From Nodosilinea sp. FACHB-141 (GTDB lineage: Bacteria > Cyanobacteriota > Cyanobacteriia > Phormidesmidales > Phormidesmidaceae), in contig NZ_JACJPP010000022.1 in NCBI RefSeq assembly GCF_014696135.1, positions 124,001 through 188,000 of the forward strand: a stretch of DNA of 64,000 nt, given 5' to 3'. The notes beneath the pieces are model-generated. The model searched no databases. It was not told the DNA's origin and was given only the letters and a program-made list of their open reading frames with translations. Position numbers and translations under genes: made by a program. Shown here piece after piece: positions 1-64,000 of the stretch. The number at the start of each line of letters is the position of its first letter. The first letter of the stretch is position 1.

Positions 1-3
1 TCA

Positions 4-41
4 GCTAACCCTAGCTTGCCCCTAAACAGGCCAGGGTTAGC
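4..41 (-). terminator. Possible stem-loop downstream of pheS
   Basis: Nine-base arms GCTAACCCT (4-12) and AGGGTTAGC (33-41) are perfectly complementary around a 20-base loop. The hairpin begins 7 bases after the pheS stop on the minus strand. No clear T tract follows within the window, so its role as a terminator is a guess from position. Confidence 0.35.
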
Positions 42-47
42 AGGTAT

Positions 48-1049
48 TTAGAACTGTCGCAAAAACCGCAGGTCGCTGGTGTAAAGGCGGCGAATGTCGT
101 CGATTTGGTGCTGAACCATGGCTAGGCGCTCTACCCCTAGTCCTGCCGCGAAGCCGCTGTAAACCTCAGGGTCATAACCGACAGATTTCAGCACGTTGGG
201 GTCGATCATGCCGCAGCCCAGCACCTCTAGCCACTTGCCCTGCCACTCTACATCTACTTCAGCAGAGGGCTCGGTGAATGGGAAAAAGCTGGGCCGAAAC
301 CGCACGGGAATCTCGCCGTAGAGCGCTTCTAGAAACACCTTGATGGTGCCTCGCAGGTCAGTGAAGGTAATGTCTGTATCCACTGCGAAGAACTCAATCT
401 GGTGAAACACGGCGGCGTGGGTGGCATCTACTGTGTCGCGGCGATAGCAGCGCCCAATGGCAACGGCCCTCAAGGGCGGCTCATTGGCCTGCATGTAGCG
501 AATTTGAGTGTTGGATGTGTGGGTGCGCATCAGATGGCCATTGGGCAGGTACAACGTGTCCTGCATATCGCGGGCCGGGTGGTCGGGCAGAAAGTTAAGG
601 GCTTCGAAGTTATAGTAGTCAGTCTCAATTTCGGGGCCATCGGCGACGGTATAGCCCAACCCCACAAAAATATCAACGATGCGATCGATGATGCTATTGA
701 TGGGGTGAATGCGGCCCTGGGGTTGGAAGATGCCAGGCATAGTGACATCTAAGGTTTCGGTGGCCAGCTGAGCCTCAATGCGAGCGGCTTCTAAAGCACT
801 TTTGCCCTGATCAAGCTGGGTTTGAATGAGTTCTTTAACTTCGTTGGCCAACGCACCAATGCGGGGACGCTCTTCGGCGGAGAGTTTGCCCATGCCCCCC
901 AGCACTTTAGAGAGTTGGCCCTTTTTGCCCAGGTAGCCAATGCGCAGCTGCTCCAGTTCATCTAGGGTGGCGGCGGCGGCGATCGCGCTCCTAGCAGCCT
1001 CCTTCATGGCCATTAGGTCGGTTTCGAGCGAGGTGGGTGCGGCGGTCAT
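48..1049 (-). CDS. pheS: Phenylalanine--tRNA ligase alpha subunit
   Basis: Catalytic alpha subunit of the heterotetrameric phenylalanyl-tRNA synthetase, which charges tRNA-Phe in the cytosol. The 333-residue product has the usual family length. An N-terminal coiled-coil arm (about 1-95) precedes the class II core with [12 protein letters not shown], the [10 protein letters not shown] stretch and the motif 3 segment [14 protein letters not shown] near the C-terminus. I chose the ATG at 1049 (MTAAPTS); the longer frame to 1106 adds 19 residues of unlikely sequence. pheT is not adjacent, as is common in cyanobacteria. It is divergent from surE across about 118 bases that must hold both promoters. 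Confidence 0.97.
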
Positions 1050-1167
1050 TCTGCGTGTATGGTGCAACAACAATATAGGGAGGCTAGCCCGGCCAGCTCT
1101 GGGCAATACCTTGGCGCTCTAGGCTAGCTTTGGGCTTTGATTATTTTAGTGTGGCGGGGGAACAGTC

Positions 1168-2004
1168 ATGAACATTCTCATCAGCAACGACGACGGTATT
1201 TTTGCCCTAGGGATGCGCACCTTAGCCTCTACCCTAGCGGCGGCGGGTCACCGGGTTACCGTGGTGTGCCCCGATCGCGAGCGTTCCGCTACCGGCCATG
1301 GGCTCACGATGCACAAGCCAATTCGTGCTGAGATGATCGAGTCGGTGTTCAAAGATGACATTGAAGCCTGGAGTTGCTCTGGCACCCCCGCCGACTGCGT
1401 CAAGCTGGCCCTGGGGGCGCTGATGGCAACGCCCCCAGAGGTTGTGGTCTCAGGCATTAACCACGGCGCTAACCTGGGCACCGACGTGGTCTATTCCGGC
1501 ACAGTGTCGGCGGCGATGGAGGGGGTAATGGAGGGCATTCCAGCGATCGCCGTTAGTCTGACTAGCTTTACCCAGGGCAGCTTCGTCCCCGCTGCCGACT
1601 TCATTCGCGATCTGCTAAGCGATCGCGATCGTTTCCCCCTAGAGCGCCCCATGCTGCTCAACGTCAACGTGCCGGCGGTGGCGGCAGCGGAGATCAAAGG
1701 GGCCAAGATTACTCGCCAGGGCATTCGCCGCTATTTCGACCAGTTTGAAAAACGCCTCGATCCTCGGGGCAAAACCTACTACTGGCTAGCGGGGGAAGCC
1801 GTCGAAGACATCGAGGATCCCTTACCTAACCAAGGCTGGCCTCCCGAATTGACTCAGGCCATGACGGGTATTCCGACCGATGTGCAAGCGATTCGCGATC
1901 GCTATATCTCGGTTACGCCGCTGCAATATAACCTGACTGCCGTAGGCGATCTGTTAGATTTAGCCCAGGGTGAGCGGCCTCTGCTGCCAGAGCAAGTAGA
2001 GTAA
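1168..2004 (+). CDS. surE: 5'/3'-nucleotidase SurE
   Basis: Metal-dependent survival protein SurE, which removes phosphate from 5'- and 3'-nucleoside monophosphates. The N-terminus holds the metal-binding NDDGIFALG (about residues 7-15), followed by [12 protein letters not shown] and [18 protein letters not shown], all family signatures. At 278 residues it is full length. The ATG at 1168 follows a G-rich stretch (GGCGGGGG) that can serve as ribosome binding site. It is divergent from pheS. The next gene on the same strand lies more than 200 bases away, so it is probably monocistronic. Confidence 0.95.
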
Positions 2005-2220
2005 AATATAGTTCACAACGAAATCTCACGGCGCTTCGGGGCAGACTAAGGCCAAGGCATCGAGTCAAGCTCTGACGCCTTCTAGGTAGGGTGGGTGCTC
2101 CACACTGATCATTTTGATTAGAGTTCATTACTATTGAAGAAATATCATGGTTGTGCTCTACCCCAAGGCGTACTTGTATTTCTAGCCTAATGTTCCATGC
2201 TTTCCCATCCCGAGAGATTC

Positions 2221-3168
2221 ATGGCTGAGCTTACTGAGCAGTTTTTAGTCCGGTTTTGGGGCGTACGTGGGAGCATTGCTTGCCCAGGGCCGTCTACGGT
2301 GCGCTACGGCGGTAACACCTCCTGTGTCGAGATGTTGGTCGGGGGACATCGCCTGATCTTTGACGGGGGTACCGGTCTGAGAGAGCTGGGCCTGTCATTG
2401 CTGGCTGAAATGCCCGTTGAGGCCAACATGTTCTTTACCCACTCCCACTGGGACCATATCCAAGGCTTTCCCTTCTTTGTCCCGGCCTTTGTGCGGGGCA
2501 ACCGGTTTAATATCTACGGTGCGATCGCTCCCAACGGCTCCACCATTGAGCAGCGCCTCAACGACCAGATGTTGCACCCCAACTTTCCGGTGCCGCTCCA
2601 GGTGATGGGGGCCGATCTCAAATTTTGCGACATCGAAGTTGGGGAAACCCTGCATATAGGCGACATTACCATCGAAAACGCCCTGCTCAATCACCCCGGC
2701 GAAGCGGTGGGCTATCGGGTGACTTGGCAGAATCAGGTAGCAGCCTACATCACCGATACCGAGCACTATCCAGATCGTCTGGATGACAACGCTGTGTGGC
2801 TGGCTCGCAATGCCGACGTCATGATCTACGACGCCACCTATACCGACGACGAGTACAACGACCCCAAATCGAGCAAGGTAAGTTGGGGTCACTCCACTTG
2901 GCAGGAGGCCGTAAAGGTCGCCAAAGCGGCTGGGGTCAAGACCTTAGTCATCTTCCACCACGACCCCGCCCACGACGACGACTTTATGGATCAGATAGCG
3001 GTTCAAACCAAGGCCGCCTTCCCTGGCGCAGTGGTGGCCAAAGAAGGTATGGTGCTTGATCTAACGGCCGCCCGCGCTACTCTGCCGTCGAAAGCCATTG
3101 GCACGAAGGCCCTAGGGAATTACTCCTCATCCCTGGAAGCGATGCACCTCGAACCTGATCCGAGCTGA
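2221..3168 (+). CDS. Metallo-beta-lactamase fold hydrolase
   Basis: A 315-residue metallo-beta-lactamase superfamily protein of the PhnP/RNase Z-like branch. It starts with FLVRFWGVRGSIACPGP, typical of the MBL-fold hydrolases found beside cyclic-nucleotide or kinase domains. The metal motif THSHWDHIQGFPFF lies near residue 75, and later metal ligands are ITDTEH (about 180) and FHHDPAHDD (about 250). The substrate cannot be told from sequence; phosphodiester cleavage is an inference from the family. The ATG at 2221 is preferred over 2197 because homology begins with AELTEQF. The roughly 215-base upstream spacer holds no gene. Confidence 0.85.
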   Translation: MAELTEQFLVRFWGVRGSIACPGPSTVRYGGNTSCVEMLVGGHRLIFDGGTGLRELGLSLLAEMPVEANMFFTHSHWDHIQGFPFFVPAFVRGNRFNIYGAIAPNGSTIEQRLNDQMLHPNFPVPLQVMGADLKFCDIEVGETLHIGDITIENALLNHPGEAVGYRVTWQNQVAAYITDTEHYPDRLDDNAVWLARNADVMIYDATYTDDEYNDPKSSKVSWGHSTWQEAVKVAKAAGVKTLVIFHHDPAHDDDFMDQIAVQTKAAFPGAVVAKEGMVLDLTAARATLPSKAIGTKALGNYSSSLEAMHLEPDPS

Positions 3169-3217
3169 ATTGCTTCTCAGCTCGGTTGAGCCCAACAGAC
3201 TGTGTAAAATGTAAAGC

Positions 3218-4291
3218 GTGTGGATCACGTCTTCGCTTACAACAGCTATTACTCCAACGGCGATCGCCTTGGGGAACTTTGATGGTGTCCATTTAGGGCA
3301 TCAGGCCGTCATTCGCTCAGTGGTGCCCTTAGGGGCTCAGGGACAGGGCGAGTTTCATGCCAACCCGCAGTTGACTCAAGTGCCGCTGCGAGGGTTGAGT
3401 CAGCGCCAGAGGGCTCAGAGTAGCTTTCCAACTGCAAACTCTCAGCCGGCGGTGAGTCCTATTCCTACCGTGATGACGTTTTTCCCGCATCCGCAGGAGT
3501 TCTTTTCGGGGCAGGCTCGTTCGCTACTAACACCTCTACCTGAAAAAGCTGCCCAGATCAGCCGCTTGGGCATTGGTCAACTGGTGCTCTTGCCCTTTGA
3601 CCAGTCCTTAGCTAGCCTCTCGCCCGAAGACTTTGTGGAAACGCTGCTAGTCAAACATTTGCGGGTGCAGCACATCAGCGTGGGCAAAGACTTTTGCTTT
3701 GGTAAGAAACGCCAGGGCACTGTAGACGAATTGAAAGCTTTAGCTGCCCGCTATGGGGTTCAGGTTCACATTGCTTCTGTCGTCGATTTAGGTACCGATC
3801 GCATTAGCAGCTCTCGCATTCGCCAGGCTTTGGAAAAAACCGATCTCGATACGGTTAAGGCGCTGCTGGGGCGGCCTTACAGTTTGGTTGGTCGGGTGGT
3901 AAAGGGGCAGCAACTGGGGCGAACTATTGGGTTTCCCACCGCAAATCTGTACTTGCCCGCCGAGAAGTTTTTGCCTCAAACGGGGGTGTATAGCGTGTGG
4001 GTGCATGGAGCAACTCAGACCCCTTATCCTCTCGTACCGGCGGTTATGAACCTGGGCACCCGCCCTACGGTAAAGGGAGTCGCACTCACCGCTGAAATAC
4101 ATTTGCTCAATTGGGAGGGTAACCTCTACGACAAAACCTTGGAGGTGTATCTACATAGTTTCCTGCGGCCTGAGCAAAAATTTGGCAGCCTTGATGATCT
4201 CAAGACCCAAATCCAGCGTGACTGCCAACAGGCGCTAGGCGAACTGGCGCGACAGCCGCTAGGCAGTTCGGGGGCGATCGGGGCATCATAG
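3218..4291 (+). CDS. ribF: Bifunctional riboflavin kinase/FAD synthetase
   Basis: Converts riboflavin to FMN and then FAD. The N-terminal FAD synthetase domain shows GNFDGVHLGHQAVI (about 19-32) and TFFPHPQEFF (87-96). The C-terminal riboflavin kinase domain shows GRTIGFPTANL (about 230) and PAVMNLGTRPTV. At 357 residues it is somewhat long because about 35-45 extra residues (about 38-83, Gln/Ser-rich) separate the GHQ motif from the TFFPHP strand. The start is a GTG at 3218. It lies 49 bases after the metallo-beta-lactamase gene on the same strand. Confidence 0.95.
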   Translation: MWITSSLTTAITPTAIALGNFDGVHLGHQAVIRSVVPLGAQGQGEFHANPQLTQVPLRGLSQRQRAQSSFPTANSQPAVSPIPTVMTFFPHPQEFFSGQARSLLTPLPEKAAQISRLGIGQLVLLPFDQSLASLSPEDFVETLLVKHLRVQHISVGKDFCFGKKRQGTVDELKALAARYGVQVHIASVVDLGTDRISSSRIRQALEKTDLDTVKALLGRPYSLVGRVVKGQQLGRTIGFPTANLYLPAEKFLPQTGVYSVWVHGATQTPYPLVPAVMNLGTRPTVKGVALTAEIHLLNWEGNLYDKTLEVYLHSFLRPEQKFGSLDDLKTQIQRDCQQALGELARQPLGSSGAIGAS

Positions 4292-4384
4292 GCCTAAACA
4301 CAATTAAGCCATGTCTAGGGGCAAGGGTTTTTCTATGGATAACCGCAGTTGCCAGCCGGATTTGGTATAGCAGGGGTCACCAGC

Positions 4385-5293
4385 ATGCGCGAGCGGATTG
4401 AAACGCTAGTTCAAAATTTAGACAAAACCATCGTTGGGAAATCAGACTCCATTCGGCTAGTGCTAGTGGCGCTGTTTTCAGGGGGGCATGCTCTGCTTGA
4501 GGATGTGCCGGGGGTCGGCAAGACTCTGCTGGCTAAATCGCTGGCTCGTTGTATTGATGGTCGATTTCAGCGCATTCAGTGCACTCCCGACCTTTTGCCC
4601 ACTGACGTGACCGGCACCAACATCTGGAATCCCAACAGCGGCGAGTTTCAGTTCATGCCGGGGCCGGTGTTTGCCAACATTCTGCTAGCTGACGAGATTA
4701 ACCGAGCCACCCCACGCACTCAGTCGGCACTCCTAGAGGTGATGGAAGAGCACCAGGTGACCCTAGACGGCTTGTCCCGTCCGGTGCCCGCCCCGTTTTT
4801 TGTGATTGCAACCCAAAATCCGGTGGAATACCAGGGTACATTCCCGCTTCCCGAAGCCCAAATGGACCGGTTTGCGCTTTCCTTTAGCCTCGGCTACCCC
4901 ACCGAGGGTGAAGAACTGAGCATGCTTCAGCGCCTTGGGGGTGGGGTCTCTCCCCACGACATTCAGCCTTGCATCACCCTAGATGAGGTTATGGCTCTGC
5001 GGACAGAATGTGCCCGGGTTACCGTTGAAGAGTCGTTGCAGCACTACATCCTCGACCTCGTACGGGCCACCCGCACCCACAGCGACATTACCCTTGGTGT
5101 CAGCCCACGGGGCTCGGTGGCGTTTTACAAAGCGATTCAGGCTCTGGCCTACCTAGAAGGGCGCAGCTATGCTATCCCTGACGATGCTAAGCAACTGGCC
5201 CCCCATGTGTTGGCCCATCGCCTGATCCCGGCTGGCCACCATCGGCCTCAGCGGCTGGTGGTTGACCTACTCGAAACTACTCCAATTCCTTAA
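4385..5293 (+). CDS. MoxR-family AAA+ ATPase
   Basis: A 302-residue MoxR-type AAA+ ATPase. Walker A is GVGKT (about residue 40), Walker B is ILLADEINRA, and sensor region ATQNPVEYQGTFPLPEAQMDRF is split by the usual family spacing. The C-terminal lid has LGVSPRGSVAF. MoxR proteins act as chaperone-like ATPases that help mature metal-dependent or membrane complexes, usually with DUF58/VWA partners. No such partner is next to it here, so the client is unknown. I chose the ATG at 4385 (MRERIETLVQ); the upstream TTG at 4349 adds 12 residues that do not look conserved. Confidence 0.92.
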   Translation: MRERIETLVQNLDKTIVGKSDSIRLVLVALFSGGHALLEDVPGVGKTLLAKSLARCIDGRFQRIQCTPDLLPTDVTGTNIWNPNSGEFQFMPGPVFANILLADEINRATPRTQSALLEVMEEHQVTLDGLSRPVPAPFFVIATQNPVEYQGTFPLPEAQMDRFALSFSLGYPTEGEELSMLQRLGGGVSPHDIQPCITLDEVMALRTECARVTVEESLQHYILDLVRATRTHSDITLGVSPRGSVAFYKAIQALAYLEGRSYAIPDDAKQLAPHVLAHRLIPAGHHRPQRLVVDLLETTPIP

Positions 5294-5424
5294 GACTGTG
5301 CTTATCCAGGGCGACGTGTAGCTTCTGCGTTACCAGGGCAGACAAATTCCCCTGGAGAGAATGGTAGTTTTTATGGCCAAACAGCCCATAATAGGGGCGG
5401 TGAACTGAAGGATCGCAATTTCCT

Positions 5425-5679
5425 ATGCCAAGAACGCCCAGTGAGTACATCATTCACATGCTGTTGGATGGCGGCCACCACGAAGAGGTACGCTTCTCTT
5501 CCATTCAAGATTTTCAAAAGTGGTACAGCGGCGAATTGATGCCCAAGGCCACCTCCGATGAGTTCATCACAGTGCCTCTGCCTAAGGTCAATCCTGGCGA
5601 ATACATGGTCATTCGTCCGTCCCGCGTCAGTGCGATTCGGGTGGAGCCAGTGTTTAGCTCTAGCGTTGAGCGGTATTAA
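5425..5679 (+). CDS. Small conserved cyanobacterial protein, unknown function
   Basis: An 84-residue soluble protein starting MPRTPSEYIIHMLLDGG. I cannot assign a function. It has no membrane segment, signal peptide or metal motif. An AAGGA-type ribosome site lies about 12 bases before the ATG at 5425. Its TAA stop overlaps the ATG of mltA by one base (TAATG), so the two are translationally coupled. The even codon use and coupling support a real gene. It resembles small hypothetical proteins I associate with cyanobacteria, but this is from memory. Confidence 0.75.
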   Translation: MPRTPSEYIIHMLLDGGHHEEVRFSSIQDFQKWYSGELMPKATSDEFITVPLPKVNPGEYMVIRPSRVSAIRVEPVFSSSVERY

Positions 5680-6920
5680 TGGTTGGTTGGGTTAGGGCAA
5701 GCATAAATACTCGGTTGCTAACAGCAGGTGTGGCAACGGTAGCCTGTCTGGTTGGGCAAAGCGGTGGACTGTTCGCGCTGGCGGCTGAAAGAGGTGAAGC
5801 TCAGGATCTCTTCGTTTCAGATCTTCCCGCTGATGCTCAGCCCTCAGCAGCTCCACCCCTGACGCCATTGATGGGGGATAGGGAGAGCCGTCTATGGGCT
5901 GACCTTGTGCTGCCTGCTGACCGCCAAGCGTTGATACAGGCAATCAACCATAGCTTTACTTACTTAGCTACACCGAAGGCGGCAGCAGATTATCAGGCTT
6001 ATCCAGTACCGGGCATTACGCGCGATCGCGTGTGGCGCAGTCTGCAACGTTTGCGGCAGCTAGTCGCTACCAGCCCCAGCAATCAGGCTTTTCAGATTGC
6101 TCTAAGGCGACAATTTGTTGTTTATGAATCGGTTGGAGCCGATGGCAGGGGCACCGTTGCCTACACGGGCTACTTTGAGCCGCAGTATCGAGCCAGCGCG
6201 GTTCCTACTGCTGAATACCGTTATCCCCTCTACCGTCGCCCTCCTACCCTAGATACTTGGCCTCAGCCTCACCCAACCCGCCTAGAGCTGGAGGGCGTGG
6301 ATGGCTTGGCGGGCGGGCAGGGTGCCCTCGCTGGTTTAGAACTTGTGTGGTTGGCCAATCGCCTGGAGGCGTTTCTGGTACAGGTGCAGGGTTCGGCTAA
6401 GCTGCAACTCACCGATGGTCAGGTGATGTCGGTGGGCTACGCGGGTCGTACTGAATATCCCTACACCAGCATTGGCCGTGCCCTGGTCGACGATGGCAAA
6501 ATCGACCCAAACGATCTGTCACTGCCCAATCTGCTAGCCTACTTCGAAGCTCATCCCGAAGACCTGAACCACTACTTACCTCAAAACGAACGGTTTATCT
6601 TCTTTCGTGAAGGCAGTGATGGGCCACCTTCGGGTAGCTTAAGTGTGCCGGTAACCGCTGGCTACTCGATCGCCACCGATAAATCACTGATGCCACCAGG
6701 GGCGATCGCGGCGATTCAGCTGTCGTTACCTCAACAAACACCTCAGGGCGATTGGGTTAGCCAACCTACTACCCGCTTAGTACTCGACCAAGATACAGGC
6801 GGCGCTATTCAAGGCCCTGGACGAGTCGATTTGTATGTAGGATCGGGTAGCCAAGCTGGGGAGCTAGCTGGACGTATCAACACATCAGGGCGCCTATATT
6901 ACCTGCTGCTACGTCCCTAA
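5679..6920 (+). CDS. mltA: Membrane-bound lytic murein transglycosylase A
   Basis: A 413-residue MltA-family enzyme that cleaves the MurNAc-GlcNAc bond of peptidoglycan with formation of 1,6-anhydro-MurNAc. A hydrophobic signal segment (about 10-32) precedes the MltA domain (GYFEPQYRAS, VWLANRLEAFLVQVQGSA, GRTEYPYTSIG) and a C-terminal 3D domain with RLVLDQDTGGAIQGPGRVDLY, split here by convention but continuous. The conserved Asp in the 3D region is present. Start overlaps the previous stop by one base. It acts in the periplasm, presumably in wall turnover. Confidence 0.93.
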   Translation: MVGWVRASINTRLLTAGVATVACLVGQSGGLFALAAERGEAQDLFVSDLPADAQPSAAPPLTPLMGDRESRLWADLVLPADRQALIQAINHSFTYLATPKAAADYQAYPVPGITRDRVWRSLQRLRQLVATSPSNQAFQIALRRQFVVYESVGADGRGTVAYTGYFEPQYRASAVPTAEYRYPLYRRPPTLDTWPQPHPTRLELEGVDGLAGGQGALAGLELVWLANRLEAFLVQVQGSAKLQLTDGQVMSVGYAGRTEYPYTSIGRALVDDGKIDPNDLSLPNLLAYFEAHPEDLNHYLPQNERFIFFREGSDGPPSGSLSVPVTAGYSIATDKSLMPPGAIAAIQLSLPQQTPQGDWVSQPTTRLVLDQDTGGAIQGPGRVDLYVGSGSQAGELAGRINTSGRLYYLLLRP

Positions 6921-6983
6921 AGGGCGGTGCCTCTAGCGCTGTTCCCTCGAGTTGCCACAGTCCGGGTGTTACCCTATAGGCCT

Positions 6984-8942
6984 ATGGATACTTCCTTTGC
7001 CCTCACCCTACAGATTGTACTCACGGTGCTGGCCGGAGTTACTGCGCAAGTCATCGGGGAGATAGCCAGGGTTCCCAGCATTATTTTTTTGCTGCTCTTT
7101 GGCATTGGCTTGGGTCCGGATGGCTTTGGATTACTCCATCCTCAAGACTTAGGCATTGGGCTAGAGGTAATTGTGGCCCTCAGTGTGGCGCTCATTCTCT
7201 TTGAGGGAGGATTAAGCCTAGAGTTGAGTGAACTAGGTCAGGTGTCGAACAGTCTGCGCAACCTGGTTACTATTGGCATCTTTGTCACGCTGATTGGCGG
7301 CGGTATGGCAGCCCACTGGCTGGGGGAGTTTCCCTGGTCGCTGGCATTTCTTTACGCTTCGCTGATCGTGGTGACTGGCCCTACCGTAATTGGGCCTCTG
7401 CTGCGCCAGGTGGCGGTCGATCGCAAGGTGGCAACCCTGTTAGAGGGTGAAGGCGTGCTGATTGATCCCATTGGGGCCATCCTGGCGGTGGTGGTGCTCG
7501 ATATTATTCTCAATGGAGATGCTGACCCCACTACGGTCGTCAGCGGCTTGATTTTGCGGTTGAGCATTGGCACGCTGATTGGCGTAGTCGGCGGTGGCCT
7601 GATTGGTCTTTTGCTAAAGCAGGCCAGCTTTTTAGGAGAAGATCTGCGCAACCTCGTGGTGCTGGCAGGACTGTGGGGGCTGTTTGGGCTGGCCCAGGGC
7701 ATTCGTAGCGAGGCGGGGCTGATGGCTGCCGTAGTAGCGGGCATGGTGGTGCGCTGGCTGTCGGTGCCCGACGAGCGGCTGCTGCGTCGGTTTAAGGGGC
7801 AGCTGACGGTGCTGGCGGTGTCGGTACTGTTTATTTTACTGGCGGCAGACCTGTCAATTGCCAGTGTGTTTGCCCTAGGCCGAGGAGCGGTCTTGACGGT
7901 GCTAGTGCTGATGGTGGTGGTGCGCCCGGCGAATATCTGGTTGTGTACCCAGTCCAGCGATTTAAACTGGCGCCAAAAGCTATTTTTGGGCTGGGTTGCC
8001 CCTCGCGGCATTGTGTCGGCTTCGGTGGCCTCTCTATTTGCTATTTTGCTGACTGAGCGGGGTATTAGCGGGGGAGAGGCGATCAAGGCCCTGGTGTTTC
8101 TCACCATTATTATGACGGTGATGATGCAGGGGCTCACGGCGCGATTTGTGGCTAGCTGGCTCGGCATTACCAAGGCTGCTGCGGTGGGGGCCGTAATTGT
8201 TGGGTGCAACCCCCTCAGTTTGCTGATAGCTCGTTTAATGAGGGAATACGGCGACCCGGTAGTCATGATTGACACCAATGACGCCGCCTGCGATGCCGCC
8301 GAGAAGGAAGGCATCGAGCTTTTGATTAGCAGCGCCCTCGATCGCGACGTCTTGGAGCGGGCGGGTCTAGATAAAGCAGGCACCTTTTTGGCTATGACCA
8401 AAAACGGCGAAGTCAATGCTGTGGTAGCGCAGCGGGCGCTGGAGGAGTTTCAGCCAGCACGGGTAGTAGCGGTGGTGCCTCAGGAGAAGAGCGGGGGCGA
8501 GCTGCCCAATCAGGGACAGCTAAAGGGGGCACAGACGCCGCGCCTCTCCCTAAAGCAGTGGAATACTTACCTGAACGACGGGGAGGTGCGCCTGGGTGAG
8601 ACCTGGCTGCGGCAGGAGAATAGCGAGCTGCAACAGGCGCACCTGGCTACGCTGGTGTACAACAGTGCCATGGTGCCCCTGCTGGTGGAGCGCGACGATG
8701 CGCTTCGAGTTGCCTTAGGGCAAGACCGATGGGAGGTGGGCGATCGCCTGATCTACCTCTGGCATGACTCCAAGCCCAAACTGCTCAAACGACTTGCGGG
8801 TGGTATTCAGCCCAGTCGGCTCACCCTAGAAACATTGCCTGTGGTGGAGGCCGTGCCCTCAGCGCCAAAGGATTCTCCAGCAGAAACCGCCATAGCAGCA
8901 ACATTGATTTCTGAAGGGCCAGTTGCGTCAGATTCTAGATAA
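6984..8942 (+). CDS. CPA1-type sodium/proton antiporter with TrkA-N-like C-terminal domain
   Basis: A 652-residue membrane protein with about 12 hydrophobic segments over residues 1-410 and a cytosolic tail. The membrane part has FEGGLSLELSEL and LLEGEGVLIDPIGAILAVVV, typical of NhaP-type exchangers with the ion-binding DP pair. The tail starts AAVGAVIVGCNPLSLLIARLM and continues VMIDTNDAACDAAEKEGIEL, a Rossmann TrkA-N-like nucleotide-binding fold, which probably gates transport. I chose ATG 6984 (MDTSFALTL) since the preceding 19 residues from 6927 are not membrane-like. It should exchange Na+ (or K+) for H+ at the plasma membrane. Confidence 0.9.
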   Translation: MDTSFALTLQIVLTVLAGVTAQVIGEIARVPSIIFLLLFGIGLGPDGFGLLHPQDLGIGLEVIVALSVALILFEGGLSLELSELGQVSNSLRNLVTIGIFVTLIGGGMAAHWLGEFPWSLAFLYASLIVVTGPTVIGPLLRQVAVDRKVATLLEGEGVLIDPIGAILAVVVLDIILNGDADPTTVVSGLILRLSIGTLIGVVGGGLIGLLLKQASFLGEDLRNLVVLAGLWGLFGLAQGIRSEAGLMAAVVAGMVVRWLSVPDERLLRRFKGQLTVLAVSVLFILLAADLSIASVFALGRGAVLTVLVLMVVVRPANIWLCTQSSDLNWRQKLFLGWVAPRGIVSASVASLFAILLTERGISGGEAIKALVFLTIIMTVMMQGLTARFVASWLGITKAAAVGAVIVGCNPLSLLIARLMREYGDPVVMIDTNDAACDAAEKEGIELLISSALDRDVLERAGLDKAGTFLAMTKNGEVNAVVAQRALEEFQPARVVAVVPQEKSGGELPNQGQLKGAQTPRLSLKQWNTYLNDGEVRLGETWLRQENSELQQAHLATLVYNSAMVPLLVERDDALRVALGQDRWEVGDRLIYLWHDSKPKLLKRLAGGIQPSRLTLETLPVVEAVPSAPKDSPAETAIAATLISEGPVASDSR

Positions 8943-8990
8943 GCTGAATTTTCCTGACGCTATGGCGCTCCAGTCTTCACCATCGACTTT

Positions 8991-9734
8991 ATGGCTTCCA
9001 ACCCACCTCACGTTTCAGCACTGGGTACGCTCACTGGCATAGGCGTTGGCCCTGGAGACCCCGACTTAATCACGCTCAAAGCGCTCAAATGTCTTCAGTC
9101 AGCCAATGTTGTAGCCTTTCCCCAGGGGCGAAGCGGTCGACCCGGTTTGGCCCAAACAATCATTGCGCCGCACCTGGATCAGCAACAGCTACTGCCGCTC
9201 GATTTTCCCTATATTTTCGACCCAGACCAGCTCACCAGCGCTTGGCAGCAGGCAGGCGATCGCGTTTGGCAGTGTCTCAGCCAAGGCCAAAACGTGGTGT
9301 TTGCCTGTGAAGGCGATCTCAGCTTCTACGGCACCTTCAACTACCTGGCCTTGAGCCTGGAGCGCCGGTACCCAGCAGCACAAATCACTCGCATCCCTGG
9401 CATTTGCTCACCGATGGCAGCGGTCAGCGCCCTCGGGTTGCCGCTCACGGTGCAGTCAGACAAGCTAGTGGTACTACCTGCTCTTTATACCGTGAATGAG
9501 CTGAACGCTATTTTGAACTGGGCTGATGTCGTAGTGCTGCTCAAGGTGGGGTCAGTGTACAACCAGATTTGGCAATTACTACACCAGCGACGTCTCTTGG
9601 AGCACAGCTGGGTCATAGTGAACGCCACTCAGCCTACCCAGATCGTCTATCGCCCCCTGACGACCTACCCCTGTCTAGAGTTGCCGTACTTTTCGCTGAT
9701 GGTCATAAGGTCGGGGGCAAATCCGCTACCCTAG
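8991..9734 (+). CDS. cobI: Precorrin-2 C(20)-methyltransferase
   Basis: SAM-dependent tetrapyrrole methylase that methylates precorrin-2 at C20 in cobalamin synthesis. The N-terminal GIGVGPGDPDLITLKALK (about 16-33) is the family signature. CEGDLSFYGTFNYL (about 104-117) and IPGICSPMAAVSALGLPL (about 133-150) are the expected SAM- and substrate-site stretches. Length 247 is normal for CobI/CbiL. I cannot separate the aerobic CobI from the anaerobic CbiL by sequence reading alone; cyanobacteria are usually annotated with cobI or cbiL interchangeably. No other cob gene is next to it. Confidence 0.92.
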   Translation: MASNPPHVSALGTLTGIGVGPGDPDLITLKALKCLQSANVVAFPQGRSGRPGLAQTIIAPHLDQQQLLPLDFPYIFDPDQLTSAWQQAGDRVWQCLSQGQNVVFACEGDLSFYGTFNYLALSLERRYPAAQITRIPGICSPMAAVSALGLPLTVQSDKLVVLPALYTVNELNAILNWADVVVLLKVGSVYNQIWQLLHQRRLLEHSWVIVNATQPTQIVYRPLTTYPCLELPYFSLMVIRSGANPLP

Positions 9735-9805
9735 AGATGACTAGGAACCCAGGTTTATAGGGTTAAGTCAATACCTCATAGCGATCGCAAACAGCACAGT
9801 ACGGC

Positions 9806-10960
9806 ATGAATTCACCTAACTCGCCCAGGTTAAACCAACTGCTCAAAACCGCCCGTCAACCCCAGTGGATAGCGGCGCTGTTGTCCTTGGGGTTTCACGT
9901 AGTGTTGTTTGCTGCTGGTCCCTCCTTTTCCAGCTTAAGCGCTACCGCTATGGGAGAAGGCGATTCAAATTCAGAAGAACGTCGGGTTCCGTTGATTGAG
10001 CTCACCCCCGAGGAGCAAAATCGTCTACCCGACTTTTCGACCCCTGCCTATTCTTTAGATGGTGGAGACGATCTATTGAGTTTGTTTCCCCCCTCAGGCA
10101 GCAGCCTACCCCTTGAGCCCGGTTCAGACTTTGGTGCGTCCTTGGCGATCCCTGCTCCTAGGTTGCCCTCTAATCCTTTTCCTTCGGGTATCTCACCCTA
10201 TACCTCCTCTGGTCGTTCCTCTATAACACTGTCTCCCCGCCGCACTCCTTTCCCGTCTTCACTCAACAGGAGCGCGATCCGACGCCCTGTTAGGCCTCCT
10301 GCTGAAGATGCTGTATCCCAAGGTGCTTCGACACCAACCGCTACTTCTCCAGAAGATACCAGCGGAAATAGCGCTGCTGATTTAGAGCCAAATCAAGCTA
10401 ATGGACAGGGACCTGATGCCGCGAGTGCTCCGTTAGAACCTACAAACCCTGCCGCGCCATCAGCAGAACCAGAGACCGAGCAAGCTAGTGAACTGCTAGC
10501 TAGGGTAGAGTTTGACGATGCTCAAACCAGCGCCAGTGAGGTTGAAATTGCCAAGGCGGCCTGGCTGCAATCTGTGCAAGAAAAATTAGGAGATACAGTT
10601 ACCGAGGCATCTGATCCTATTGTTCTCAAAGTTCCCTACAGTGGTCGACTCTGCCTATCTCCTGAACCTGCCGATGCGTTACTGGGCGTAGTTGGTTTAC
10701 CCGGTGAAACTAGCGACAGCCTCGAGTTATGGACCACAGTGCTGAAAAGCACCGGTTACCCGTTCTTAAACCAAGCAGCTGAACAGGCTCTTCAAGACCT
10801 CCAGAAACAGAATGCGGACGATAGCGCCTTGGCAGTAAATACCTTGTATCAAGTCACTGTAGAGATAGAATACGACGACCAAAATTGCATCAGTCGTGAG
10901 GCTCTTCTGCAATCGCGCACGGCTGCATCAGAAGAACCTAGCAACTCAACAGCTGAGTAA
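9806..10960 (+). CDS. TonB-like envelope protein with Ser/Pro-rich middle
   Basis: A 384-residue protein with a short cytosolic N-terminus, one membrane segment (about 22-42, WIAALLSLGFHVVLFAAGPS), a long low-complexity region rich in Ser, Pro, Glu and Thr (about 45-240), and a folded C-terminal part (about 240-365) with LKVPYSGRLCLSP and GYPFLNQAAEQALQDLQKQ. This architecture matches TonB/TolA-type energy transducers that span the periplasm. Direct TonB signatures such as YP...ARR are weak, so the assignment rests mainly on layout. It follows cobI by 71 bases on the same strand and ends before a strong terminator. Confidence 0.5.
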   Translation: MNSPNSPRLNQLLKTARQPQWIAALLSLGFHVVLFAAGPSFSSLSATAMGEGDSNSEERRVPLIELTPEEQNRLPDFSTPAYSLDGGDDLLSLFPPSGSSLPLEPGSDFGASLAIPAPRLPSNPFPSGISPYTSSGRSSITLSPRRTPFPSSLNRSAIRRPVRPPAEDAVSQGASTPTATSPEDTSGNSAADLEPNQANGQGPDAASAPLEPTNPAAPSAEPETEQASELLARVEFDDAQTSASEVEIAKAAWLQSVQEKLGDTVTEASDPIVLKVPYSGRLCLSPEPADALLGVVGLPGETSDSLELWTTVLKSTGYPFLNQAAEQALQDLQKQNADDSALAVNTLYQVTVEIEYDDQNCISREALLQSRTAASEEPSNSTAE

Positions 10961-11046
10961 CAGCCTCTCAGAGAACTTTGACTGATTCTACAGAACGGTA
11001 GTTGGTTAACTGAGCCATTGAGCTTTGACCTCAGCGCTTAGTCACT

Positions 11047-11091
11047 AAAGGCCACCAGTAAGCATTTGTTCAAGCTCACTGGTGGCCTTTT
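11047..11091. terminator. Bidirectional intrinsic terminator between convergent genes
   Basis: Perfect 13-bp inverted repeat AAAGGCCACCAGT (11047-11059) and ACTGGTGGCCTTT (11078-11090) with an 18-base loop. A-rich and T-rich ends flank it on both strands, so it can stop the TonB-like gene from the left and the ABC exporter gene from the right. Confidence 0.85.
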
Positions 11092-11103
11092 AATAAGTAC
11101 GAT

Positions 11104-12903
11104 CTATTTTTGAGGTGCGAGAACGACATCAGCATAGGTTCCAGACCGAGCTACTGTGCCTTTGTCGAGAACGTAGATGCGATCGCAGTGCTCAATCGTT
11201 GACAACCGGTGGGCAATGATAATTAGAGTCTTAGAACCAGCTAAAGCCCTGATTGATTCGCTAATCAATCGTTCCGTTTCATTATCTAAAGCAGAGGTTG
11301 CTTCGTCCAAGACGAGGATCTCTCTTTGGTGATAAAGTGCGCGGGCAATGCCAATGCGCTGGCGTTGTCCGCCCGAGAGACGTACTCCACGCTCACCTAC
11401 TGCAGTATCAATGCCGTTTGGCAAGTCTTGAACCAGTTCCTCAAGCTGCGCTGCTTTGATTGCATACCACAAACGTTCATTGTCAATCTCAGCTTTCGGA
11501 ACTCCAAAAGCAATATTTTTCTCAATAGTGTCGTCAGTTAAAAAGATGGACTGAGGTATATAGCCAACCAGCTTTCTCCAGTTCGGCAAATCACTATAAA
11601 TTGATTTTCCGTCAAGAAAAATATCGCCACTCTGAGGGATCAGCAGGCTCAACATCACATCCACTAGAGTCGTTTTCCCTGCTCCAGATTGGCCTATGAG
11701 TCCAATAGACTCCCCTCGCTTAATCTCCATTGAAACGCCCACTAGAGAAGGCTTTGGAGAACTGGGGTATTGATAAAAGATGTCAGAAATCTTCAGGCTT
11801 TCAGAAAAATTAGAAGAATGTTTTTGGTCGGAAGTAGAGGAAGAGCTTGCTAGCAATGAGGGGTTTTCATATTTGCTGGACTCATTGTTTTCAATCTCTT
11901 TCAGATCCAAATACATCATGTCCAGACTATGGGCTGAGTTCCGCAGCTTGCCAATGCACTCTGCCAAATTACTAGCAGCCGGAATTAACCTCAAAGAAGC
12001 AACAGCAAATACACCCATGCTAGCAATTGCTGCTTGAAAGTCCTGGCCTATAAGTAACTGAGAAACACAAACAAAACCAACAATAGCTGTTATTAAGAGA
12101 GTCTCAATCATTGTTCGCGGCACAAATTGAGCACTCTGAAAGAGAATTTCTACTCGCGCTTCCTCGTGTACATGCTCCTCTAATTCCTTACGAAAATAAT
12201 TTTCGCAACCAAAGACCCGAGTTTCTTTGATGCCTCCTAATCCATGATTAACAGCCTTGATAGTTTCTTCTCGAGCAATAGTCGATAATTTACCCCACTG
12301 CTTTAATCGCTTTACCAAGAAAGAGAAGACCACAAAAGCGGGGAAAAGCGCAGCTAGTGAAACAGTTAATAATAAACTGTTAGTCTTTGCCATTAACACT
12401 AAAAGTGTGGCAATTACAATGGCATGAGAGACCGATTCTACCATAGGCAAAGAAACCATAAAGCAGAATCGATGCGTTTCATTAGTTATTTTATTAATAT
12501 AATCCGCAGTATTTCTTGTTAAGTGAAAATCGTAAGGAGCAAGTAGATAGGTATTAAAGAGACGTTCTTGAACAGCGGCTCTCTGATCGAAGAGAACTTT
12601 ATATGAATAACGCTTGCTCAAGAAGTAAATAGCTCCTTTTAGCAGAAAGATAACAATAATAAAGATGCCAAACCAAAGAACAAGCTTCTCTAGGCTGTTG
12701 AATCCGAAGGTTTGATAGATCCAATTAAATGTATCGCTTTGCTGAACAACCTTTTCTGCATCACCTGCCAAATTTAGAAATGGACCAATTAAGCCTATTC
12801 CAAAGGCTTCTAAAAGAGATGTAAGCAGAAAAATGCCAACTAGCCAAATTAATTGACGTTGATGTCCAGAAAAAACATAAAGAAACTTTTGAAAATAACT
12901 CAC
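11104..12903 (-). CDS. ABC exporter, fused permease and ATPase
   Basis: A 599-residue half-transporter. Six membrane helices occupy about residues 15-310. The ATPase domain has Walker A GQSGAGKTT (about 403), signature LSGGQRQRIGIARAL (about 509), Walker B EILVLDEATSALD (about 535) and an H-loop AHRLSTI. The family includes MsbA-like lipid and polysaccharide flippases. Its position beside an O-antigen ligase-like gene and Wza/Wzc suggests export of glycan or lipid-linked glycan, an inference from context. It starts at GTG 12903, with GAGGGAGA seven bases upstream. Base composition is clearly AT-richer than the flanking core genes. Confidence 0.9.
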   Translation of the reverse strand: MSYFQKFLYVFSGHQRQLIWLVGIFLLTSLLEAFGIGLIGPFLNLAGDAEKVVQQSDTFNWIYQTFGFNSLEKLVLWFGIFIIVIFLLKGAIYFLSKRYSYKVLFDQRAAVQERLFNTYLLAPYDFHLTRNTADYINKITNETHRFCFMVSLPMVESVSHAIVIATLLVLMAKTNSLLLTVSLAALFPAFVVFSFLVKRLKQWGKLSTIAREETIKAVNHGLGGIKETRVFGCENYFRKELEEHVHEEARVEILFQSAQFVPRTMIETLLITAIVGFVCVSQLLIGQDFQAAIASMGVFAVASLRLIPAASNLAECIGKLRNSAHSLDMMYLDLKEIENNESSKYENPSLLASSSSTSDQKHSSNFSESLKISDIFYQYPSSPKPSLVGVSMEIKRGESIGLIGQSGAGKTTLVDVMLSLLIPQSGDIFLDGKSIYSDLPNWRKLVGYIPQSIFLTDDTIEKNIAFGVPKAEIDNERLWYAIKAAQLEELVQDLPNGIDTAVGERGVRLSGGQRQRIGIARALYHQREILVLDEATSALDNETERLISESIRALAGSKTLIIIAHRLSTIEHCDRIYVLDKGTVARSGTYADVVLAPQK

Positions 12904-13556
12904 TACTTCTCCCTCAAAATAACTGCTAAATGCCTTAACTGAATTAGCCGAGCAAAAGTACTTGACAAACCCTCTGTACTAAGCACGCAGCAGAACAAAT
13001 GATCTATCGTCTAGATCCCTATGATGTTTGACCAAACAATTATGCAATTGATTGTAACCTAAGCTATGGGTGGAAAAAACTGCTAGGTGTCCCATTACTA
13101 TAGTACCCAAATCTTAGTAACGATAGATTTAGTAGAGCGAATTATTCATGCTCCTAGGAGAACACTTTAAAGAAGCTTCACAGCATCTTCCTGCTTATCT
13201 AAATCTATCCTCAGAACGTTTCTCTTTCTCTGATTTTCTGCCGGCAGGGGAAGATTCGTTAATGCCAACTTCTCATGACGCTTATAAAATGACTTTATGG
13301 GTGAAAGCGATTGGCAAAGAAAGAACCGTGCCATGAGGTTGTGTAATCCAGGAGCTCGTCAAGCCTTTTGACCATGAAATTTCATCAGATATTTACATCT
13401 ACACCTTGCCGCATAGGATATATCCAATAGAAGGCTAATGCTCATCTACATCTAATATAATTATTTCTAAATAGATTTCAAAAAAACGTTGTGGTGAAAT
13501 AGCTACGCAAAACGCCAGAATTTGTTCCCATATTGTTTGTTAAAGCCCTTGACGCC
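12904..13556. other. AT-rich spacer between divergent exopolysaccharide genes
   Basis: About 650 bases separate the ABC exporter and the O-antigen ligase-like gene, which point away from each other. Promoters for both must lie here. A TATAAT hexamer at 13456-13461 lies about 95 bases before the ligase ATG, but no good -35 box is at the right distance. The only open frame (13148-13336, 62 codons) lacks a ribosome site and recognisable features. I see no RNA gene. Confidence 0.5.
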
Positions 13557-14825
13557 ATGCAAGCTCAAAAACTTACCCTTAACGGTAACACCGTAGTATC
13601 TGGAAAGCAAATTGATTTTGCGGAGACATGCTTTGCAGTCTTCTATCTTCTATTTTTTGCAGGAGCTTTTGGCTTTGGAGCAGATCTCGCCGCAGCTCCG
13701 GTTATTCCAACACCAATTATTACCTTGATTCGGTATGCTGCCTACGCAGCTGTTGTGCTGTTATTGTCACTGCGTCCTATTGAAACACTGAAGACGGCTC
13801 TTAGTAACAAATGGGCATTGGGGATAATTTTCATTACTTCCATTTCCTTTTTGTGGTCCTACAATCCTTCAGTCACAATAGATTCCATCTGGAAAGAATT
13901 TATCCCAATGTTTTTGTTGAGTCTTTATATTGCCTCTAGGTTTACGCTAGAGCAGCAATTTAAGATAGTTCTATGGGTTTTGGTTATAGTTTTTCTAGAA
14001 AGCGTAGCTCTGGCGGTTGCTATGCCGGGGGTAGGGCGTCATATTGAGGGCCCTTTTGTTGGTAGCTGGAAAGGGGTATTTGCTCAGAAAAATCAGTTTG
14101 GTGCGCACTCAGCAATGACTTTGATAGCTCTCTTTATGTTAGCTAATTATGCCAAAGAGAAGCAGAGATGGGCGCTAATACTTCTTGGGGGATGTTTTGC
14201 GGCGTTACTTGTTAGTAGTTCCGTTACAGCGTTAACTCTTTCTTTTGTAGGACTAACGCTAACAGTTTTCTATCGTCGCTTTGCTTGGCTAGGCAAACGC
14301 TCAGTTCTACTAGGTGCTTTGTTTGTGCTAGTTTCAGTTAGCTTCTTTTATGTTCTATTCTCCAATTGGGTAGATATTCTTGATTACTTTGATAGAGATC
14401 CTACATTATCTACACGAACACTTATCTGGCATCTTGTTATCAATGCGAAGATTCCAGGCAGCCCATACCTTGGATATGGAAGAGGTGTATTTTGGGATTC
14501 GGTAGGTCTGACGACTGGCTTTGAGTCTTTTGCATATCATGTTCCACCTCATGCGCATAATGGCTTTTTAGATCTTATTCTGGATGTTGGTTTTATCGGC
14601 TTTTCGTTCTTCTGCGTCACATGGTTTATGACTTATGTCAGGGCAGCAAGGCTTGCCTATGACCGGAAAGAAGCAGCTTATCTGTGGCCTCTTTTATTCC
14701 TATCAATGCTTGTTTTGTTCAACACCTTCGAAAGTTATCTGGCTCGTCTAACCACCTTGTATTGGATCATTTTTATTATCCTAGCTTTCTCTTTAACCCC
14801 AAAGGTTTTCGCCTCAAAGGATTAG
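13557..14825 (+). CDS. O-antigen ligase / polysaccharide polymerase family protein
   Basis: A 422-residue integral membrane protein with about 11 hydrophobic segments. The large periplasmic loop before the last helices includes TRTLIWHLVI, LGYGRGVFW and HVPPHAHNGFLDLILDVGFIG. The HxHNGxLD-type motif with a following hydrophobic helix is typical of the Wzy_C/O-antigen ligase family, which joins or polymerises lipid-linked glycans at the outer face of the plasma membrane. The ATG at 13557 is used; a TTG at 13533 would add eight residues. Neither has a good ribosome site. Codon use is AT-rich, like the ABC exporter. Confidence 0.85.
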   Translation: MQAQKLTLNGNTVVSGKQIDFAETCFAVFYLLFFAGAFGFGADLAAAPVIPTPIITLIRYAAYAAVVLLLSLRPIETLKTALSNKWALGIIFITSISFLWSYNPSVTIDSIWKEFIPMFLLSLYIASRFTLEQQFKIVLWVLVIVFLESVALAVAMPGVGRHIEGPFVGSWKGVFAQKNQFGAHSAMTLIALFMLANYAKEKQRWALILLGGCFAALLVSSSVTALTLSFVGLTLTVFYRRFAWLGKRSVLLGALFVLVSVSFFYVLFSNWVDILDYFDRDPTLSTRTLIWHLVINAKIPGSPYLGYGRGVFWDSVGLTTGFESFAYHVPPHAHNGFLDLILDVGFIGFSFFCVTWFMTYVRAARLAYDRKEAAYLWPLLFLSMLVLFNTFESYLARLTTLYWIIFIILAFSLTPKVFASKD

Positions 14826-15557
14826 AGCATTTTTATAGGACTTAGAGCAATAGATCTTTTAGAGTAGGTATTAGAATACTATTCAATCTACTGCGGAATA
14901 TCTGTCTAGTGGCAAGCTACTTTGCCTATAGCCAAAAACTAACTAACATTCGAAAGTAAATCAGCTCATTATCTTGATAGTCTAATTGTCAGTTTAGTAG
15001 CTTATTAGTCAAGCAAGCTTAGGGCAAAAGTCTAGAACTAACGTTGCTGATGACAAGATGTTAGGAAAGGCTATATTTTAATCAGTAATTGAGCTTTTTG
15101 ACAGTGAAGGCTAGTCTGTGTTAACTCACCGGTAGAATGCAAAAATTGGATGTTTTGGATGTTAATGCTACAGATGATGAATGCTTGATTTCGCATTCTC
15201 TTCTTATATAGCTGAACAGAGGACTGCTCTAGAGTTTTCATACAAGTAGCGAGACTGACGAAGTGTTATAACACTGACTGCTGTGTTTAGCACACAAGTC
15301 ATTGCCACTGATAAAAAGGGGCCACACTACACAGACTATCGCAATCAAAGGCGATACAGCATGCTTTGATTGATTTAGCGATGGCTATACTACGAATATC
15401 AGACGCTAAAAAAACTCCTTGGTTGACCAAGGAGTTTAAGTATAGTAGAGTGCTTCGATTAGCTCAGCAGTATTGATCTGATAAAATACTTGAACTTTAG
15501 GCAGGCCAATTACATAGAGCTAGCTCTCTTACGGTAACCTTGCTTCAACACAGTTGC
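14826..15557. other. Gene-free AT-rich spacer
   Basis: About 730 bases between the ends of convergent genes (ligase-like on plus, Wza-type on minus). No open frame of plausible coding character is present on either strand. A strong hairpin terminator lies at 15408-15437. A TTGACA at 15098-15103 has no convincing -10 partner. The rest shows no tRNA-like fold or repeat I can support; it may be decayed sequence. Confidence 0.5.
15408..15437 (-). terminator. Intrinsic terminator of the wzc-wza operon
   Basis: Perfect 12-bp inverted repeat, AAACTCCTTGGT (15412-15423) against ACCAAGGAGTTT (15426-15437). Read on the minus strand it is followed by seven T residues (complement of 15408-15414). It sits about 120 bases past the wza-type stop codon, in the right orientation. 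Confidence 0.85.
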
Positions 15558-16709
15558 TTAGTCATCATTAAATATGTTGAAGACATCCAGAATGTTGAAG
15601 ATACCACCTAAAGGAGCCAAGATTGGAGTTAAGGCTCGATTTATAGTATCAATGCCGACCAGGTAACCTTTCTTAGGTACTAAAATCACATCTCCATCCT
15701 GAACTTGATAGTTATCTACCAAGCTGGAAAGGTCTACTTTCTGCTCTTCAACCTGCCCTGTCTCTGAGAGTCGCACGAGGCGAACTTCTCCTAGTGCTGC
15801 ATCAGAATTAGGGCCACCAGCCGCAGCGATCGCGCCAGCCACCGAACTGTTTGGCTGTATCTGTACTTCCCCTGGTTGAACTACGCCATCGCCAATAACG
15901 CGCACTCGAACATTGTCTGGAGCAATGCTTGAACTTGCTACTAAAGATGGATCAATCTCAGCACCGGGCTGTGCCTTAGGTACGAAGATAGAATCTCCAT
16001 CTCTGAGCACCAAGTTGTTGCCTTGACCGCCACTGGAAATTGCATCCCATAAGTTCACAGAAATATCCTGCGCCTGACCGTTTGATAGCTGTCGCCGGAC
16101 AATAACTGAGCGAATATCTGCTGTGCGGCGTATCCCGCCCGCAGCCACTAAGGCCGAAGATAAGGTTGGTGTGGTTGTGGCTGCTGTAATCCGGGCGTTT
16201 ACATCTAGCTGCGTTTCAGCTGAGGTTAAGCTACTCAGCTGTACAGGTCCAGGACGATAAACCTCACCCGCTACATCTACAACTACTGGACGCAGCGCCG
16301 TTAAGCTGACATTGACGACTGGGTTTACCAGATAGGCATTGAGCCCTTGGGTAATTTCTTCAGATAAATTGTCGACAGTTTTTCCTGCTGCTTGAATAGA
16401 CCCTAAGAATGGAAAAGGCATCGTGCCATCAGGCAAAACCACCCGTGAACCAGTGAACTCTTCGTATCCGAAGACCTCAATAGCAATTTGGTCACCTGCT
16501 CCTAAAATATAGTTTCCAGGAGCCTGTGAAGTTGGTAGCTCGATAGTTGGAGAATTAAACTCTGTTGATTGTTGAGCATTTACTGACTCGGTTGGAGAGC
16601 TAAATTCTACCGATTGTTGAGCATTTGCTGCTCCTAAGCTCCACAGGCAACTGTGAGCTAATGTGGCTGAGAGCGAAATTAGCGCAATAGAAAGTCTATC
16701 TAGTTTCAT
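15558..16709 (-). CDS. Polysaccharide export protein, Wza-like with SLBB domains
   Basis: A 383-residue outer-membrane polysaccharide export protein. A signal peptide (about 1-30, ending GAANA) is followed by the Poly_export domain (LGAGDQIAIEVFGYEEF, about 70-86) and SLBB-type segments (VVVDVAGEVYRPGPVQL; RVRVIGDGVVQPGEVQI). The C-terminus DVILVPKKGYL fits the family. No lipobox Cys is obvious. Residues 29-55 contain a direct repeat of NAQQS.EF.SPT with a 15-residue period. I use ATG 16709 rather than TTG 16721. It lies 17 bases after the Wzc-type gene, so the two form an operon for capsule or slime export. Confidence 0.92.
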   Translation of the reverse strand: MKLDRLSIALISLSATLAHSCLWSLGAANAQQSVEFSSPTESVNAQQSTEFNSPTIELPTSQAPGNYILGAGDQIAIEVFGYEEFTGSRVVLPDGTMPFPFLGSIQAAGKTVDNLSEEITQGLNAYLVNPVVNVSLTALRPVVVDVAGEVYRPGPVQLSSLTSAETQLDVNARITAATTTPTLSSALVAAGGIRRTADIRSVIVRRQLSNGQAQDISVNLWDAISSGGQGNNLVLRDGDSIFVPKAQPGAEIDPSLVASSSIAPDNVRVRVIGDGVVQPGEVQIQPNSSVAGAIAAAGGPNSDAALGEVRLVRLSETGQVEEQKVDLSSLVDNYQVQDGDVILVPKKGYLVGIDTINRALTPILAPLGGIFNILDVFNIFNDD

Positions 16710-16726
16710 AATCTTAAGCAATAAGT

Positions 16727-18925
16727 CTAACGAACCGTTGTTTGCATTTCTGATAGCGTTGTCTTCCCATACTCGCCAGCTTTAATGCGAGAGACATAAT
16801 CGCCGTGCTCGTTATTAATATCTACTCCGTTGGCAACTACGCCTAGGACATTTGCCTGCGACCGTTCTAGGAAAGACTTGGCTGCTAGGGCATTTGCAGA
16901 GTCTACTTTTCGAGGTCTGAGCACCAACAGAACACCGTCAGACATGCGCCCTAGCACGGCCGCATCTGCAGCCCCTAGGAGCGGCGGTGTATCAATTAAA
17001 ATGTAGTCGTACTGCCGCTTCATCTGCTGGAGCAAATCTGCCATTCGCTCAGAATCTAGGATGGCTAGAGGGTTAGGTGGAAGAGCACCAGCCGTCATGA
17101 GAGCTAAGTTCTCAGAGATTTGGTGGACAACGTCTTGCTGGGTTTCTTCTCTAATGAGTACTTGGCTTAAACCAGCTCGGTTAATAACATCCCAAATATG
17201 GTGCTGAGATGGAGAGCGAAGGTCAGCATCAATCAACAATACCTGTTTACCTGATTGAGCCAAAGTAGCAGCTAAATTGGCTGAAACTTCAGATTTACCT
17301 TCTTCGGAAACTGAACTGGTAATTGCGATGACGCGATGAGGGGTGTCAGAGCTGGTGAATTTTAGATTTGCCTGAAGCATTTGAAAAGCTGCCGAGACCA
17401 TGGGTTGATCTCTATCAAGGGCAGGAATATAGGCAGCTCGGTCAAGTCTGCCCGCAAGGTAGGCTGTAGAGCCTTCACTTTCAGACTTTGTGCGAAACTT
17501 AGGAACTAAACCGAGTAGAGTGTAGCCCAGCAACATCTCGCCATCCTTGGCAGTTTTGACTGATTTGTCGACCAAATCTAGGAAGAAGGCGCAAGCAATG
17601 CCAAGCAAACTACCTAGAAAGGTGCCAACGACAAGGGCCGGAATAAGTAGGCTACCAGCGTCTTCTGCAGGTTCAGCCCTTTCCAAAATTTCGGCGCTGC
17701 CGACGGTTTGGTTTTCAGCTAGCTGAGTTTGTTGAAAAGCTGCTAAAAGATTTTCATAGTTTAGCTGAGCTGACTGAAGACGCTGAGTCAATTCCAATTG
17801 GCGCTTCTCAAGGGCTGGAAACGCCTGAATTCTCTCGGCGTAACGATTTCGAGATTCAACCAGACTTTGCAGTTGACTAGCCAAACTAGAACGGTTTACG
17901 ACGGCTGTGGCTAAGTCTGTTGTGAGCTGTTGATCTAGAGGGCTCATCTGTAGATTGCCGAGACCCGCAAGCTCAGTTGTGCCTACGATGTCTTCAACTC
18001 GTTCCCTAAGCAGGCTTTCCAGTGATTCTACTCGGCGCTCTAAGTTGATGACGGTGGGGTGAGTCTCTCGATAGAGACTACGCTGACTTGCCAACTCTGC
18101 TTGGGCTAGCTGTAAATCTGCTAGTGCTTGCTGAACAGCCGTAGACTGGCTTAAGGTTTCGATGCGTTTGGCTTGCTCTAGTGGGATTGCTAATTGTTCT
18201 TGTAGCTTGCTTGCTTGAGTGTTGGCACTAGCGAGAGTAGAAGACACATCGCGAATCTGGGTGTCTAGCTCAGCGATCGCAGTAACGGCTACGACAGCTT
18301 CGTCTTCAAGAACAACAATGCCATTAGCATCCTTGAACTGCTGCAGTGCTGCGGCCGAACGGTCTAGATCAGCTTCCGCAATAGGCAGTTGCCGCTCAAT
18401 GAATTCTCTAGCTGTAGCTGCCTTCAGGCGGTTGCTGAGAATGTCTCGTTCTAGATATGCATCCATTACCGCGTTAACGACGGTAGCAGCTTCATCCGGA
18501 TCGTCGGAACTATAGGCAATCTGTAAGATGTCTGCCTGTTCTGTAGACTCTACTTTGAGTTTGGTGCTTAGATCTGCTGGCTTTAGAGGCAAGCCGTCAT
18601 CATCCGTAAGACCCAGGTTCTCAATAACGGATTCCATAACTGCAGTTGAAAGCACAACAGAACTTTGGTTCTGGAGGTTGTTCACTGAGAGAGGGAGTTC
18701 CCTAATATCTGTCCCTACCCCAGTCAGTGTTGGCGTAAGGTCTGGCCTAACCAGTATGCTGCCTTCTGCGCTATAGGACGGGTCCCGCGTCAAGGCAAAG
18801 AGTACTGAACCTGCCATACAGGTGCCTAGCACAAGAGTCGCTGGCAACCAACGCCGTTTCAGCACTAGCCAGTAGCGTTGTAGGTCAATTTCTTCAACGT
18901 AATCTTGGTAGGTCTTGTTAGTCAT
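16727..18925 (-). CDS. Polysaccharide chain-length regulator with tyrosine autokinase domain (Wzc-like)
   Basis: A 732-residue inner-membrane protein. The N-terminal Wzz domain starts at about residue 10 (EIDLQRYWLVLKRRW, then a membrane helix). A long coiled-coil region (about 170-420) and a second helix (SLLIPALVVGTFLGSLLGI) precede a BY-kinase domain with Walker A SSVSEEGKSEVSANLA (about 540), Walker A' VLLIDADLRSP and Walker B YDYILIDTPP. The Walker A is slightly unusual: EEGKSE replaces the common GEGKST. The C-terminal tail has few tyrosines (YVSRI, EYGK). It controls chain length and assembly together with the Wza-like protein. Start ATG 18925 (MTNKTYQDY) is preferred to 18958. Confidence 0.93.
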   Translation of the reverse strand: MTNKTYQDYVEEIDLQRYWLVLKRRWLPATLVLGTCMAGSVLFALTRDPSYSAEGSILVRPDLTPTLTGVGTDIRELPLSVNNLQNQSSVVLSTAVMESVIENLGLTDDDGLPLKPADLSTKLKVESTEQADILQIAYSSDDPDEAATVVNAVMDAYLERDILSNRLKAATAREFIERQLPIAEADLDRSAAALQQFKDANGIVVLEDEAVVAVTAIAELDTQIRDVSSTLASANTQASKLQEQLAIPLEQAKRIETLSQSTAVQQALADLQLAQAELASQRSLYRETHPTVINLERRVESLESLLRERVEDIVGTTELAGLGNLQMSPLDQQLTTDLATAVVNRSSLASQLQSLVESRNRYAERIQAFPALEKRQLELTQRLQSAQLNYENLLAAFQQTQLAENQTVGSAEILERAEPAEDAGSLLIPALVVGTFLGSLLGIACAFFLDLVDKSVKTAKDGEMLLGYTLLGLVPKFRTKSESEGSTAYLAGRLDRAAYIPALDRDQPMVSAAFQMLQANLKFTSSDTPHRVIAITSSVSEEGKSEVSANLAATLAQSGKQVLLIDADLRSPSQHHIWDVINRAGLSQVLIREETQQDVVHQISENLALMTAGALPPNPLAILDSERMADLLQQMKRQYDYILIDTPPLLGAADAAVLGRMSDGVLLVLRPRKVDSANALAAKSFLERSQANVLGVVANGVDINNEHGDYVSRIKAGEYGKTTLSEMQTTVR

Positions 18926-19570
18926 AGACGAATAGAAGTGAGATACGCCTGAAAACAATCTGGTTACTTACGCAATGCGGTAAGCTACTGTCCCATTCCA
19001 CATAGACAACTCGATTGCTTAGACTACAGGTTTTGACCTGCAGTCGGCCGCATTAAGTGAAAATGTCTAGGTCGCCTTAGTGGTGAACGCTAGTAGGTCT
19101 AAATAATGAGTCAAAGACTCGTATAACTGCCTATCTGATTTAAATAGATGCTTAAACCCTTTACGCAAGCATATCCTATGGAAGCAGTCGCGGGGGGAGG
19201 GGTGTTGAGCTGTCTAGCACTGTCTTAACAATGATGACGATTCTATGATGCTCAAAGCCTATCAGGAACTTGATGTCGTAAGTCTGCTCACCCAAGTGCA
19301 GTTTTGCAGGCACAAGCAAATTCGGTGAATAAGACCCATCTACGGAAAATAGCCTGATGAAAGAACATCAGGCTATTTCTCAAACCCCAAGACTACGCCC
19401 ACAGGAAGCCAGCGACTTACTCAATTAATTAATATCCTGCGGAAATGTCGCTTGCCGAAAAAATTGCTCGACCTAAACACAGGAGTAGCTGAAAGCTGTA
19501 CAAGAGGTTCACGGATTGTTGTAACAGCTTTTAGTAACCGCTTCACAAACGTAAACCTCATGCTGGAGCC
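18926..19570. other. Spacer between ndhJ and the exopolysaccharide operon
   Basis: About 640 bases without a credible gene. It must carry the promoter of the Wzc-type gene on the minus strand. A strong hairpin at 19347-19378 ends the ndhCKJ transcript. A smaller hairpin CAGGT..ACCTG lies at 19027-19040. Nothing else is recognisable. Confidence 0.5.
19347..19378 (-). terminator. Intrinsic terminator downstream of ndhCKJ
   Basis: Perfect 13-bp stem AAATAGCCTGATG (19347-19359) and CATCAGGCTATTT (19366-19378) with the loop AAAGAA. On the minus strand a T-rich tract closes the stem. It lies about 190 bases past the ndhJ stop, and before the Wzc-type gene's start on the same strand. Confidence 0.8.
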
Positions 19571-20122
19571 TCAATAGGCATCCTGAAGCTCATAGAAGTC
19601 GGGAGAAATATAATCTTTGCGAAGCGGCCAGCCCACCCAGTCCTCAGGCATAAGTAGTCGCTTTAAATTGGGATGGCCCTCGTAAACGATGCCATACATG
19701 TCATAGCTTTCTCGCTCTTGCCAATCGGCTGCCTTCCAGATCCAGTACACCGAAGGTACTCGAGGATTGCTACGAGGCAAAAATACCTTAACTCTGACTT
19801 CTTCGGGGTTATCGGTGTTGTCGTCCAGTTTTACCAGATGGTAAAAGCTCACCAGCTCCTTGCCTGGACCATCATCATAGGCTCCTTGGCACTGGAGATA
19901 ATTAAAGCCATAGGCATATAGAGCAGTACAGATTGGAATAAGAAATTGCGGTTCTACCGTAATTATCTCTATTCCTAAATGATCGCGGGGCATTAACCTG
20001 TGGTCAAACCCGTTTTCAGTTAGCCAACTGGATACAGCGCCCGCCTCAACTAGAGGCGCTGCCGATGATTCACCGGCAGGCTCTGGCTGCGGAGATGATG
20101 CTTGGGAGTCTTCTTCAGCCAT
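19571..20122 (-). CDS. ndhJ: NAD(P)H-quinone oxidoreductase subunit J
   Basis: Peripheral-arm subunit of cyanobacterial NDH-1, homologous to the 30-kDa (NuoC) subunit of complex I. The 183-residue protein contains the family signature in [20 protein letters not shown] (about 133-152), followed by [16 protein letters not shown]. An acidic, Ser/Pro-rich N-terminal extension of about 30 residues precedes the conserved domain. It starts directly after the ndhK stop with no spacer, so it is the last gene of a ndhC-ndhK-ndhJ operon. It serves respiration, cyclic electron flow and inorganic carbon uptake. Confidence 0.97.
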
Positions 20123-20866
20123 TTAAACCTCCTTATTCTCGGGAGTCAGCTCTGCTACAGTTTCAGACATGGGCATCCCCATAGCTTCCATGAGCTCCTT
20201 GGGCGGCACGGTATGAGTGCCTGTCTGTAAGTACTGACCTGTTAGGATTGCAGGCACTGCTTTAAGCTGATGGCTGCGCTCATAAAAACGATGGGTTTGC
20301 AGGGTGTAAGCACGATCCTGCATAGATTCTGTTGCTACTTTCTTCCTGAGCTTGATGATGGCGTCAATGATTGCCTCAGGCCTGGGAGGGCAGCCAGGGA
20401 TATAAACATCAACCGGAATTAGCTTGTCGACTCCACGCACTGCCGAAGTGGAGTCGCTGCTGAACATGCCGCCAGTGATGGTACAAGCTCCCATAGCAAT
20501 AACGTACTTGGGATCTGGCATTTGCTCGTAGAGCCGTACTAGGGCAGGGGCCATCTTCATGTTGATGGTGCCAGCGGTAATGATTAAGTCGGCTTGACGA
20601 GGACTGGCTCTAGGCAACAACCCGAAGCGATCGAAGTCGAAGCGAGAGCCAATCAACGCTGCAAACTCAATGAAGCAGCAGGCGGTGCCATAGAGCAAGG
20701 GGAACAAGCTGGATAGCCGACACCAGTTGTAAAGGTCATCGACCGTAGTCAAAATGACGTTCTCAGATAGCCCATGGGTTACCGCAGGCGGTGCTGAAGG
20801 ATTGGCAAGCTTTTCCCCTGGGGCCAGAGAAAGCGGATCGGCGGCTGAGGGGGGTGTCATGACCAT
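20123..20866 (-). CDS. ndhK: NAD(P)H-quinone oxidoreductase subunit K
   Basis: The 247-residue subunit that binds the terminal 4Fe-4S cluster (N2) of NDH-1 and passes electrons to plastoquinone. The paired cysteines are at residues 63-64 in [12 protein letters not shown], and the other ligands lie in [12 protein letters not shown] and [10 protein letters not shown]. The C-terminal extension after about residue 205 is typical of cyanobacterial NdhK. Its start overlaps the end of ndhC by 10 bases and its stop abuts ndhJ, so the three are co-transcribed. Confidence 0.98.
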
Positions 20867-21219
20867 TCCAAGGCTCCTTTACGCCAAGCGTACACAAGAC
20901 CAACAACCAAGATGGCAATAAAAATCAATGCTTCTACAAATGCTAACAAGCCTAGCTGGTTAAACGCTACCGCCCATGGATACAAGAAGACAGTTTCTAC
21001 GTCGAAGATAACGAAGACCAGCGCAAACATATAGTAGCGAATGTTGAACTGAATCCATGCGCCACCAATGGGCTCCATGCCCGACTCGTAGGTGGTTCTG
21101 CGGGCAGGACCTCGGCTAACAGGGCGCAACAGCTTGGAGGCTGTCAATGCGGCCACTGGCACCAGACAGGATATGAGTAAGAAGACTAGGAAATATTCGT
21201 AACCAGATAAGACGAACAC
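20857..21219 (-). CDS. ndhC: NAD(P)H-quinone oxidoreductase subunit 3
   Basis: A 120-residue membrane subunit of NDH-1 (homologue of ND3/NuoA). Three hydrophobic helices are visible (about 6-26, 65-85, 92-112), with the conserved loop [14 protein letters not shown] between helices 1 and 2. Start is GTG at 21219, with a GGTGGTGA sequence upstream as likely ribosome site; GTG starts are common for this gene. It heads the ndhCKJ operon and is divergent from rubA across about 320 bases. Confidence 0.97.
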
Positions 21220-21540
21220 AGGTTCACCACCCTAGAAGGCTATTTCACACAGTGCGGTCTGAGACTTAGCAGCCCATGCGCTTCAGGTGTATTCTAAGGC
21301 AATTTAGCTGAAAAACTAGGGTCAAAGTTGATTTGGCAATGGAAGCTTGGCTGTGCGATCGCAAACTTAAGCCAAGGATTAGCCCAAAAGCTGGGTGGCC
21401 CAACTGTGTCATAATTGTTTACAACGAGCATCTTTGCCCTGCACGTTGTTTGGTGAGCTTTTTCTGGTCACAGAGGACGGACCACGGAGAATTCTGACCG
21501 CCCCGGTAACTCTTGATTGAATTTAAGGTGCCTTAGTCCT
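21220..21540. other. Divergent promoter region between ndhC and rubA
   Basis: About 320 bases separate the two divergent units, and must contain both promoters. A TGCGATCGCA octamer-type site occurs around 21354-21363. A TCATAATTG stretch near 21409-21417 could be a -10 region for rubA, but no clear -35 box is seen. No small gene is evident. Confidence 0.4.
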
Positions 21541-21969
21541 ATGAGTGTTGAGTCTGATCCTTCGGCTAATTCATCTGAATCTGTAGATCTGGCTGCTAAT
21601 TCTGAGGGGGCTGATGGCCTTGAGAGTAGCCCGGCTGAGGTGGTTGTCCTGTCTCCTGAGGAAATGGATTGCTACGAATGTCGATCCTGCGGCTACTCCT
21701 ATGAGCCAGTTAAGGGTGACAGTCGGGCTAAAATTCCTCAAGGCACTGCCTTCGAGGATTTACCTGTGAACTGGCGCTGTCCGGTGTGTAGTGCTCCGAA
21801 GAAGCGATTTGCCAACATTGGCCCGGTCAACTCTCCCTCGGGCTTTAAGGAGAATTTGAACTTCGGCTTGGGCGTGAATCGGTTGACTCCTGGCCAGAAA
21901 AATATTTTAATCTTTGGCGCTTTGGCCGTAGGGTTTATGTTTTTCATCAGCCTTTACGGTTTGAGGTAG
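21541..21969 (+). CDS. rubA: Membrane-anchored rubredoxin
   Basis: A 142-residue protein with an acidic N-terminal tail (1-42), a rubredoxin domain, and one C-terminal membrane helix (about 120-140, ILIFGALAVGFMFFISLYGL). Iron ligands are Cys47 and Cys50 (CRSCGYSY) and Cys80 and Cys83 (CPVCSAPKKRF). The cyanobacterial/plastid RubA is needed for photosystem assembly, especially photosystem II. The ATG at 21541 is used because the 8 preceding residues from 21517 start at a TTG. The order rubA-ycf48-psbEFLJ found here is the widely conserved cyanobacterial arrangement. Confidence 0.95.
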   Translation: MSVESDPSANSSESVDLAANSEGADGLESSPAEVVVLSPEEMDCYECRSCGYSYEPVKGDSRAKIPQGTAFEDLPVNWRCPVCSAPKKRFANIGPVNSPSGFKENLNFGLGVNRLTPGQKNILIFGALAVGFMFFISLYGLR

Positions 21970-21986
21970 TGCTGTAAGCGCTTTTT
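21968..21986 (+). terminator. Small hairpin after rubA
   Basis: AGTGCT (21968-21973) can pair with AGCGCT (21977-21982), with one G-T pair, and TTTT follows. It overlaps the rubA stop codon. The stem is short, so this may only attenuate read-through into ycf48. Confidence 0.4.
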
Positions 21987-22065
21987 GGAGGCGCCTCAGG
22001 GGTAGAGAGCGGGCTCTGCGGATTTGACTTGAGTGTTGTTTAGGAAGTACGGGTTTTGATTGTCT

Positions 22066-23070
22066 ATGCACGCTGCGTTTGACTGGTTAAAGCGAGGCTT
22101 AGTGATGCTAGTGGCGGTGCTGCTGGCAACCAGCTGCTCTGGTTATTTTTTGCCGGACGCAGACGTGCATCCCTGGGAAGTCATCCAGGTGCCCGTGAAG
22201 TCTACTCTATCTGACATTGCATTTACCCAAAATGCCAATCACGGCTGGATTGTGGGTAGCCGGAATACCTTGCTAGAAACTCAAGATGGCGGTGATACCT
22301 GGCAAGTCCGTGAATTGGCCTTGGAAGATCAAGCTTATACGTTTACTTCCATTGATTTTTCCGGTAATGAGGGGTGGGTTGCGGGCCTCCCGTCGGTCCT
22401 CTTGCACACCGGTGATGGGGGGAAAACCTGGGAAAGCGTGCCTTTGAGCAAAGAATTGCCGGGTTCACCCTTTTTGGTTACGGCTGTTGGCAACAAGTCG
22501 GCTGAGATGGCTACTGATATTGGAGCGATCTACCGTACAGAGGATGGGGGGCGGACCTGGAAGGCTCTGGTGCAGGGAGCTGTCGGGGTGGTGCGGAATA
22601 TGGTCCGTTCTGATGACGGTCGGTATGTGGCGGTGTCGTCTCGAGGAAATTTTTACTCTACTTGGGCACCGGGGCAGGATCAGTGGATTCCTCACAACCG
22701 TCAGAATTCAAGACGTCTGCAAAACATGGGGTTTGATAGCGACGGCAAACTCTGGGTTATCGCCCGCGGCGGCCAGGTGAGGTTTTCCAACTCTCGCTCC
22801 TCAGATGACTTCACCGAGGCTCTGAGCCCTGAGTTTGGAACGAGCTGGGGACTGCTAGACATGGCTTTTCGCACCGCCAATGAGGTTTGGGTGACTGGTG
22901 GTGGTGGCAATCTGCTCTGCAGCTTTGACGGTGGCAAGACCTGGTTGAAAGATCAAGCCGTTGGAGACGTACCCTCTAACTTCTATAGAGTGAAGTTCTT
23001 GGGGCCAGAGAAGGGCTTCATCCTGGGTCAGGACGGAACTATTCTCAAGTACCAGCCTGAGGTTGCCTAG
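22066..23070 (+). CDS. ycf48: Photosystem II assembly factor Ycf48 (HCF136)
   Basis: A 334-residue seven-bladed beta-propeller lipoprotein of the thylakoid lumen that assists assembly of the D1-D2-cytochrome b559 reaction centre. The N-terminal signal ends in LLATSCSGY, a lipobox whose Cys is about residue 25. Repeated blade motifs follow: TQDGGDTWQVREL, HTGDGGKTWESVP, RTEDGGRTWKAL, SFDGGKTWLKD. The ATG at 22066 (MHAAFDWLKRG) is preferred over the TTG six bases earlier. It stands between rubA and psbE, whose product is part of its client complex. Confidence 0.97.
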   Translation: MHAAFDWLKRGLVMLVAVLLATSCSGYFLPDADVHPWEVIQVPVKSTLSDIAFTQNANHGWIVGSRNTLLETQDGGDTWQVRELALEDQAYTFTSIDFSGNEGWVAGLPSVLLHTGDGGKTWESVPLSKELPGSPFLVTAVGNKSAEMATDIGAIYRTEDGGRTWKALVQGAVGVVRNMVRSDDGRYVAVSSRGNFYSTWAPGQDQWIPHNRQNSRRLQNMGFDSDGKLWVIARGGQVRFSNSRSSDDFTEALSPEFGTSWGLLDMAFRTANEVWVTGGGGNLLCSFDGGKTWLKDQAVGDVPSNFYRVKFLGPEKGFILGQDGTILKYQPEVA

Positions 23071-23100
23071 GGAAAGTTGGGAGAACTTCGCTGAAATAGC

Positions 23101-23129
23101 TTGTTAGGGTTTCCGGGGTTCTCTATGAT
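23101..23129 (+). promoter_or_regulatory. Probable sigma-70 promoter of psbEFLJ
   Basis: TTGTTA (23101-23106) and TATGAT (23124-23129) are separated by 17 bases and lie about 40 bases before the psbE start. They match the bacterial consensus at 4 of 6 and 5 of 6 bases. This is a reading of the sequence only; no start site is known to me for this strain. Confidence 0.5.
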
Positions 23130-23167
23130 TAGATCAGATTCTTCGTGTTCAGAGAGGAGACGTTGAT

Positions 23168-23416
23168 ATGGCAGGTTCTACAGGCGAGCGCCCCTTTGGC
23201 GACATCGTAACGAGTATTCGCTACTGGATTATCCATAGCATCACCATTCCCATGTTATTTATTGCGGGCTGGCTCTTCGTGAGCACAGGCTTGGCGTACG
23301 ATGCCTTTGGCACGCCTCGCCCTAACTCCTACTATCCCGACAACCAAATGCAGCTGCCGATTGTGAGCGATCGCTTCGACGCGAAAGATCAGATCGACAC
23401 GTTCTCAAATCGATAA
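23168..23416 (+). CDS. psbE: Cytochrome b559 alpha subunit
   Basis: An 82-residue one-helix membrane protein of the photosystem II reaction centre. The haem-ligating histidine is His23 in [20 protein letters not shown], which is also the start of the membrane helix. The lumenal tail [11 protein letters not shown] is fully conserved in type. GAGAGGAGA provides a strong ribosome site before ATG 23168. It is the first gene of the psbEFLJ operon. Confidence 0.99.
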
Positions 23417-23447
23417 CGCTTTAGTATTCCAACGTTTGATTGAACCT

Positions 23448-23582
23448 ATGCAAAGCAATTCTCCGAACGAGCCCATTACTTACCCGATCTTCACCGTGCG
23501 CTGGCTAGCTGTGCATACCTTAGGGGTACCCAGCGTGTTTTTCCTAGGGGCGATCGCGGCAATGCAGTTTATTCAACGATAA
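23448..23582 (+). CDS. psbF: Cytochrome b559 beta subunit
   Basis: A 44-residue one-helix protein that shares the haem of cytochrome b559 with PsbE. The ligand is His23 in [15 protein letters not shown], followed by the helix [15 protein letters not shown]. Length is exactly that of the family. It begins 31 bases after psbE and ends 9 bases before psbL. Its product nucleates the D2 module early in photosystem II assembly. Confidence 0.98.
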
Positions 23583-23591
23583 GAGAAAACC

Positions 23592-23711
23592 ATGGATCGT
23601 AGTCCAAACCCGAATAAGCAACCGGTAGAGCTAAACCGCACCTCCCTATATCTGGGTCTGCTGCTAGTTTTTGTGCTGGGTCTGCTGTTCTCTAGCTACT
23701 TCTTTAACTAA
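23592..23711 (+). CDS. psbL: Photosystem II protein L
   Basis: A 39-residue one-helix subunit at the photosystem II dimer interface, important for electron transfer to QA and QB. The sequence has the invariant [19 protein letters not shown] in its N-terminal half and ends SSYFFN. It is preceded by AAGAGAAAACC, a weak ribosome site, and sits 9 bases after psbF in the operon. The length equals the family norm. Confidence 0.98.
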
Positions 23712-23794
23712 AGTTCCAGGGCTGTCTTAGCCGGCAGTGCTGTGGTGCTCAGACTGTGTTGAGTTTCTTACCAGATTAGTAGGAGGTGGATATT

Positions 23795-23914
23795 ATGCTT
23801 CAGAGTGGACGAATTCCGTTGTGGATCGTGGCAACTGTTGCCGGTACTGGTGTGCTGGTGGTGGTGGGTCTATTTTTCTACGGTGCCTACGCTGGTGTAG
23901 GGTCTGCCATGTAG
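23795..23914 (+). CDS. psbJ: Photosystem II protein J
   Basis: A 39-residue one-helix subunit involved in late assembly and plastoquinone exchange near QB. It reads [17 protein letters not shown] and continues through a hydrophobic helix to [19 protein letters not shown] lies a few bases upstream of ATG 23795, a strong ribosome site. It is the last gene of psbEFLJ and is followed by a hairpin terminator at 23940. Confidence 0.97.
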
Positions 23915-23939
23915 CTGCTTCGAGCAGTTCTAGATTTAG

Positions 23940-23983
23940 AGGCTGGGGCGAGTTGGGTTATACCTGCTTGCCCTAGCCTTTTT
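23940..23983 (+). terminator. Intrinsic terminator of psbEFLJ
   Basis: AGGCTGGGGC (23940-23949) pairs with GCCCTAGCCT (23970-23979), including one G-T pair, and TTTTT follows to 23983. It lies 25 bases past the psbJ stop and 8 bases before the end of the convergent nanE gene. Confidence 0.75.
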
Positions 23984-23991
23984 AAGTGGGT

Positions 23992-24687
23992 CTAGGAGAT
24001 AGCTAAGGGGCGATCGAGGGCGCTGACATAGCGCTGCACGAGGTAATCAATACCCGTGATCGCCGTGCCTACGACAACGGCATAGGCACCTAAATCAAGG
24101 GCTTGCTTAGCCTGGGCTGGAGAAGCAATGCCGCCTTCACAGATGACTGGCACGGGGCACTGTTTCACCATAGCTTGGAGTAGGTCAAACCCGGGCGGGG
24201 TTTCGGTTTGAGTCTCTGCGGTATAGCCAAACAGGGTGGTGCCGACGCAGTCTGCCCCGGCGTCAATAGCCTTGAGTGCGTTGTCGAGGGTATCGACATC
24301 GGCCATGACGGCGCGGCCTAGACGCTCGTGAATTTGCTGAATAATTTGCTCTAAGGTTTCACCACTGGGGCGGGGCCGTTGGGTAGCATCAACGGCGATA
24401 ATGTCGCTGCCGGCTTGGGCTACTGCCTCGGCGTGATGAAACTGAGGGGTGATGTAGACCTCCGAGGGCGGCATAACCTGCTTCCAGAGGCCGATAATGG
24501 GGGAATTGCAGCGGGCCCGTACGGCTTGGATGTGGTCAGGGCTGTCGATGCGTACCCCAACGGCTCCGCGGTTAAGGGCAGCTTCGGCCATGGCTGCGAT
24601 CGCCGTCGCATTGTGCAGAGGCGAGTCACCCGGGGCTTGGCACGATACGACGAGCCCGCCCTGCAACGATTCCAAAATGCTCTTCAA
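23992..24687 (-). CDS. nanE: N-acylglucosamine-6-phosphate 2-epimerase (NanE family)
   Basis: A 231-residue TIM-barrel enzyme that interconverts N-acetylmannosamine-6-phosphate and N-acetylglucosamine-6-phosphate. Family stretches are GAVGVRIDSPDHI, PIIGLWKQ, DIIAVDATQRPRP, MADVDTLDNA, GTTLFGYT, and VICEGGIASPAQA near the C-terminus. The start is a TTG at 24687; no in-frame ATG precedes the conserved VVSCQAP. No sialic-acid lyase, kinase or transporter is nearby, so it may supply or salvage amino sugars for the envelope rather than act in sialic-acid breakdown. That is inference. Confidence 0.9.
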   Translation of the reverse strand: MKSILESLQGGLVVSCQAPGDSPLHNATAIAAMAEAALNRGAVGVRIDSPDHIQAVRARCNSPIIGLWKQVMPPSEVYITPQFHHAEAVAQAGSDIIAVDATQRPRPSGETLEQIIQQIHERLGRAVMADVDTLDNALKAIDAGADCVGTTLFGYTAETQTETPPGFDLLQAMVKQCPVPVICEGGIASPAQAKQALDLGAYAVVVGTAITGIDYLVQRYVSALDRPLAIS

Positions 24688-24727
24688 GGTAGGACTTACT
24701 CCACAACAGCGCTATCTAGTTTGATCT

Positions 24728-25225
24728 ATGGCAACTCGGATTTCAAAAACCCTGCTGGTAGCCTCTATTGGTCTGCTGGCCTTGGTAATTGTGCTCAATA
24801 ATCTGACGGACTACAACGCCAATTTTAGGTACATTCAGCACGTGCTGAGCATGGATACGGTCCTTGTAGACAGTCAGCTAACCTGGCGAGCTGTGACCTC
24901 ATTGGGCCTTCAGAAGGCGGCCTATGGGGTGATCATAGGGATTGAGTCGGCGATCGCCGCTCTCTGTCTAGGTGGAGCCATGCGCTTGCTGAAAGTTGTG
25001 AACTGCGATGGCATCACCTTTAACCGGGCTAAGGCTACGGCTATTTATGGGCTGACCCTGGCGTTTCTATTTTGGTTTGTGGGCTTCATGGTGGTAGGTG
25101 GGGAGTGGTTCACCATGTGGCAGTCGTTGGAGTGGAATGGACAGCAGCCCGCCTTTCGCTTTATCGGCTGTGTGGGTTTTGTGCTGCTCTACCTCAGCCT
25201 GCCCGATGGCAACTTGCTTGAGTAG
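24728..25225 (+). CDS. DUF2165 family membrane protein
   Basis: A 165-residue integral membrane protein with four hydrophobic segments (about 7-27, 60-85, 100-122, 142-160). The pattern, including NNLTDYNANFRYIQHVLSMD after helix 1 and the final GFVLLYLSLPDG, matches the predicted small integral membrane proteins of DUF2165. Function is unknown for the family. It is divergent from nanE, 40 bases away, and convergent with dcd. Confidence 0.8.
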   Translation: MATRISKTLLVASIGLLALVIVLNNLTDYNANFRYIQHVLSMDTVLVDSQLTWRAVTSLGLQKAAYGVIIGIESAIAALCLGGAMRLLKVVNCDGITFNRAKATAIYGLTLAFLFWFVGFMVVGGEWFTMWQSLEWNGQQPAFRFIGCVGFVLLYLSLPDGNLLE

Positions 25226-25293
25226 GGTGGCTTGGCTTGAGGATGGGCGATCGCACCCCCTAACCACACTTTTACACCCAGGTGAAGCCTGAT

Positions 25294-25893
25294 CTACACC
25301 TTGGCCAGTGTGACCTGTTCTGCTTGGTCTTGATATTTGCCTTGGCGGGTTTCGTAGCTAACCTGGCAGGGCTCACCCTCAAAGAAAATTAGCTGCACCA
25401 CTCCCTCGCTGGCGTAGATGCGACAGTCGGCGCTAGAGGAATTAGAAAACTCTAGGGTGAGGTGGCCGCGCCACCCCGCTTCAGCTGGGGTCAGATTGGC
25501 AATGATGCCACAGCGGGCGTAGGTCGATTTGCCGATGCAAATCACGCTGATGTTGTTGGGGACAGAAATTTTTTCTAAGGCTACTCCCAGCCCATAGGAG
25601 TGGGCCGGCAAGATAAAGTAGCTGCCGCTCTCATCAGTTTTAAGGGCGGTGGGTTCTAAATTGGCGGGGCTGAAATTTTTGGGATCAACCACCGTACCCG
25701 GAACATGGCGAAAGATTCTAAATTCGGCAGGAGATAGCCGAATGTCGTACCCGTAGGACGACAGCCCGTAGCTGATAACTGGCTGTCCTAGAGAATGGTC
25801 AGCGTTCTCTAGCTGTCGCACCAGGGAGGGCTGAAACGGCTGAATCATGCCCTCCTTAGCCATTTTGTCGATCCAGGCATCGTTCTTAATCAT
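25294..25893 (-). CDS. dcd: dCTP deaminase
   Basis: Deaminates dCTP to dUTP, the precursor of dTTP. The 199-residue protein has the trimeric dUTPase-like fold: VISYGLSSYGYDIRLSP (about 37-53), IGKSTYARCGIIANLTPAEAG with the conserved Ser-Arg pair, and the catalytic Glu within HLTLEFSNSS. The C-terminal GKYQDQ closes the active site. It lies 19 bases downstream of a CobO-like gene on the same strand, so the two are probably co-transcribed. Confidence 0.96.
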   Translation of the reverse strand: MIKNDAWIDKMAKEGMIQPFQPSLVRQLENADHSLGQPVISYGLSSYGYDIRLSPAEFRIFRHVPGTVVDPKNFSPANLEPTALKTDESGSYFILPAHSYGLGVALEKISVPNNISVICIGKSTYARCGIIANLTPAEAGWRGHLTLEFSNSSSADCRIYASEGVVQLIFFEGEPCQVSYETRQGKYQDQAEQVTLAKV

Positions 25894-25912
25894 GGCAAAG
25901 CTTCCTGGACGG

Positions 25913-26467
25913 CTAGGGCAAAAAGTTACGGCGAAATTCGGTTACTTGGTCGGCCACTGTGAGTAGCGGATCTGGCATGTCGGGGCCAGTGAGGATGACA
26001 TCGACTTGAGGAGGGCGCTGCTTGAGAAAGTCTACAACGTCTTGGGTGGGAATCAGACCGTAGTTGACGGTTAGGCTGAGTTCATCGAGCACGATGAGCC
26101 CATAGCGACCTCGGGCTATGACCGCTTTGGTATGAGACCACAAGTCTTGAATGGCCTGCTGCTCACTGGGACTCACTACCGGGTCATGAATACAGCGCGG
26201 CATGTCGGCGCGAATCCAGTCTAGATTTTGGCCAAACTGCATCGGTTGATCAGGCCCCTGGTGAATGCCTCCCTTGAGAAATTGCACGATCAGCACAGCT
26301 TTGCCCTGGTCAGCGATCCGCAGAGCCTGCACCATAACATTGGTGAAAAAGTTGCGGTGTACGGCGGTAAAGACTTGTACGGTGCCCTCTACTGTCTGTA
26401 AGAGCGGATGGCGAACGAGCGAGGCAGGGGACGGCGCTAGGGAAAGAGGTTTGATCTGGGAGACCAT
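25913..26467 (-). CDS. CobO/BtuR-like protein lacking the P-loop
   Basis: A 184-residue relative of cob(I)yrinic acid a,c-diamide adenosyltransferase (CobO/BtuR). It keeps the fold markers VLIVQFLKGG (about 58-67), Walker B-like LIVLDELSLTVNYG (about 124-137) and the C-terminal RPPQVDVILTG and ADQVTEFRR. The normal ATP loop TGNGKGKTT is replaced by FTAVHRNFFT (residues 33-42), with no Gly-Lys-Ser/Thr. ATP binding of the normal kind is therefore unlikely. I believe similar P-loop-less versions occur in other cyanobacteria, but I cannot verify this here. It lies upstream of dcd on the same strand. Confidence 0.75.
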   Translation of the reverse strand: MVSQIKPLSLAPSPASLVRHPLLQTVEGTVQVFTAVHRNFFTNVMVQALRIADQGKAVLIVQFLKGGIHQGPDQPMQFGQNLDWIRADMPRCIHDPVVSPSEQQAIQDLWSHTKAVIARGRYGLIVLDELSLTVNYGLIPTQDVVDFLKQRPPQVDVILTGPDMPDPLLTVADQVTEFRRNFLP

Positions 26468-26770
26468 GGGCTAGTCCATCGAGGGCAGAAGAACGGCAGT
26501 TATCCGTTGACCACACCAAAGCCGGCAGCAGCGTAGTGCTACGTTTCTAGGTTGGGTAGCTTGGATTGTAGGGCTAAATATAGCGTGATTCCCCCAACGT
26601 GAATCGACGAATTACTCTATATGCATTCATGAAGTGCTTATGTACTGTATTTAGCTCTAATGGCTTAGCCCGATCAACTATCCTTTGGAACCTGCGCTCG
26701 AGGAGGCGGAAAAGCTGCCTAGTCTAAGGGAGTCTGCTGTATTCTATGGAGGGCATTAGGGGCACCTTGT
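26468..26770. other. Intergenic region upstream of rph
   Basis: About 300 bases between the divergent CobO-like gene and rph. It should hold both promoters. A TATGGAGGGCATTAGGGG stretch (about 26747-26764) may include the rph ribosome site. No RNA fold or repeat was recognised. Confidence 0.4.
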
Positions 26771-27487
26771 ATGGCTTGGCAACGTCCAGATGGTCGGCAA
26801 CCTCACCAGCTGCGGCCAGTAAGTTTTGAACGCCAATTTACGAAATTTTCGGCAGGCTCTGTACTAACCCGCTGCGGCAATACCCAGGTGCTCTGCACCG
26901 TGTCTGTAGAAGAGGGGGTGCCGCGATTTTTGCAGGGGTCGGGTCGGGGCTGGCTAACGGCTGAGTACCGCATGTTGCCAGGGGCTACCCCCCAGCGGCA
27001 GGCTCGTGAGCTCATGAAGCTATCGGGTCGCACCCAGGAGATTCAGCGTCTGATTGGGCGTAGTCTGCGATCGACTCTTGATTTTGAGCTGCTGGGGGAA
27101 CGCACTCTCCTGGTAGACGCCGACGTGCTCCAGGCCGATGCGGGCACCCGCACCGCATCGATTACAGGGGGCTATGTGGCCCTAGCCGATGCGGTGCAAG
27201 GCTTAGTGGCGCAGGGATTGTTGACGCGATCGCCCCTAGTGCACGGAGTTGCCGCTGTCTCCGTTGGCCTCATTGGAGATGATGTCTTGCTCGATTTGCA
27301 GTACGACGAAGACGTGGCGGCAGCCGTAGACTTCAATCTGGTGCTTAACGAGGAGCTCAACATTATTGAAGTTCAGGGTACGGCCGAAGAGGGTAGCTTT
27401 AGCCGTCAGCAGATGAACCAGATTCTAGAGGTGGGTGAGCTGGGCATTAAACAGCTCTTAGAGGCTCAGCAGGCGGCGTTGCTGTAG
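26771..27487 (+). CDS. rph: Ribonuclease PH
   Basis: Phosphate-dependent 3'-5' exoribonuclease that trims tRNA 3' ends. The 238-residue protein begins [16 protein letters not shown] and has the phosphate-site [20 protein letters not shown] region, split by normal family spacing, then [20 protein letters not shown] and the C-terminal [12 protein letters not shown]. Length is normal. ATG 26771 is supported by similarity beginning at residue 1. A G-T-containing 10-bp stem-loop lies 33 bases after the stop. Confidence 0.97.
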
Positions 27488-27519
27488 GTACATCGCTTGA
27501 GAGGATGGCTGTTCTATCC

Positions 27520-27551
27520 AGCGCTGCCCTGCTAGAACTGGGGGCAGTGCT
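27520..27551 (+). other. Stem-loop after rph without T tract
   Basis: AGCGCTGCCC (27520-27529) pairs with GGGCAGTGCT (27542-27551), with one G-T pair, around a 12-base loop. No run of T follows, so it may protect the rph message 3' end or be incidental. Confidence 0.4.
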
Positions 27552-27727
27552 CGGAGTTGCGTCGGAGTTGCGATCGCTAGAGGGCACTTCTTTCCTAGAA
27601 CGAGAGAGTAAAACCAATTCCTATCGTTAAGAAACGCATCAAGACTATCAGCTGAATTTTGCCCTTGGGCAGTCTGAAATTAGGCCACAGTCTGGAATCG
27701 TAGTTTTCTCGCGCAGGAAGGTTTGCC

Positions 27728-28495
27728 ATGACATCTATAGATGCGTTTTCGATGAAAGAAATCACGGTGAGCCGGCAGTCTCCGGGAGAAGAGCGCCAGG
27801 CAGCCCTACACCAAATTTATGCTCAGGTGCTCGAACGCCAGCCCTATGGGTTTGAACGTAAGCAGCTCGCCAAAATCGAAGCGGAGTTCTTGCGAAATAA
27901 AATTGGTGTCAAGCGGTTTCTGCGCGAGCTGGGCCATTCTGAGGTCTATCTCAATGAGTTTTACTACAATTCTTCTAACCCAAAATTTATTGAGCTGTGC
28001 TTCAAGCACTTCATCGGCCGTGCCCCCAGCGATTCGGCAGAAATGCATCGCTACTGCGATATTCTGATGCGGCAGGGCGTTAAAGCCATGATTACTGCTC
28101 TGCTCGACTCTGACGATTACAGTAAGCACTTTGGCTGCTTTACTGTGCCTCACGCCTGGGCCGAGGACAGCTACCCATCTCCAAGAACGTTCTGGGAAAC
28201 TGAAGTGCTGCTGCATGAGCTGCACGGTCGACGCGGCTGGATTGTGCCTACAATGACCTGGCACGACCTTCAGCTCAACTGCGACGGCGGCAGCTGTAGT
28301 TTGCCTGGGGCACCAATACAATCTAGCCATTCCCTGCGGACAGCGGCAGCGGCTACAGTAGCCATATCGGGAGCAGAGGCGCTGCACCAGGTGCTGAGTA
28401 CGATGGGACCTCAGGATTTGGAAGTGTTTGCCGCGACCCTCTCTATCACTGAGCGCGACAAGCTGCGCCACTTGCTGATGCAGCCCGCCCGATAG
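27728..28495 (+). CDS. Phycobilisome linker domain protein
   Basis: A 255-residue protein with one PBS linker domain (about 20-150): QIYAQVLERQPYGFERKQL, FLRELGHSEVYLNEFYYNSSNPKF, ELCFKHFIGRAPSDSAEM and MITALLDSDDYSKHFG are typical of rod-core linkers and the repeat domains of ApcE. The remaining C-terminal 100 residues are not membrane-spanning, so it is not a CpcL type, and do not match CpcG as I know it. No phycobiliprotein genes are adjacent. It may be a minor linker or a regulator derived from one. AGGAAGG precedes ATG 27728. Confidence 0.8.
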   Translation: MTSIDAFSMKEITVSRQSPGEERQAALHQIYAQVLERQPYGFERKQLAKIEAEFLRNKIGVKRFLRELGHSEVYLNEFYYNSSNPKFIELCFKHFIGRAPSDSAEMHRYCDILMRQGVKAMITALLDSDDYSKHFGCFTVPHAWAEDSYPSPRTFWETEVLLHELHGRRGWIVPTMTWHDLQLNCDGGSCSLPGAPIQSSHSLRTAAAATVAISGAEALHQVLSTMGPQDLEVFAATLSITERDKLRHLLMQPAR

Positions 28496-28618
28496 GTCAT
28501 CGCGCTTAGAGCATTCAGCAGCATGTTCCACGGTGGCGGACTCGAACTGAACTGGGCTCGGACTCGTCACGGGCCATTTAGTACTTGAGCAAGCCAATTG
28601 TGACTAGCTCTAACGGCT

Positions 28619-28678
28619 TAGGGTTCAAGGTGTAGATAGACAGTAGGCCTTGAACCCTAGACCTTAAACCCTGAACCC
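28619..28678. repeat. Dispersed inverted-repeat element, copy A
   Basis: TAGGGTTCAAGG (28619-28630) and CCTTGAACCCTA (28648-28659) form a perfect 12-bp inverted repeat with a 17-base loop. It is followed by a further heptad-like run of AAACCCTGAACCCTA to 28674. A related element lies at 53624-53690. It sits between the convergent linker gene and tyrS and may also act as a transcription end. Confidence 0.7.
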
Positions 28679-28710
28679 TACTAGCCCGTTAACTTTGGCT
28701 TCGCAGACTA

Positions 28711-29958
28711 CTAAGCTATGAGCCGGGCGAATTTTTTCTTGCCCACCTGCACCACTTTGCCAATGAGATCAGCGGGGCTGACAAACTCTTGGTTGGGATC
28801 GGTCACTTTCTCGCCGTCGAGCTTCACGGCACCTCCTTGAATTTGGCGGCGGGCCTCGCTACTGCTGGTGCATAGCGGCGTAGACCCCACCAAATAGAAC
28901 AGTTTGGCCGGAAAATTGATTTCAGCTAAGGAAAACTCGGGCACCCCGGCCGCAGGCTCACCAGTGCCTTGAACGAGGTTGATGGCGGCCTGCTGCGCCT
29001 GCTGTGCCGCCGTTTCGCCGTGGAACTGGCGGGTGACCTCTAGGGCCAGCAGCTTTTGGCGATCGCGCGGGTTCTCTGGCAGGGTATCCAGCGCGAAGGG
29101 CGTCAACAGCTCAAAGTAGTCTTTAATCAGCGAGTCGGGCACCTTCTCGAGCTTGGAGTACATGCTCAGAGGATCTTCCTGGAGCCCCACGTAGTTGCCC
29201 AGGGATTTCGACATTTTTTGGATGCCGTCGGTGCCCAGCAGCAGCGGCACGAGCAGGCCAAACTGGGGTAGCAGGCCAAAGTGGCGCTGCAAATCGCGCC
29301 CAACGGCAATATTGAATTTTTGGTCGGTACCGCCCAACTCCACGTCGGCCTGCACCGCCACTGAGTCATAGCCCTGCATCAGTGGGTAGAGAAACTCGTG
29401 GAGAAATACCGGCTCGCCCTTGCCGTAGCGCTCGGAGAAGCCTTCTTTGGCCAGCATCTGCCCTACGGTCATGGTGCTGAGCAGCTCAAGAATTTTGCCC
29501 AGGTCGAGGGAAGACAGCCACTCCGAGTTGTAGCGCACCTCCAGCCGACCGGGCGTATCGAAATCGAGAATGGGGCGCACCTGTTCCAGGTAGGTCTCGG
29601 CGTTGGCCTTCACATCCGCTTCTGTGAGCTGGCGGCGCACCTCCGACTTGCCAGTGGGGTCGCCAATGCGGGCGGTGAAGTCGCCAATAATCAGCACGGC
29701 AGTGTGGCCGGCATCCTGAAAGGCGCGCAGCTTGCGTACCGGAATGCTGTGGCCCAGGTGAATTTCAGCGCCAGTAGGATCAATGCCCAGCTTGACCCGC
29801 AGGGGGCGATCGCACTTCAGTAGCCGCTGTGTCAGGTTCTGCTCTGGGTCGCTAGAGTCTGGCTGGTGGGGAAAGACCTCGCTGATGCCCCGATAAATGC
29901 TCTCAAATTCAACCGGGGAGGAGCTGGGGTGAGCCTGGGTCATGGTGACTGAGTTCAT
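28711..29958 (-). CDS. tyrS: Tyrosine--tRNA ligase
   Basis: Class I synthetase that charges tRNA-Tyr. The 415-residue protein has the HIGH-type motif in [15 protein letters not shown] (about 64-78), the KMSKS loop [13 protein letters not shown] (about 251-263) and a C-terminal S4-like RNA-binding domain ([17 protein letters not shown], about 365). It belongs to the longer TyrS branch found in many cyanobacteria. The start is either ATG 29958 or ATG 29943 (MTQAHPS); neither has a good ribosome site. It is divergent from the penicillin-binding protein gene. Confidence 0.97.
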
Positions 29959-30265
29959 GGGATAGGGATGGCGGGTTGGTATTGCCCAGGGGCCAGAGAA
30001 AACAGGTTTAGCGCACTAAAGCCACTGACTGATAAGTTGTGGCAAAAGTGGCCCTTAGCTTCTCCTTATAACCATTTGTAAGGCTAGGATAGGCGTGCCT
30101 GCGATCGCCCTCGAGCGGTCTTTAGGGCCACCGCTGGCGCTCACTTATCTAGAGGGTCATTATAATGGCCTAACCGTCACCTGCTGACGGCCATCTACAC
30201 GCTACGAAATAGCCTTCCATCGCTACGCCGCACCGTCGTTTTATAAGCAGCCTTTAAGAGCCAAC
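29959..30265. other. Divergent region between tyrS and a penicillin-binding protein gene
   Basis: About 305 bases that must hold promoters for both directions. One GCGATCGC octamer site lies near 30101. I looked for a T-box-like leader before tyrS and saw nothing supporting it. No other structure is evident. Confidence 0.4.
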
Positions 30266-32185
30266 GTGTCAACCAACACCATTCGCCACAAAAGCCGACG
30301 TCAACCTCAGCCCCTGCGCCGAGCACCCAACGCGCTGAAGTACGTTCAAGACGTAGGGCAGGTAGCGGCGGCAGCCCTGCTCGGCACCACCATGATCGCC
30401 AGCTCTGTGCTGGCGGGCGGGCTGGTGGGCTTGGCCATTAGCTTCCGCAATTTGCCTGATGTGCGGGTACTTCGCAACTACGTGCCTAGCGAGACCAGCT
30501 ACATCTACGACATCAATGGCACCCTGCTCTATAGCCTCCACGACGAAGCGAACCGCGAAGTCATCGACCTCGACGAGATGTCGCCGCACCTCAAGCGGGC
30601 CGTGCTAGCAGTAGAAGACAGCTATTTTTACTCCCACAACGGCATCAACCCCAGCAGCGTAGGCCGGGCCTTACTGGCTAACGCCCAAGCTGGGAGCACG
30701 GTAGAAGGTGGTTCGACCGTCACCATGCAGCTGGTAAAAAACCTGTTTCTTACCCCTGAGCGAGCCGTCAGCCGCAAAGTGGCAGAGGCCGTGCTGGCTC
30801 TGCGCCTAGAGCAAATCTTCAGCAAAGACGAAATTCTGGAGATGTATCTCAACCAGGTCTACTGGGGCCACAACAACTACGGGGTCGAAACTGCTGCCCA
30901 GAGCTACTTCAATAAGTCAGCCAGAGACCTTACCCTACCGGAAGCGGCTGTGATGGCGGGCTTAATTCAGGCTCCAGAAAGCTACAGCCCCTTCCACAAC
31001 TATGAAGCCACCAAGGAGCGCCAGGCCGTCGTGCTTAACCGCATGCGCCAGCTGGGCTGGATCTCCCCAGAAGAAGAGGTAGCTGCCAGGGATGCGCCCC
31101 TGCTGGTAGGCGAAGTGAAATCATTCCGCAGCAGCATTTCTCCCTATGTTACCGAAGCGGCAGTACAGGAGTTGAAGCAGCGCTTTGGCAATGAAGCGGT
31201 GGTGAAGGGCGGTATGCGCGTGCAAACGACTGTTGACCTCAACATGCAGCGCATGGCCGAGGCTACGGTGCAGCGACACAATGCCCGCATTCGCCACATT
31301 GCCGATCAGATGGCTTTAGTGTCTATTGACCCCCGTACCCATTTTGTGAAAGCAATGGTGGGCGGGGTCGACTATCAAACTAGCCAATTCAACCGGGCGA
31401 TTCAGGCCTACCGCCAGCCGGGCTCAGCGTTTAAGCCATTTGTGTACTACGTGGCCTTTGCGACGGGGCGCTATACCCCAGCCAGCAGCATTGCCGACAC
31501 GCCGGTTAGCTATCCCGATGGCTATCGCTACTACAGCCCCAAGAACTATGACAGCAGTTTTATGGGGAACATCCCCATTCGCACAGCTCTAGAAACCTCG
31601 CGCAACGTGCCAGCGGTGAAGCTGGGCCAAGCGGTGGGAGTAAACCAAATTATTGAGCTGTGCCGCACCCTCGGGATTGACAGCCCGATGCAGCCGGTAA
31701 CCTCGCTGCCTCTGGGTGCTGTGGATCTAACCCCAATGGAAATGGCCGGAGCCTATGCCACCTTTGCCAGTAACGGCTGGCACTCTGAGCCGACCTTTAT
31801 CGTGCAGGTGAGCGACAGCAGCGGCAATGTGCTGCTTGACAACACCCCCCAACCTCAGTTGGTGCTTGACCCCTGGGCGGCTGCGTCGTTGACCGATGTT
31901 TTGCAGGGGGTAATTGCTCGGGGAACCGGCCAAGCCGCTCAGATTGGGCGACCAGCGGCGGGTAAAACCGGTACCACCGACTCCCAACGAGATGTGTGGT
32001 TTGTGGGTTATGTACCCCAACTTTCGACCGCCGTGTGGATCGGCAACGATAACTACTCGCCGATGCGCTCTGGCACTACGGGCGGCACCTACGCTGCGCC
32101 GGTGTGGCGAGACTTTATGCAGCAGGCTCTGGCCAATACGCCGGCCGAAAACTTCAAGCGACCTTCGGAATTCGTGCAACCCTAG
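30266..32185 (+). CDS. Class A penicillin-binding protein (PBP1A type)
   Basis: Bifunctional peptidoglycan glycosyltransferase and transpeptidase, 639 residues. One N-terminal membrane helix (about 36-58) is followed by the GT51 domain with LAVEDSYFYSHNG, EGGSTVTMQLVKN and QVYWGHNNYGVETAA. The transpeptidase domain has SxxK in QPGSAFKPFVYY (about 390), SxN in TSRNVPAVKLG and KTG in AGKTGTTDSQRDVWF (about 570). It starts with GTG 30266. It builds the wall from the periplasmic side of the plasma membrane. Neighbouring genes are unrelated to wall synthesis. Confidence 0.96.
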   Translation: MSTNTIRHKSRRQPQPLRRAPNALKYVQDVGQVAAAALLGTTMIASSVLAGGLVGLAISFRNLPDVRVLRNYVPSETSYIYDINGTLLYSLHDEANREVIDLDEMSPHLKRAVLAVEDSYFYSHNGINPSSVGRALLANAQAGSTVEGGSTVTMQLVKNLFLTPERAVSRKVAEAVLALRLEQIFSKDEILEMYLNQVYWGHNNYGVETAAQSYFNKSARDLTLPEAAVMAGLIQAPESYSPFHNYEATKERQAVVLNRMRQLGWISPEEEVAARDAPLLVGEVKSFRSSISPYVTEAAVQELKQRFGNEAVVKGGMRVQTTVDLNMQRMAEATVQRHNARIRHIADQMALVSIDPRTHFVKAMVGGVDYQTSQFNRAIQAYRQPGSAFKPFVYYVAFATGRYTPASSIADTPVSYPDGYRYYSPKNYDSSFMGNIPIRTALETSRNVPAVKLGQAVGVNQIIELCRTLGIDSPMQPVTSLPLGAVDLTPMEMAGAYATFASNGWHSEPTFIVQVSDSSGNVLLDNTPQPQLVLDPWAAASLTDVLQGVIARGTGQAAQIGRPAAGKTGTTDSQRDVWFVGYVPQLSTAVWIGNDNYSPMRSGTTGGTYAAPVWRDFMQQALANTPAENFKRPSEFVQP

Positions 32186-32290
32186 TGGGCTACGCGTCTT
32201 GCTCTACGGCCTTATTGCGCTGAGCAATTAGGCGATGTGGATGAGCTATGGGATCTAGGGGATCTGAATTTAGAGCCCAGATAAGGATGG

Positions 32291-32776
32291 TTAGAGATTG
32301 ATTTCATCGATTTGGGCGAGGACGCGATCGCGAAATTCTGGGTCGCTGTTGGCGAGCCCCAGCAGTTCCCAGTAAGCGGAGAGGGTGAGCCCATTGGCTT
32401 GAATTAGATCGAGGGCTGCGGCCTGAATCTCCTGCTGCATCTGGCGCGACTCGGTGTCGGTCTCGGCCCGCTGTAGGCCGAGTTCGCGCGACTCAATCAG
32501 CTTGACGACGGCCATGTAGGCATTAACAAAACGGCTGACGGTTTCTGAGGGAATATCGTTGGCGTCAGGTTGGGTGGGGGAAACTGCTGGCGCTGGTAGA
32601 TCCACCGCTGGTGAGGATGCGGCGAAGGCAGGGGTAGCCATACCCAGCAGCAGGATGACCACGCCCAGATACACCACCCGATGTACTAAGCGCTGGCTTT
32701 GCCTACCTAGCGAAGAATTGTGCCGGATGCCCCACTGTTTCAACCAACGGACGCAGGACTTAACAGCAGCAGTCAT
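32291..32776 (-). CDS. DUF4168 domain secreted protein
   Basis: A 161-residue secreted protein with a long basic N-region and a hydrophobic signal segment VVYLGVVILLLGMATPAFA (cleavage after AFA). The mature part has a Pro-rich stretch and a DUF4168-like helical domain (VSRFVNAYMAVVKLIESRELGL; MQQEIQAAALDLIQANGLTL; FRDRVLAQIDEINL). Function is unknown. Start is uncertain: ATG 32776 (MTAAVKS) and ATG 32791 are both possible, and the frame stays open to 32899, which would overlap the divergent regulator gene. Confidence 0.72.
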   Translation of the reverse strand: MTAAVKSCVRWLKQWGIRHNSSLGRQSQRLVHRVVYLGVVILLLGMATPAFAASSPAVDLPAPAVSPTQPDANDIPSETVSRFVNAYMAVVKLIESRELGLQRAETDTESRQMQQEIQAAALDLIQANGLTLSAYWELLGLANSDPEFRDRVLAQIDEINL

Positions 32777-32897
32777 CCACTCGAAACCCATAGACCGATG
32801 ACTCAGAAAGCGTTTCACCAGCCTACCCGAAACCAGATGGCCTATAGTGGTACTAAGCCTAAGCATAAATACATAATGACAAAGGAAACAGACTGTC

Positions 32898-33185
32898 ATG
32901 GCAAGCGATGATACGGCTCCAATGCCTGGTCAAGGGAGTCTCTCTGACCGAGAGCTACAGATCGTTGAGCTAGTGGCATCGGGGCTAACTAACCAAGAAA
33001 TTTCAGAGAAGCTGGAGATCAGCAAACGCACCGTCGACAACCACATCAGCAATATTTTGACTAAGACCGCTACGGGCAACCGGGTGGCTCTGTTCCGCTG
33101 GGCGCTCCAGTCTGGCAAGGTCTGCATCGACGAGGTCAACTGCTGCCTACTGCCTGAAGTTAAGGCCGAGAGTCAAGAGGCTTAG
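32898..33185 (+). CDS. pedR: Small LuxR-type regulator, PedR-like
   Basis: A 95-residue protein made almost entirely of a LuxR helix-turn-helix: LSDRELQIVELVASGLTNQE, then EKLEISKRTVDNHISNILTK (about 35-54). The C-terminal tail carries a Cys at KVCIDEVNCCLLP (three cysteines). This layout matches PedR, the redox-responsive regulator that is inactivated through a thioredoxin-linked Cys when photosynthetic electron flow rises. Identity as PedR is from memory of the family. AAAGGAAAC lies 9 bases before ATG 32898. It is followed by hisS. Confidence 0.78.
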   Translation: MASDDTAPMPGQGSLSDRELQIVELVASGLTNQEISEKLEISKRTVDNHISNILTKTATGNRVALFRWALQSGKVCIDEVNCCLLPEVKAESQEA

Positions 33186-33255
33186 GCACCGTCACCGGCC
33201 AACCTCAGGCTATGATGGGTGTTCTGTATTGCCCATTGAGAGCGCCTGCCCCGTT

Positions 33256-34566
33256 ATGGAGTCGATTCAATCGCTGCCCGGAACTGAAGACATTTTGCCC
33301 AAGGCGCAGTTTGTCGGCCAAGACTTAAAGGTGGCTGATATTCACACCTGGCAGCGGGTAGAGGCGACGGCAAGAGAGATTTTGGGCCGGGCCGCCTACC
33401 GCGAAATTCGCACCCCTACTTTTGAGGCCACCGCCCTGTTTGAACGGGGCATTGGTGAAGCCACCGATGTGGTGGGTAAGGAGATGTACAGCTTCAAAGA
33501 TAAGGGCGATCGCGGCTGTACCCTGCGTCCTGAAGGTACTGCTGGGGTCGTGCGGGCCTACGTGCAGCACAGTCTCTACGCCCAGGGTGGCGTACAACGT
33601 CTTTGGTATACCGGCCCCATGTTTCGCTATGAGCGCCCCCAAAAAGGCCGCCAGCGACAGTTTCACCAGGTGGGGGTTGAGGTGCTGGGCAGCGCCGATC
33701 CCCGCGCCGATGTGGAAGTGATTGCTCTCGCTACAGATATCTTGCAGGCTTTAGGGCTCAAGAACCTGACGTTTTACTTGAACTCGGTCGGTGACAGGGG
33801 CGATCGCCTGCGCTACCGCGAGGCCTTGGTCGATTATCTCACCCCCTACGCGGCGGATTTGGACGAGGATTCGCGCGATCGTCTCACTCGCAATCCCCTG
33901 CGCATTCTCGACAGCAAAGACGAAAAAACCCAGGCTATCACTCAGGCGGCTCCCAGCATTCTGGACTACCTAGGCCCCGACTCCAAACGCCACTTTGACC
34001 AAGTGCTGGCCCAGCTCAATGCCTTGGGCATTGTCTATGAACTCAACCCACGTCTAGTGCGAGGGCTCGACTACTACACCCACACTGCCTTTGAAATTCA
34101 GTCGAGCGATCTAGGGTCTCAGGCCACAGTATGCGGCGGCGGTCGCTACGACGGGTTAGTGGAAGAACTGGGCGGACCGGCTACCCCGGCGGTAGGTTGG
34201 GCTATTGGCCTAGAGCGCCTTACCCTGCTGCTCGAAGCTTTGGAGCAGGGTAAGGCCACAGCCCCAGATATTTATTTGGTCTCTCGCGGTGAGCAGGCCG
34301 AAGCCAATGCCCTGCAGCTGGCCCAAAAACTGCGTCACCGAGGGATAGCGGTAGAGCTAGACCTCAGCGCGGCCGCCTTTGGTAAGCAGTTTAAGCGGGC
34401 CGATCGCAGCGGGGCCGCCGTCTGCCTAATCATTGGCGACGATGAAGCGGCCCAGGGAACTGTGCAGATTAAGTGGCTAACCTCAGGCGATCAAACCAGT
34501 CTCTCTCAAGCGGCATTGCTTAGCGATGCCGATGGTTTTTTGCAGCAGCTTCAAAGCCGAGTATAG
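33256..34566 (+). CDS. hisS: Histidine--tRNA ligase
   Basis: Class II synthetase that charges tRNA-His, 436 residues. Motif 2 region TLRPEGTAGVVRAYV (about 98), the histidine signature LVRGLDYYTHTAFEI (about 270) and GGGRYDGLVEELGG, plus GWAIGLERLTLLLEAL as motif 3, are all present. A C-terminal anticodon-binding domain starts near residue 340 (DIYLVSRGEQAEANAL). ATG 33256 (MESIQSLPGTED) is the family-like start; the TTG at 33229 adds nine unrelated residues. It lies 70 bases after the PedR-like gene. Confidence 0.97.
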   Translation: MESIQSLPGTEDILPKAQFVGQDLKVADIHTWQRVEATAREILGRAAYREIRTPTFEATALFERGIGEATDVVGKEMYSFKDKGDRGCTLRPEGTAGVVRAYVQHSLYAQGGVQRLWYTGPMFRYERPQKGRQRQFHQVGVEVLGSADPRADVEVIALATDILQALGLKNLTFYLNSVGDRGDRLRYREALVDYLTPYAADLDEDSRDRLTRNPLRILDSKDEKTQAITQAAPSILDYLGPDSKRHFDQVLAQLNALGIVYELNPRLVRGLDYYTHTAFEIQSSDLGSQATVCGGGRYDGLVEELGGPATPAVGWAIGLERLTLLLEALEQGKATAPDIYLVSRGEQAEANALQLAQKLRHRGIAVELDLSAAAFGKQFKRADRSGAAVCLIIGDDEAAQGTVQIKWLTSGDQTSLSQAALLSDADGFLQQLQSRV

Positions 34567-34839
34567 AGATAGCTAGAGTCCATGCCAAATCCGATCACAT
34601 AATCCCGATTCCTCAAAAGGCCAAGCTGTAGGGGCGTAGCCGTAGCCGAGCTAGAGGTATGGTATTCGCCCTGTTCAATCAGCCAGGGGTTAACCAAGAA
34701 GGGTTTGGTATCAGAGCGGTCTGGCTCTCCCTCAAGGGAGGAGTTTCTGTCGCCCGGAAGACCCCATCTCTCTAAGAAATTCGTTACGATTATTTACATT
34801 GGCGATTTTTGTCCAACAACTAATTTATCTGCTGGTTGT

Positions 34840-35898
34840 ATGCCTGACACCATCACAAAACTGGCCTACCAAGCCTTGCAACAGGGCAAAAGCTACTTTG
34901 GGCTAGCCCACAAAGCCGTTAGTACCCAAGTTATGCAAACGGTTAGTCCACCCAAAGACCTTCAAACCACGCCCCTAGATATAAAGTCTCTTCAACTGCT
35001 ACAGCAGCGCATGGGTGACTTGCTAGAGCGCGATTGGCAAGATACAGAAGCTGGGGTTTATCCCAAAGAGCTGCTGTTTGATAATCCTTGGGATGACTTC
35101 TTCCGATTTTATCCTCTTGTTTGCCTCGACTTACCCCAAATTTGGGAGCGGCTGAACAAGCGTGATCATCACCGGTTTTCTGACGATATCGACACAGCTG
35201 GGTATCCCAAATACTACCTGCAAAACTTTCACCACCAGACCGACGGCTATCTGAGCGACATGTCGGCCAATTTGTACGACCTCCAGGTCGAGATCCTCTT
35301 CAACGGCACCGCTGACCCCATGCGCCGCCGCATTCTGGCTCCTTTGAAGCAGGGCCTAGCAGCGGCTGGCGTTGAGGACGGGGCTAAGGTTTTAGATGTC
35401 GCCTGTGGCACGGGGCGCACCCTTGGCATGATTCGCGATGCCCTGCCCAAAACGTCGCTCTACGGCGTTGACCTGTCGCCCACCTACTTGCGCAAGGCTA
35501 ACGAGAATCTGCTGGCCAAGCCCGGATTGTTGCCGCAGCTCGTGCAGGCCAACGGTGAAAGCTTGCCGTTTGTAGATAACTACTTCGATGGCGTGGTGAG
35601 TGTTTTCTTGTTCCACGAATTACCGGCAGTAGCGCGGCAGAATGTGATTAACGAAATGTATCGGGTGGTGAAACCTGGCGGTACTGTGGTGCTGTGCGAC
35701 TCGATTCAGCGGCTTGACTCTCCTGAGTTTGAGGCGGCAATGGAGAACTTCCCAGCGATGTTCCATGAGCCCTACTACCGGCACTACACTACCGATGACC
35801 TCAACCTGCGCTTAACTGATGTAGGATTTGAATCGGTCAGTAACCAGGTGCACTTTATGAGCAAGTACTGGGTATGCCGCAAGCCAGCGGCGGTCTAG
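34840..35898 (+). CDS. Class I SAM-dependent methyltransferase
   Basis: A 352-residue protein. The C-terminal half is a Rossmann methyltransferase with SAM motif I KVLDVACGTGRTLGMI (about 185-200), YGVDLSPTYLRKA (motif II) and VSVFLFHEL. The N-terminal 170 residues are a helical extension (MPDTITKLAYQALQQGKSYF and beyond) that I cannot assign; it resembles cyanobacterial proteins annotated as UbiE/COQ5-like. The substrate is unknown. ATG 34840 follows 135 bases of less plausible upstream frame. A terminator hairpin closely follows the stop. Confidence 0.82.
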   Translation: MPDTITKLAYQALQQGKSYFGLAHKAVSTQVMQTVSPPKDLQTTPLDIKSLQLLQQRMGDLLERDWQDTEAGVYPKELLFDNPWDDFFRFYPLVCLDLPQIWERLNKRDHHRFSDDIDTAGYPKYYLQNFHHQTDGYLSDMSANLYDLQVEILFNGTADPMRRRILAPLKQGLAAAGVEDGAKVLDVACGTGRTLGMIRDALPKTSLYGVDLSPTYLRKANENLLAKPGLLPQLVQANGESLPFVDNYFDGVVSVFLFHELPAVARQNVINEMYRVVKPGGTVVLCDSIQRLDSPEFEAAMENFPAMFHEPYYRHYTTDDLNLRLTDVGFESVSNQVHFMSKYWVCRKPAAV

Positions 35899-35936
35899 CA
35901 TAGCTTAAGAACTGAGTAAGCGTGTTAATGCTTTAG

Positions 35937-35962
35937 GCCCTCGATTATTTGAGGGCTTTTTT
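35937..35962 (+). terminator. Intrinsic terminator overlapping a convergent gene end
   Basis: GCCCTC (35937-35942) and GAGGGC (35951-35956) form a stem with loop GATTATTT, followed by six T (35957-35962). It terminates the plus-strand methyltransferase gene. The T tract and half the stem lie inside the last codons of the minus-strand methyltransferase gene. Confidence 0.85.
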
Positions 35963-36439
35963 GTTGGGAATGCGCCACAGATAAAGCACCGAATCTTCTT
36001 CGGAGGGGTGTAAGTGCAGAGTGCGGTGGGGGGCCCAGTCGCCCATGTCGAACATGTGGGTGACGATGCGGCTGCCAGGTTGCAGTTGGGCCTGAAGCCG
36101 AGGCCGCAGGCGCAGATTGAGGTGAGGCAGTAGATAGATAAAGACCACGGTAGCGTCGCGCAAATCGGTTTCGAATAGGTTTTCTTGCCGAAAGGCGAGG
36201 CGATCGCCTACTCCCTCTTGTTCAGCCTTAGCTTGTGCCTGCTGCAGCAAGGCCGCATCCACATCCACCCCAACCCCCTGAACGCCATAGTCTACAGCTG
36301 CCCGAATGAGCAGCCGCCCATCGCCACAGCCCAGGTCGTAGACCACATCGCTGGGGCTGAGCTCGGCCAGCTTGAGCATGGCCACCATGGCATCGCTGGG
36401 GGTGGGTATAAAGCCGATGTCGGGGCGGGGCGCTGGCAT
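35945..36439 (-). CDS. Small class I methyltransferase
   Basis: A 164-residue SAM-dependent methyltransferase. Motif I is VVYDLGCGDGRLLIRAA (about 34-50), motif II GVGVDVDAALLQQAQAKA, and motif IV-like ATVVFIYLLPHLN. The short form suggests a minimal Rossmann domain, as in proteins annotated as type 12 methyltransferases. Substrate unknown. Its ATG overlaps the pyrE stop by one base (TAATG on the minus strand), so it is translationally coupled to pyrE. Its last codons encode KKALK over the T tract of the opposite-strand terminator. Confidence 0.82.
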   Translation of the reverse strand: MPAPRPDIGFIPTPSDAMVAMLKLAELSPSDVVYDLGCGDGRLLIRAAVDYGVQGVGVDVDAALLQQAQAKAEQEGVGDRLAFRQENLFETDLRDATVVFIYLLPHLNLRLRPRLQAQLQPGSRIVTHMFDMGDWAPHRTLHLHPSEEDSVLYLWRIPNKKALK

Positions 36440-37083
36440 TAGGCCGCGTTAACGGTAGCCCAATGGGCCTGAATATCTTTGATAGTGAATAGCGCCTGGA
36501 AGGGTAGATTGTGGCTTTGATACAGCTCGGCACCGCCCTGCTGGCGATCGACTAGGGCAAGAATTTGGTTGACCTGGTACCCAGCAGCCTGGAGACGATC
36601 GACGGCTTTAAGAGCTGATTGGCCAGTAGTGACGACGTCTTCAAGCACGGTGACAGAACTGCCGGAGGGTAGCTCAAGCCCCTCAATATAGGCGCGGGTG
36701 CCGTGGCCCTTAGCCTCTTTACGAATGATCAGAGGGAAGAGGGTGCGTTGGCCCTTGGGAGTCGGGCTTTGCCCATCGCCATAGACGCCCACCAGACTCA
36801 CTGCCGTAACCAAGGGGTCGGCGCCCAGGGTGAGCCCGGCCACCGCTACGGTCTCTGGCGGTACGAGGTCTAGCAGGAGGCGACCAACCATCAGTGCCCC
36901 CTGAGGATGCAGCGTCACCAGCTTGCCGTTAATGTAATAGGTACTGCGCTGACCTGAACTGAGCACAAAGTCACCCTCTTGGTAGGCACCCCGGCAAAAC
37001 AGGTCGAGCAGGGGCGATCGCAGCTCATCGGTCTTGAGACTGAGGAGGGTAGCAGCGGGCGCATCAATCAAAAGCTGATCCAT
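36439..37083 (-). CDS. pyrE: Orotate phosphoribosyltransferase
   Basis: Joins orotate to PRPP to give orotidine 5'-monophosphate in pyrimidine synthesis. The 214-residue protein has FVLSSGQRSTYYINGK (about 38-53), GLTLGADPLVTAVSL, and the PRPP loop VTVLEDVVTTGQSALKAV (about 142-159). Length is normal. ATG 37083 begins MDQLLIDAP. The downstream methyltransferase overlaps it by one base. Confidence 0.96.
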   Translation of the reverse strand: MDQLLIDAPAATLLSLKTDELRSPLLDLFCRGAYQEGDFVLSSGQRSTYYINGKLVTLHPQGALMVGRLLLDLVPPETVAVAGLTLGADPLVTAVSLVGVYGDGQSPTPKGQRTLFPLIIRKEAKGHGTRAYIEGLELPSGSSVTVLEDVVTTGQSALKAVDRLQAAGYQVNQILALVDRQQGGAELYQSHNLPFQALFTIKDIQAHWATVNAA

Positions 37084-37267
37084 GGGTGAGTAATTCCTTT
37101 AAAAATGCTCCGGTTTTTTGCGATCGCGCTATAAAGGACATGCACTGGGTGATCGGTGCGGCTAGGTTTCGCGTGATCGGAGGGCCTTAGGGTTCTAGAT
37201 GTTGCGGGGCTTGGGGTTTGAGCACCACCAGAATCGCATCAATCCAACGAGTTGAGGAGGCTTGGCC

Positions 37268-37666
37268 ATGGGCATTCAATTAAATCATATTTCTGGGCTG
37301 ACGCTGGCGCTGCTAGCCGCTGCCGTTGTCGTGGCTCCGGCAGGGCAGAGTCAAGAAACCCCCCAAACCATTCCCGAGGCCATGGACGAACTGACCACAA
37401 CCTACTCGGGTGATTTCTTCAGAAACCGGGGTCTTACCCGTCAGGCCAAGCGGCTATTTGGCCTTGACTTTCCCGATCGCTCCCTTGACTGGGATGGGAA
37501 CGCCACAGCGGCGGCGGTGAGAGACATTCTGCTGCTGCAGAATACCTCCGATCCCACCATTCGAGTACCTGACCTGGCGAGCCCTTACACTACAACTCTG
37601 CTCACCCAGCCCAGCAGCAGCGTGCCCTACGTCGGGTCTGAGTTTATTTTTGAGGAGGAGTTCTAA
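37268..37666 (+). CDS. Secreted protein of unknown function
   Basis: A 132-residue protein with a signal peptide (about 1-27, LTLALLAAAVVVAPAGQSQ). The mature part has YSGDFFRNRGLTRQAKRLFG and FPDRSLDWDGNATAAAVRDI, which look conserved in character but match no family I can name. AGTTGAGGAGG lies upstream of the start (TTG 37262 or ATG 37268); the spacing favours either. It is probably periplasmic. I have no functional evidence. Confidence 0.7.
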   Translation: MGIQLNHISGLTLALLAAAVVVAPAGQSQETPQTIPEAMDELTTTYSGDFFRNRGLTRQAKRLFGLDFPDRSLDWDGNATAAAVRDILLLQNTSDPTIRVPDLASPYTTTLLTQPSSSVPYVGSEFIFEEEF

Positions 37667-37742
37667 TCGCTGAGCTCGCGCTTCCTCATAGGCAGGTTCA
37701 ACGTCTAACCGCCCCAGAAAGGTACTTTGATAACGAGTGCAA

Positions 37743-37815
37743 TCCAGGGTGCAGGAGTTGAACCTGCCTGACGCGAATTATGAGTTCGCTGCCTAATCCG
37801 CTCGGCCAACCCTGG
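37743..37815 (-). tRNA. tRNA with CAU anticodon, probably Ile2
   Basis: A complete 73-base cloverleaf on the minus strand. Acceptor stem CCAGGGT pairs with ACCCTGG, with discriminator A. The D stem is GCC/GGC. The anticodon stem GCGAA/TTCGC encloses CTCATAA, giving anticodon CAT. The T arm is GCAGG-TTCAACT-CCTGC. CCA is not encoded. The paired C1-G72 excludes initiator tRNA-Met. The AACTCATAATT anticodon arm resembles plastid trnI-CAU, so I favour the isoleucine tRNA with lysidine-modified C34, over elongator Met. Confidence 0.92.
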
Positions 37816-37986
37816 GATTTATGACCTTACCCAATGGTAAAACATGTCCTATTGTAGGGCTTGAGCCCAAAATCAGATCTTAAAATTTGTTTGAAGCTCA
37901 AACCTTATAATCGAGGTACGTCTAAGTCTGGCTCAGGCTGAGCTTTATAAAGTATTTTTGTTCTTAGGTTTTATCCTGCCCCTGCC

Positions 37987-38238
37987 ATGAATCCTGCCGT
38001 AGCGTTTACGTTGATCCTACTCTCGCTGATGATTGGTTCTGGGGTGGTGAGCGCGTCTTGGGGGTTTACCCTCGGGCGACAGGCGTTGACTGGTGTGCGT
38101 CAGCCAGAAACTCGACCGACTAGCGGTTCCCCTGTAGCCCGCGAGGCGGGTGCAGCGAGCCACGGGAATGTGGTTTTAATCAACGAGGCTGAGGTTTTAG
38201 AGCAGGTAAAGGCTCGCGTTAACGGCGGTGGCCAGTAG
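37987..38238 (+). CDS. Small single-helix membrane protein, unknown function
   Basis: An 83-residue protein with an N-terminal hydrophobic helix (about 4-26, VAFTLILLSLMIGSGVVSAS), a low-complexity linker and a conserved-looking tail NVVLINEAEVLEQVKARVNG. I recognise it as a type of small cyanobacterial membrane protein but know no function. It ends 17 bases before the CBS-domain transporter gene on the same strand and probably shares its message. Confidence 0.7.
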   Translation: MNPAVAFTLILLSLMIGSGVVSASWGFTLGRQALTGVRQPETRPTSGSPVAREAGAASHGNVVLINEAEVLEQVKARVNGGGQ

Positions 38239-38255
38239 CGTTTAGGCGCTGGAGC

Positions 38256-39701
38256 ATGGGCGTTTTACCTCATTTATCAACCGTCTTTATTCCTGAGCAG
38301 CTGCCTGCCGCTGCGATCGCGTCTCGCCTGCTAGCGGTATTGCTGCTGATTAGCATCAACGCCTTTTTTGTGGCGGCAGAGTTCTCGATGGTGTCGGTGC
38401 GGCGATCGCGCATCAGCCAGCTGGTCTCCCAAGGGGATTTGCAGGCAAAGACAGTGCAGCAGCTTCAGCGCAGCCTTGACCGCCTGCTGTCGACCACCCA
38501 GCTAGGCATTACCCTATCGAGTCTGGCTCTGGGGTGGGTGGGTGAAAGCACAATGGCTGTCACCCTAGCCTTTTGGATTACTCAAACTCCCCTGAACGCT
38601 GCTCAGAGTGAGGCCCTAGCCCACGCGCTAGCGATTCCGGTAGCCTTTTTTCTGGTTGCCTATCTGCAAATCGTGCTAGGCGAGCTTTGTCCTAAGTCGG
38701 TGGCGATGCTCTACCCCGAGCAGGTAGCCCGGTTTCTAGGCCCTCCTAGCCTTACCATCGCACGGCTGTTCAACCCCTTCATCTGGATCTTGAACCAGTC
38801 GACCCGGCTGCTGCTGCGACTGGTTAATATTCAGTACAGCGACCAGGTAACTTACAGCCGCCTCACTCCCGAAGAGCTTCAGCTAATCATTCGCACCAAG
38901 GCCGAAACCCCCGGCTTAGAGGCCGAAGAGCGCGTCATTCTCAACAATGTGTTTGAGTTTCGCGATGTTACGGCTGGAGAAATTATGGTGCCCCGCACTC
39001 AGATCAATGCTATTCCTCTAGCGGCGACCTTTGGTGAGCTGATCGAGGTGGTAGCTGACACTGAGCATTCTCGCTACCCGGTGATAGGTGACTCCCTAGA
39101 CGACATCCAGGGCATGGTTGAGCTGAAGCAGTTTTTGCAGCCTCTGGCTCACCAGCAGATTAATGGTGACACCCCCATTCGTCCCTGGGTCAAGCCCGCT
39201 CGATTTGTGCCCGAGTACACGCCCCTGCATGAGCTGCTGGCCACGATACAGCGCACTGGCGAGGAGTTGGTTGTGGTAGTCGATGAATTTGGTGGCACTG
39301 CTGGCCTGCTCACCCTGCGTGATTTGACCACTGAAATCATTGGCGAAATCCACGAGCCCGACAGTGAGACTGAGCAGTCTGTGCAGCTGCTCGAAGACCA
39401 GTCCTACCGTATTAAAGCCCATACCGATCTTGAGGAGGTCAACACGTTGCTTGACCTTGCGCTACCCTACTCGGACGACTACCAAACCCTAGGAGGATTT
39501 TTGATCTATCAGATGCAAAAGATTCCCCATGCGGGCGATCGCCTCACGTTTGCCGATCGCGAGTGGGTGGTTTTGTCAACTGATGGCCCCCGGCTTGGGG
39601 ATATTCTGGTGCGATCGCTCGATCTGCCCCCCCCGTCTGGCCGTGGGCCTAACGCTTCAGCAGCGGCGGCCACCGACTCCGATGGCTTTCCCCTCAGCTA
39701 A
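38256..39701 (+). CDS. CNNM/CBS-domain transporter of the hemolysin C family
   Basis: A 481-residue protein with a CNNM/DUF21 membrane domain (about 15-210, three to four helices, AEFSMVSVRRSRISQLV and VLGELCPKSVAM), a CBS pair (MVPRTQINAIPLAATFGEL and VVVVDEFGGTAGLLTLRDLT) and a C-terminal CorC/HlyC domain (ADREWVVLSTDG). The family includes magnesium and cobalt efflux proteins; the hemolysin name is historical. Thus it probably moves or senses divalent cations at the plasma membrane. It follows the small membrane protein gene by 17 bases. Confidence 0.92.
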   Translation: MGVLPHLSTVFIPEQLPAAAIASRLLAVLLLISINAFFVAAEFSMVSVRRSRISQLVSQGDLQAKTVQQLQRSLDRLLSTTQLGITLSSLALGWVGESTMAVTLAFWITQTPLNAAQSEALAHALAIPVAFFLVAYLQIVLGELCPKSVAMLYPEQVARFLGPPSLTIARLFNPFIWILNQSTRLLLRLVNIQYSDQVTYSRLTPEELQLIIRTKAETPGLEAEERVILNNVFEFRDVTAGEIMVPRTQINAIPLAATFGELIEVVADTEHSRYPVIGDSLDDIQGMVELKQFLQPLAHQQINGDTPIRPWVKPARFVPEYTPLHELLATIQRTGEELVVVVDEFGGTAGLLTLRDLTTEIIGEIHEPDSETEQSVQLLEDQSYRIKAHTDLEEVNTLLDLALPYSDDYQTLGGFLIYQMQKIPHAGDRLTFADREWVVLSTDGPRLGDILVRSLDLPPPSGRGPNASAAAATDSDGFPLS

Positions 39702-39984
39702 CCTCACCTAGACAGCTCAAGAACTGCCACAGCTTGCTGAGCACCCCAGCTCAGTCTCGGTAAGGTGAAATGGAACAGCGAGAAAACCAAGAAATGGTCT
39801 GCTAGACCGCGATCGCGCTATAAATCTGTGGCTCTCTCTTAAAGAATGTCGCTATTCTTTACAGTGTGAAGCATTGTGATAATATCTGAGTAATTTTACC
39901 TGGCCGTCTCAGTTCTCCACTCGCTCTGACGTTCGCACTATATCAACTGTCGGCGTATCTTTGTCTCCTAGAGGAAGGACAGGC

Positions 39985-41061
39985 GTGCAAAATCCCATAT
40001 TGTCATCTGCCTTAGACATGCACCTATCGCGAAATTTGCCCGATCCCATCCGCGTTGGCGTTATCGGTGTAGGTAATATGGGCCAGCACCACACCCGCGT
40101 GCTAAGCCGCTTTAAAGATGTCGAACTGGTGGGTGTGTCTGATGTCAACGTAGAGCGAGGCCTTGACACCGCTGGCAAGTATAGAGTGCGGTTTTTTGAA
40201 GACTACCAAGAGCTGCTCAAGCACGTCGATGCCGTCTGCGTGGCAGTACCCACCCGACTACATCACACCGTGGGCATGGCCTGCTTGCAGGCTGGAGTTC
40301 ATGTCTTAATCGAAAAACCAATCGCCGCCAGCATCGCCGAGGCAGAATCGCTGGTCAACGCGGCCGCGGCCGCCAACTGCATTTTGCAAGTGGGGCACAT
40401 CGAGCGATTTAACCCCGCCTTCCAAGAGCTCCATAAGGTACTCAAAACCGAAGAACTGCTGGCCCTAGAGGCCCGTCGTATGAGCCCTTACTCCCAGCGG
40501 GCCAACGACGTGTCGGTGGTGCTTGACCTCATGATCCACGACATCGATCTGCTGCTAGAGTTGGCTGGTTCTACGGTCTCTACCCTAACCGCCAGCGGCA
40601 GCCGCGCCTCCAATTCCGGTTACCTCGACTACGTCACCGCTACCCTAGGCTTTAGCAACGGCATTGTGGCCACGCTGACCTCTAGCAAGGTCACCCACCG
40701 TAAGATTCGCAGCATTACGGCCCACTGCAAAAACTCCCTGACTGACGCCGATTTTCTCAACAACGAGATTTTGATTCACCGGCAAACCACCGCTGACTGC
40801 TCTACCGACTACGGCCAGGTGCTCTACCGCCAGGATGGCCTGATTGAAAAGGTCTATACCAGCAATATTGAGCCTCTCCATGCCGAGCTGGAGCACTTTG
40901 TAAATTGTGTGCGCGGCGGCGAGAAGCCCTCGGTCGGCGGCGAACAGGCCCTCAAGGCGCTGCGCCTAGCCAGCTTGATTGAGCAGATGGCCCTAGACGG
41001 CAAGCCCTGGCATCATTTTGACCCCACTGCCCTCGGCAAAGAACTGACGGTAGCTGTATAG
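39985..41061 (+). CDS. Gfo/Idh/MocA-family oxidoreductase
   Basis: A 358-residue NAD(P)-dependent oxidoreductase. The Rossmann motif is VGVIGVGNMGQHHTRVL (about 24-40), followed by HVLIEKPIAASIAEAE (about 110) and the C-terminal substrate domain with ILQVGHIERFNPAF and DLMIHDIDLLLEL. Sugar or inositol-type substrates are typical; the exact one is unknown. The GTG at 39985 has GAGGAAGG seven bases upstream, so I prefer it to ATG 40018 or TTG 39961. It may relate to surface-glycan sugar metabolism, but no glycosyltransferase is adjacent. Confidence 0.88.
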   Translation: MQNPILSSALDMHLSRNLPDPIRVGVIGVGNMGQHHTRVLSRFKDVELVGVSDVNVERGLDTAGKYRVRFFEDYQELLKHVDAVCVAVPTRLHHTVGMACLQAGVHVLIEKPIAASIAEAESLVNAAAAANCILQVGHIERFNPAFQELHKVLKTEELLALEARRMSPYSQRANDVSVVLDLMIHDIDLLLELAGSTVSTLTASGSRASNSGYLDYVTATLGFSNGIVATLTSSKVTHRKIRSITAHCKNSLTDADFLNNEILIHRQTTADCSTDYGQVLYRQDGLIEKVYTSNIEPLHAELEHFVNCVRGGEKPSVGGEQALKALRLASLIEQMALDGKPWHHFDPTALGKELTVAV

Positions 41062-41078
41062 GTTCTATCGTGATTCAA

Positions 41079-41654
41079 CTAAGGCACTACTTTAATGGGA
41101 GTGCCCACCTTGACATGACTGTATAGGGTGTGGATGTCGGCTTCGAGCATGCGGACGCAGCCGTGGGAAACGGCCTCGCCGATCAGGGTTTCCTGGTTCG
41201 TGCCGTGGATGCCGATGTGATACTGCCCCTCCACCAAAAAGCCAATCCACCGCGAGCCTAGAGGATTGCTAGGGCCGGGGCCAATGGCTTCTTTTGTAAT
41301 CGGGTGCTGCCACACCGGGTCGGTGCGCATGTCGCGAATCGCAAATTCGCCCGCTGGGGTTTCCCACTCGTCTTTACCAATAGCTACCGGAAACTCGCTC
41401 CGCACTTCGTCGTTTTGATAGAGGATGAGCCGCCGCCGACTGAGGCTGATGACCACGCGAGTGTTGGCGGTCATGAGGGTGTCTGGGGCCTGGGTAATGA
41501 CGGTGGCGAGTCGCACTAGGCGAGTGCTTGCGAAGGGTTCTTCAAACTGCCAGCGAGAGCTAACCTGGTCTTGCCAGGCACCAGCGGCTAGCAGCCCCGC
41601 TGCGGCGAAGCACAGCACCATGAGGCAGCGATTTAGGGGAGAGGGCGTATCCAT
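41079..41654 (-). CDS. L,D-transpeptidase (YkuD domain)
   Basis: A 191-residue secreted enzyme that makes 3-3 peptidoglycan cross-links or attaches proteins to the wall. A signal anchor (about 10-27) precedes the YkuD domain. The active site is YHIGIHGTNQETLIG followed by AVSHGCVRMLEAD, with catalytic Cys in SHGCVR. The N-terminal strand RVVISLSRRRLILYQND is typical. It is convergent with the oxidoreductase gene. Confidence 0.94.
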   Translation of the reverse strand: MDTPSPLNRCLMVLCFAAAGLLAAGAWQDQVSSRWQFEEPFASTRLVRLATVITQAPDTLMTANTRVVISLSRRRLILYQNDEVRSEFPVAIGKDEWETPAGEFAIRDMRTDPVWQHPITKEAIGPGPSNPLGSRWIGFLVEGQYHIGIHGTNQETLIGEAVSHGCVRMLEADIHTLYSHVKVGTPIKVVP

Positions 41655-41784
41655 CGAAGTTGGTGTAGTCTCCCGGTACTCTTCTTCAGCATACTGCCGT
41701 CTCTTAAGGGCAGAACAGGTCCCAACAAGTGATGCTGGGGGTTGATATGATTAAAGCGCAATCACAAAGTCGGGGTTGAAGACG

Positions 41785-42654
41785 GTGGCCGTAAAACCAG
41801 AGTGGCTACGGGTTAAAGCGCCTCAGTGGGAACGGGTGGGCGAGGTCAAGGCGATTTTGCAAGATCTCGATCTCAACACCGTTTGTGAAGAGGCTTCGTG
41901 CCCCAACATTGGCGAGTGTTTTAAAGCCGGTACAGCCACATTTTTGATTATGGGACCGGCCTGCACCCGCGCCTGCCCCTACTGCGACATTGACTTTGAG
42001 AAAAAGCCCCAGGCCCTCGACCCGACCGAGCCCCTGCGTCTGGCTGAGTCAGTGCGGCGCATGAAACTCAACCATGTGGTGATCACCTCAGTCAACCGCG
42101 ACGATCTGGCCGATGGTGGCGCCAGCCAGTTTGTAGCCTGCATCGAGGCGATCAAGCAAACGACCCCAGACACCACGATTGAGGTGCTGATCCCCGACCT
42201 GTGCGGCAACTGGCAGGCGCTGGAAACGATTTTGGCGTCTCGGCCCCACGTGCTCAACCACAACACCGAGACGGTGCCCCGACTCTACCGGCGGGTGCGG
42301 CCTCAGGGGGACTATGGGCGATCGCTCGAACTACTGCGCCGCAGCCGCGAACTAACCCCCTGGGTCTATACCAAGTCTGGCCTGATGGCGGGTCTAGGCG
42401 AAACCGATGCCGAGGTGCAGCAGGTAATGGATGACCTACGGACTGTGGACTGCGACATTTTGACCCTGGGGCAGTATCTCTCGCCGGGGCCAAAACACCT
42501 GCCCGTGGCGGAGTTTGTTACCCCAACCCAGTTTGATGCTTGGCGACAGGTAGGCGAGACCAAGGGATTTTTGCAGGTGGTATCGTCGCCGTTGACGCGC
42601 AGCTCCTACCACGCTGAAGACGTACAGCGACTAATGGCCCAGAACCCTCGTTAG
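41785..42654 (+). CDS. lipA: Lipoyl synthase
   Basis: Radical-SAM enzyme that inserts sulfur into protein-bound octanoyl groups to make lipoate. The 289-residue product has the auxiliary-cluster motif [12 protein letters not shown] (about 34-45) and the radical SAM motif [11 protein letters not shown] (about 61-71), then [17 protein letters not shown]. The C-terminal [13 protein letters not shown] includes the RSSYHA motif that binds the auxiliary cluster. GTG 41785 ([14 protein letters not shown]) is the family-like start; the TTG at 41776 is an alternative. A second LipA may exist elsewhere, as in many cyanobacteria. Confidence 0.96.
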
Positions 42655-42814
42655 GCCTGCGATCGCTGCTGAGAATCCTGAATCGGACTGCTTGGCCTAT
42701 AGCCTTAGACCTGGGCATCCTAGGTGAATTGAATGGAACCGCAAATTCTGCGCTGCCGTCAGAGGAATGGCAGGGTTGTCTATCGCCGTTAATCACTCAC
42801 CTCAGGAGATACCC

Positions 42815-43339
42815 ATGCACCCATGGAAACAGGTTTTAGGCACCAGATCGGCGAGCATCGCCCTACTGGCCGCAGTAGGGGCAGGCTTGCTGCCAGTGGC
42901 AATCGTGCTACCGGCGATCGCCCAACGCCCGCCGGTAGCTGTAGCCCAGGCCAATGTAACGATTGCCCAAGAGATTCTGCGCTTGGTCAACGTCGAACGC
43001 CAGCGGGTTAATGCGCCGCCCCTGGTGCTCAATGACAAGCTCACCGCCGCCGCCCAGCGCCATGCTCAAGACATGGCTACCAGCCGCCGCATGAGTCATA
43101 CCGGTTCGGACGGTTCAACTATGCGATCGCGCATTGACGCCACCCAGTACAACTGGTCAACCATCGGCGAAAACGTCGCCATGGGGCAGCCCACCGCCGC
43201 CGCCGTCGTGGCTGCATGGATGAGTAGCCCTGGCCACCGCCAGAATATTCTCAATCCTGCCTTTACTGAGCTGGGGGTAGGCTACGCCACGGGGGCAAAT
43301 CGCCCCTACTGGGCTCAAGTGTTTGCCAGACCGCGCTAG
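42815..43339 (+). CDS. Secreted CAP-domain (SCP-like) protein
   Basis: A 174-residue protein with a signal peptide (about 1-33, ending AIAQRP) and a bacterial CAP domain. Motifs are VNVERQRVNAPPLVLND, HAQDMATSRRMSHTGSDG, IGENVAMGQ, WMSSPGHRQNILNP and PYWAQVFARP. The conserved His and Glu of the CAP cavity are present. Function in bacteria is mostly unknown; some are envelope-linked. CTCAGGAGAT provides a strong ribosome site before ATG 42815. Confidence 0.93.
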   Translation: MHPWKQVLGTRSASIALLAAVGAGLLPVAIVLPAIAQRPPVAVAQANVTIAQEILRLVNVERQRVNAPPLVLNDKLTAAAQRHAQDMATSRRMSHTGSDGSTMRSRIDATQYNWSTIGENVAMGQPTAAAVVAAWMSSPGHRQNILNPAFTELGVGYATGANRPYWAQVFARPR

Positions 43340-43621
43340 GCCTCGCCTCGAGGATTTTGGGGAGCAGGTTAACGCCAGTCTTGGCCAGCGGCAAGGGTGA
43401 GTGTTCTAAGCGCAGTAACATCGCTATAGCTCTGAGTACTCATCCAGCCATGGCCGCTTTTGAACAGGCTCACAATGGTATAACAGGCTACATTGTTGCG
43501 GCATATGAACAAACATTAAGGATGCGTAGCAACTGCTTCGCTCCCTTTTGTCGAGTTGCACTATGTAGTTGGGGTGGTAAGTAGATATTCTCATTGCCAT
43601 CCAATTGTTGGAGGGCTATTC

Positions 43622-43864
43622 ATGACTACCACAGCAGCTAATTCAACCCTGACCCGGCACTACACCTTAGACGACATTCGCGATGAGGCTAGGCAACTTG
43701 TAGACTGCGGTACCCTAGATCGCTGTCAACCCATCTGTGCCCTGTGCGGCTACATTGCAGCACGAGAGTGGCCATTCATTGAGGCTGAGCTGGAGAGTAA
43801 CGACTACGGTCTGCGCGATCGCATCGGCGATCTGATCCCCCACGAAACTTGGAGCAATGACTAG
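43622..43864 (+). CDS. Small conserved protein of unknown function
   Basis: An 80-residue soluble protein starting MTTTAANSTLTRHYTLDD. Two closely spaced cysteine groups (DRCQPICALCGYIA) suggest metal or redox chemistry, without a defined motif. GGAGGGCT lies just upstream of ATG 43622, which argues against the longer frame from 43556. Its stop overlaps the end of the convergent HxlR-type gene by four bases. I cannot name the family. Confidence 0.7.
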   Translation: MTTTAANSTLTRHYTLDDIRDEARQLVDCGTLDRCQPICALCGYIAAREWPFIEAELESNDYGLRDRIGDLIPHETWSND

Positions 43865-44289
43865 CGACTTCTGGAACCATAGAGGGTGGTGGGGCGCTTT
43901 CCAGGGCAATCGCTGCGCGAATCGCTAGGGCTATGCACTAGCCAGTGCTCCCCCACCTGGTTGAGAGCCGCCATGATGGGCTGCACTTCTCGCCCCTTAG
44001 GAGTAAGTGAGTACTCAACCCGTGGAGGCACCTCAGGAAATACCGTTCGCTTGACCAGGCCGTAGCTTTCTAGCTCTCGCAGCCGAGCAGTAAGGGTTTT
44101 GGTGCTAATGCCAGGCAGGGCCGACAAAAACTCATTAGTGCGGCGGCTGCCCTGAAACAGCTCTTGTAAGATGAGAATGGCCCACTTGCCGCCAATGTAT
44201 GACAACACCAGATGAACCGGACAATCAAGCTTCGTACCGTTAAATGCGTGAGGCATAGGCATCACTCCGGTATGGGTGTCATTTTCCAT
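43861..44289 (-). CDS. HxlR-type winged-helix regulator
   Basis: A 142-residue MarR/HxlR-like DNA-binding protein. The core has CPVHLVLSYIGGKWAILILQ (about 19-38), FQGSRRTNEFLSALPGIST as recognition helix region, and VPPRVEYSLTPKGREVQPIM in the wing. Members often respond to reactive or aldehyde compounds through the conserved Cys near the N-terminus, here Cys19. The target is unknown; the divergent neighbour is the rlmB-type gene. Start ATG 44289 or the internal ATGs at residues 10 and 12. Confidence 0.9.
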   Translation of the reverse strand: MENDTHTGVMPMPHAFNGTKLDCPVHLVLSYIGGKWAILILQELFQGSRRTNEFLSALPGISTKTLTARLRELESYGLVKRTVFPEVPPRVEYSLTPKGREVQPIMAALNQVGEHWLVHSPSDSRSDCPGKRPTTLYGSRSR

Positions 44290-44634
44290 TGTGAAGGATT
44301 ATTCCGGGGATGTTGGTTACTCTGGCACTGAATGCCAAGAATTTAAGCTTCTTTTTAGATCGATCCCCAAGACTCTTGGGATAGGTCTGTAACGAACCGC
44401 TGAGGACTTAGGCTAGAGTGAGTTTGGCTGCACCTAAGCTGGTGAGAGGATAGCTAAGCTCTTAATCAATAGCGCGCCAAGGAGCTGGGGCTTTTGTCAC
44501 TCCTGCGCTTGCCTGCTCGGATCAGTACCTAGGCAGTCGGCCGCAGAAATTAGGAGTGATAGGGTAGTCGTATGCCGTGCTAGCCTAGGCTTTCTGCTTA
44601 ATTTTTTGGTTTTTAACCCCTATCAGGTGTGGCC
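44290..44634. other. Divergent region between the HxlR regulator and rlmB
   Basis: About 345 bases that should hold promoters for both. An HxlR operator would be expected near 44290-44340, but I do not see a clear palindrome. No coding or RNA gene was found. Confidence 0.4.
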
Positions 44635-46170
44635 ATGTCGTCCCAAAAGCCTTTCCGCAACCCTAACCGTTCTTCTGGGTCGGAGCCTCGCCGAGATGCT
44701 GAGGGTTACCGAGGCGACAAACCCCGCCAGGGTGGTGAGGGTAAGCCCCGTTATGACAGCGATAAACCTCGCTATAACAGCGGCAAGCCCCGTTCTAAGG
44801 ACGACAAACCTCGTTACGGTGAGGGCAAACCTCGCTACGAAGGCACCAAGCTTCGCTACGGCGACGAGAAGCCCCGCTATGACAGCGAGAAGCCCCGCTT
44901 TAAAGACGACAAGCCCCGCTATGAGGGCAGCAAACCTCGTCAAGGGGGTGACAAGCCCCGCTACGGGGACGAAAAACCTCGCTATGCCGGCGACAAGCCC
45001 CGCTTCAAAGACGAGAAGCCTCGTTATGAAGGCGGTAAACCCCGCTTCAAAGACGACAAGCCGCGCTACGACGGTGGTAAGCCCCGTCAAGGGGATGACA
45101 AACCCCGCTATGACAGTGGCAAACCCCGCTTTAAAGATGATAAACCTCGCTACGGCGGCGATAAGCCTCGTTATGAGGGCGACAAACCCCGTTATAGCAG
45201 CGATAAGCCTCGCTATGAGGGCGGCAAACCCCGCTATGACGAAGGTAAGTCTCGCTATAAGGGCGGTGACCGCGCTGCCGCTGCTCCACGCTCGTTTGGG
45301 GTCAGCAGCCAAGGGGCGGGGGATGGCGACGATGGGCAGGACGAAACCGATTTGATCTACGGTCGTCACGCGGTGGAAGCTGCTCTCCAAGCCCAGCGGA
45401 CCCTAAATCGCGTGTGGGTTAACGATCGCATTCGCTACGATCCCCGGTTTCTACCGCTGATCGATGAGGCCAAGGCCAACGGCGCGGTGATTGATGAAGT
45501 AGACACTCTACGGCTCAACCAGATCACCGGCGGTGCTAACCACCAGGGGATCGCGGCCCAGGCCGCTGCCCACAACTACCACGACCTCGATGAGATGATC
45601 GAAACCGCCCTGGGATCGGCTAAGGTACCGGTGATTATTGCTGCCGACAGCATTACCGATCCCCACAACTTGGGCGCGATTATTCGTACCGCCGAAGCCC
45701 TGGGGGCTCAAGGGATCGTGATCCCGCAGCGTCGAGCGGTAGGGGTAACATCAACCGTGGCCAAGGTGGCCGCTGGCGCTTTAGAAAGCCTGCCCGTAGC
45801 GCGGGTGGTTAACCTAAAGCGCGCCCTCGATACCCTCAAAGAAAAGGGATTTTGGATCTATGGGCTGTCTTCAGAAGCGAGTCAGCCGGCGCACCGCACT
45901 ACTTTCGATCGCCCAACGGTGATTGTGGTCGGGTCTGAGGGCAGCGGTCTCAGCCTCACTGTGCAGCAGAGCTGCGACACGCTAGTATCAATTCCGCTGC
46001 GAGGAATGGTTCCTAGCCTAAATGCATCGGTGGCTACAGGCATGGCTCTCTATGAGATCTATCGTCATCAATGGGTGGCCCAGGAGCAAATTTCCTCTTT
46101 GCAAAATCAAAAGCAAAGCAGTATAACCAAAATTGGTGCGGCGCTGCCTAAAAATGGCCTAGAGCCGTAG
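44635..46170 (+). CDS. rlmB: RlmB-type 23S rRNA 2'-O-methyltransferase with heptapeptide-repeat N-terminus
   Basis: A 511-residue SpoU/TrmH-family enzyme. The C-terminal half is a complete RlmB: substrate-binding domain [15 protein letters not shown] (about 242), then SPOUT motif 1 [13 protein letters not shown] (about 344-356), motif 2 [12 protein letters not shown] and motif 3 [14 protein letters not shown]. RlmB methylates G2251 of 23S rRNA. Residues 29-211 consist of 26 units of K-P-R-Y/F/Q followed by three mostly D, E, G or S residues, seven residues each (the first has eight). This tail is strongly charged and probably disordered. Start ATG 44635 or GTG 44629. Confidence 0.92.
44719..45267 (+). 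repeat. 26-unit, 21-bp tandem repeat inside rlmB
   Basis: The unit encodes KPRY plus three residues. One 24-base unit is followed by twenty-five 21-base units, in exact register (first Lys codon 44719, last 45247). Codons vary between units (AAACCTCGC, AAGCCCCGC, AAACCCCGT), so the repeat is maintained at protein level or is old. The 21-bp period also leaves two other frames open on both strands, which are artefacts. Confidence 0.95.
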
Positions 46171-46215
46171 CTATCCCTTAAGAAACGTTCGAACCTAGGC
46201 AGATAGGCAGGAGCT

Positions 46216-46509
46216 ATGAACAACCTTTTAGGTCGATTTTTAAGTAGCATTTTAGGCTCGAGCAAAGCCTGGTGGGTCGAAATTAAGACCAGTCAGCCCG
46301 CCTGCACCTACTACTTTGGCCCCTTTGATAGCGAGTCTGAGGCCCACAGCGCCAAGGGCGGTTACGTTGAAGATTTGGAGCAGGAAGGGGCGCAAAACAT
46401 TCAGCTGGTGGTTTCGCTGTGCAGCCCCCCCAAGCAGCTCACCATCACCGATGAGTGGGATACCCCAGTGGGAGAATTTGCGACTCCTGCCCTCAGTGGC
46501 CAGCCTTAG
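46216..46509 (+). CDS. DUF1816 domain protein
   Basis: A 97-residue protein with the DUF1816 pattern: AWWVEIKTSQPACTYYFGPF (about 19-38), then DSESEAHSAKGGYVEDLEQEGAQNI, seen here as consecutive parts. DUF1816 is found in cyanobacteria, sometimes beside or fused to CpcD-like linkers, and its function is unknown. AGGAG lies upstream of ATG 46216. It follows rlmB by 45 bases on the same strand, so the two may share a transcript. Confidence 0.85.
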   Translation: MNNLLGRFLSSILGSSKAWWVEIKTSQPACTYYFGPFDSESEAHSAKGGYVEDLEQEGAQNIQLVVSLCSPPKQLTITDEWDTPVGEFATPALSGQP

Positions 46510-46601
46510 GGATTAGAGTTTTCCTTTAAAAAGCGTCCTCGGTCAGGACTCGTAATTATTCTGCTAAGCCTGCCGCGATTAAGCTTGAACAGCTACTGCG
46601 T

Positions 46602-47453
46602 TTAAGCGGGTTTATCTTGTTGGCTGTCGGTGTTTCTCAGCGTCAGCTCTGCCCCGTGCCATCTTAACCAGATGTCAATATCGGCCAGCAGCTGGTCTGG
46701 AATTTCCCAGGGCAGCAGGTGAGCTGTGTTGGGGTAGCAGTGGCTTTCTGCCCTAGGTAGATGGTCAGCAGTTTCGAGGCTGGCCTGGGCAGTAATGTGG
46801 CAGTCGTCTGCTCCACAGAGTACTAGGCAGGGCACGGCGATCGCCCCTAGGTCGGGCAGGCGGTTGTAGCGGCGAGCCAGAGCACGGTTGAGGGCGCGGG
46901 TCGCCAGGGGCGAGGTGCCGAGGTAGGCCCAAAAGCCTTCTTTTGCCAAACGGTGATAGGCCTGGGGAGTATGCTGCCGCAGCAGGTAGCGGTAGAGCGA
47001 TCGCGGCCCCAGGCCGTAGCGCACCAGCCCATTACCAGGAGCGATCACATTCAAAATTGATCCCAGACCAGTGTTGACCAACTCCAGCCAGGTGGTGGGC
47101 GGGTGGGCCCCCACGGGGCGGGCTGCGGTGGCAATGAGAATCAGCCCCGCCACCCGTTGGGGGTGGCGCAGGGCCAGTTCCATTGCCAAAATGCCCCCCA
47201 GCGACCAGCCCAGCACCAGGCAGCGATCAATGCCCTGGGCATCGAGCAGCTCTACTAGATCTGTGAGGCTGTCGTCGAGGTCGAAGGGCGATCGCGTTTG
47301 GCTAGCGCCGTAGCCTCGCAGATCGGGAGCTATGGTTTGGTAGCGATCGCTCAGCCGTTCTGTAAACACTCCCATGGTTTTGGCCGAGCCTGGGTGCCCA
47401 TGCAGGCAAAGAATGGGAAAGCCTTTGCCCTGGATGGTGCAATGAAGTTTCAT
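46602..47453 (-). CDS. Alpha/beta-hydrolase
   Basis: A 283-residue alpha/beta-fold hydrolase. The oxyanion region is LCLHGHPGSAKT, the nucleophile elbow is CLVLGWSLGGILAMEL (Ser in GWSLGG, about residue 83-88), the acid is in LVLCGADDCHI and the His lies in NTAHLLPWE. All catalytic residues are present. The substrate is unknown; sequence-level assignment goes no further than hydrolase or esterase. Start ATG 47453. Confidence 0.88.
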   Translation of the reverse strand: MKLHCTIQGKGFPILCLHGHPGSAKTMGVFTERLSDRYQTIAPDLRGYGASQTRSPFDLDDSLTDLVELLDAQGIDRCLVLGWSLGGILAMELALRHPQRVAGLILIATAARPVGAHPPTTWLELVNTGLGSILNVIAPGNGLVRYGLGPRSLYRYLLRQHTPQAYHRLAKEGFWAYLGTSPLATRALNRALARRYNRLPDLGAIAVPCLVLCGADDCHITAQASLETADHLPRAESHCYPNTAHLLPWEIPDQLLADIDIWLRWHGAELTLRNTDSQQDKPA

Positions 47454-47552
47454 GATGTGTGGCGATCCCCGCTGTAGCGCAGCCGATTCACCATAGCTTG
47501 GCTGAGCAGGATGTTGCTAGACAACCTCGGATCTGAGTTCAGCAAAACGACT

Positions 47553-49139
47553 CTAGTCTGGGGTGACGGAGGTAGTAGCCGGCTCCGGGGCGGCAGCGGG
47601 CAGGCCCATGCAGAGTTCGGTGGAATCGTCTTTGCTCAGAGCGTCCAGGTCAAGGCTGGGATCGCTTGGACTAGCGGGGCTGAATTTTGGCAGCGATGCT
47701 AACGAGCTTTGAGCTTCAAGCGCAGTGGGCAAGAGCTGACCACTGGGAGATATGCAGTAGGCAACTGGCAGCCCCTTAGAGGGAGTGCCGCTTGTCGGAA
47801 TCAGGTGAACCGTTTCGGGAGTAATCTGGCTTTGGTGATGTAAAACTGGCGCCGCGTCGTTCCGCAATGCGGTGGCTTCAGGCTGAGCGTTTAGGTTGGG
47901 GAGAATGCCTGCCGATTCAGTGGGTGAGGGCGCGATCGCAGCTTCTTCCGTCAGCATGACTGGGTCGGAGCCAATATCAGCTGCCGCTGGGTCAAGTTGA
48001 GGACGAACGAGGTTAGTTTGGGGAGATGCTGAGTTGAGGGGCAGGCTCTCGGGCAGCGCGCTAGAACGGACCGCTTCGCCAGTCGCCGCTCCTGAGCGGA
48101 CCGACTCCCACAGCACGGGCGACTGACCGACTGAGCCAGGGTTTACCGCCGCTGTCCTCCCCTGGCTCTGGTGGTCTGCGGTGCCTGCTTGGCTAACCAA
48201 GTCTGGAGTAGGAGTCAAGGCTACGTTGCCGCTAGACTGATGGGTCGCAGACCTGGTAGCTGGGTCGGGGGATGCTGCTGGGGCGCCAATGGGTGCTGGA
48301 TTGTTGTTGGCAGCGGTACTAAGGCTAAGGCCACTAGGCTCAGGGGGCGTTTCTGGACGGACAGCAACCTGAGGAATTGTGGTCGCCCTTGGAGCAGGAT
48401 CCGTTTGTTGGGCCGTCAGAGCTTCCCCATGGAGCCTAGCGGTAGTGCTAGAGGCGGTTTCTGCTTCGGCCTGAGCTACGGTCAATACGGGGGCCTGCTG
48501 TTGTGGGCGGGCGCTATAGCCCTGGTGCGTGAGCGGGGCAGTGGGATAGTTGCGGGCTACGCTAGCCGACTGTGCTGGGTTCAAGGCGGCGCTGCTAAAG
48601 CCGGGAGCATTGACGGCGGAAGGGTTTGCCTCGGGGGCAATGGGCGTAGGCCGGGAGGGCGTGGGCAGAGGGGCGATCCCCTGGGTGCTGAAGGTGTTGC
48701 CCTGGGTAACATTAAAAGCTGGGTTTTCCGCAACTTCTGCCTTGGGCTGAGAGAGATTCGGCCGGGCCAAAGCTGCGGGTTGGGGAGCGTTCACTAGCGA
48801 GGTCGATGGCGATAGACGAGCACCCTGCTGGCCCCGCAGGCGCTGTAGCCGATCGCGCAGGGCTGCCGCTTGGGGGATGGTTTCGCCATTGCTCCTAGCT
48901 GTGCTAGAGGCTGTGCCCGCTGGGTTGAGGCGATAGCTGCCTTGGATGACCTGGCGAGGGCGCACTTCGGGGCGGGCCATGGGGCTAGAAGCCGTGGCTG
49001 TGAGCCCTGGTTGAGCCTTGATTTCGGCGGCGTCCCCATCGGGGGGAGCCGCGCTCGGGTTAGGAGAGCTGGATTGTTCGGCGCTACAGGCCGCCAAAGC
49101 CAGTAGCCCGCTGCATGATGCTAGAGCCCAGACACGCAT
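47553..49139 (-). CDS. Long low-complexity lipoprotein
   Basis: A 528-residue protein with an N-terminal lipoprotein signal ending LLALAACSAE, where Cys19 would be lipid-modified. The rest is rich in Ala, Pro, Ser, Thr and Gln, with no visible globular domain until the end (VHLIPTSGTPSKGLPVAYCI, about 455). It is probably an extended periplasmic or surface-linked protein. I know no family for it. The composition keeps the opposite strand open for long stretches. Start ATG 49139. Confidence 0.75.
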   Translation of the reverse strand: MRVWALASCSGLLALAACSAEQSSSPNPSAAPPDGDAAEIKAQPGLTATASSPMARPEVRPRQVIQGSYRLNPAGTASSTARSNGETIPQAAALRDRLQRLRGQQGARLSPSTSLVNAPQPAALARPNLSQPKAEVAENPAFNVTQGNTFSTQGIAPLPTPSRPTPIAPEANPSAVNAPGFSSAALNPAQSASVARNYPTAPLTHQGYSARPQQQAPVLTVAQAEAETASSTTARLHGEALTAQQTDPAPRATTIPQVAVRPETPPEPSGLSLSTAANNNPAPIGAPAASPDPATRSATHQSSGNVALTPTPDLVSQAGTADHQSQGRTAAVNPGSVGQSPVLWESVRSGAATGEAVRSSALPESLPLNSASPQTNLVRPQLDPAAADIGSDPVMLTEEAAIAPSPTESAGILPNLNAQPEATALRNDAAPVLHHQSQITPETVHLIPTSGTPSKGLPVAYCISPSGQLLPTALEAQSSLASLPKFSPASPSDPSLDLDALSKDDSTELCMGLPAAAPEPATTSVTPD

Positions 49140-49302
49140 AACTCAAATTTTCCTAGGATTGGTCAGTCTGTCTTGGTTCTCTCTACGACGATCGCCTCCT
49201 CGATCAGCACATTCCTGAGGCAGAAGTGTAAAGATTCTGTTTCATTCCGCTATGGTGGCATTACGCAAAATTCAAACGTTGTAAAGCAGGGCTTTCCCAG
49301 TT

Positions 49303-50181
49303 ATGCGAGGTGAACTAGCGGCCCTGATGGCCGCCTTCTTATGGGCGGTGGCCACGGTGGTTTTTGGGCGGCTGGGCAAGGCACTGTCGCCGCTGGTGCT
49401 GAACCTGGCCAAGGGAGCGATCGCCCTGGTGCTGCTCTCCCTAACCCTGGTGCTAATCGGCCAGAGTGCGGCGGGCCTAGATCGCCAAGCGGTAAGCATT
49501 TTGGCTCTCAGCGGTGTGATTGGTATTGGTTTGGGTGATACAGCGTACTTTGCTGCCATCAACCACCTCGGTCCTCGGCGGGCGCTGCTGCTCGAAACTC
49601 TGGCTCCGCCCCTGGCGGCCCTGCTGGCCCTGGTGTTTTTGCAGGAGACCCTCAGCGGGCGGGCCTGGCTGGGTATGGGGCTTACCCTGGCCGGGGTGGT
49701 GTGGGTGATTGCTGAGCGAGTGCCGGGGGCGGCCCCTGGCCGAGCCGACTATCGGGGCGTGCTGTATGGGGTGCTGGCAGCCCTGGGGCAGGCCACCGGG
49801 GCCGTGATGTCGCGGGCCGTGCTAGCCGACACCGAGGTTGCCCCCATGTGGAGCTCGCTGCTGCGGCTGGGGGGCGGCTTCATTATCATTGTGGGAATTT
49901 TGCGCTGGCAGGGGCCAGTGGTGGGGCAACTCAGGCCCCTGCGCTCGCCCAAATTACTGGCCGGAGTCGCCCTGGCGGCAGGATTTGGTACCTACCTGGC
50001 CATTTACCTTCAGCAGATGGCGCTGAAGTATGCTGCTACTGGTGTCGCCCAGGCGCTGACCTCTACCAGTCCGCTGTTTGTGCTGCCCCTAGCGGCGGCT
50101 CTAGGCGATCGCGTCAGCCTGCGGGCAGTAGTGGGGGCGGTGGTGGCCCTAGCGGGCATCGGCATTTTGGTGAATGGCTAG
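49303..50181 (+). CDS. EamA-family transporter (DMT superfamily)
   Basis: A 292-residue membrane protein with ten hydrophobic segments in two EamA halves (about 5-135 and 150-290). Marks include MAAFLWAVATVVFGRLGK and LLETLAPPLAALLALVFLQE in the first half and ATGVAQALTSTSPLFVLPLA in the second. Drug/metabolite transporters of this type export amino acids, nucleosides or other small molecules; the substrate is unknown. ATG 49303. It ends three bases from the convergent HugZ-like gene. Confidence 0.92.
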   Translation: MRGELAALMAAFLWAVATVVFGRLGKALSPLVLNLAKGAIALVLLSLTLVLIGQSAAGLDRQAVSILALSGVIGIGLGDTAYFAAINHLGPRRALLLETLAPPLAALLALVFLQETLSGRAWLGMGLTLAGVVWVIAERVPGAAPGRADYRGVLYGVLAALGQATGAVMSRAVLADTEVAPMWSSLLRLGGGFIIIVGILRWQGPVVGQLRPLRSPKLLAGVALAAGFGTYLAIYLQQMALKYAATGVAQALTSTSPLFVLPLAAALGDRVSLRAVVGAVVALAGIGILVNG

Positions 50182-50184
50182 TAA

Positions 50185-50697
50185 TTAGGCTAGGGCGTTG
50201 TCGGGGCCGGTTTGAGGTGGGCCAATCAGCTGACTCAGGTTTTGAGGGTCAACGGCGTAGGCAGCGCCAAACCCCATCACAAATCGTCCGGCCTGGGGGC
50301 TGAGACAAAAGATTTGAAAGTCGTCGAGCGATCGCAGCATGGGGATAATGTCGCCAAAGCGCTGCTCAAAGCGATCGGCCACCGTATCCCAATCGGCAGT
50401 ACCTCGGGGCAGCAGGCTGGCTTCGCAGTCGTAGGCAATGCGCTGCCGAGCAAACACCTGAGGGGCAACTGCCTCGTCTTCAATCAGCAGAATGCTCGCT
50501 AAACCACTGCTTTGCAGGTTCGCCGTGTGGGCCGACAGCCCGCTGGTAAAGATGTAGATCTGGTAGTTTGCGTCTATAACGTATGGCGCATAGCTGGCGT
50601 GGGGCTGACCGTCGCTGTTGACGGTGCTCAGCATCAGGCTATACACCCGGCTGGGCAAGTCTTGGTAGGCTGCTGAAACCGCTGCAAAACTAGGCAT
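50185..50697 (-). CDS. HugZ/pyridoxamine phosphate oxidase-like protein
   Basis: A 170-residue split-barrel flavin-binding-fold protein. LMLSTVNSDGQPHASYAPYV (about 21-40) and IFTSGLSAHTANLQSSGLAS are typical of HugZ-type haem-utilisation proteins and FMN-binding relatives, with the C-terminal GRFVMGFGAAYAVD. In HugZ a C-terminal His supports haem degradation; here I see no obvious His in the final 20 residues, so the function is less sure. Start ATG 50697. Confidence 0.82.
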   Translation of the reverse strand: MPSFAAVSAAYQDLPSRVYSLMLSTVNSDGQPHASYAPYVIDANYQIYIFTSGLSAHTANLQSSGLASILLIEDEAVAPQVFARQRIAYDCEASLLPRGTADWDTVADRFEQRFGDIIPMLRSLDDFQIFCLSPQAGRFVMGFGAAYAVDPQNLSQLIGPPQTGPDNALA

Positions 50698-50793
50698 TAG
50701 CGAATGGCATTAAGCTATAGAAACAACAGAGCAGAGCTGTGCCGCAGCGGCGGCTTAGCGCTACAGTAATTGAGTTTTGGCACTCTGGATATT

Positions 50794-51372
50794 ATGTCGC
50801 GTTTATCTCGTCAGGTTCAGCCCGCTGAGGCCTATTTGGGCAAACTAACCCCGGCTGATTGGGCGACATTAGCCAAACGCGATGTGTTGGTGAAGGGTGG
50901 CAAAGGCCAGTATGGAATTATGGCGGCCACCCCGGCATCTCACGCTACGGCTTGGAACGTGCTGACCGACTATGACAACTTCTACCAATTCTTGCCAACG
51001 GTGGTGAAAAGCCGCGTGGTCGAGATAGACGGCGATCGCACCGTCGTCGAGCAGCTCGATCGCCGTCGCATTCTGCTCACCACTATGGAATCGACGGTGC
51101 TGACCGAAAACCTGGAGTTGGACGGTCAGCAAATTAGCTTCCGACTGCTCAAAGGTAACTTGGAGTATATGTACGGCCACTGGCGCATCGACACCGCCAC
51201 CCTAGCCCCGGGCACTGAGCCGGTGCGGCTACTTTCGCAACAGGTGCGGGCCGAAGCAGATGTTGGCCCTTTCAAGTCAATGTTTTATAACCTGTTTGAG
51301 GCTGGCTTAGTCGACACCATCAAGGCCCTGCGCGGCGAAATGGAGCGCAGAACAACTTCGCTTAATCTTTAG
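50794..51372 (+). CDS. SRPBCC (polyketide cyclase-like) family protein
   Basis: A 192-residue protein with a START/SRPBCC fold. ATPASHATAWNVLTDYDNFY (about 40-59) followed by PTVVKSRVVEIDGDRTVVEQ are typical strands of the Coq10/polyketide-cyclase branch. The fold binds a hydrophobic ligand, whose identity is unknown. ATG 50794 (MSRLSRQ) is preferred over the TTG at 50770, as the latter adds residues without support. Confidence 0.85.
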   Translation: MSRLSRQVQPAEAYLGKLTPADWATLAKRDVLVKGGKGQYGIMAATPASHATAWNVLTDYDNFYQFLPTVVKSRVVEIDGDRTVVEQLDRRRILLTTMESTVLTENLELDGQQISFRLLKGNLEYMYGHWRIDTATLAPGTEPVRLLSQQVRAEADVGPFKSMFYNLFEAGLVDTIKALRGEMERRTTSLNL

Positions 51373-51706
51373 GAAACATAAAATCTTAGGCATTTTTACG
51401 CAGATCAGAGCAAAAAGGTCGACGGGCAACCGCAACTTGTTCGATACTTAAATCAATGATCCCCAACGCTTTGCTCTATAAGCGTTAGGGTAGTCTAATC
51501 AGAACCTGGCCAAAACCAAGGCCAATTTCTTACAGGTTGTAATATTTATCCGGATGCCGATTGTTCCGGGAATTCCACGAAATGACTGTAAGGAATTCAT
51601 AAAGACCCCTTAGATTGTGACCCTGGCTATGGGTACTCTCAAAGAAGGTGAAGGTGCTGCTGCCGGCTAATCGTTCTTCTGGTCGTTTGATTCTGGTCTT
51701 TGGGAC
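51373..51706. other. Spacer with no recognised feature
   Basis: About 330 bases between two plus-strand genes. I looked for a terminator of the SRPBCC gene and found none that is convincing. A promoter for the next gene probably lies in the second half. An apparent minus-strand frame here has no ribosome site or coding character. Confidence 0.4.
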
Positions 51707-52033
51707 ATGCAAACTCCGCTTTCCGCTAACCTCAGCCGCTATGCCCCCGACGTCGATCATCTGCTGTTCTACAAGATCGTGCCCGATGCCGACGGCATTC
51801 GGCTGCGCATTTGGGAAAGCGCTACTGACTTAGATCAGAGTCCCTCACCCTACCTCTACATTCTCAATTTCCGAGTAAGCTCCATGGCGGAGGCCAAAAG
51901 GCGCTTAAAAGCTCACTTGGCGCTCAATGGGGGAACTCTATCCGTTGGCCAAGAGCTGCCTCAAAAAGGCAAAGTCAAGCTTTTGCCCCACCCCACTTGG
52001 GACGGCACCGAAGGCATGGAAGACAGCTACTAA
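51707..52033 (+). CDS. Conserved hypothetical protein
   Basis: A 108-residue soluble protein. LLFYKIVPDADGIRLRIWES and LYILNFRVSSMAEAKRRLKA look like a compact alpha/beta domain. I know of no function. It lacks a clear ribosome site, yet the frame shows normal codon use and ends with a stop well before ictB. It resembles short cyanobacterial hypothetical proteins. Confidence 0.65.
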   Translation: MQTPLSANLSRYAPDVDHLLFYKIVPDADGIRLRIWESATDLDQSPSPYLYILNFRVSSMAEAKRRLKAHLALNGGTLSVGQELPQKGKVKLLPHPTWDGTEGMEDSY

Positions 52034-52124
52034 CGTACTTTGACAACTCAAAAGACGAATCTATCTTTGGTTATAGATCGCTAGGTCCGTGGGTCCTGGT
52101 AAGTAAGCTGTACTAATCAACTGG

Positions 52125-53525
52125 CTACTCCTGGCGCACCTTAAACGATCGCCCGCTCCACGCTTGCTGCGCCGGATAGTAGCTGGCCACCAAGGCGATC
52201 GCCATCCACCACAGCGTACTGATCTGAGGCCGATACATTACCGTGTCGGCTATGCCCTGGCCAAGGATGCCGCTGATCGAGGCGATCGCCCCCATCAGCC
52301 AGTAGCCCTGCTGATCTTGCGTGGCTCGCAGTCGCTGGAGTTGTACCCAGGCCTGGTGAAAAATTAGCAGCAGCAGCCACAGAAACGCCGTCAACCCGAT
52401 GATGCCCCCCTCTACCAGCACCTCTAAAAAGACTGAGTAGGCGCTCAGAGCAGTGTAGCGAGGCCGCTGAAAGAGGGGATAAACCGCGTTAAAGGCATCA
52501 TTGCCGGGGCCAATGCCCAAAAACGGGCGGGCGCGAATCATGTCAATGACGGCAGCCCAGACATTCATGCGGAAATTGTTGCTGCTGTCGGCCCGGCCGA
52601 CAAAGATACTCAATACCCGCGCCCGCAGCGAATCGACCGCAATCACCCCTGCTATGACTACTGCCGCCGCTCCACCCAGCAGCAGCGGCAGCGCCCAGCG
52701 CTTCCAAAATGGCGAAAACCAGACGCTCCAGTACTGCACCAGCAGCGTCATCAGCACAAAGCCCGCGATCAAAAAGCCAATCCAGCCGCCGCGGCTCAGG
52801 GTCAAAATCAGGCATAGAGTGTTGATCAGGGTGGCCAGCAGGGCTAGACCCTTTGGCGCCCAGCGGGGCCAGGCAAACACAGCCGCCGCGCTCAGCATCA
52901 CCCCCGGAATGAGGTAGCCCGCCAGCAAATTAGGGTTGCCCAAAAAGCTGTACACCCGCGTCACATCAGCCACCGCCGACTTGCTGTCTACCCAAGTGGC
53001 TAGGGCGGTTGCCCCAAAGAAATATTGCCGCAGGCCGTATATCGCCACGGGTAAGGTGGTCAGAATGTAGGCCAAAATCAGCAGACTCCTGGCCCGAGGC
53101 CGTCGCGCTACCCGCGCAATCAGCAAAAACAGCAAGATATTCAGCGTCAGCTTGATCAGCCCGCTGATAGCCGCCCCGCGCACAGGCGAAAGAGCCGTGG
53201 CCAGCACCATCACCCCCCAGTAGACCGCTACCGTGAGGTGAACGGGCGACAGACCTGCCCCGGCTTCATCGGTGAGGGTGAGCAAGGCCCACAGGGCCGC
53301 CGCCGCCAGCAGCAGCACCCCAATCAGCGTGGTCGAGACGTAGGGAGCCAGGGCAAACAGCACCACCACAATGGCTAGGCCAATCCAGTCGCCCCAGCGC
53401 AGCAGCCAACTGCCCTGCCGCCACCGCCGCAGCGGAGCCAGCAGCCGATGGATGAGGCTGGCATCGCGCCACTGTTCTAGGGCAAAACCAGAGAGGGTGA
53501 GCTGTTGCCAAAAGTCAGTCAGCAT
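52125..53525 (-). CDS. ictB: IctB-type membrane protein (O-antigen ligase fold)
   Basis: A 466-residue membrane protein with about 11 helices of the O-antigen ligase/Wzy_C fold. The N-terminal LSGFALEQWRDASLIHRLLA and the periplasmic loop NNFRMNVWAAVIDMIRARPF, LGIGPGNDAFNAVYPL match cyanobacterial IctB, first proposed as a bicarbonate transporter although direct transport is disputed. I assign it by layout and sequence memory. Divergent from tal across 325 bases. ATG 53525. Confidence 0.85.
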   Translation of the reverse strand: MLTDFWQQLTLSGFALEQWRDASLIHRLLAPLRRWRQGSWLLRWGDWIGLAIVVVLFALAPYVSTTLIGVLLLAAAALWALLTLTDEAGAGLSPVHLTVAVYWGVMVLATALSPVRGAAISGLIKLTLNILLFLLIARVARRPRARSLLILAYILTTLPVAIYGLRQYFFGATALATWVDSKSAVADVTRVYSFLGNPNLLAGYLIPGVMLSAAAVFAWPRWAPKGLALLATLINTLCLILTLSRGGWIGFLIAGFVLMTLLVQYWSVWFSPFWKRWALPLLLGGAAAVVIAGVIAVDSLRARVLSIFVGRADSSNNFRMNVWAAVIDMIRARPFLGIGPGNDAFNAVYPLFQRPRYTALSAYSVFLEVLVEGGIIGLTAFLWLLLLIFHQAWVQLQRLRATQDQQGYWLMGAIASISGILGQGIADTVMYRPQISTLWWMAIALVASYYPAQQAWSGRSFKVRQE

Positions 53526-53850
53526 TGATTTATAGAGGGGCGATCGCCGATAAAATCCCTCCCATCATGCCAAGCTTTGACCGAGTTGAAGCAATCGATT
53601 AATTTCTCTTGGCAGTGAAAACTGGGTACAGAGTTCAAGATACAGGGTTTAGAATGCCGCCTCGAACCCTGTACCTTGAACCCTGAACCTTTAAGAAACC
53701 GTTAGGAATAGGGGATCGTTTAAGGGGCACGCAATGTTTTGTAACTGCCCTGTAGCTTTACTAAGGGTTAATGCCCGGCTCAGAATCCCCTGCTTACAAT
53801 GGGAGCAACACCGAAAGTCCCCTTTTGCCCCCAAATTTGAGGAGAAACCC
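53526..53850. other. Divergent region of ictB and tal, holding a repeat element
   Basis: About 325 bases with both promoters. The middle (53624-53690) is an imperfect inverted repeat related to the one at 28619. The tal ribosome site GAGGAGA lies at about 53839-53845. No other gene is visible. Confidence 0.5.
53624..53690. repeat. Dispersed inverted-repeat element, copy B
   Basis: TACAGGGTT (53641-53649) pairs exactly with AACCCTGTA (53665-53673); outside it TTCAAG (53634-53639) pairs with CTTGAA (53675-53680), giving a stem of about 25 bp with a few mismatches. The right arm (TCGAACCCTGTACC and on) aligns with the copy at 28650-28678 at 24 of 29 bases. Confidence 0.65.
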
Positions 53851-55038
53851 ATGGCCAGCCTCTTAGAGCAGCTTCGCCAAATGACCGTTGTTGTCGCCGA
53901 CACCGGAGACATTCAAGCCATTGAGAAATTTACCCCCCGCGACGCCACCACCAACCCTTCATTGATTACGGCGGCGGCGCAAATGCCCCAGTACCAGGCC
54001 ATTGTTGATGACACCCTGCTCAAAGCCAAGGCCGATGCCGGAGAGGGCGCATCGGATAAGGACGTAGCTAATTTGGCCTTTAATCGTCTGGCGGTCGCCT
54101 TTGGCCACAAGATTTTGGGCATTATTCCTGGCCGGGTTTCTACCGAGGTCGATGCGCGCCTCTCCTACGACACTGAAGCCACGGTGTCCACTGCCCGCGA
54201 TATTATCGCCCAGTACGACAAGCTGGGCATTACCCCGGAACGGGTGCTGATCAAGATCGCCTCTACTTGGGAGGGCATTAAAGCTGCTGAGATCCTTGAG
54301 AAAGAGGGTATTCACTGCAACCTCACTCTGCTGTTTGGCATTCACCAGGCGATCGCCTGTGCTGAGGCCGGCACTACCCTGATTTCTCCCTTTGTGGGTC
54401 GCATCCTTGACTGGTACAAAAAAGACACCGGTCGCGAAGAGTACCCGGCCGCCGAAGACCCCGGCGTGCTGTCGGTGACCGAGATCTATAACTACTACAA
54501 GAAGTTTGGCTACAAGACTGAGGTGATGGGGGCCAGCTTCCGCAACGTGGGCGAAATCACCGAGCTGGCGGGCTGTGATCTGCTGACCATCTCACCCCAG
54601 CTGCTAGCCAAGCTCGACGAGACCCAGGCCGACCTGCCCCGCAAGCTTGACCCCGATAAGGCCGCGTCGCTAGATATTGAGCAAATCTCCATTGATGAAG
54701 CGACTTTCCGGTCGATGCATGAGAGCGATCGCATGGCCACCGAAAAGCTCGACGAAGGCATTAAAGGGTTTAGTAAGGCTCTCGAAGCCCTAGAGGGCTT
54801 ACTTGCTACCCGTCTGACCCAGCTCACCGAGAGCAACGGCACCACCTCCACCGCTCGGGATGACCAGTTTGACCTCTTCAAGGCCTATGACTTAGACGGC
54901 GACGGCTTTATTACTCGGGAAGAATGGCTCGGCACCGATGCTGCCTTCGATGCCCTTGACCTCGACCACGACGGCAAGCTTTCCTCCTCGGAGATTGTGG
55001 CTGGGCTGGGGCCTGCTTTTGAGATTGCTCAAGTCTGA
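53851..55038 (+). CDS. tal: Transaldolase with C-terminal EF-hand pair
   Basis: Pentose-phosphate enzyme that moves a dihydroxyacetone unit between sugar phosphates, 395 residues. The barrel has [17 protein letters not shown] (about 29-45) and the Schiff-base lysine in [15 protein letters not shown] (about 132-146). The family is usually about 320-335 residues; here the last 55 hold two EF-hand loops, [12 protein letters not shown] (347-358) and [12 protein letters not shown] (370-381), with all Ca2+ ligand positions of Asp, Glu and Gly filled. ATG 53851 follows GAGGAGA. A terminator lies downstream. Confidence 0.96.
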
Positions 55039-55413
55039 TTTCCTAGGGCTGAGATAATCCAGGCCTTTGAGAACCTGAGTTTTTCCCGTCTTCGGTATGG
55101 ACATGGGAAAACTTTGAGCTAGTTAGCGATCGCCAGCCGAGCCTAAATGCGGGTTCGGCTGGCGATTATCTTAAACAGTTGCCTGACCTAGCCCGCGATC
55201 GCTGAGCTGGGTTTAGTGGCTCTGCCAAGGTGTTTCCGCAAAACCGTATTGAGCGCTACAGCTTGTCGCGCCCTTACCCCAGTATTGGTTAGAGCTACTG
55301 TGCTTTTCTCTACCCCTGAGAAAAGCCCTGCCCCATTCCTATTGCTGTGCTGGCTAGCGACCCAGGCACCCCATAGAGATGACCCCTAACCCTGGATTTT
55401 TAGGAGACCCCTG
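55039..55413. other. Spacer downstream of tal
   Basis: About 375 bases. It contains a hairpin built from TTTTCCC (55081-55087) and GGGAAAA (55105-55111), then the stronger terminator at 55129-55166. The second half presumably carries the promoter of the ATP-grasp gene. TAGGAG (55401-55406) is its ribosome site. Confidence 0.5.
55129..55166 (+). terminator. Hairpin terminator of tal
   Basis: Perfect 12-bp stem ATCGCCAGCCGA (55129-55140) and TCGGCTGGCGAT (55155-55166) with a 14-base loop, followed by TATCTT. The arms include part of a GCGATCGCC octamer site. It lies about 90 bases after the tal stop. Confidence 0.7.
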
Positions 55414-56895
55414 GTGCTATTTGACGCCTATGACCCCGGCGACTTTTTTGACGAACTGTTTTTAAGCCAGGGCCAGCCTCGCCCCGAAGCCGAGTTGTTG
55501 GTGCGGCGGGTCAATGCCATGTCGTTGGTAGAGCTACAGCAGCGGCAAAAAGCGGTGCAAAACGCCTTGTTTAAGCTGGGCGTCACCTTTAATGTCTACA
55601 GCGATAATCAGGGCACCGAGCGCATTTTTCCCTTCGATGTGATTCCGCGCATTGTGCCGAGGCACGACTGGGAATGGATCGAAAAGGGCCTCAAGCAGCG
55701 CATTTATGCGATCAACTGCTTTATCCACGACGTTTACAACGATCAGAAGATTTTGAACGATGGCGTGATTCCGCGCCATGTGGTGGAGTCGGCCCCTGGA
55801 TTTCTCGAGCCCTGCATGGGCCTCAACCCACCCAACAACATTTGGTGCCACATCACCGGCACCGACTTGGTGCGCGACAAAGAGGGCACCTGGTATGTGC
55901 TCGAAGACAACATGCGCTGCCCCTCGGGCATCTCCTACGTACTCGAAAACCGGCGGGTGATGAAGAACACCTTTCCCCATCTGTTTGCGGCGATGGATAT
56001 CGCGGCGGTGGATGACTACGCCAGCCAGCTGCTCGAAACGCTGCTAAACCTGGTGCCTGAGACGCTGATTAACCCTCGGGTGGCGGTGCTTTCCCCCGGC
56101 ATGTACAACTCGGCCTACTTTGAGCATTCGTTTTTGGCCCAGCAGATGGGGGTCGAACTGGTGGAAGGGCGTGACCTGGTGGTGTCGGACGGCTACCTGA
56201 AAATGCGCACCACCAAGGGACTAGAGCGAGTCGATGTGGTGTATCGCCGCATCGATGATGACTTTATCGATCCCCTGGCTTTTCGGCCTGACTCGCTGCT
56301 GGGGGTGCCGGGGCTGATGGAGGTGTATCGGTCTGGGCGGGTGGCCCTGGCCAACGCCCTCGGCACCGGCGTCGCCGACGACAAGCTGGTCTATGCCTAC
56401 GTGCCGCAGATGATTCGCTACTATCTCGACGAGGATCAGCTGATCCCCAACGTGCCCACTTACCTGTGCGAAGACGCCACTCAGCAGGCCCACGTGCTCG
56501 ATAACTTGGACCAGCTGGTGGTGAAGGCTACCAACGCCTCCGGCGGCTACGGCATGTTGGTCGGTCCCCACTCTACCGAGGAGCAAAGGGCTGAGTTTGG
56601 CGATTGCATTCGCGCCAACCCCCGCGGCTACATCGCCCAGCCCACCCTCTGCCTATCGCGGGTGCCCACCCTGATCGAAGACACCTTCGAGGGCTGCCAC
56701 GTCGATCTTCGGCCCTACATTCTCTACGGCCAAGATATCTACGTGAACCCCGGTGGTCTTACCCGCGTCGCCCTCAAGCGGGGCTCTTTGGTAGTGAACT
56801 CATCCCAGGGCGGCGGCAGCAAAGACACCTGGGTGGTTAAATCGGTTGATCCCAATGCCAAGTTGCCCATTCACCTTGAAGGAGGGGGAGTGTAA
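55414..56895 (+). CDS. Circularly permuted type 2 ATP-grasp protein
   Basis: A 493-residue protein of the DUF404/DUF407 type. Features are FNVYSDNQGTERIFPFDVIP (about 53-72), GTWYVLEDNMRCPSGISYVL (about 157-176), VYRRIDDDFIDPLAFRPDS and the ATP-grasp part VVKATNASGGYGMLVGP. The C-terminal region RPYILYGQDIYVNPGGLTRV completes the domain. Such proteins are thought to form peptide-type bonds or modify peptides, with an alpha-E partner, but their reaction is not established. GTG 55414 has TAGGAG eight bases upstream. Confidence 0.93.
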   Translation: MLFDAYDPGDFFDELFLSQGQPRPEAELLVRRVNAMSLVELQQRQKAVQNALFKLGVTFNVYSDNQGTERIFPFDVIPRIVPRHDWEWIEKGLKQRIYAINCFIHDVYNDQKILNDGVIPRHVVESAPGFLEPCMGLNPPNNIWCHITGTDLVRDKEGTWYVLEDNMRCPSGISYVLENRRVMKNTFPHLFAAMDIAAVDDYASQLLETLLNLVPETLINPRVAVLSPGMYNSAYFEHSFLAQQMGVELVEGRDLVVSDGYLKMRTTKGLERVDVVYRRIDDDFIDPLAFRPDSLLGVPGLMEVYRSGRVALANALGTGVADDKLVYAYVPQMIRYYLDEDQLIPNVPTYLCEDATQQAHVLDNLDQLVVKATNASGGYGMLVGPHSTEEQRAEFGDCIRANPRGYIAQPTLCLSRVPTLIEDTFEGCHVDLRPYILYGQDIYVNPGGLTRVALKRGSLVVNSSQGGGSKDTWVVKSVDPNAKLPIHLEGGGV

Positions 56896-56994
56896 GCAAG
56901 TGATTGTTTAGAAGAGTTTTGTCACTCCTAAAACCATCCACCTAGCCATTCCTCCCCACCCAATAACCCTCCTACCCCCTACTCCCTCACCCCC

Positions 56995-57951
56995 ATGCTG
57001 AGCCGCGTCGCCGATTCGATCTACTGGCTAAACCGCTATGTGGAGCGGGCCGAAAACGTGGCCCGCTTTGTAGATGTCAACCTGAATCTACTGCTGGATG
57101 CCCCTCCCGGCATGGAGCAACAGTGGGAACCCCTGGTCAGAACTACCGGCGATCAGGGGCTGTTTAAGGCCCGCTATGGGGAGGCCTCGGCGGAGAATAT
57201 TCTGAAATTTCTTACCTTCGATCGCGAGTACCCCAATTCGATCATCTCCTGCCTCAGGTCGGCGCGGGAGAATGCGCGATCGGTGCGGGAGATCATTTCC
57301 TCAGAAATGTGGGAGCAGGTGAACTCGTTTTATCTCATGGTGAATGAGGCTGCCAATGTCGGGCTGCTGTCGGATCTGCACAACTTTTTCCCGGAAGTGA
57401 AGATGGCCAGCCATCTGTTTGCTGGGGTAATGGATGCCACCATGGCCCACAACGAGGGCTGGCACTTTGGCCAACTGGGGCGACTGCTGGAGCGAGCCGA
57501 TAAAACCGCCCGCATTCTCGACGTGAAGTACTTCATTTTGCTGCCCTCGGTAACTGACGTGGGCTCGCCCCTCGACGATTTGCAGTGGATTGCCCTGCTA
57601 AAGTCGGCCAGCGCCTACGAGATGTATCGCAAGTGCCAGTACCGCATTACCCCGCGCGGAGTGACAGAGTTTTTGATTCTCAACCGGGAATTTCCCCGCT
57701 CAATTCAGTTTTGTCTGATTGAGGCGGAGCGGTCGCTCCATCAGATCTCTGGCACCTCGATGGGCACCTGGCGAACCGGTAGCGATCGCGCCCTTGGTCG
57801 CCTGCGCTCAGAGCTTGACTACCTCACCATCGACGAAATTACCCAGCGGGGCCTACACGAATTTCTCGACGATCTGCAAACCCGGCTCAACACCGTCGGC
57901 GGGCAAGTATTTGCTGACTTTTTTGCCCTAGAGCCAGCCTCACTGCCCTAG
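56995..57951 (+). CDS. Alpha-E domain protein
   Basis: A 318-residue helical protein with the typical start MLSRVADSIYWLNRYVERAE and later NVARFVDVNLNLLLD, LLERADKTARILDVKYFILL and FLILNREFPRSIQFC. The alpha-E family nearly always lies next to a circularly permuted ATP-grasp gene, as here (99 bases upstream), and the pair is thought to act together. The biochemical role is unknown. Its stop overlaps the convergent zinc-ribbon gene by four bases. Confidence 0.93.
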   Translation: MLSRVADSIYWLNRYVERAENVARFVDVNLNLLLDAPPGMEQQWEPLVRTTGDQGLFKARYGEASAENILKFLTFDREYPNSIISCLRSARENARSVREIISSEMWEQVNSFYLMVNEAANVGLLSDLHNFFPEVKMASHLFAGVMDATMAHNEGWHFGQLGRLLERADKTARILDVKYFILLPSVTDVGSPLDDLQWIALLKSASAYEMYRKCQYRITPRGVTEFLILNREFPRSIQFCLIEAERSLHQISGTSMGTWRTGSDRALGRLRSELDYLTIDEITQRGLHEFLDDLQTRLNTVGGQVFADFFALEPASLP

Positions 57952-58301
57952 CGCACCAGTACCAGCAGCAGGCTCAGCAACAGTAGCCCCCCCAGGGCCA
58001 TCAGTCCCGGATGGCTGCGCAGCCAAAAATTCAGGCGCTGACCGAGCGCAGGGGTGGGCAGCGCCAGGTCTTCAGCAGGTTTAACTGAGCGGTAGAGGGT
58101 GCAGGTTGTGGCCTGGGGGCGCTGGGGAAAGTTGCAGGTATCGTCAGCGTCATAGAGACAGGTGGCGCAGAGGGGCTCATCCCCCTCGGTGCGATGCAGC
58201 GGCATTCCGGGGTGCCCGTGGGCCTTGAGGGTCAGCTGGCAACGGGGGCACTGAATCGTAGTGAGTTCGATGGGGGCTTGGCAGCGGGGGCACGAAAGCA
58301 T
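57948..58301 (-). CDS. Zinc-ribbon membrane protein
   Basis: A 117-residue protein. Four Cys in two CPRC pairs (MLSCPRCQAPIEL and IQCPRCQLTL) form an N-terminal zinc ribbon. A second cysteine set (LCATCLYDADDTCNFPQRP) follows, and the C-terminus has a membrane helix (LMALGGLLLLSLLLVLV, about 100-116). The cytosolic metal domain and tail anchor suggest a membrane-bound adaptor; function unknown. ATG 58301 is used; the frame stays open to 58331. The next gene, kinase-like, lies upstream on the same strand. Confidence 0.75.
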   Translation of the reverse strand: MLSCPRCQAPIELTTIQCPRCQLTLKAHGHPGMPLHRTEGDEPLCATCLYDADDTCNFPQRPQATTCTLYRSVKPAEDLALPTPALGQRLNFWLRSHPGLMALGGLLLLSLLLVLVR

Positions 58302-58344
58302 AGCAACGGGGGCAGCGCATACCGTCAACAACTATGGCCGTATG

Positions 58345-59004
58345 CTAGCGCAGGCCAACGCCCACCAGACGGCGAAACAGGCGATAGCCAATCCGCACCC
58401 AGTCCAACATAACGTAGGGCATTCGCAGGCCCAAGGGGCGAAAAAGAGGACGATAGATCCACCAGTAGGCCCGTTTGACGTCCTGCCAGGCGCGATCGGG
58501 CGCTGAATTTAAGAAATCAGACACATCAACTACCACCCCGCGTCCCTCGTGCTGCATCACGTTGCGCCCGTGGACATCGTGGGGAAACAGTCCTCGCTGG
58601 CGGGCGTAGGCCAAGGCAGCATCGATGTCTCGAATTACCTGGGGCGGAATGTCAATGCCTCGGTGCAGTGAGTCGTATAGGTTTACCCCAGGCAGACGCC
58701 TCAAAATTAAAAAGGGAGTTTCACTGAAGTAGCACTGCGAAAAGGCAGGATGCTCGCCCAAACGGCGATAGACCTCCACCTCCGCCTCAATCCCCGGTCG
58801 GCCGGGAGCATAGACCTTGACGACCTGATCGGGATGGTCGGGGTGCAAAAACACGGCCGCATAGTTGCCGGCTCCAAGGCAGCTCCAGGGCGCTGGCAGC
58901 CGATGCACTACGACCGGATCGCAAGGGTCGATACTCTCTAGGTGCAGGTTTGGCAGTAGCTCTTGGCGAACGCGTTTTACTAGCGCCTGAATCGGGTCCA
59001 GCAT
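58345..59004 (-). CDS. Protein-kinase-like fold protein
   Basis: A 219-residue protein. The N-lobe has a glycine-rich loop LGAGNYAAVFLHP (about 43) and the ATP lysine in QVVKVYAPG. The C-lobe has the catalytic loop FPHDVHGRNVM (Asp and Asn as in D-x-H-x-x-N) and VVVDVSDF in place of DFG (Asp present). It therefore keeps a working-looking active site and resembles bacterial LPS-kinase or RIO-like small kinases. The substrate is unknown. It lies 43 bases upstream of the zinc-ribbon gene on the same strand. Confidence 0.8.
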   Translation of the reverse strand: MLDPIQALVKRVRQELLPNLHLESIDPCDPVVVHRLPAPWSCLGAGNYAAVFLHPDHPDQVVKVYAPGRPGIEAEVEVYRRLGEHPAFSQCYFSETPFLILRRLPGVNLYDSLHRGIDIPPQVIRDIDAALAYARQRGLFPHDVHGRNVMQHEGRGVVVDVSDFLNSAPDRAWQDVKRAYWWIYRPLFRPLGLRMPYVMLDWVRIGYRLFRRLVGVGLR

Positions 59005-59025
59005 GGGGTGGAAAAAGTTTGCCGG

Positions 59026-59334
59026 TTAGGGAGAAGGGTAGCGTCGCACCTGGTATTCGCGGGCATCGATCATGCGGTAGGAGAAATTTACGGCGGCGTC
59101 AAACTGCTGTTCGATCGCATCTAAATCGGCTTGAGGAATGGCCTTCCACTGCTCGCGAGTTTGCCAGCGCACAACATACACCACCTGGTCGAGCAAATCG
59201 GGTGAAATCCACACTTCTTTGGAGACAAAGCCAGGATACTGGCTCAGGGCGGCTGTCCAGATATCGTTGTCGAGGCGAACAAAGGTTTCACGGTTTTCGG
59301 GGTCGACCGCAAAGGTGAGCCATTCAATCACCAT
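59026..59334 (-). CDS. TIGR03792-type small protein
   Basis: A 102-residue protein starting MVIEWLTFAVDPENRETFVR, with FVSKEVWISPDLLDQVVYVV and REQWKAIPQADLDAIEQQF. It matches, from memory, the cyanobacterial TIGR03792 family, a small dimeric alpha/beta-barrel-like domain (ABM-like) of unknown role. Its ATG overlaps the stop of the TPR gene by one base (TAATG), so the two are coupled. It lies 21 bases before the kinase-like gene. Confidence 0.8.
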   Translation of the reverse strand: MVIEWLTFAVDPENRETFVRLDNDIWTAALSQYPGFVSKEVWISPDLLDQVVYVVRWQTREQWKAIPQADLDAIEQQFDAAVNFSYRMIDAREYQVRRYPSP

Positions 59335-60590
59335 TAAGATGCTTCCTCTAGGAGACGGGCAATCTGTTCTTCAAAGTAAGTTTGTTGGGAACCGAGCACT
59401 CGCGCCAGCACCAGCCCTTCACGGTAGGCGGCCAAGGCTGACGGGGTAGCCCCTAACTGCTCGTGCACTTGGCCCAGCTGGTTGTAGGCCGCCATCATGC
59501 CGTAGGCGCTGTGGGCCTGCTGCTCTACTAGCAGGAGCTGTTCGTAGAGGTAGCCCACATCGGCCCAGCGGCCCAGGGTCTTGTAGATTTCGGCCAAATC
59601 GTTGATGGCGATCGCGGCCACCTCGAGCTGCTGCTGCTCGATCGCATTGGTGTAGGCAATTTGGTACTGGCGGGAGGCGGTGTCAAGATCGCCCAGGGTG
59701 CTGTAGTTGTTGGCAACCCGGTGCTGAAGGGCGGCAATTTGCGGCCATAGGCTTTCGTCGCTTTGGTAAAGGGTGAGCAGGCGCTGCTGTAGGGCGATCG
59801 CCCCAGCAAAATCCTGGGCCTGCTCTAGATTCTCGGCCTGGAGCCCCAGATAGCGAATTTCGTCGTCGCGGTTGCCGCCGGTTTGGGCTAGCGCCACCAA
59901 CTCGCCATACACCTGGGCCGCCTCCGGAAAGTAAAACCAGTCAGCCCGCAGCACTGCCAGGGCGTCGAGCTGGCGTCGATGCTCAGCGCCGTTGCCTCCG
60001 ACCAGGGCGGCATCGGCTAGGTCGCGGCGGATTTCGGCGGCAACATCGATATCCCCTAGCACTTCGTAGGTGGCGGCCATGCCCTCTAAGCGATCGGCGT
60101 CGTCTGGCAGCGTGAGGTCGGCGCGAATCTCGTCGAGGCGCAGGGCGTAAAGCTGTAGATCGGGGGTGGCGTTGCGATCGCGCAGCACCTGTCCTACCCG
60201 CCCGATGGCGGCGAGCTCGGCGTCAATGCCCACTAAGCGGCGCAGGCGAATTTCCCGCCGCCAGACAAGGCGGGCTGCCTCTAATTCTCCCGCTTCGTCT
60301 AGGGCGATCGCCTCTAGGGCCAGCTGGTCAAGTTCTTGCTCCAGAGCGTAAAGCTCTAGCGGGCTGAGGGCGCGAGACACTGTCGGCCTCGGCGGTAGCA
60401 GCGGGTCGAGGGGGGTGTCTTGCAGCGGGTCAGCCAAAAAGGGGAATCGAACTTCCGGGCGCAGCGCCTGGGCCAGCGCCAGGGGGGTAGTGCTGAGGGT
60501 AAGGGCGATCGCCACAGAAAGACTGCCCAATAGGCGAGTGAGCGGCCTATTGGTCGGTAAAAAACGGGGTGCAAAAAACTGGCGAGGCAA
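59334..60590 (-). CDS. Secreted TPR-repeat protein
   Basis: A 418-residue protein with a signal peptide (about 18-40, LLGSLSVAIALTLSTTPLAL). The mature part is helical, with TPR-like units in the last 200 residues (AGAIALQQRLLTLYQ, HRVANNYSTLGDLDTASRQY, AINDLAEIYKTLGRWADVGY, YNQLGQVHEQLGATPSALAA). It probably acts as a periplasmic scaffold. Start is a TTG at 60590, since a stop lies a few codons upstream and no ATG precedes the signal peptide. It heads a run of minus-strand genes down to 57948. Confidence 0.82.
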   Translation of the reverse strand: MPRQFFAPRFLPTNRPLTRLLGSLSVAIALTLSTTPLALAQALRPEVRFPFLADPLQDTPLDPLLPPRPTVSRALSPLELYALEQELDQLALEAIALDEAGELEAARLVWRREIRLRRLVGIDAELAAIGRVGQVLRDRNATPDLQLYALRLDEIRADLTLPDDADRLEGMAATYEVLGDIDVAAEIRRDLADAALVGGNGAEHRRQLDALAVLRADWFYFPEAAQVYGELVALAQTGGNRDDEIRYLGLQAENLEQAQDFAGAIALQQRLLTLYQSDESLWPQIAALQHRVANNYSTLGDLDTASRQYQIAYTNAIEQQQLEVAAIAINDLAEIYKTLGRWADVGYLYEQLLLVEQQAHSAYGMMAAYNQLGQVHEQLGATPSALAAYREGLVLARVLGSQQTYFEEQIARLLEEAS

Positions 60591-60888
60591 CGGTTTTTCC
60601 CAAGCTGCTCACCCATCATAAACGCCGCTAACCCCCTAATGTGACAACCCCGTAACATCTCTAGAAGGCTCACCCTAGAGGGAGCCGCATCCTGTAATCT
60701 GAAGATTCGGTAGCGATTTAACCGCCCTACCCATAGCCCTGCCCAAACGGCTGAAGACCGGTTGCCCCGTCCGTTGATCGGGATGGCTGTTTGGCTCACA
60801 ACTGCCTAGGCTGATCTTCCCAGGATCCTGACGTAAATGGCGGTTGTCGTAGCGCCGTTACTAACCCTCTGCAAGCTTGTTTCAGACT

Positions 60889-61866
60889 ATGCAATCCACC
60901 GCATCCCCCACCGTTTCGACTTCCCGGCGCACCGTTCGCATCGTGTCTCGCAAGAGCCAGCTGGCGCTGATTCAAACCCACTGGGTGCGGGATGAGTTGC
61001 AGCGGCACTTCCCCGATCTCGCCTTTGAAATCGTCACTATGGAGACCCAGGGCGACAAGGTGCTCGACGTGTCGCTCTCCAAAATTGGCGACAAGGGCCT
61101 GTTTACCCAAGAGCTGGAAGACACCATGCTGCGGGGCGACAGCGACTTTGCCGTGCACTCCCTCAAAGACTTGCCCACTCGTCTGCCCGAGGGGCTGATG
61201 CTGGGCTGCATCACCCACCGCGAAGACCCGGCCGATGCCCTGGTTGTCCACGAGAAAAACAAGGACAAGACCCTGGCGACCCTGCCCGAGGGCGCGGTAA
61301 TTGGCACCTCCTCTCTGCGGCGGTTGGCCCAGCTGCGCCACCACTATCCCCACCTCACCTTCAAGGACATTCGTGGCAACCTCAACACTCGCCTGCGCAA
61401 GCTTGACGAGGGCGGCTACGACGGCATTATTCTGGCGGCGGCGGGCCTTCAGCGCATGGATATGAGCGATCGCATCCACGAAATTCTCCCCGCCGAGATC
61501 TCTCTCCACGCCGTGGGGCAGGGTGCCCTGGGCATCGAGTGCCGCACCGGCGACGAGGAAATTCTCAAGCTGCTGAGCGTGCTCTCCCACGAACCCACCA
61601 CCGCCCGCTGTTTAGCTGAACGCGCCTTTTTGCGCGAGCTGGAGGGGGGCTGTCAGGTACCCATTGGCGTTAACACCGAACTGGTAGGCGACACCCTGAC
61701 CCTCACCGGGCTCGTCGCTAGCCTTGACGGCCAGCGGGTGATTAAGAACGTCGTGCAGGGACCAGCGGCTGAGGCCGAAGCTCTCGGTGAACAGCTTGCC
61801 CACCATCTGCGAACCGAGGGGGCTCAGGCCATTTTGGATGAAATCAACGCCACCAGCCGTGCTTAG
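60889..61866 (+). CDS. hemC: Hydroxymethylbilane synthase
   Basis: Porphobilinogen deaminase: joins four porphobilinogens into hydroxymethylbilane for haem, chlorophyll and bilins. The 325-residue protein has [17 protein letters not shown] (about 17-33), [11 protein letters not shown] (about 95-105), [13 protein letters not shown] and the cofactor-attachment Cys in [16 protein letters not shown] 60889 (MQSTASPTV) is preferred over the TTG four codons upstream. It is divergent from the TPR gene. A perfect hairpin terminator follows. Confidence 0.97.
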
Positions 61867-61906
61867 GTAAGCTGCGATCGCTTCTCATGGCTGAAGTCTG
61901 CCAGTC

Positions 61907-61940
61907 TGGTCTACCAACTCGCTAGGGAGTTGGTAGACCA
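61907..61940 (+). terminator. Intrinsic terminator of hemC
   Basis: Perfect 14-bp stem TGGTCTACCAACTC (61907-61920) and GAGTTGGTAGACCA (61927-61940) with a 6-base loop GCTAGG, followed by TGTTT. It lies 40 bases after the hemC stop. Confidence 0.8.
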
Positions 61941-62158
61941 ATGTTTAGTGGGCAAGCGCCAGCTCAAGGTAATCAGGGGGCCAATTTGAAAAGCGGCCCC
62001 ATTTACCCAGCAGAACTAAAGAAAAGCCTAAAATCTCCACAAAGTAGCTTCTGCATCTGGCCAAAGAGATAAACCATCGGTCACAATAAGCTCAAGATTG
62101 GCCGGATGTTTGTGGCCCCGACTCGTCTTCCCTCCGTGTCCAGGCTGGTATTAACACG

Positions 62159-63496
62159 ATGTCAATTTCCTCCTTTCCCCGGCTACTACTGTCTCTAGCG
62201 CAACCTTCCCTCCTAGCCTTTGTTCCTCTGATAGCCGGTGTGGCCGCTGAGGCAGCCTTGGCCGCTACACCGCTCACTGAGTTCGAAGACAGCCCTAAGG
62301 TTGTTATTGATGAAGCCTGGCAAATTATCAATCGTGAATATGTAGACGACAGCTTTAACCAAGTTGATTGGCAAGCTCTGCGCCAAGATCTGCTCGGGCG
62401 GGAATACACCTCTAAAGAGGCAGCCTATGGGGCATTGCGGGCCGCCCTGCAGCAGCTCGATGACCCCTACACCCGATTTCTCTCGCCGACAGAATATGCT
62501 GACCTCACCGAGCAGACCTCTGGCGAAGCCTCGGGAATTGGCGTGCGGCTAGAGCGCAACAGCCAGACTGGAGCCGTAGCGGTGACAAGTGTGGCCCCAG
62601 GTTCGCCAGCCGAGCTCTCTGGGATTGTTGCGGGCGATCGCATTCTGCTGGTTGACGGCCAAAGCACTGAGCGGCTTACCGCCGAGGGCGTGCTGCAACA
62701 GCTGCGGGGCAACGAGGGCTCTCAGGTAACCCTCACCGTTTCTCGCGATGGCGGCGCTCCTCGCACTGTAATCATGACCCGCGCCCGCATGGATCTGCCC
62801 ACCGTTGAGTACTCCCAAAAAACGGTTGGCGGTCGCCCCATTGGCTACATTCGGCTAATTGAGTTCAACGCCAACGCCCCTGCGCAGATGGCCGACGCGA
62901 TTGGCAACCTGACCGAGGCTGGGGTCGAAGGGTTTGTGCTCGACCTGCGCGGTAACCCTGGCGGACTGCTGATGGCCAGCGTTGACATCAGTCGCATGTG
63001 GCTGCAGCACGGTCAAATTGTCCGCACCCTCGATCGCCTGGGCAATGACGAAGCGATTTCGGCCAACCGCACTGCCCTCACCGACCTGCCGCTGACCGTG
63101 CTGGTCGATAGCCGTTCGGCCAGCTCTAGCGAAATTTTGACCGGGGCTCTACGCGACAACGACCGGGCCACGGTGGTGGGCAACACCACCTACGGCAAAG
63201 CCCTGGTGCAGTCGCTCCACGGGCTCACCGATGGCTCTGGCCTGACCGTGACCGTAGCCCACTACTACACCCCCGATGGCACCGACATCAGCAGCCGGGG
63301 CATCACCCCCGATGTAGAGGTGGGCTTGAGCGATCGCCAGCGCCGTGAGCTGTTTAGCAACCCCGCCCTGCTCGGCACCGATGCCGATGCTCAGTACCTC
63401 CGCGCTGCCGAGGTGCTAGAGCAAACCATTCTCGCCAGCCAGACGCGACCGACTACTGGCGCCAGCCGTCTGGGCCTCATTAACCCGGCTGAGTGA
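62159..63496 (+). CDS. ctpA: Carboxyl-terminal processing protease CtpA-type
   Basis: A 445-residue S41 serine protease of the lumen or periplasm. A signal peptide (about 1-38) is followed by a tail-binding region, a PDZ domain (SGIGVRLERN; SPAELSGIVAGDRILLVDGQ) and the catalytic domain. The nucleophile lies in VDSRSASSSEILTGAL and the general-base Lys in TTYGKALVQS. CtpA matures the D1 protein of photosystem II by removing its C-terminal extension. Cyanobacteria have several paralogues, so CtpB or CtpC cannot be fully excluded. A terminator follows. Confidence 0.9.
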   Translation: MSISSFPRLLLSLAQPSLLAFVPLIAGVAAEAALAATPLTEFEDSPKVVIDEAWQIINREYVDDSFNQVDWQALRQDLLGREYTSKEAAYGALRAALQQLDDPYTRFLSPTEYADLTEQTSGEASGIGVRLERNSQTGAVAVTSVAPGSPAELSGIVAGDRILLVDGQSTERLTAEGVLQQLRGNEGSQVTLTVSRDGGAPRTVIMTRARMDLPTVEYSQKTVGGRPIGYIRLIEFNANAPAQMADAIGNLTEAGVEGFVLDLRGNPGGLLMASVDISRMWLQHGQIVRTLDRLGNDEAISANRTALTDLPLTVLVDSRSASSSEILTGALRDNDRATVVGNTTYGKALVQSLHGLTDGSGLTVTVAHYYTPDGTDISSRGITPDVEVGLSDRQRRELFSNPALLGTDADAQYLRAAEVLEQTILASQTRPTTGASRLGLINPAE

Positions 63497-63516
63497 CGGC
63501 CAAGCTAACTGTTTAG

Positions 63517-63557
63517 AACGGGAGGATGCAGGATATGCGCCCTCCCGTTTTCGTTTT
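63517..63557 (+). terminator. Intrinsic terminator of ctpA
   Basis: AACGGGAGG (63517-63525) and CCTCCCGTT (63541-63549) form a 9-bp stem with a 15-base loop, followed by TTCGTTTTA. It sits 21 bases after the ctpA stop and just before the end of the convergent DUF362 gene. Confidence 0.75.
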
Positions 63558-63570
63558 AGAGCCGTCCGGC

Positions 63571-64000
63571 TTAGAGACGCCCGGCGTAGGCGGTCACTGG
63601 CTCTTTGATGAAGCGAATGTAGAGGTGTTTAAAGGTGGACTGCACCACTCGAGGCATGCCGAAGTCGATGGGCATGAGTTCGGCGGGCAACTGCCAGTCG
63701 GCTACTTTCAGGTCATCAGGGGTGAGCAGCGGAAAGGCTATTTCCTCCCAATCGGGGCAAACTCCCAGCCGCATCGACTGAGCTACCGTGGGCACCGTCA
63801 GCGGATCAACCCCCAGCAGGGTAACCATGGCGCGATCGAGGGCAAATACGTTGGCCGAGGCCCCCAGTACGCCTAAATCTCTCGGCTCCCCGCCGCTGGG
63901 TCCGTTGCCCTCATGGCCCACGATGCCGTCCACAATGGTCAGCTCAGGATTGATCAGCCGCGCCGTTTCTACCAGCATGGTGCCAAAGCGCTGCACATCT
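63571..64000 (-). CDS. DUF362 domain protein, 3' part
   Basis: The last 143 residues of a minus-strand gene cut by the window edge. VETARLINPELTIVDGIVGH and EGNGPSGGEPRDLGVLGAS carry the conserved G-x-E-G-x-G-P DUF362 motif, and FALDRAMVTLLGVDP follows. DUF362 proteins often carry 4Fe-4S ferredoxin domains in other parts, not visible here. Function is unknown. The frame continues past 64000; the apparent start near 63996 is internal. Confidence 0.85.
   Translation of the reverse strand, partial: DVQRFGTMLVETARLINPELTIVDGIVGHEGNGPSGGEPRDLGVLGASANVFALDRAMVTLLGVDPLTVPTVAQSMRLGVCPDWEEIAFPLLTPDDLKVADWQLPAELMPIDFGMPRVVQSTFKHLYIRFIKEPVTAYAGRL

Follow-up and report, generated by a model that had tools for sequence, protein, structure and literature searches.

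The window, that is, the whole stretch of 64,000 nucleotides of Nodosilinea sp. FACHB-141 DNA that was analysed, carries on its minus strand a gene for a CobO/BtuR-type protein in which the ATP-binding Walker A loop has been replaced; the features of the locus are collected in Table 1. Translation of the window gave an intact open reading frame from ATG to stop codon, and the bases of the loop translate to FTAVHRNFFT, both as the preliminary description had it. The position directly upstream of dcd on the same strand, reported there as well, was also borne out. In the region 24000–28700 of the window no riboswitch was found above the Rfam thresholds, and Rfam returned only tRNAs around two NrdJ genes, the genome's own canonical CobO, its own tandem CobO and two further tandem genes.

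Table 1. Features of the locus (positions in the window; all on the minus strand except rph).
Feature	Position	Strand	Remarks
NanE-like N-acetylmannosamine-6-phosphate epimerase	23992..24687	−	beyond dcd
dcd, dCTP deaminase	25294..25893	−	PF22769, 86 bits; directly downstream, 19-bp gap
PRK07414 / NF005648 gene	25913..26467	−	184 aa; putative pseudo-adenosyltransferase of CobO/BtuR fold; basis: ORF, NF005648, PF02572, AlphaFold model
TGP (TGR in canonical and tandem CobO)	25982..25990	−	residues 160–162
Walker-B-like LDE, kept	26081..26089	−	residues 127–129; Glu in 142/142, Asp in 141/142 homologues
QFLKGG motif, kept	26267..26284	−	residues 62–67; pattern in 141/142 homologues
Replaced Walker A loop FTAVHRNFFT	26342..26371	−	codons 33–42; CobA equivalent FTGNGKGKTT
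rph (RNase PH)	26771..27487	+	PF01138 / PF03725; divergent, upstream; outside the proposed function

The family of the protein was assessed with profile scores. It passed Pfam PF02572 (CobA_CobO_BtuR) with 94.5 bits against a gathering cut-off of 25.7, as one Pfam stretch, which together with the LDE triplet upholds the earlier assignment to the CobO family with a preserved Walker B-like segment. It likewise passed NCBIfam NF005648 (PRK07414, ‘P-loop NTPase family protein’; 260 bits, cut-off 248). The equivalog cut-off of TIGR00708 for cobA/CobO was missed (84.7 against 167.75 bits), as was that of the tandem CobO, NF005647 (PRK07413; 57.9 against 426 bits), the window protein having a single CobO domain. 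Judged by these scores, the FTAVHRNFFT protein is a member of the NF005648 subfamily, which is catalogued in cyanobacteria, and we refer to it below as PRK07414. The changed role to which the preliminary description pointed stood up (see below), with the correction that the protein is not peculiar to this genome and belongs to a catalogued cyanobacterial subfamily. The protein is 98% identical to one of Nodosilinea sp. WJT8-NPBG4, and the same genome also encodes a canonical CobO with the loop TGNGKGKTT and a tandem CobO (PRK07413) of 376 aa. A tandem CobO-CobO with two intact loops was seen at G000:C19:50128-51252 (locus L002). In a tree of 51 domains, canonical CobO, the N- and C-terminal tandem domains and PRK07414 each formed one group (support 97–99); the order of the groups was left unread because the tool warns of long branches.

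Conservation was followed in 142 homologues, taken from two sets of genome contigs (60 and 80 sequences, near-duplicates between the sets being retained) and from two viral contigs. The column of the Walker lysine was occupied by F (110), S (28), L (2), M (1) or T (1) and never by K, and the column after it by F in 125 and Y in 14 sequences. An arginine two columns before the lysine position was present in 138 of the 142, the exceptions being L080 and L081, together with L201 (matched in pieces) and L263 (partial), for which the loop alignment is unreliable. GK[ST] elsewhere in the chain was found in two homologues, L187 and L189. Thus, no Gly-Lys-Thr loop is restored at the Walker position in any homologue, nor is the gene lost in close relatives, which carry the same replaced loop; since they share it, the loop cannot be put down to a sequencing error or to a mutation private to this genome. 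These two explanations, as well as a second start and a pseudogene, were ruled out by the intact reading frame, the family-wide loop and the low dN/dS given below.

Walker A, TGR, GFTW (on the corrinoid face) and the C-terminal marks serve the binding of ATP and corrinoid in CobA. With canonical CobO/BtuR/CobA (TIGR00708; PDB 1g64 and 4hut) PRK07414 shares the fold, LDE, TG and a QF-KG-like strand, but the Walker A loop, TGR, GFTW and the C-terminal GI[ED] are missing. TGR was present in none of the 142 homologues and in 12/12 canonical, 10/10 tandem N-terminal and 10/10 tandem C-terminal domains, and it separates PRK07414 from all 32 control CobO domains. GFTW was absent from all 142 homologues and from the 20 tandem domains, and present in 12/12 canonical CobO proteins; the C-terminal GI[ED][FYW] was likewise found in no homologue and in 11/12 canonical proteins, the N-terminal tandem domain also being without it. 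Because the tandem domains do without GFTW, and the N-terminal one without the C-terminal motif, the loss of these two motifs alone does not prove inactivity. TG and the LDE pattern were kept in 142/142 homologues. The 32 control domains were chosen for having a P-loop and offer no independent control for the loop itself; the alignment with Salmonella CobA (4hut/1g5r), spanning residues 24–179 of the window protein, is one. The tandem CobO resembles PRK07414 in being a cyanobacterial CobO paralogue tied to NrdJ (see below), and differs from it by its two domains; in the ten tandem proteins examined, each domain keeps an intact GKGKS loop. NF005648 is named a P-loop NTPase family, yet no examined member has a P-loop, and counting its members as adenosyltransferases of B12 biosynthesis in surveys is doubtful for that reason.

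On the strength of these sequence comparisons, PRK07414 has most probably ceased to be an adenosyltransferase. A continuing activity as an adenosyltransferase or NTP-dependent enzyme on another corrinoid, with a non-canonical site around the conserved arginine, would come closest to the 2018 proposal of different btuR substrates made in the btuR section of PMC5816740, and would agree with the retention of LDE, TG and QFxKG and of the loop arginine in 138 homologues; with the Walker lysine, TGR and the C-terminal motif lost in all 142 sequences, we consider this quite improbable.

An AlphaFold model of PRK07414 had a mean pLDDT of 92.2, and its top structural matches in Foldseek were CobA entries (E 8e-11, TM 0.66–0.68). 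VIA-align gave Z 19.0 with 4hut_A (169 residues aligned, rmsd 7.4), Z 18.7 with 1g64_A (153 aligned, rmsd 3.1) and Z 18.5 with 1g5r (154 aligned, rmsd 3.1); the next fold family, that of the type II thymidine kinases, followed at Z 12.1 (117 aligned, rmsd 2.5). According to the model, PRK07414 would be a well-folded protein with the CobA fold. The dN/dS ratio was 0.025–0.062 in nine of ten comparisons with close relatives, dS being infinite in the tenth; dS was below 1 in only three comparisons (dN/dS 0.025, 0.037 and 0.062), and the remaining ratios are rough because dS exceeded 1 in six of the nine. PRK07414 is under purifying selection. The loss of the catalytic motifs could in principle mark a decaying duplicate without a function of its own; against this stand the dN/dS values, the conservation of the altered loop, the correlation with NrdJ described below and the spread across the class, and we give decay practically no credence. 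A changed role rather than decay, as proposed in the preliminary description, is further supported by the CobA fold of the model and by the canonical CobO elsewhere in the genome.

The gene neighbourhood was compared across the 142 loci. In 108 loci dcd immediately followed in the same orientation, the two frames lying within 400 bp of each other; in 4 it lay farther downstream, and in 30 it was not within the examined locus. A match to rph was found in 97 loci, and the 80 listed ones were all upstream on the opposite strand. The conserved neighbour of PRK07414 is dcd, not nrdJ. The order PRK07414-dcd-thyX (thyX being Pfam Thy1) occurred in 13 loci of genomes of 1.6–1.9 Mb (Prochlorococcus size) and on both viral contigs; in some picocyanobacterial loci the frames of PRK07414 and dcd touch. 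PRK07414 thus often stands among genes of dTMP synthesis, as dcd follows it and in some loci thyX follows dcd. The two viral contigs (L262 and L263, from IMG/VR) are short contigs filed as viral that hold a PRK07414 relative with dcd and thyX, either as host fragments or as true viral copies; L262 matches query residues 25–179 and L263 residues 94–179. The arrangement with dcd and thyX, as well as the type II thymidine kinases as next-nearest fold, would suit a nucleotide-sensing regulator or partner of Dcd, in which the altered loop binds nucleotide in some other way and the tie to NrdJ is an indirect one via the dNTP pathway. The occurrence of the genes across genomes speaks against it, as shown in the following.

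The hand-made list comprised 139 genomes of the class, 97 with PRK07414 and 42 without; other genes were looked for in every genome of the 42 and in 38 of the 97 that were selected by hand, and of the 59 other genomes with PRK07414 only G125 and G167 were tested for NrdJ, in a later set of 27 genomes. PRK07414 was called present at a best E-value below 1e-30, counted by hand from tables, which makes the call in G463 (2.0e-33) doubtful. Among the 80 chosen genomes, NrdJ (TIGR02505), the class II ribonucleotide reductase that depends on adenosylcobalamin (AdoCbl), was found in 38/38 with PRK07414 (G085 being counted from fragments below the cut-off) and in 4/42 without it (G054, G121, G284 and G203), whereas class I NrdB (PF00268) showed the reverse distribution, with 0/38 and 38/42. 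The tandem CobO (NF005647) was over its cut-off in 37/38 and 4/42, respectively. For dcd of the window type the numbers were 29/38 and 22/42, diverged dcd genes possibly being missed because the search used a single protein query. A CobO-type match was present in 33 of the 38 genomes that lack NrdJ and in none of the other 5, all 38 being without PRK07414.

A larger draw comprised 388 genomes; NrdB exceeded its cut-off in 30 of the 49 that lack PRK07414 and in 6 of the 339 that carry it (G125, G167, G297, G421, G448 and G495). NrdJ also scored above its cut-off in four of these six, among them G125 and G167, which belong to the same genus. G297 has a NrdJ fragment of 336.9 bits, just below the cut-off of 340.05, and in G448 (87% complete) PRK07414 and NrdB were found but no NrdJ over the cut-off. 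As most genomes with both PRK07414 and NrdB keep NrdJ, the presence of PRK07414 is tied more closely to NrdJ than to a simple lack of NrdB, G448 being the counter-case. In G463 (87% complete, with the doubtful PRK07414 call) NrdJ was not found. At its cut-off NrdB is missing from 352 of the 388 genomes, and NrdJ therefore probably makes the DNA precursors in most members of the class.

Correlated evolution was assessed with a Pagel-type test (our own implementation) of dependent versus independent evolution, with a simulated null, on a tree built from the rpoC1 genes of 79 genomes. It was chosen because the independent pairs, although in agreement, were too small in number for a sign test to reach 0.05: starred branches gave 4 pairs, with no discordant one among them, and the median p was 0.125, which is not significant. 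PRK07414 and NrdJ gave a likelihood ratio (LR) of 29.4 (p 6.5e-6), which was reached in 0 of 150 null simulations (highest 13.2); the test depends on a single gene tree, obtained for rpoC1 by quick search, and the fit used a flat root prior; the null began with both genes present and was fitted from single starts. The evolution of PRK07414 is also correlated with that of the tandem CobO (LR 25.6 on the same 79 genomes). For the tandem CobO and NrdJ the LR was 33.7, a tie no weaker than the one between PRK07414 and NrdJ. On a larger tree of 104 genomes, 89 of which have a known NrdJ state, PRK07414 and NrdJ gave LR 34.6 (p 5.6e-7), with several fitted rates running to extremes. That tree added, besides G051, 10 of the 27 further-tested genomes; 15 genomes with PRK07414 entered it with NrdJ state unknown, G297 was counted as having NrdJ from its 336.9-bit fragment, and f55, guessed to be Gloeobacter-like, served as outgroup. 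It leaves out G448, G456, G463, G468, G473 and the 11 genomes with NrdJ and without PRK07414 listed below; G131, which has no rpoC1, is absent from both trees. PRK07414 occurred in none of the 40 genomes on the larger tree that lack NrdJ.

For PRK07414 and dcd the same test on 79 genomes showed no co-evolution (LR 0.9, p 0.93). dcd as a functional partner, expected from the adjacency, is supported neither by this value nor by the presence counts, in which 9 of 38 genomes with PRK07414 lack dcd of the window type and 22 of 42 without PRK07414 keep it; with dcd also outside the examined locus in 30 of the 142 loci, we regard a regulator or partner of Dcd as unlikely. As to the dcd neighbourhood, whose conservation the preliminary description had raised, dcd is a frequent neighbour; the gene whose presence goes with that of PRK07414 is NrdJ.

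NrdJ without PRK07414 was seen in 7 of the 49 NrdJ-containing genomes of the larger tree, namely the four named above, G335 and both f55 genomes, G352 and G360. Eleven further genomes have NrdJ and no PRK07414 (G314, G331, G455, G462, G471, G483, G492, G514, G518, G524 and G533); since all of these are drafts of 68–97% completeness, some of the absences may be gaps. Given such genomes, NrdJ can do without PRK07414, at least in some of them. G203 (f11 g15) has both NrdJ and NrdB and no PRK07414, and its tandem CobO is present only as a fragment at a contig end; this is perhaps a lineage caught while switching reductase.

Overall, both the tandem CobO and PRK07414 go when NrdJ goes and a CobO-type match mostly stays, and the simplest reading is that the two serve NrdJ's AdoCbl. 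We consider it likely that PRK07414 belongs to the NrdJ/AdoCbl pathway, a confidence that was lowered by G448, G463 and the further genomes that have NrdJ and lack PRK07414. Canonical CobO is required for de novo corrin synthesis. In the scheme that we propose, canonical CobO would serve corrin biosynthesis; the tandem CobO, with its loops intact, would make or remake AdoCbl for NrdJ, the cofactor in cyanobacteria usually being pseudo-AdoCbl; and PRK07414, without the loop, would hold, hand over or sense AdoCbl, probably together with the tandem CobO. PRK07414 would then be a non-catalytic, corrinoid-binding accessory of the AdoCbl supply to NrdJ, a reading to which, with the mechanism as worded here, we assign a probability of about one half. 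The hand-over or sensing step and the binding of corrinoid are what we infer; the binding itself is no more than putative, the GFTW of canonical CobO being lost as well.

Alternatively, PRK07414 could be the non-catalytic half of a hetero-oligomer with the canonical or the tandem CobO, tuning their adenosyltransferase activity and not handling the cofactor of NrdJ. Both candidate partners are encoded in the same genome, and the co-evolution with the tandem CobO (LR 25.6) would fit, but in the tandem two domains, each with its loop intact, are already fused to one another, and the canonical CobO probably does not need PRK07414, since 33 of the 38 genomes without NrdJ and PRK07414 retain a CobO-type match. 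We find such a complex about as improbable as a partnership with Dcd.

The accessory role in AdoCbl supply to NrdJ may be made more specific. The AdoCbl cofactor of NrdJ is sensitive to light and oxygen. PRK07414 might be a dedicated AdoCbl chaperone, or a reactivator, of the class II reductase, which in cells that evolve oxygen would act with the tandem CobO to load (pseudo-)AdoCbl onto NrdJ or to renew it there; this version is put forward tentatively, at somewhat less than even odds. A chaperone of AdoCbl should occur with its client, and all 38 chosen genomes with PRK07414 have NrdJ, the exception in the larger draw being the incomplete G448. To our knowledge, an accessory of such a kind is known for no class II reductase, and none was found in our search of the literature. 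For the delivery, retention or renewal of AdoCbl on a class II reductase, the present data offer two concrete genes whose presence and absence parallel those of NrdJ: a putative pseudo-adenosyltransferase and a fused double adenosyltransferase.

Human ATR (MMAB) is of a different adenosyltransferase family, unrelated to CobO and PRK07414. According to PMC8633584, it not only synthesises AdoCbl but also delivers it to the client enzyme, and an adenosyltransferase that escorts AdoCbl is a precedent for the proposed role. It differs from PRK07414 in being catalytically active and in having methylmalonyl-CoA mutase as client. The NrdJ of the window genome carries a P-S-G-R loop, which is assigned to triphosphate reducers in the relevant part of PMC8365446, and its product would therefore be dCTP, the substrate of the neighbouring Dcd.

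Outside the cells, the cyanophage P-SS2 (GQ334450) encodes a class II reductase (6853-9423), a tandem cobO (23802-24836) and dcd (98065-98655); the first two are both tabulated in the gene list of PMC2784084. The best match to PRK07414 in this phage is its tandem cobO, and the phage supports the pairing of class II reductase and CobO from outside.

Three btuR-type genes were described in 2018 for Trichodesmium and other cyanobacteria: a canonical one, one with a single domain and 178 aa whose clade is wholly cyanobacterial, and a tandem one (btuR section of PMC5816740). Two of the three copies were placed in cyanobacterial clades, and the copies were proposed there to adenosylate different compounds. 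PRK07414 is very probably one of these three copies, as far as the btuR section describes them, and Tery_2088 would, from its length and clade, be the PRK07414 protein of the set. That section makes no mention of a lost loop or of a link to dcd or NrdJ. The name ‘PRK07414’ was found in the main text of no paper in the mostly open-access literature searched, and no paper tying a cellular CobO paralogue to NrdJ was found in the same kind of search. The family NF005648 and, from the btuR section of PMC5816740, the three cyanobacterial btuR copies were thus already known; that the P-loop is missing throughout the family, and that the gene is linked to NrdJ and not to dcd, was not found in the literature searched and is apparently new.

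Some observations on the reductase genes may be added. G051 (f7 g17; one contig of 3.76 Mb, listed as 99% complete) showed no NrdJ, NrdB or PF02867 match and no PRK07414, and keeps the tandem CobO; its genus-mate G233 has NrdJ. The missing PF02867 match says little, because seven genomes with NrdJ also lack one, and in G051 the reductase gene may have been masked or split, or the enzyme may be of a different type. NrdJ was present in the genomes of Prochlorococcus size G107, G114, G137 and G165. Many NrdJ matches were split inside one long frame (1073–1857 aa), near profile positions ∼280 and 378–387, a pattern as inteins would give.
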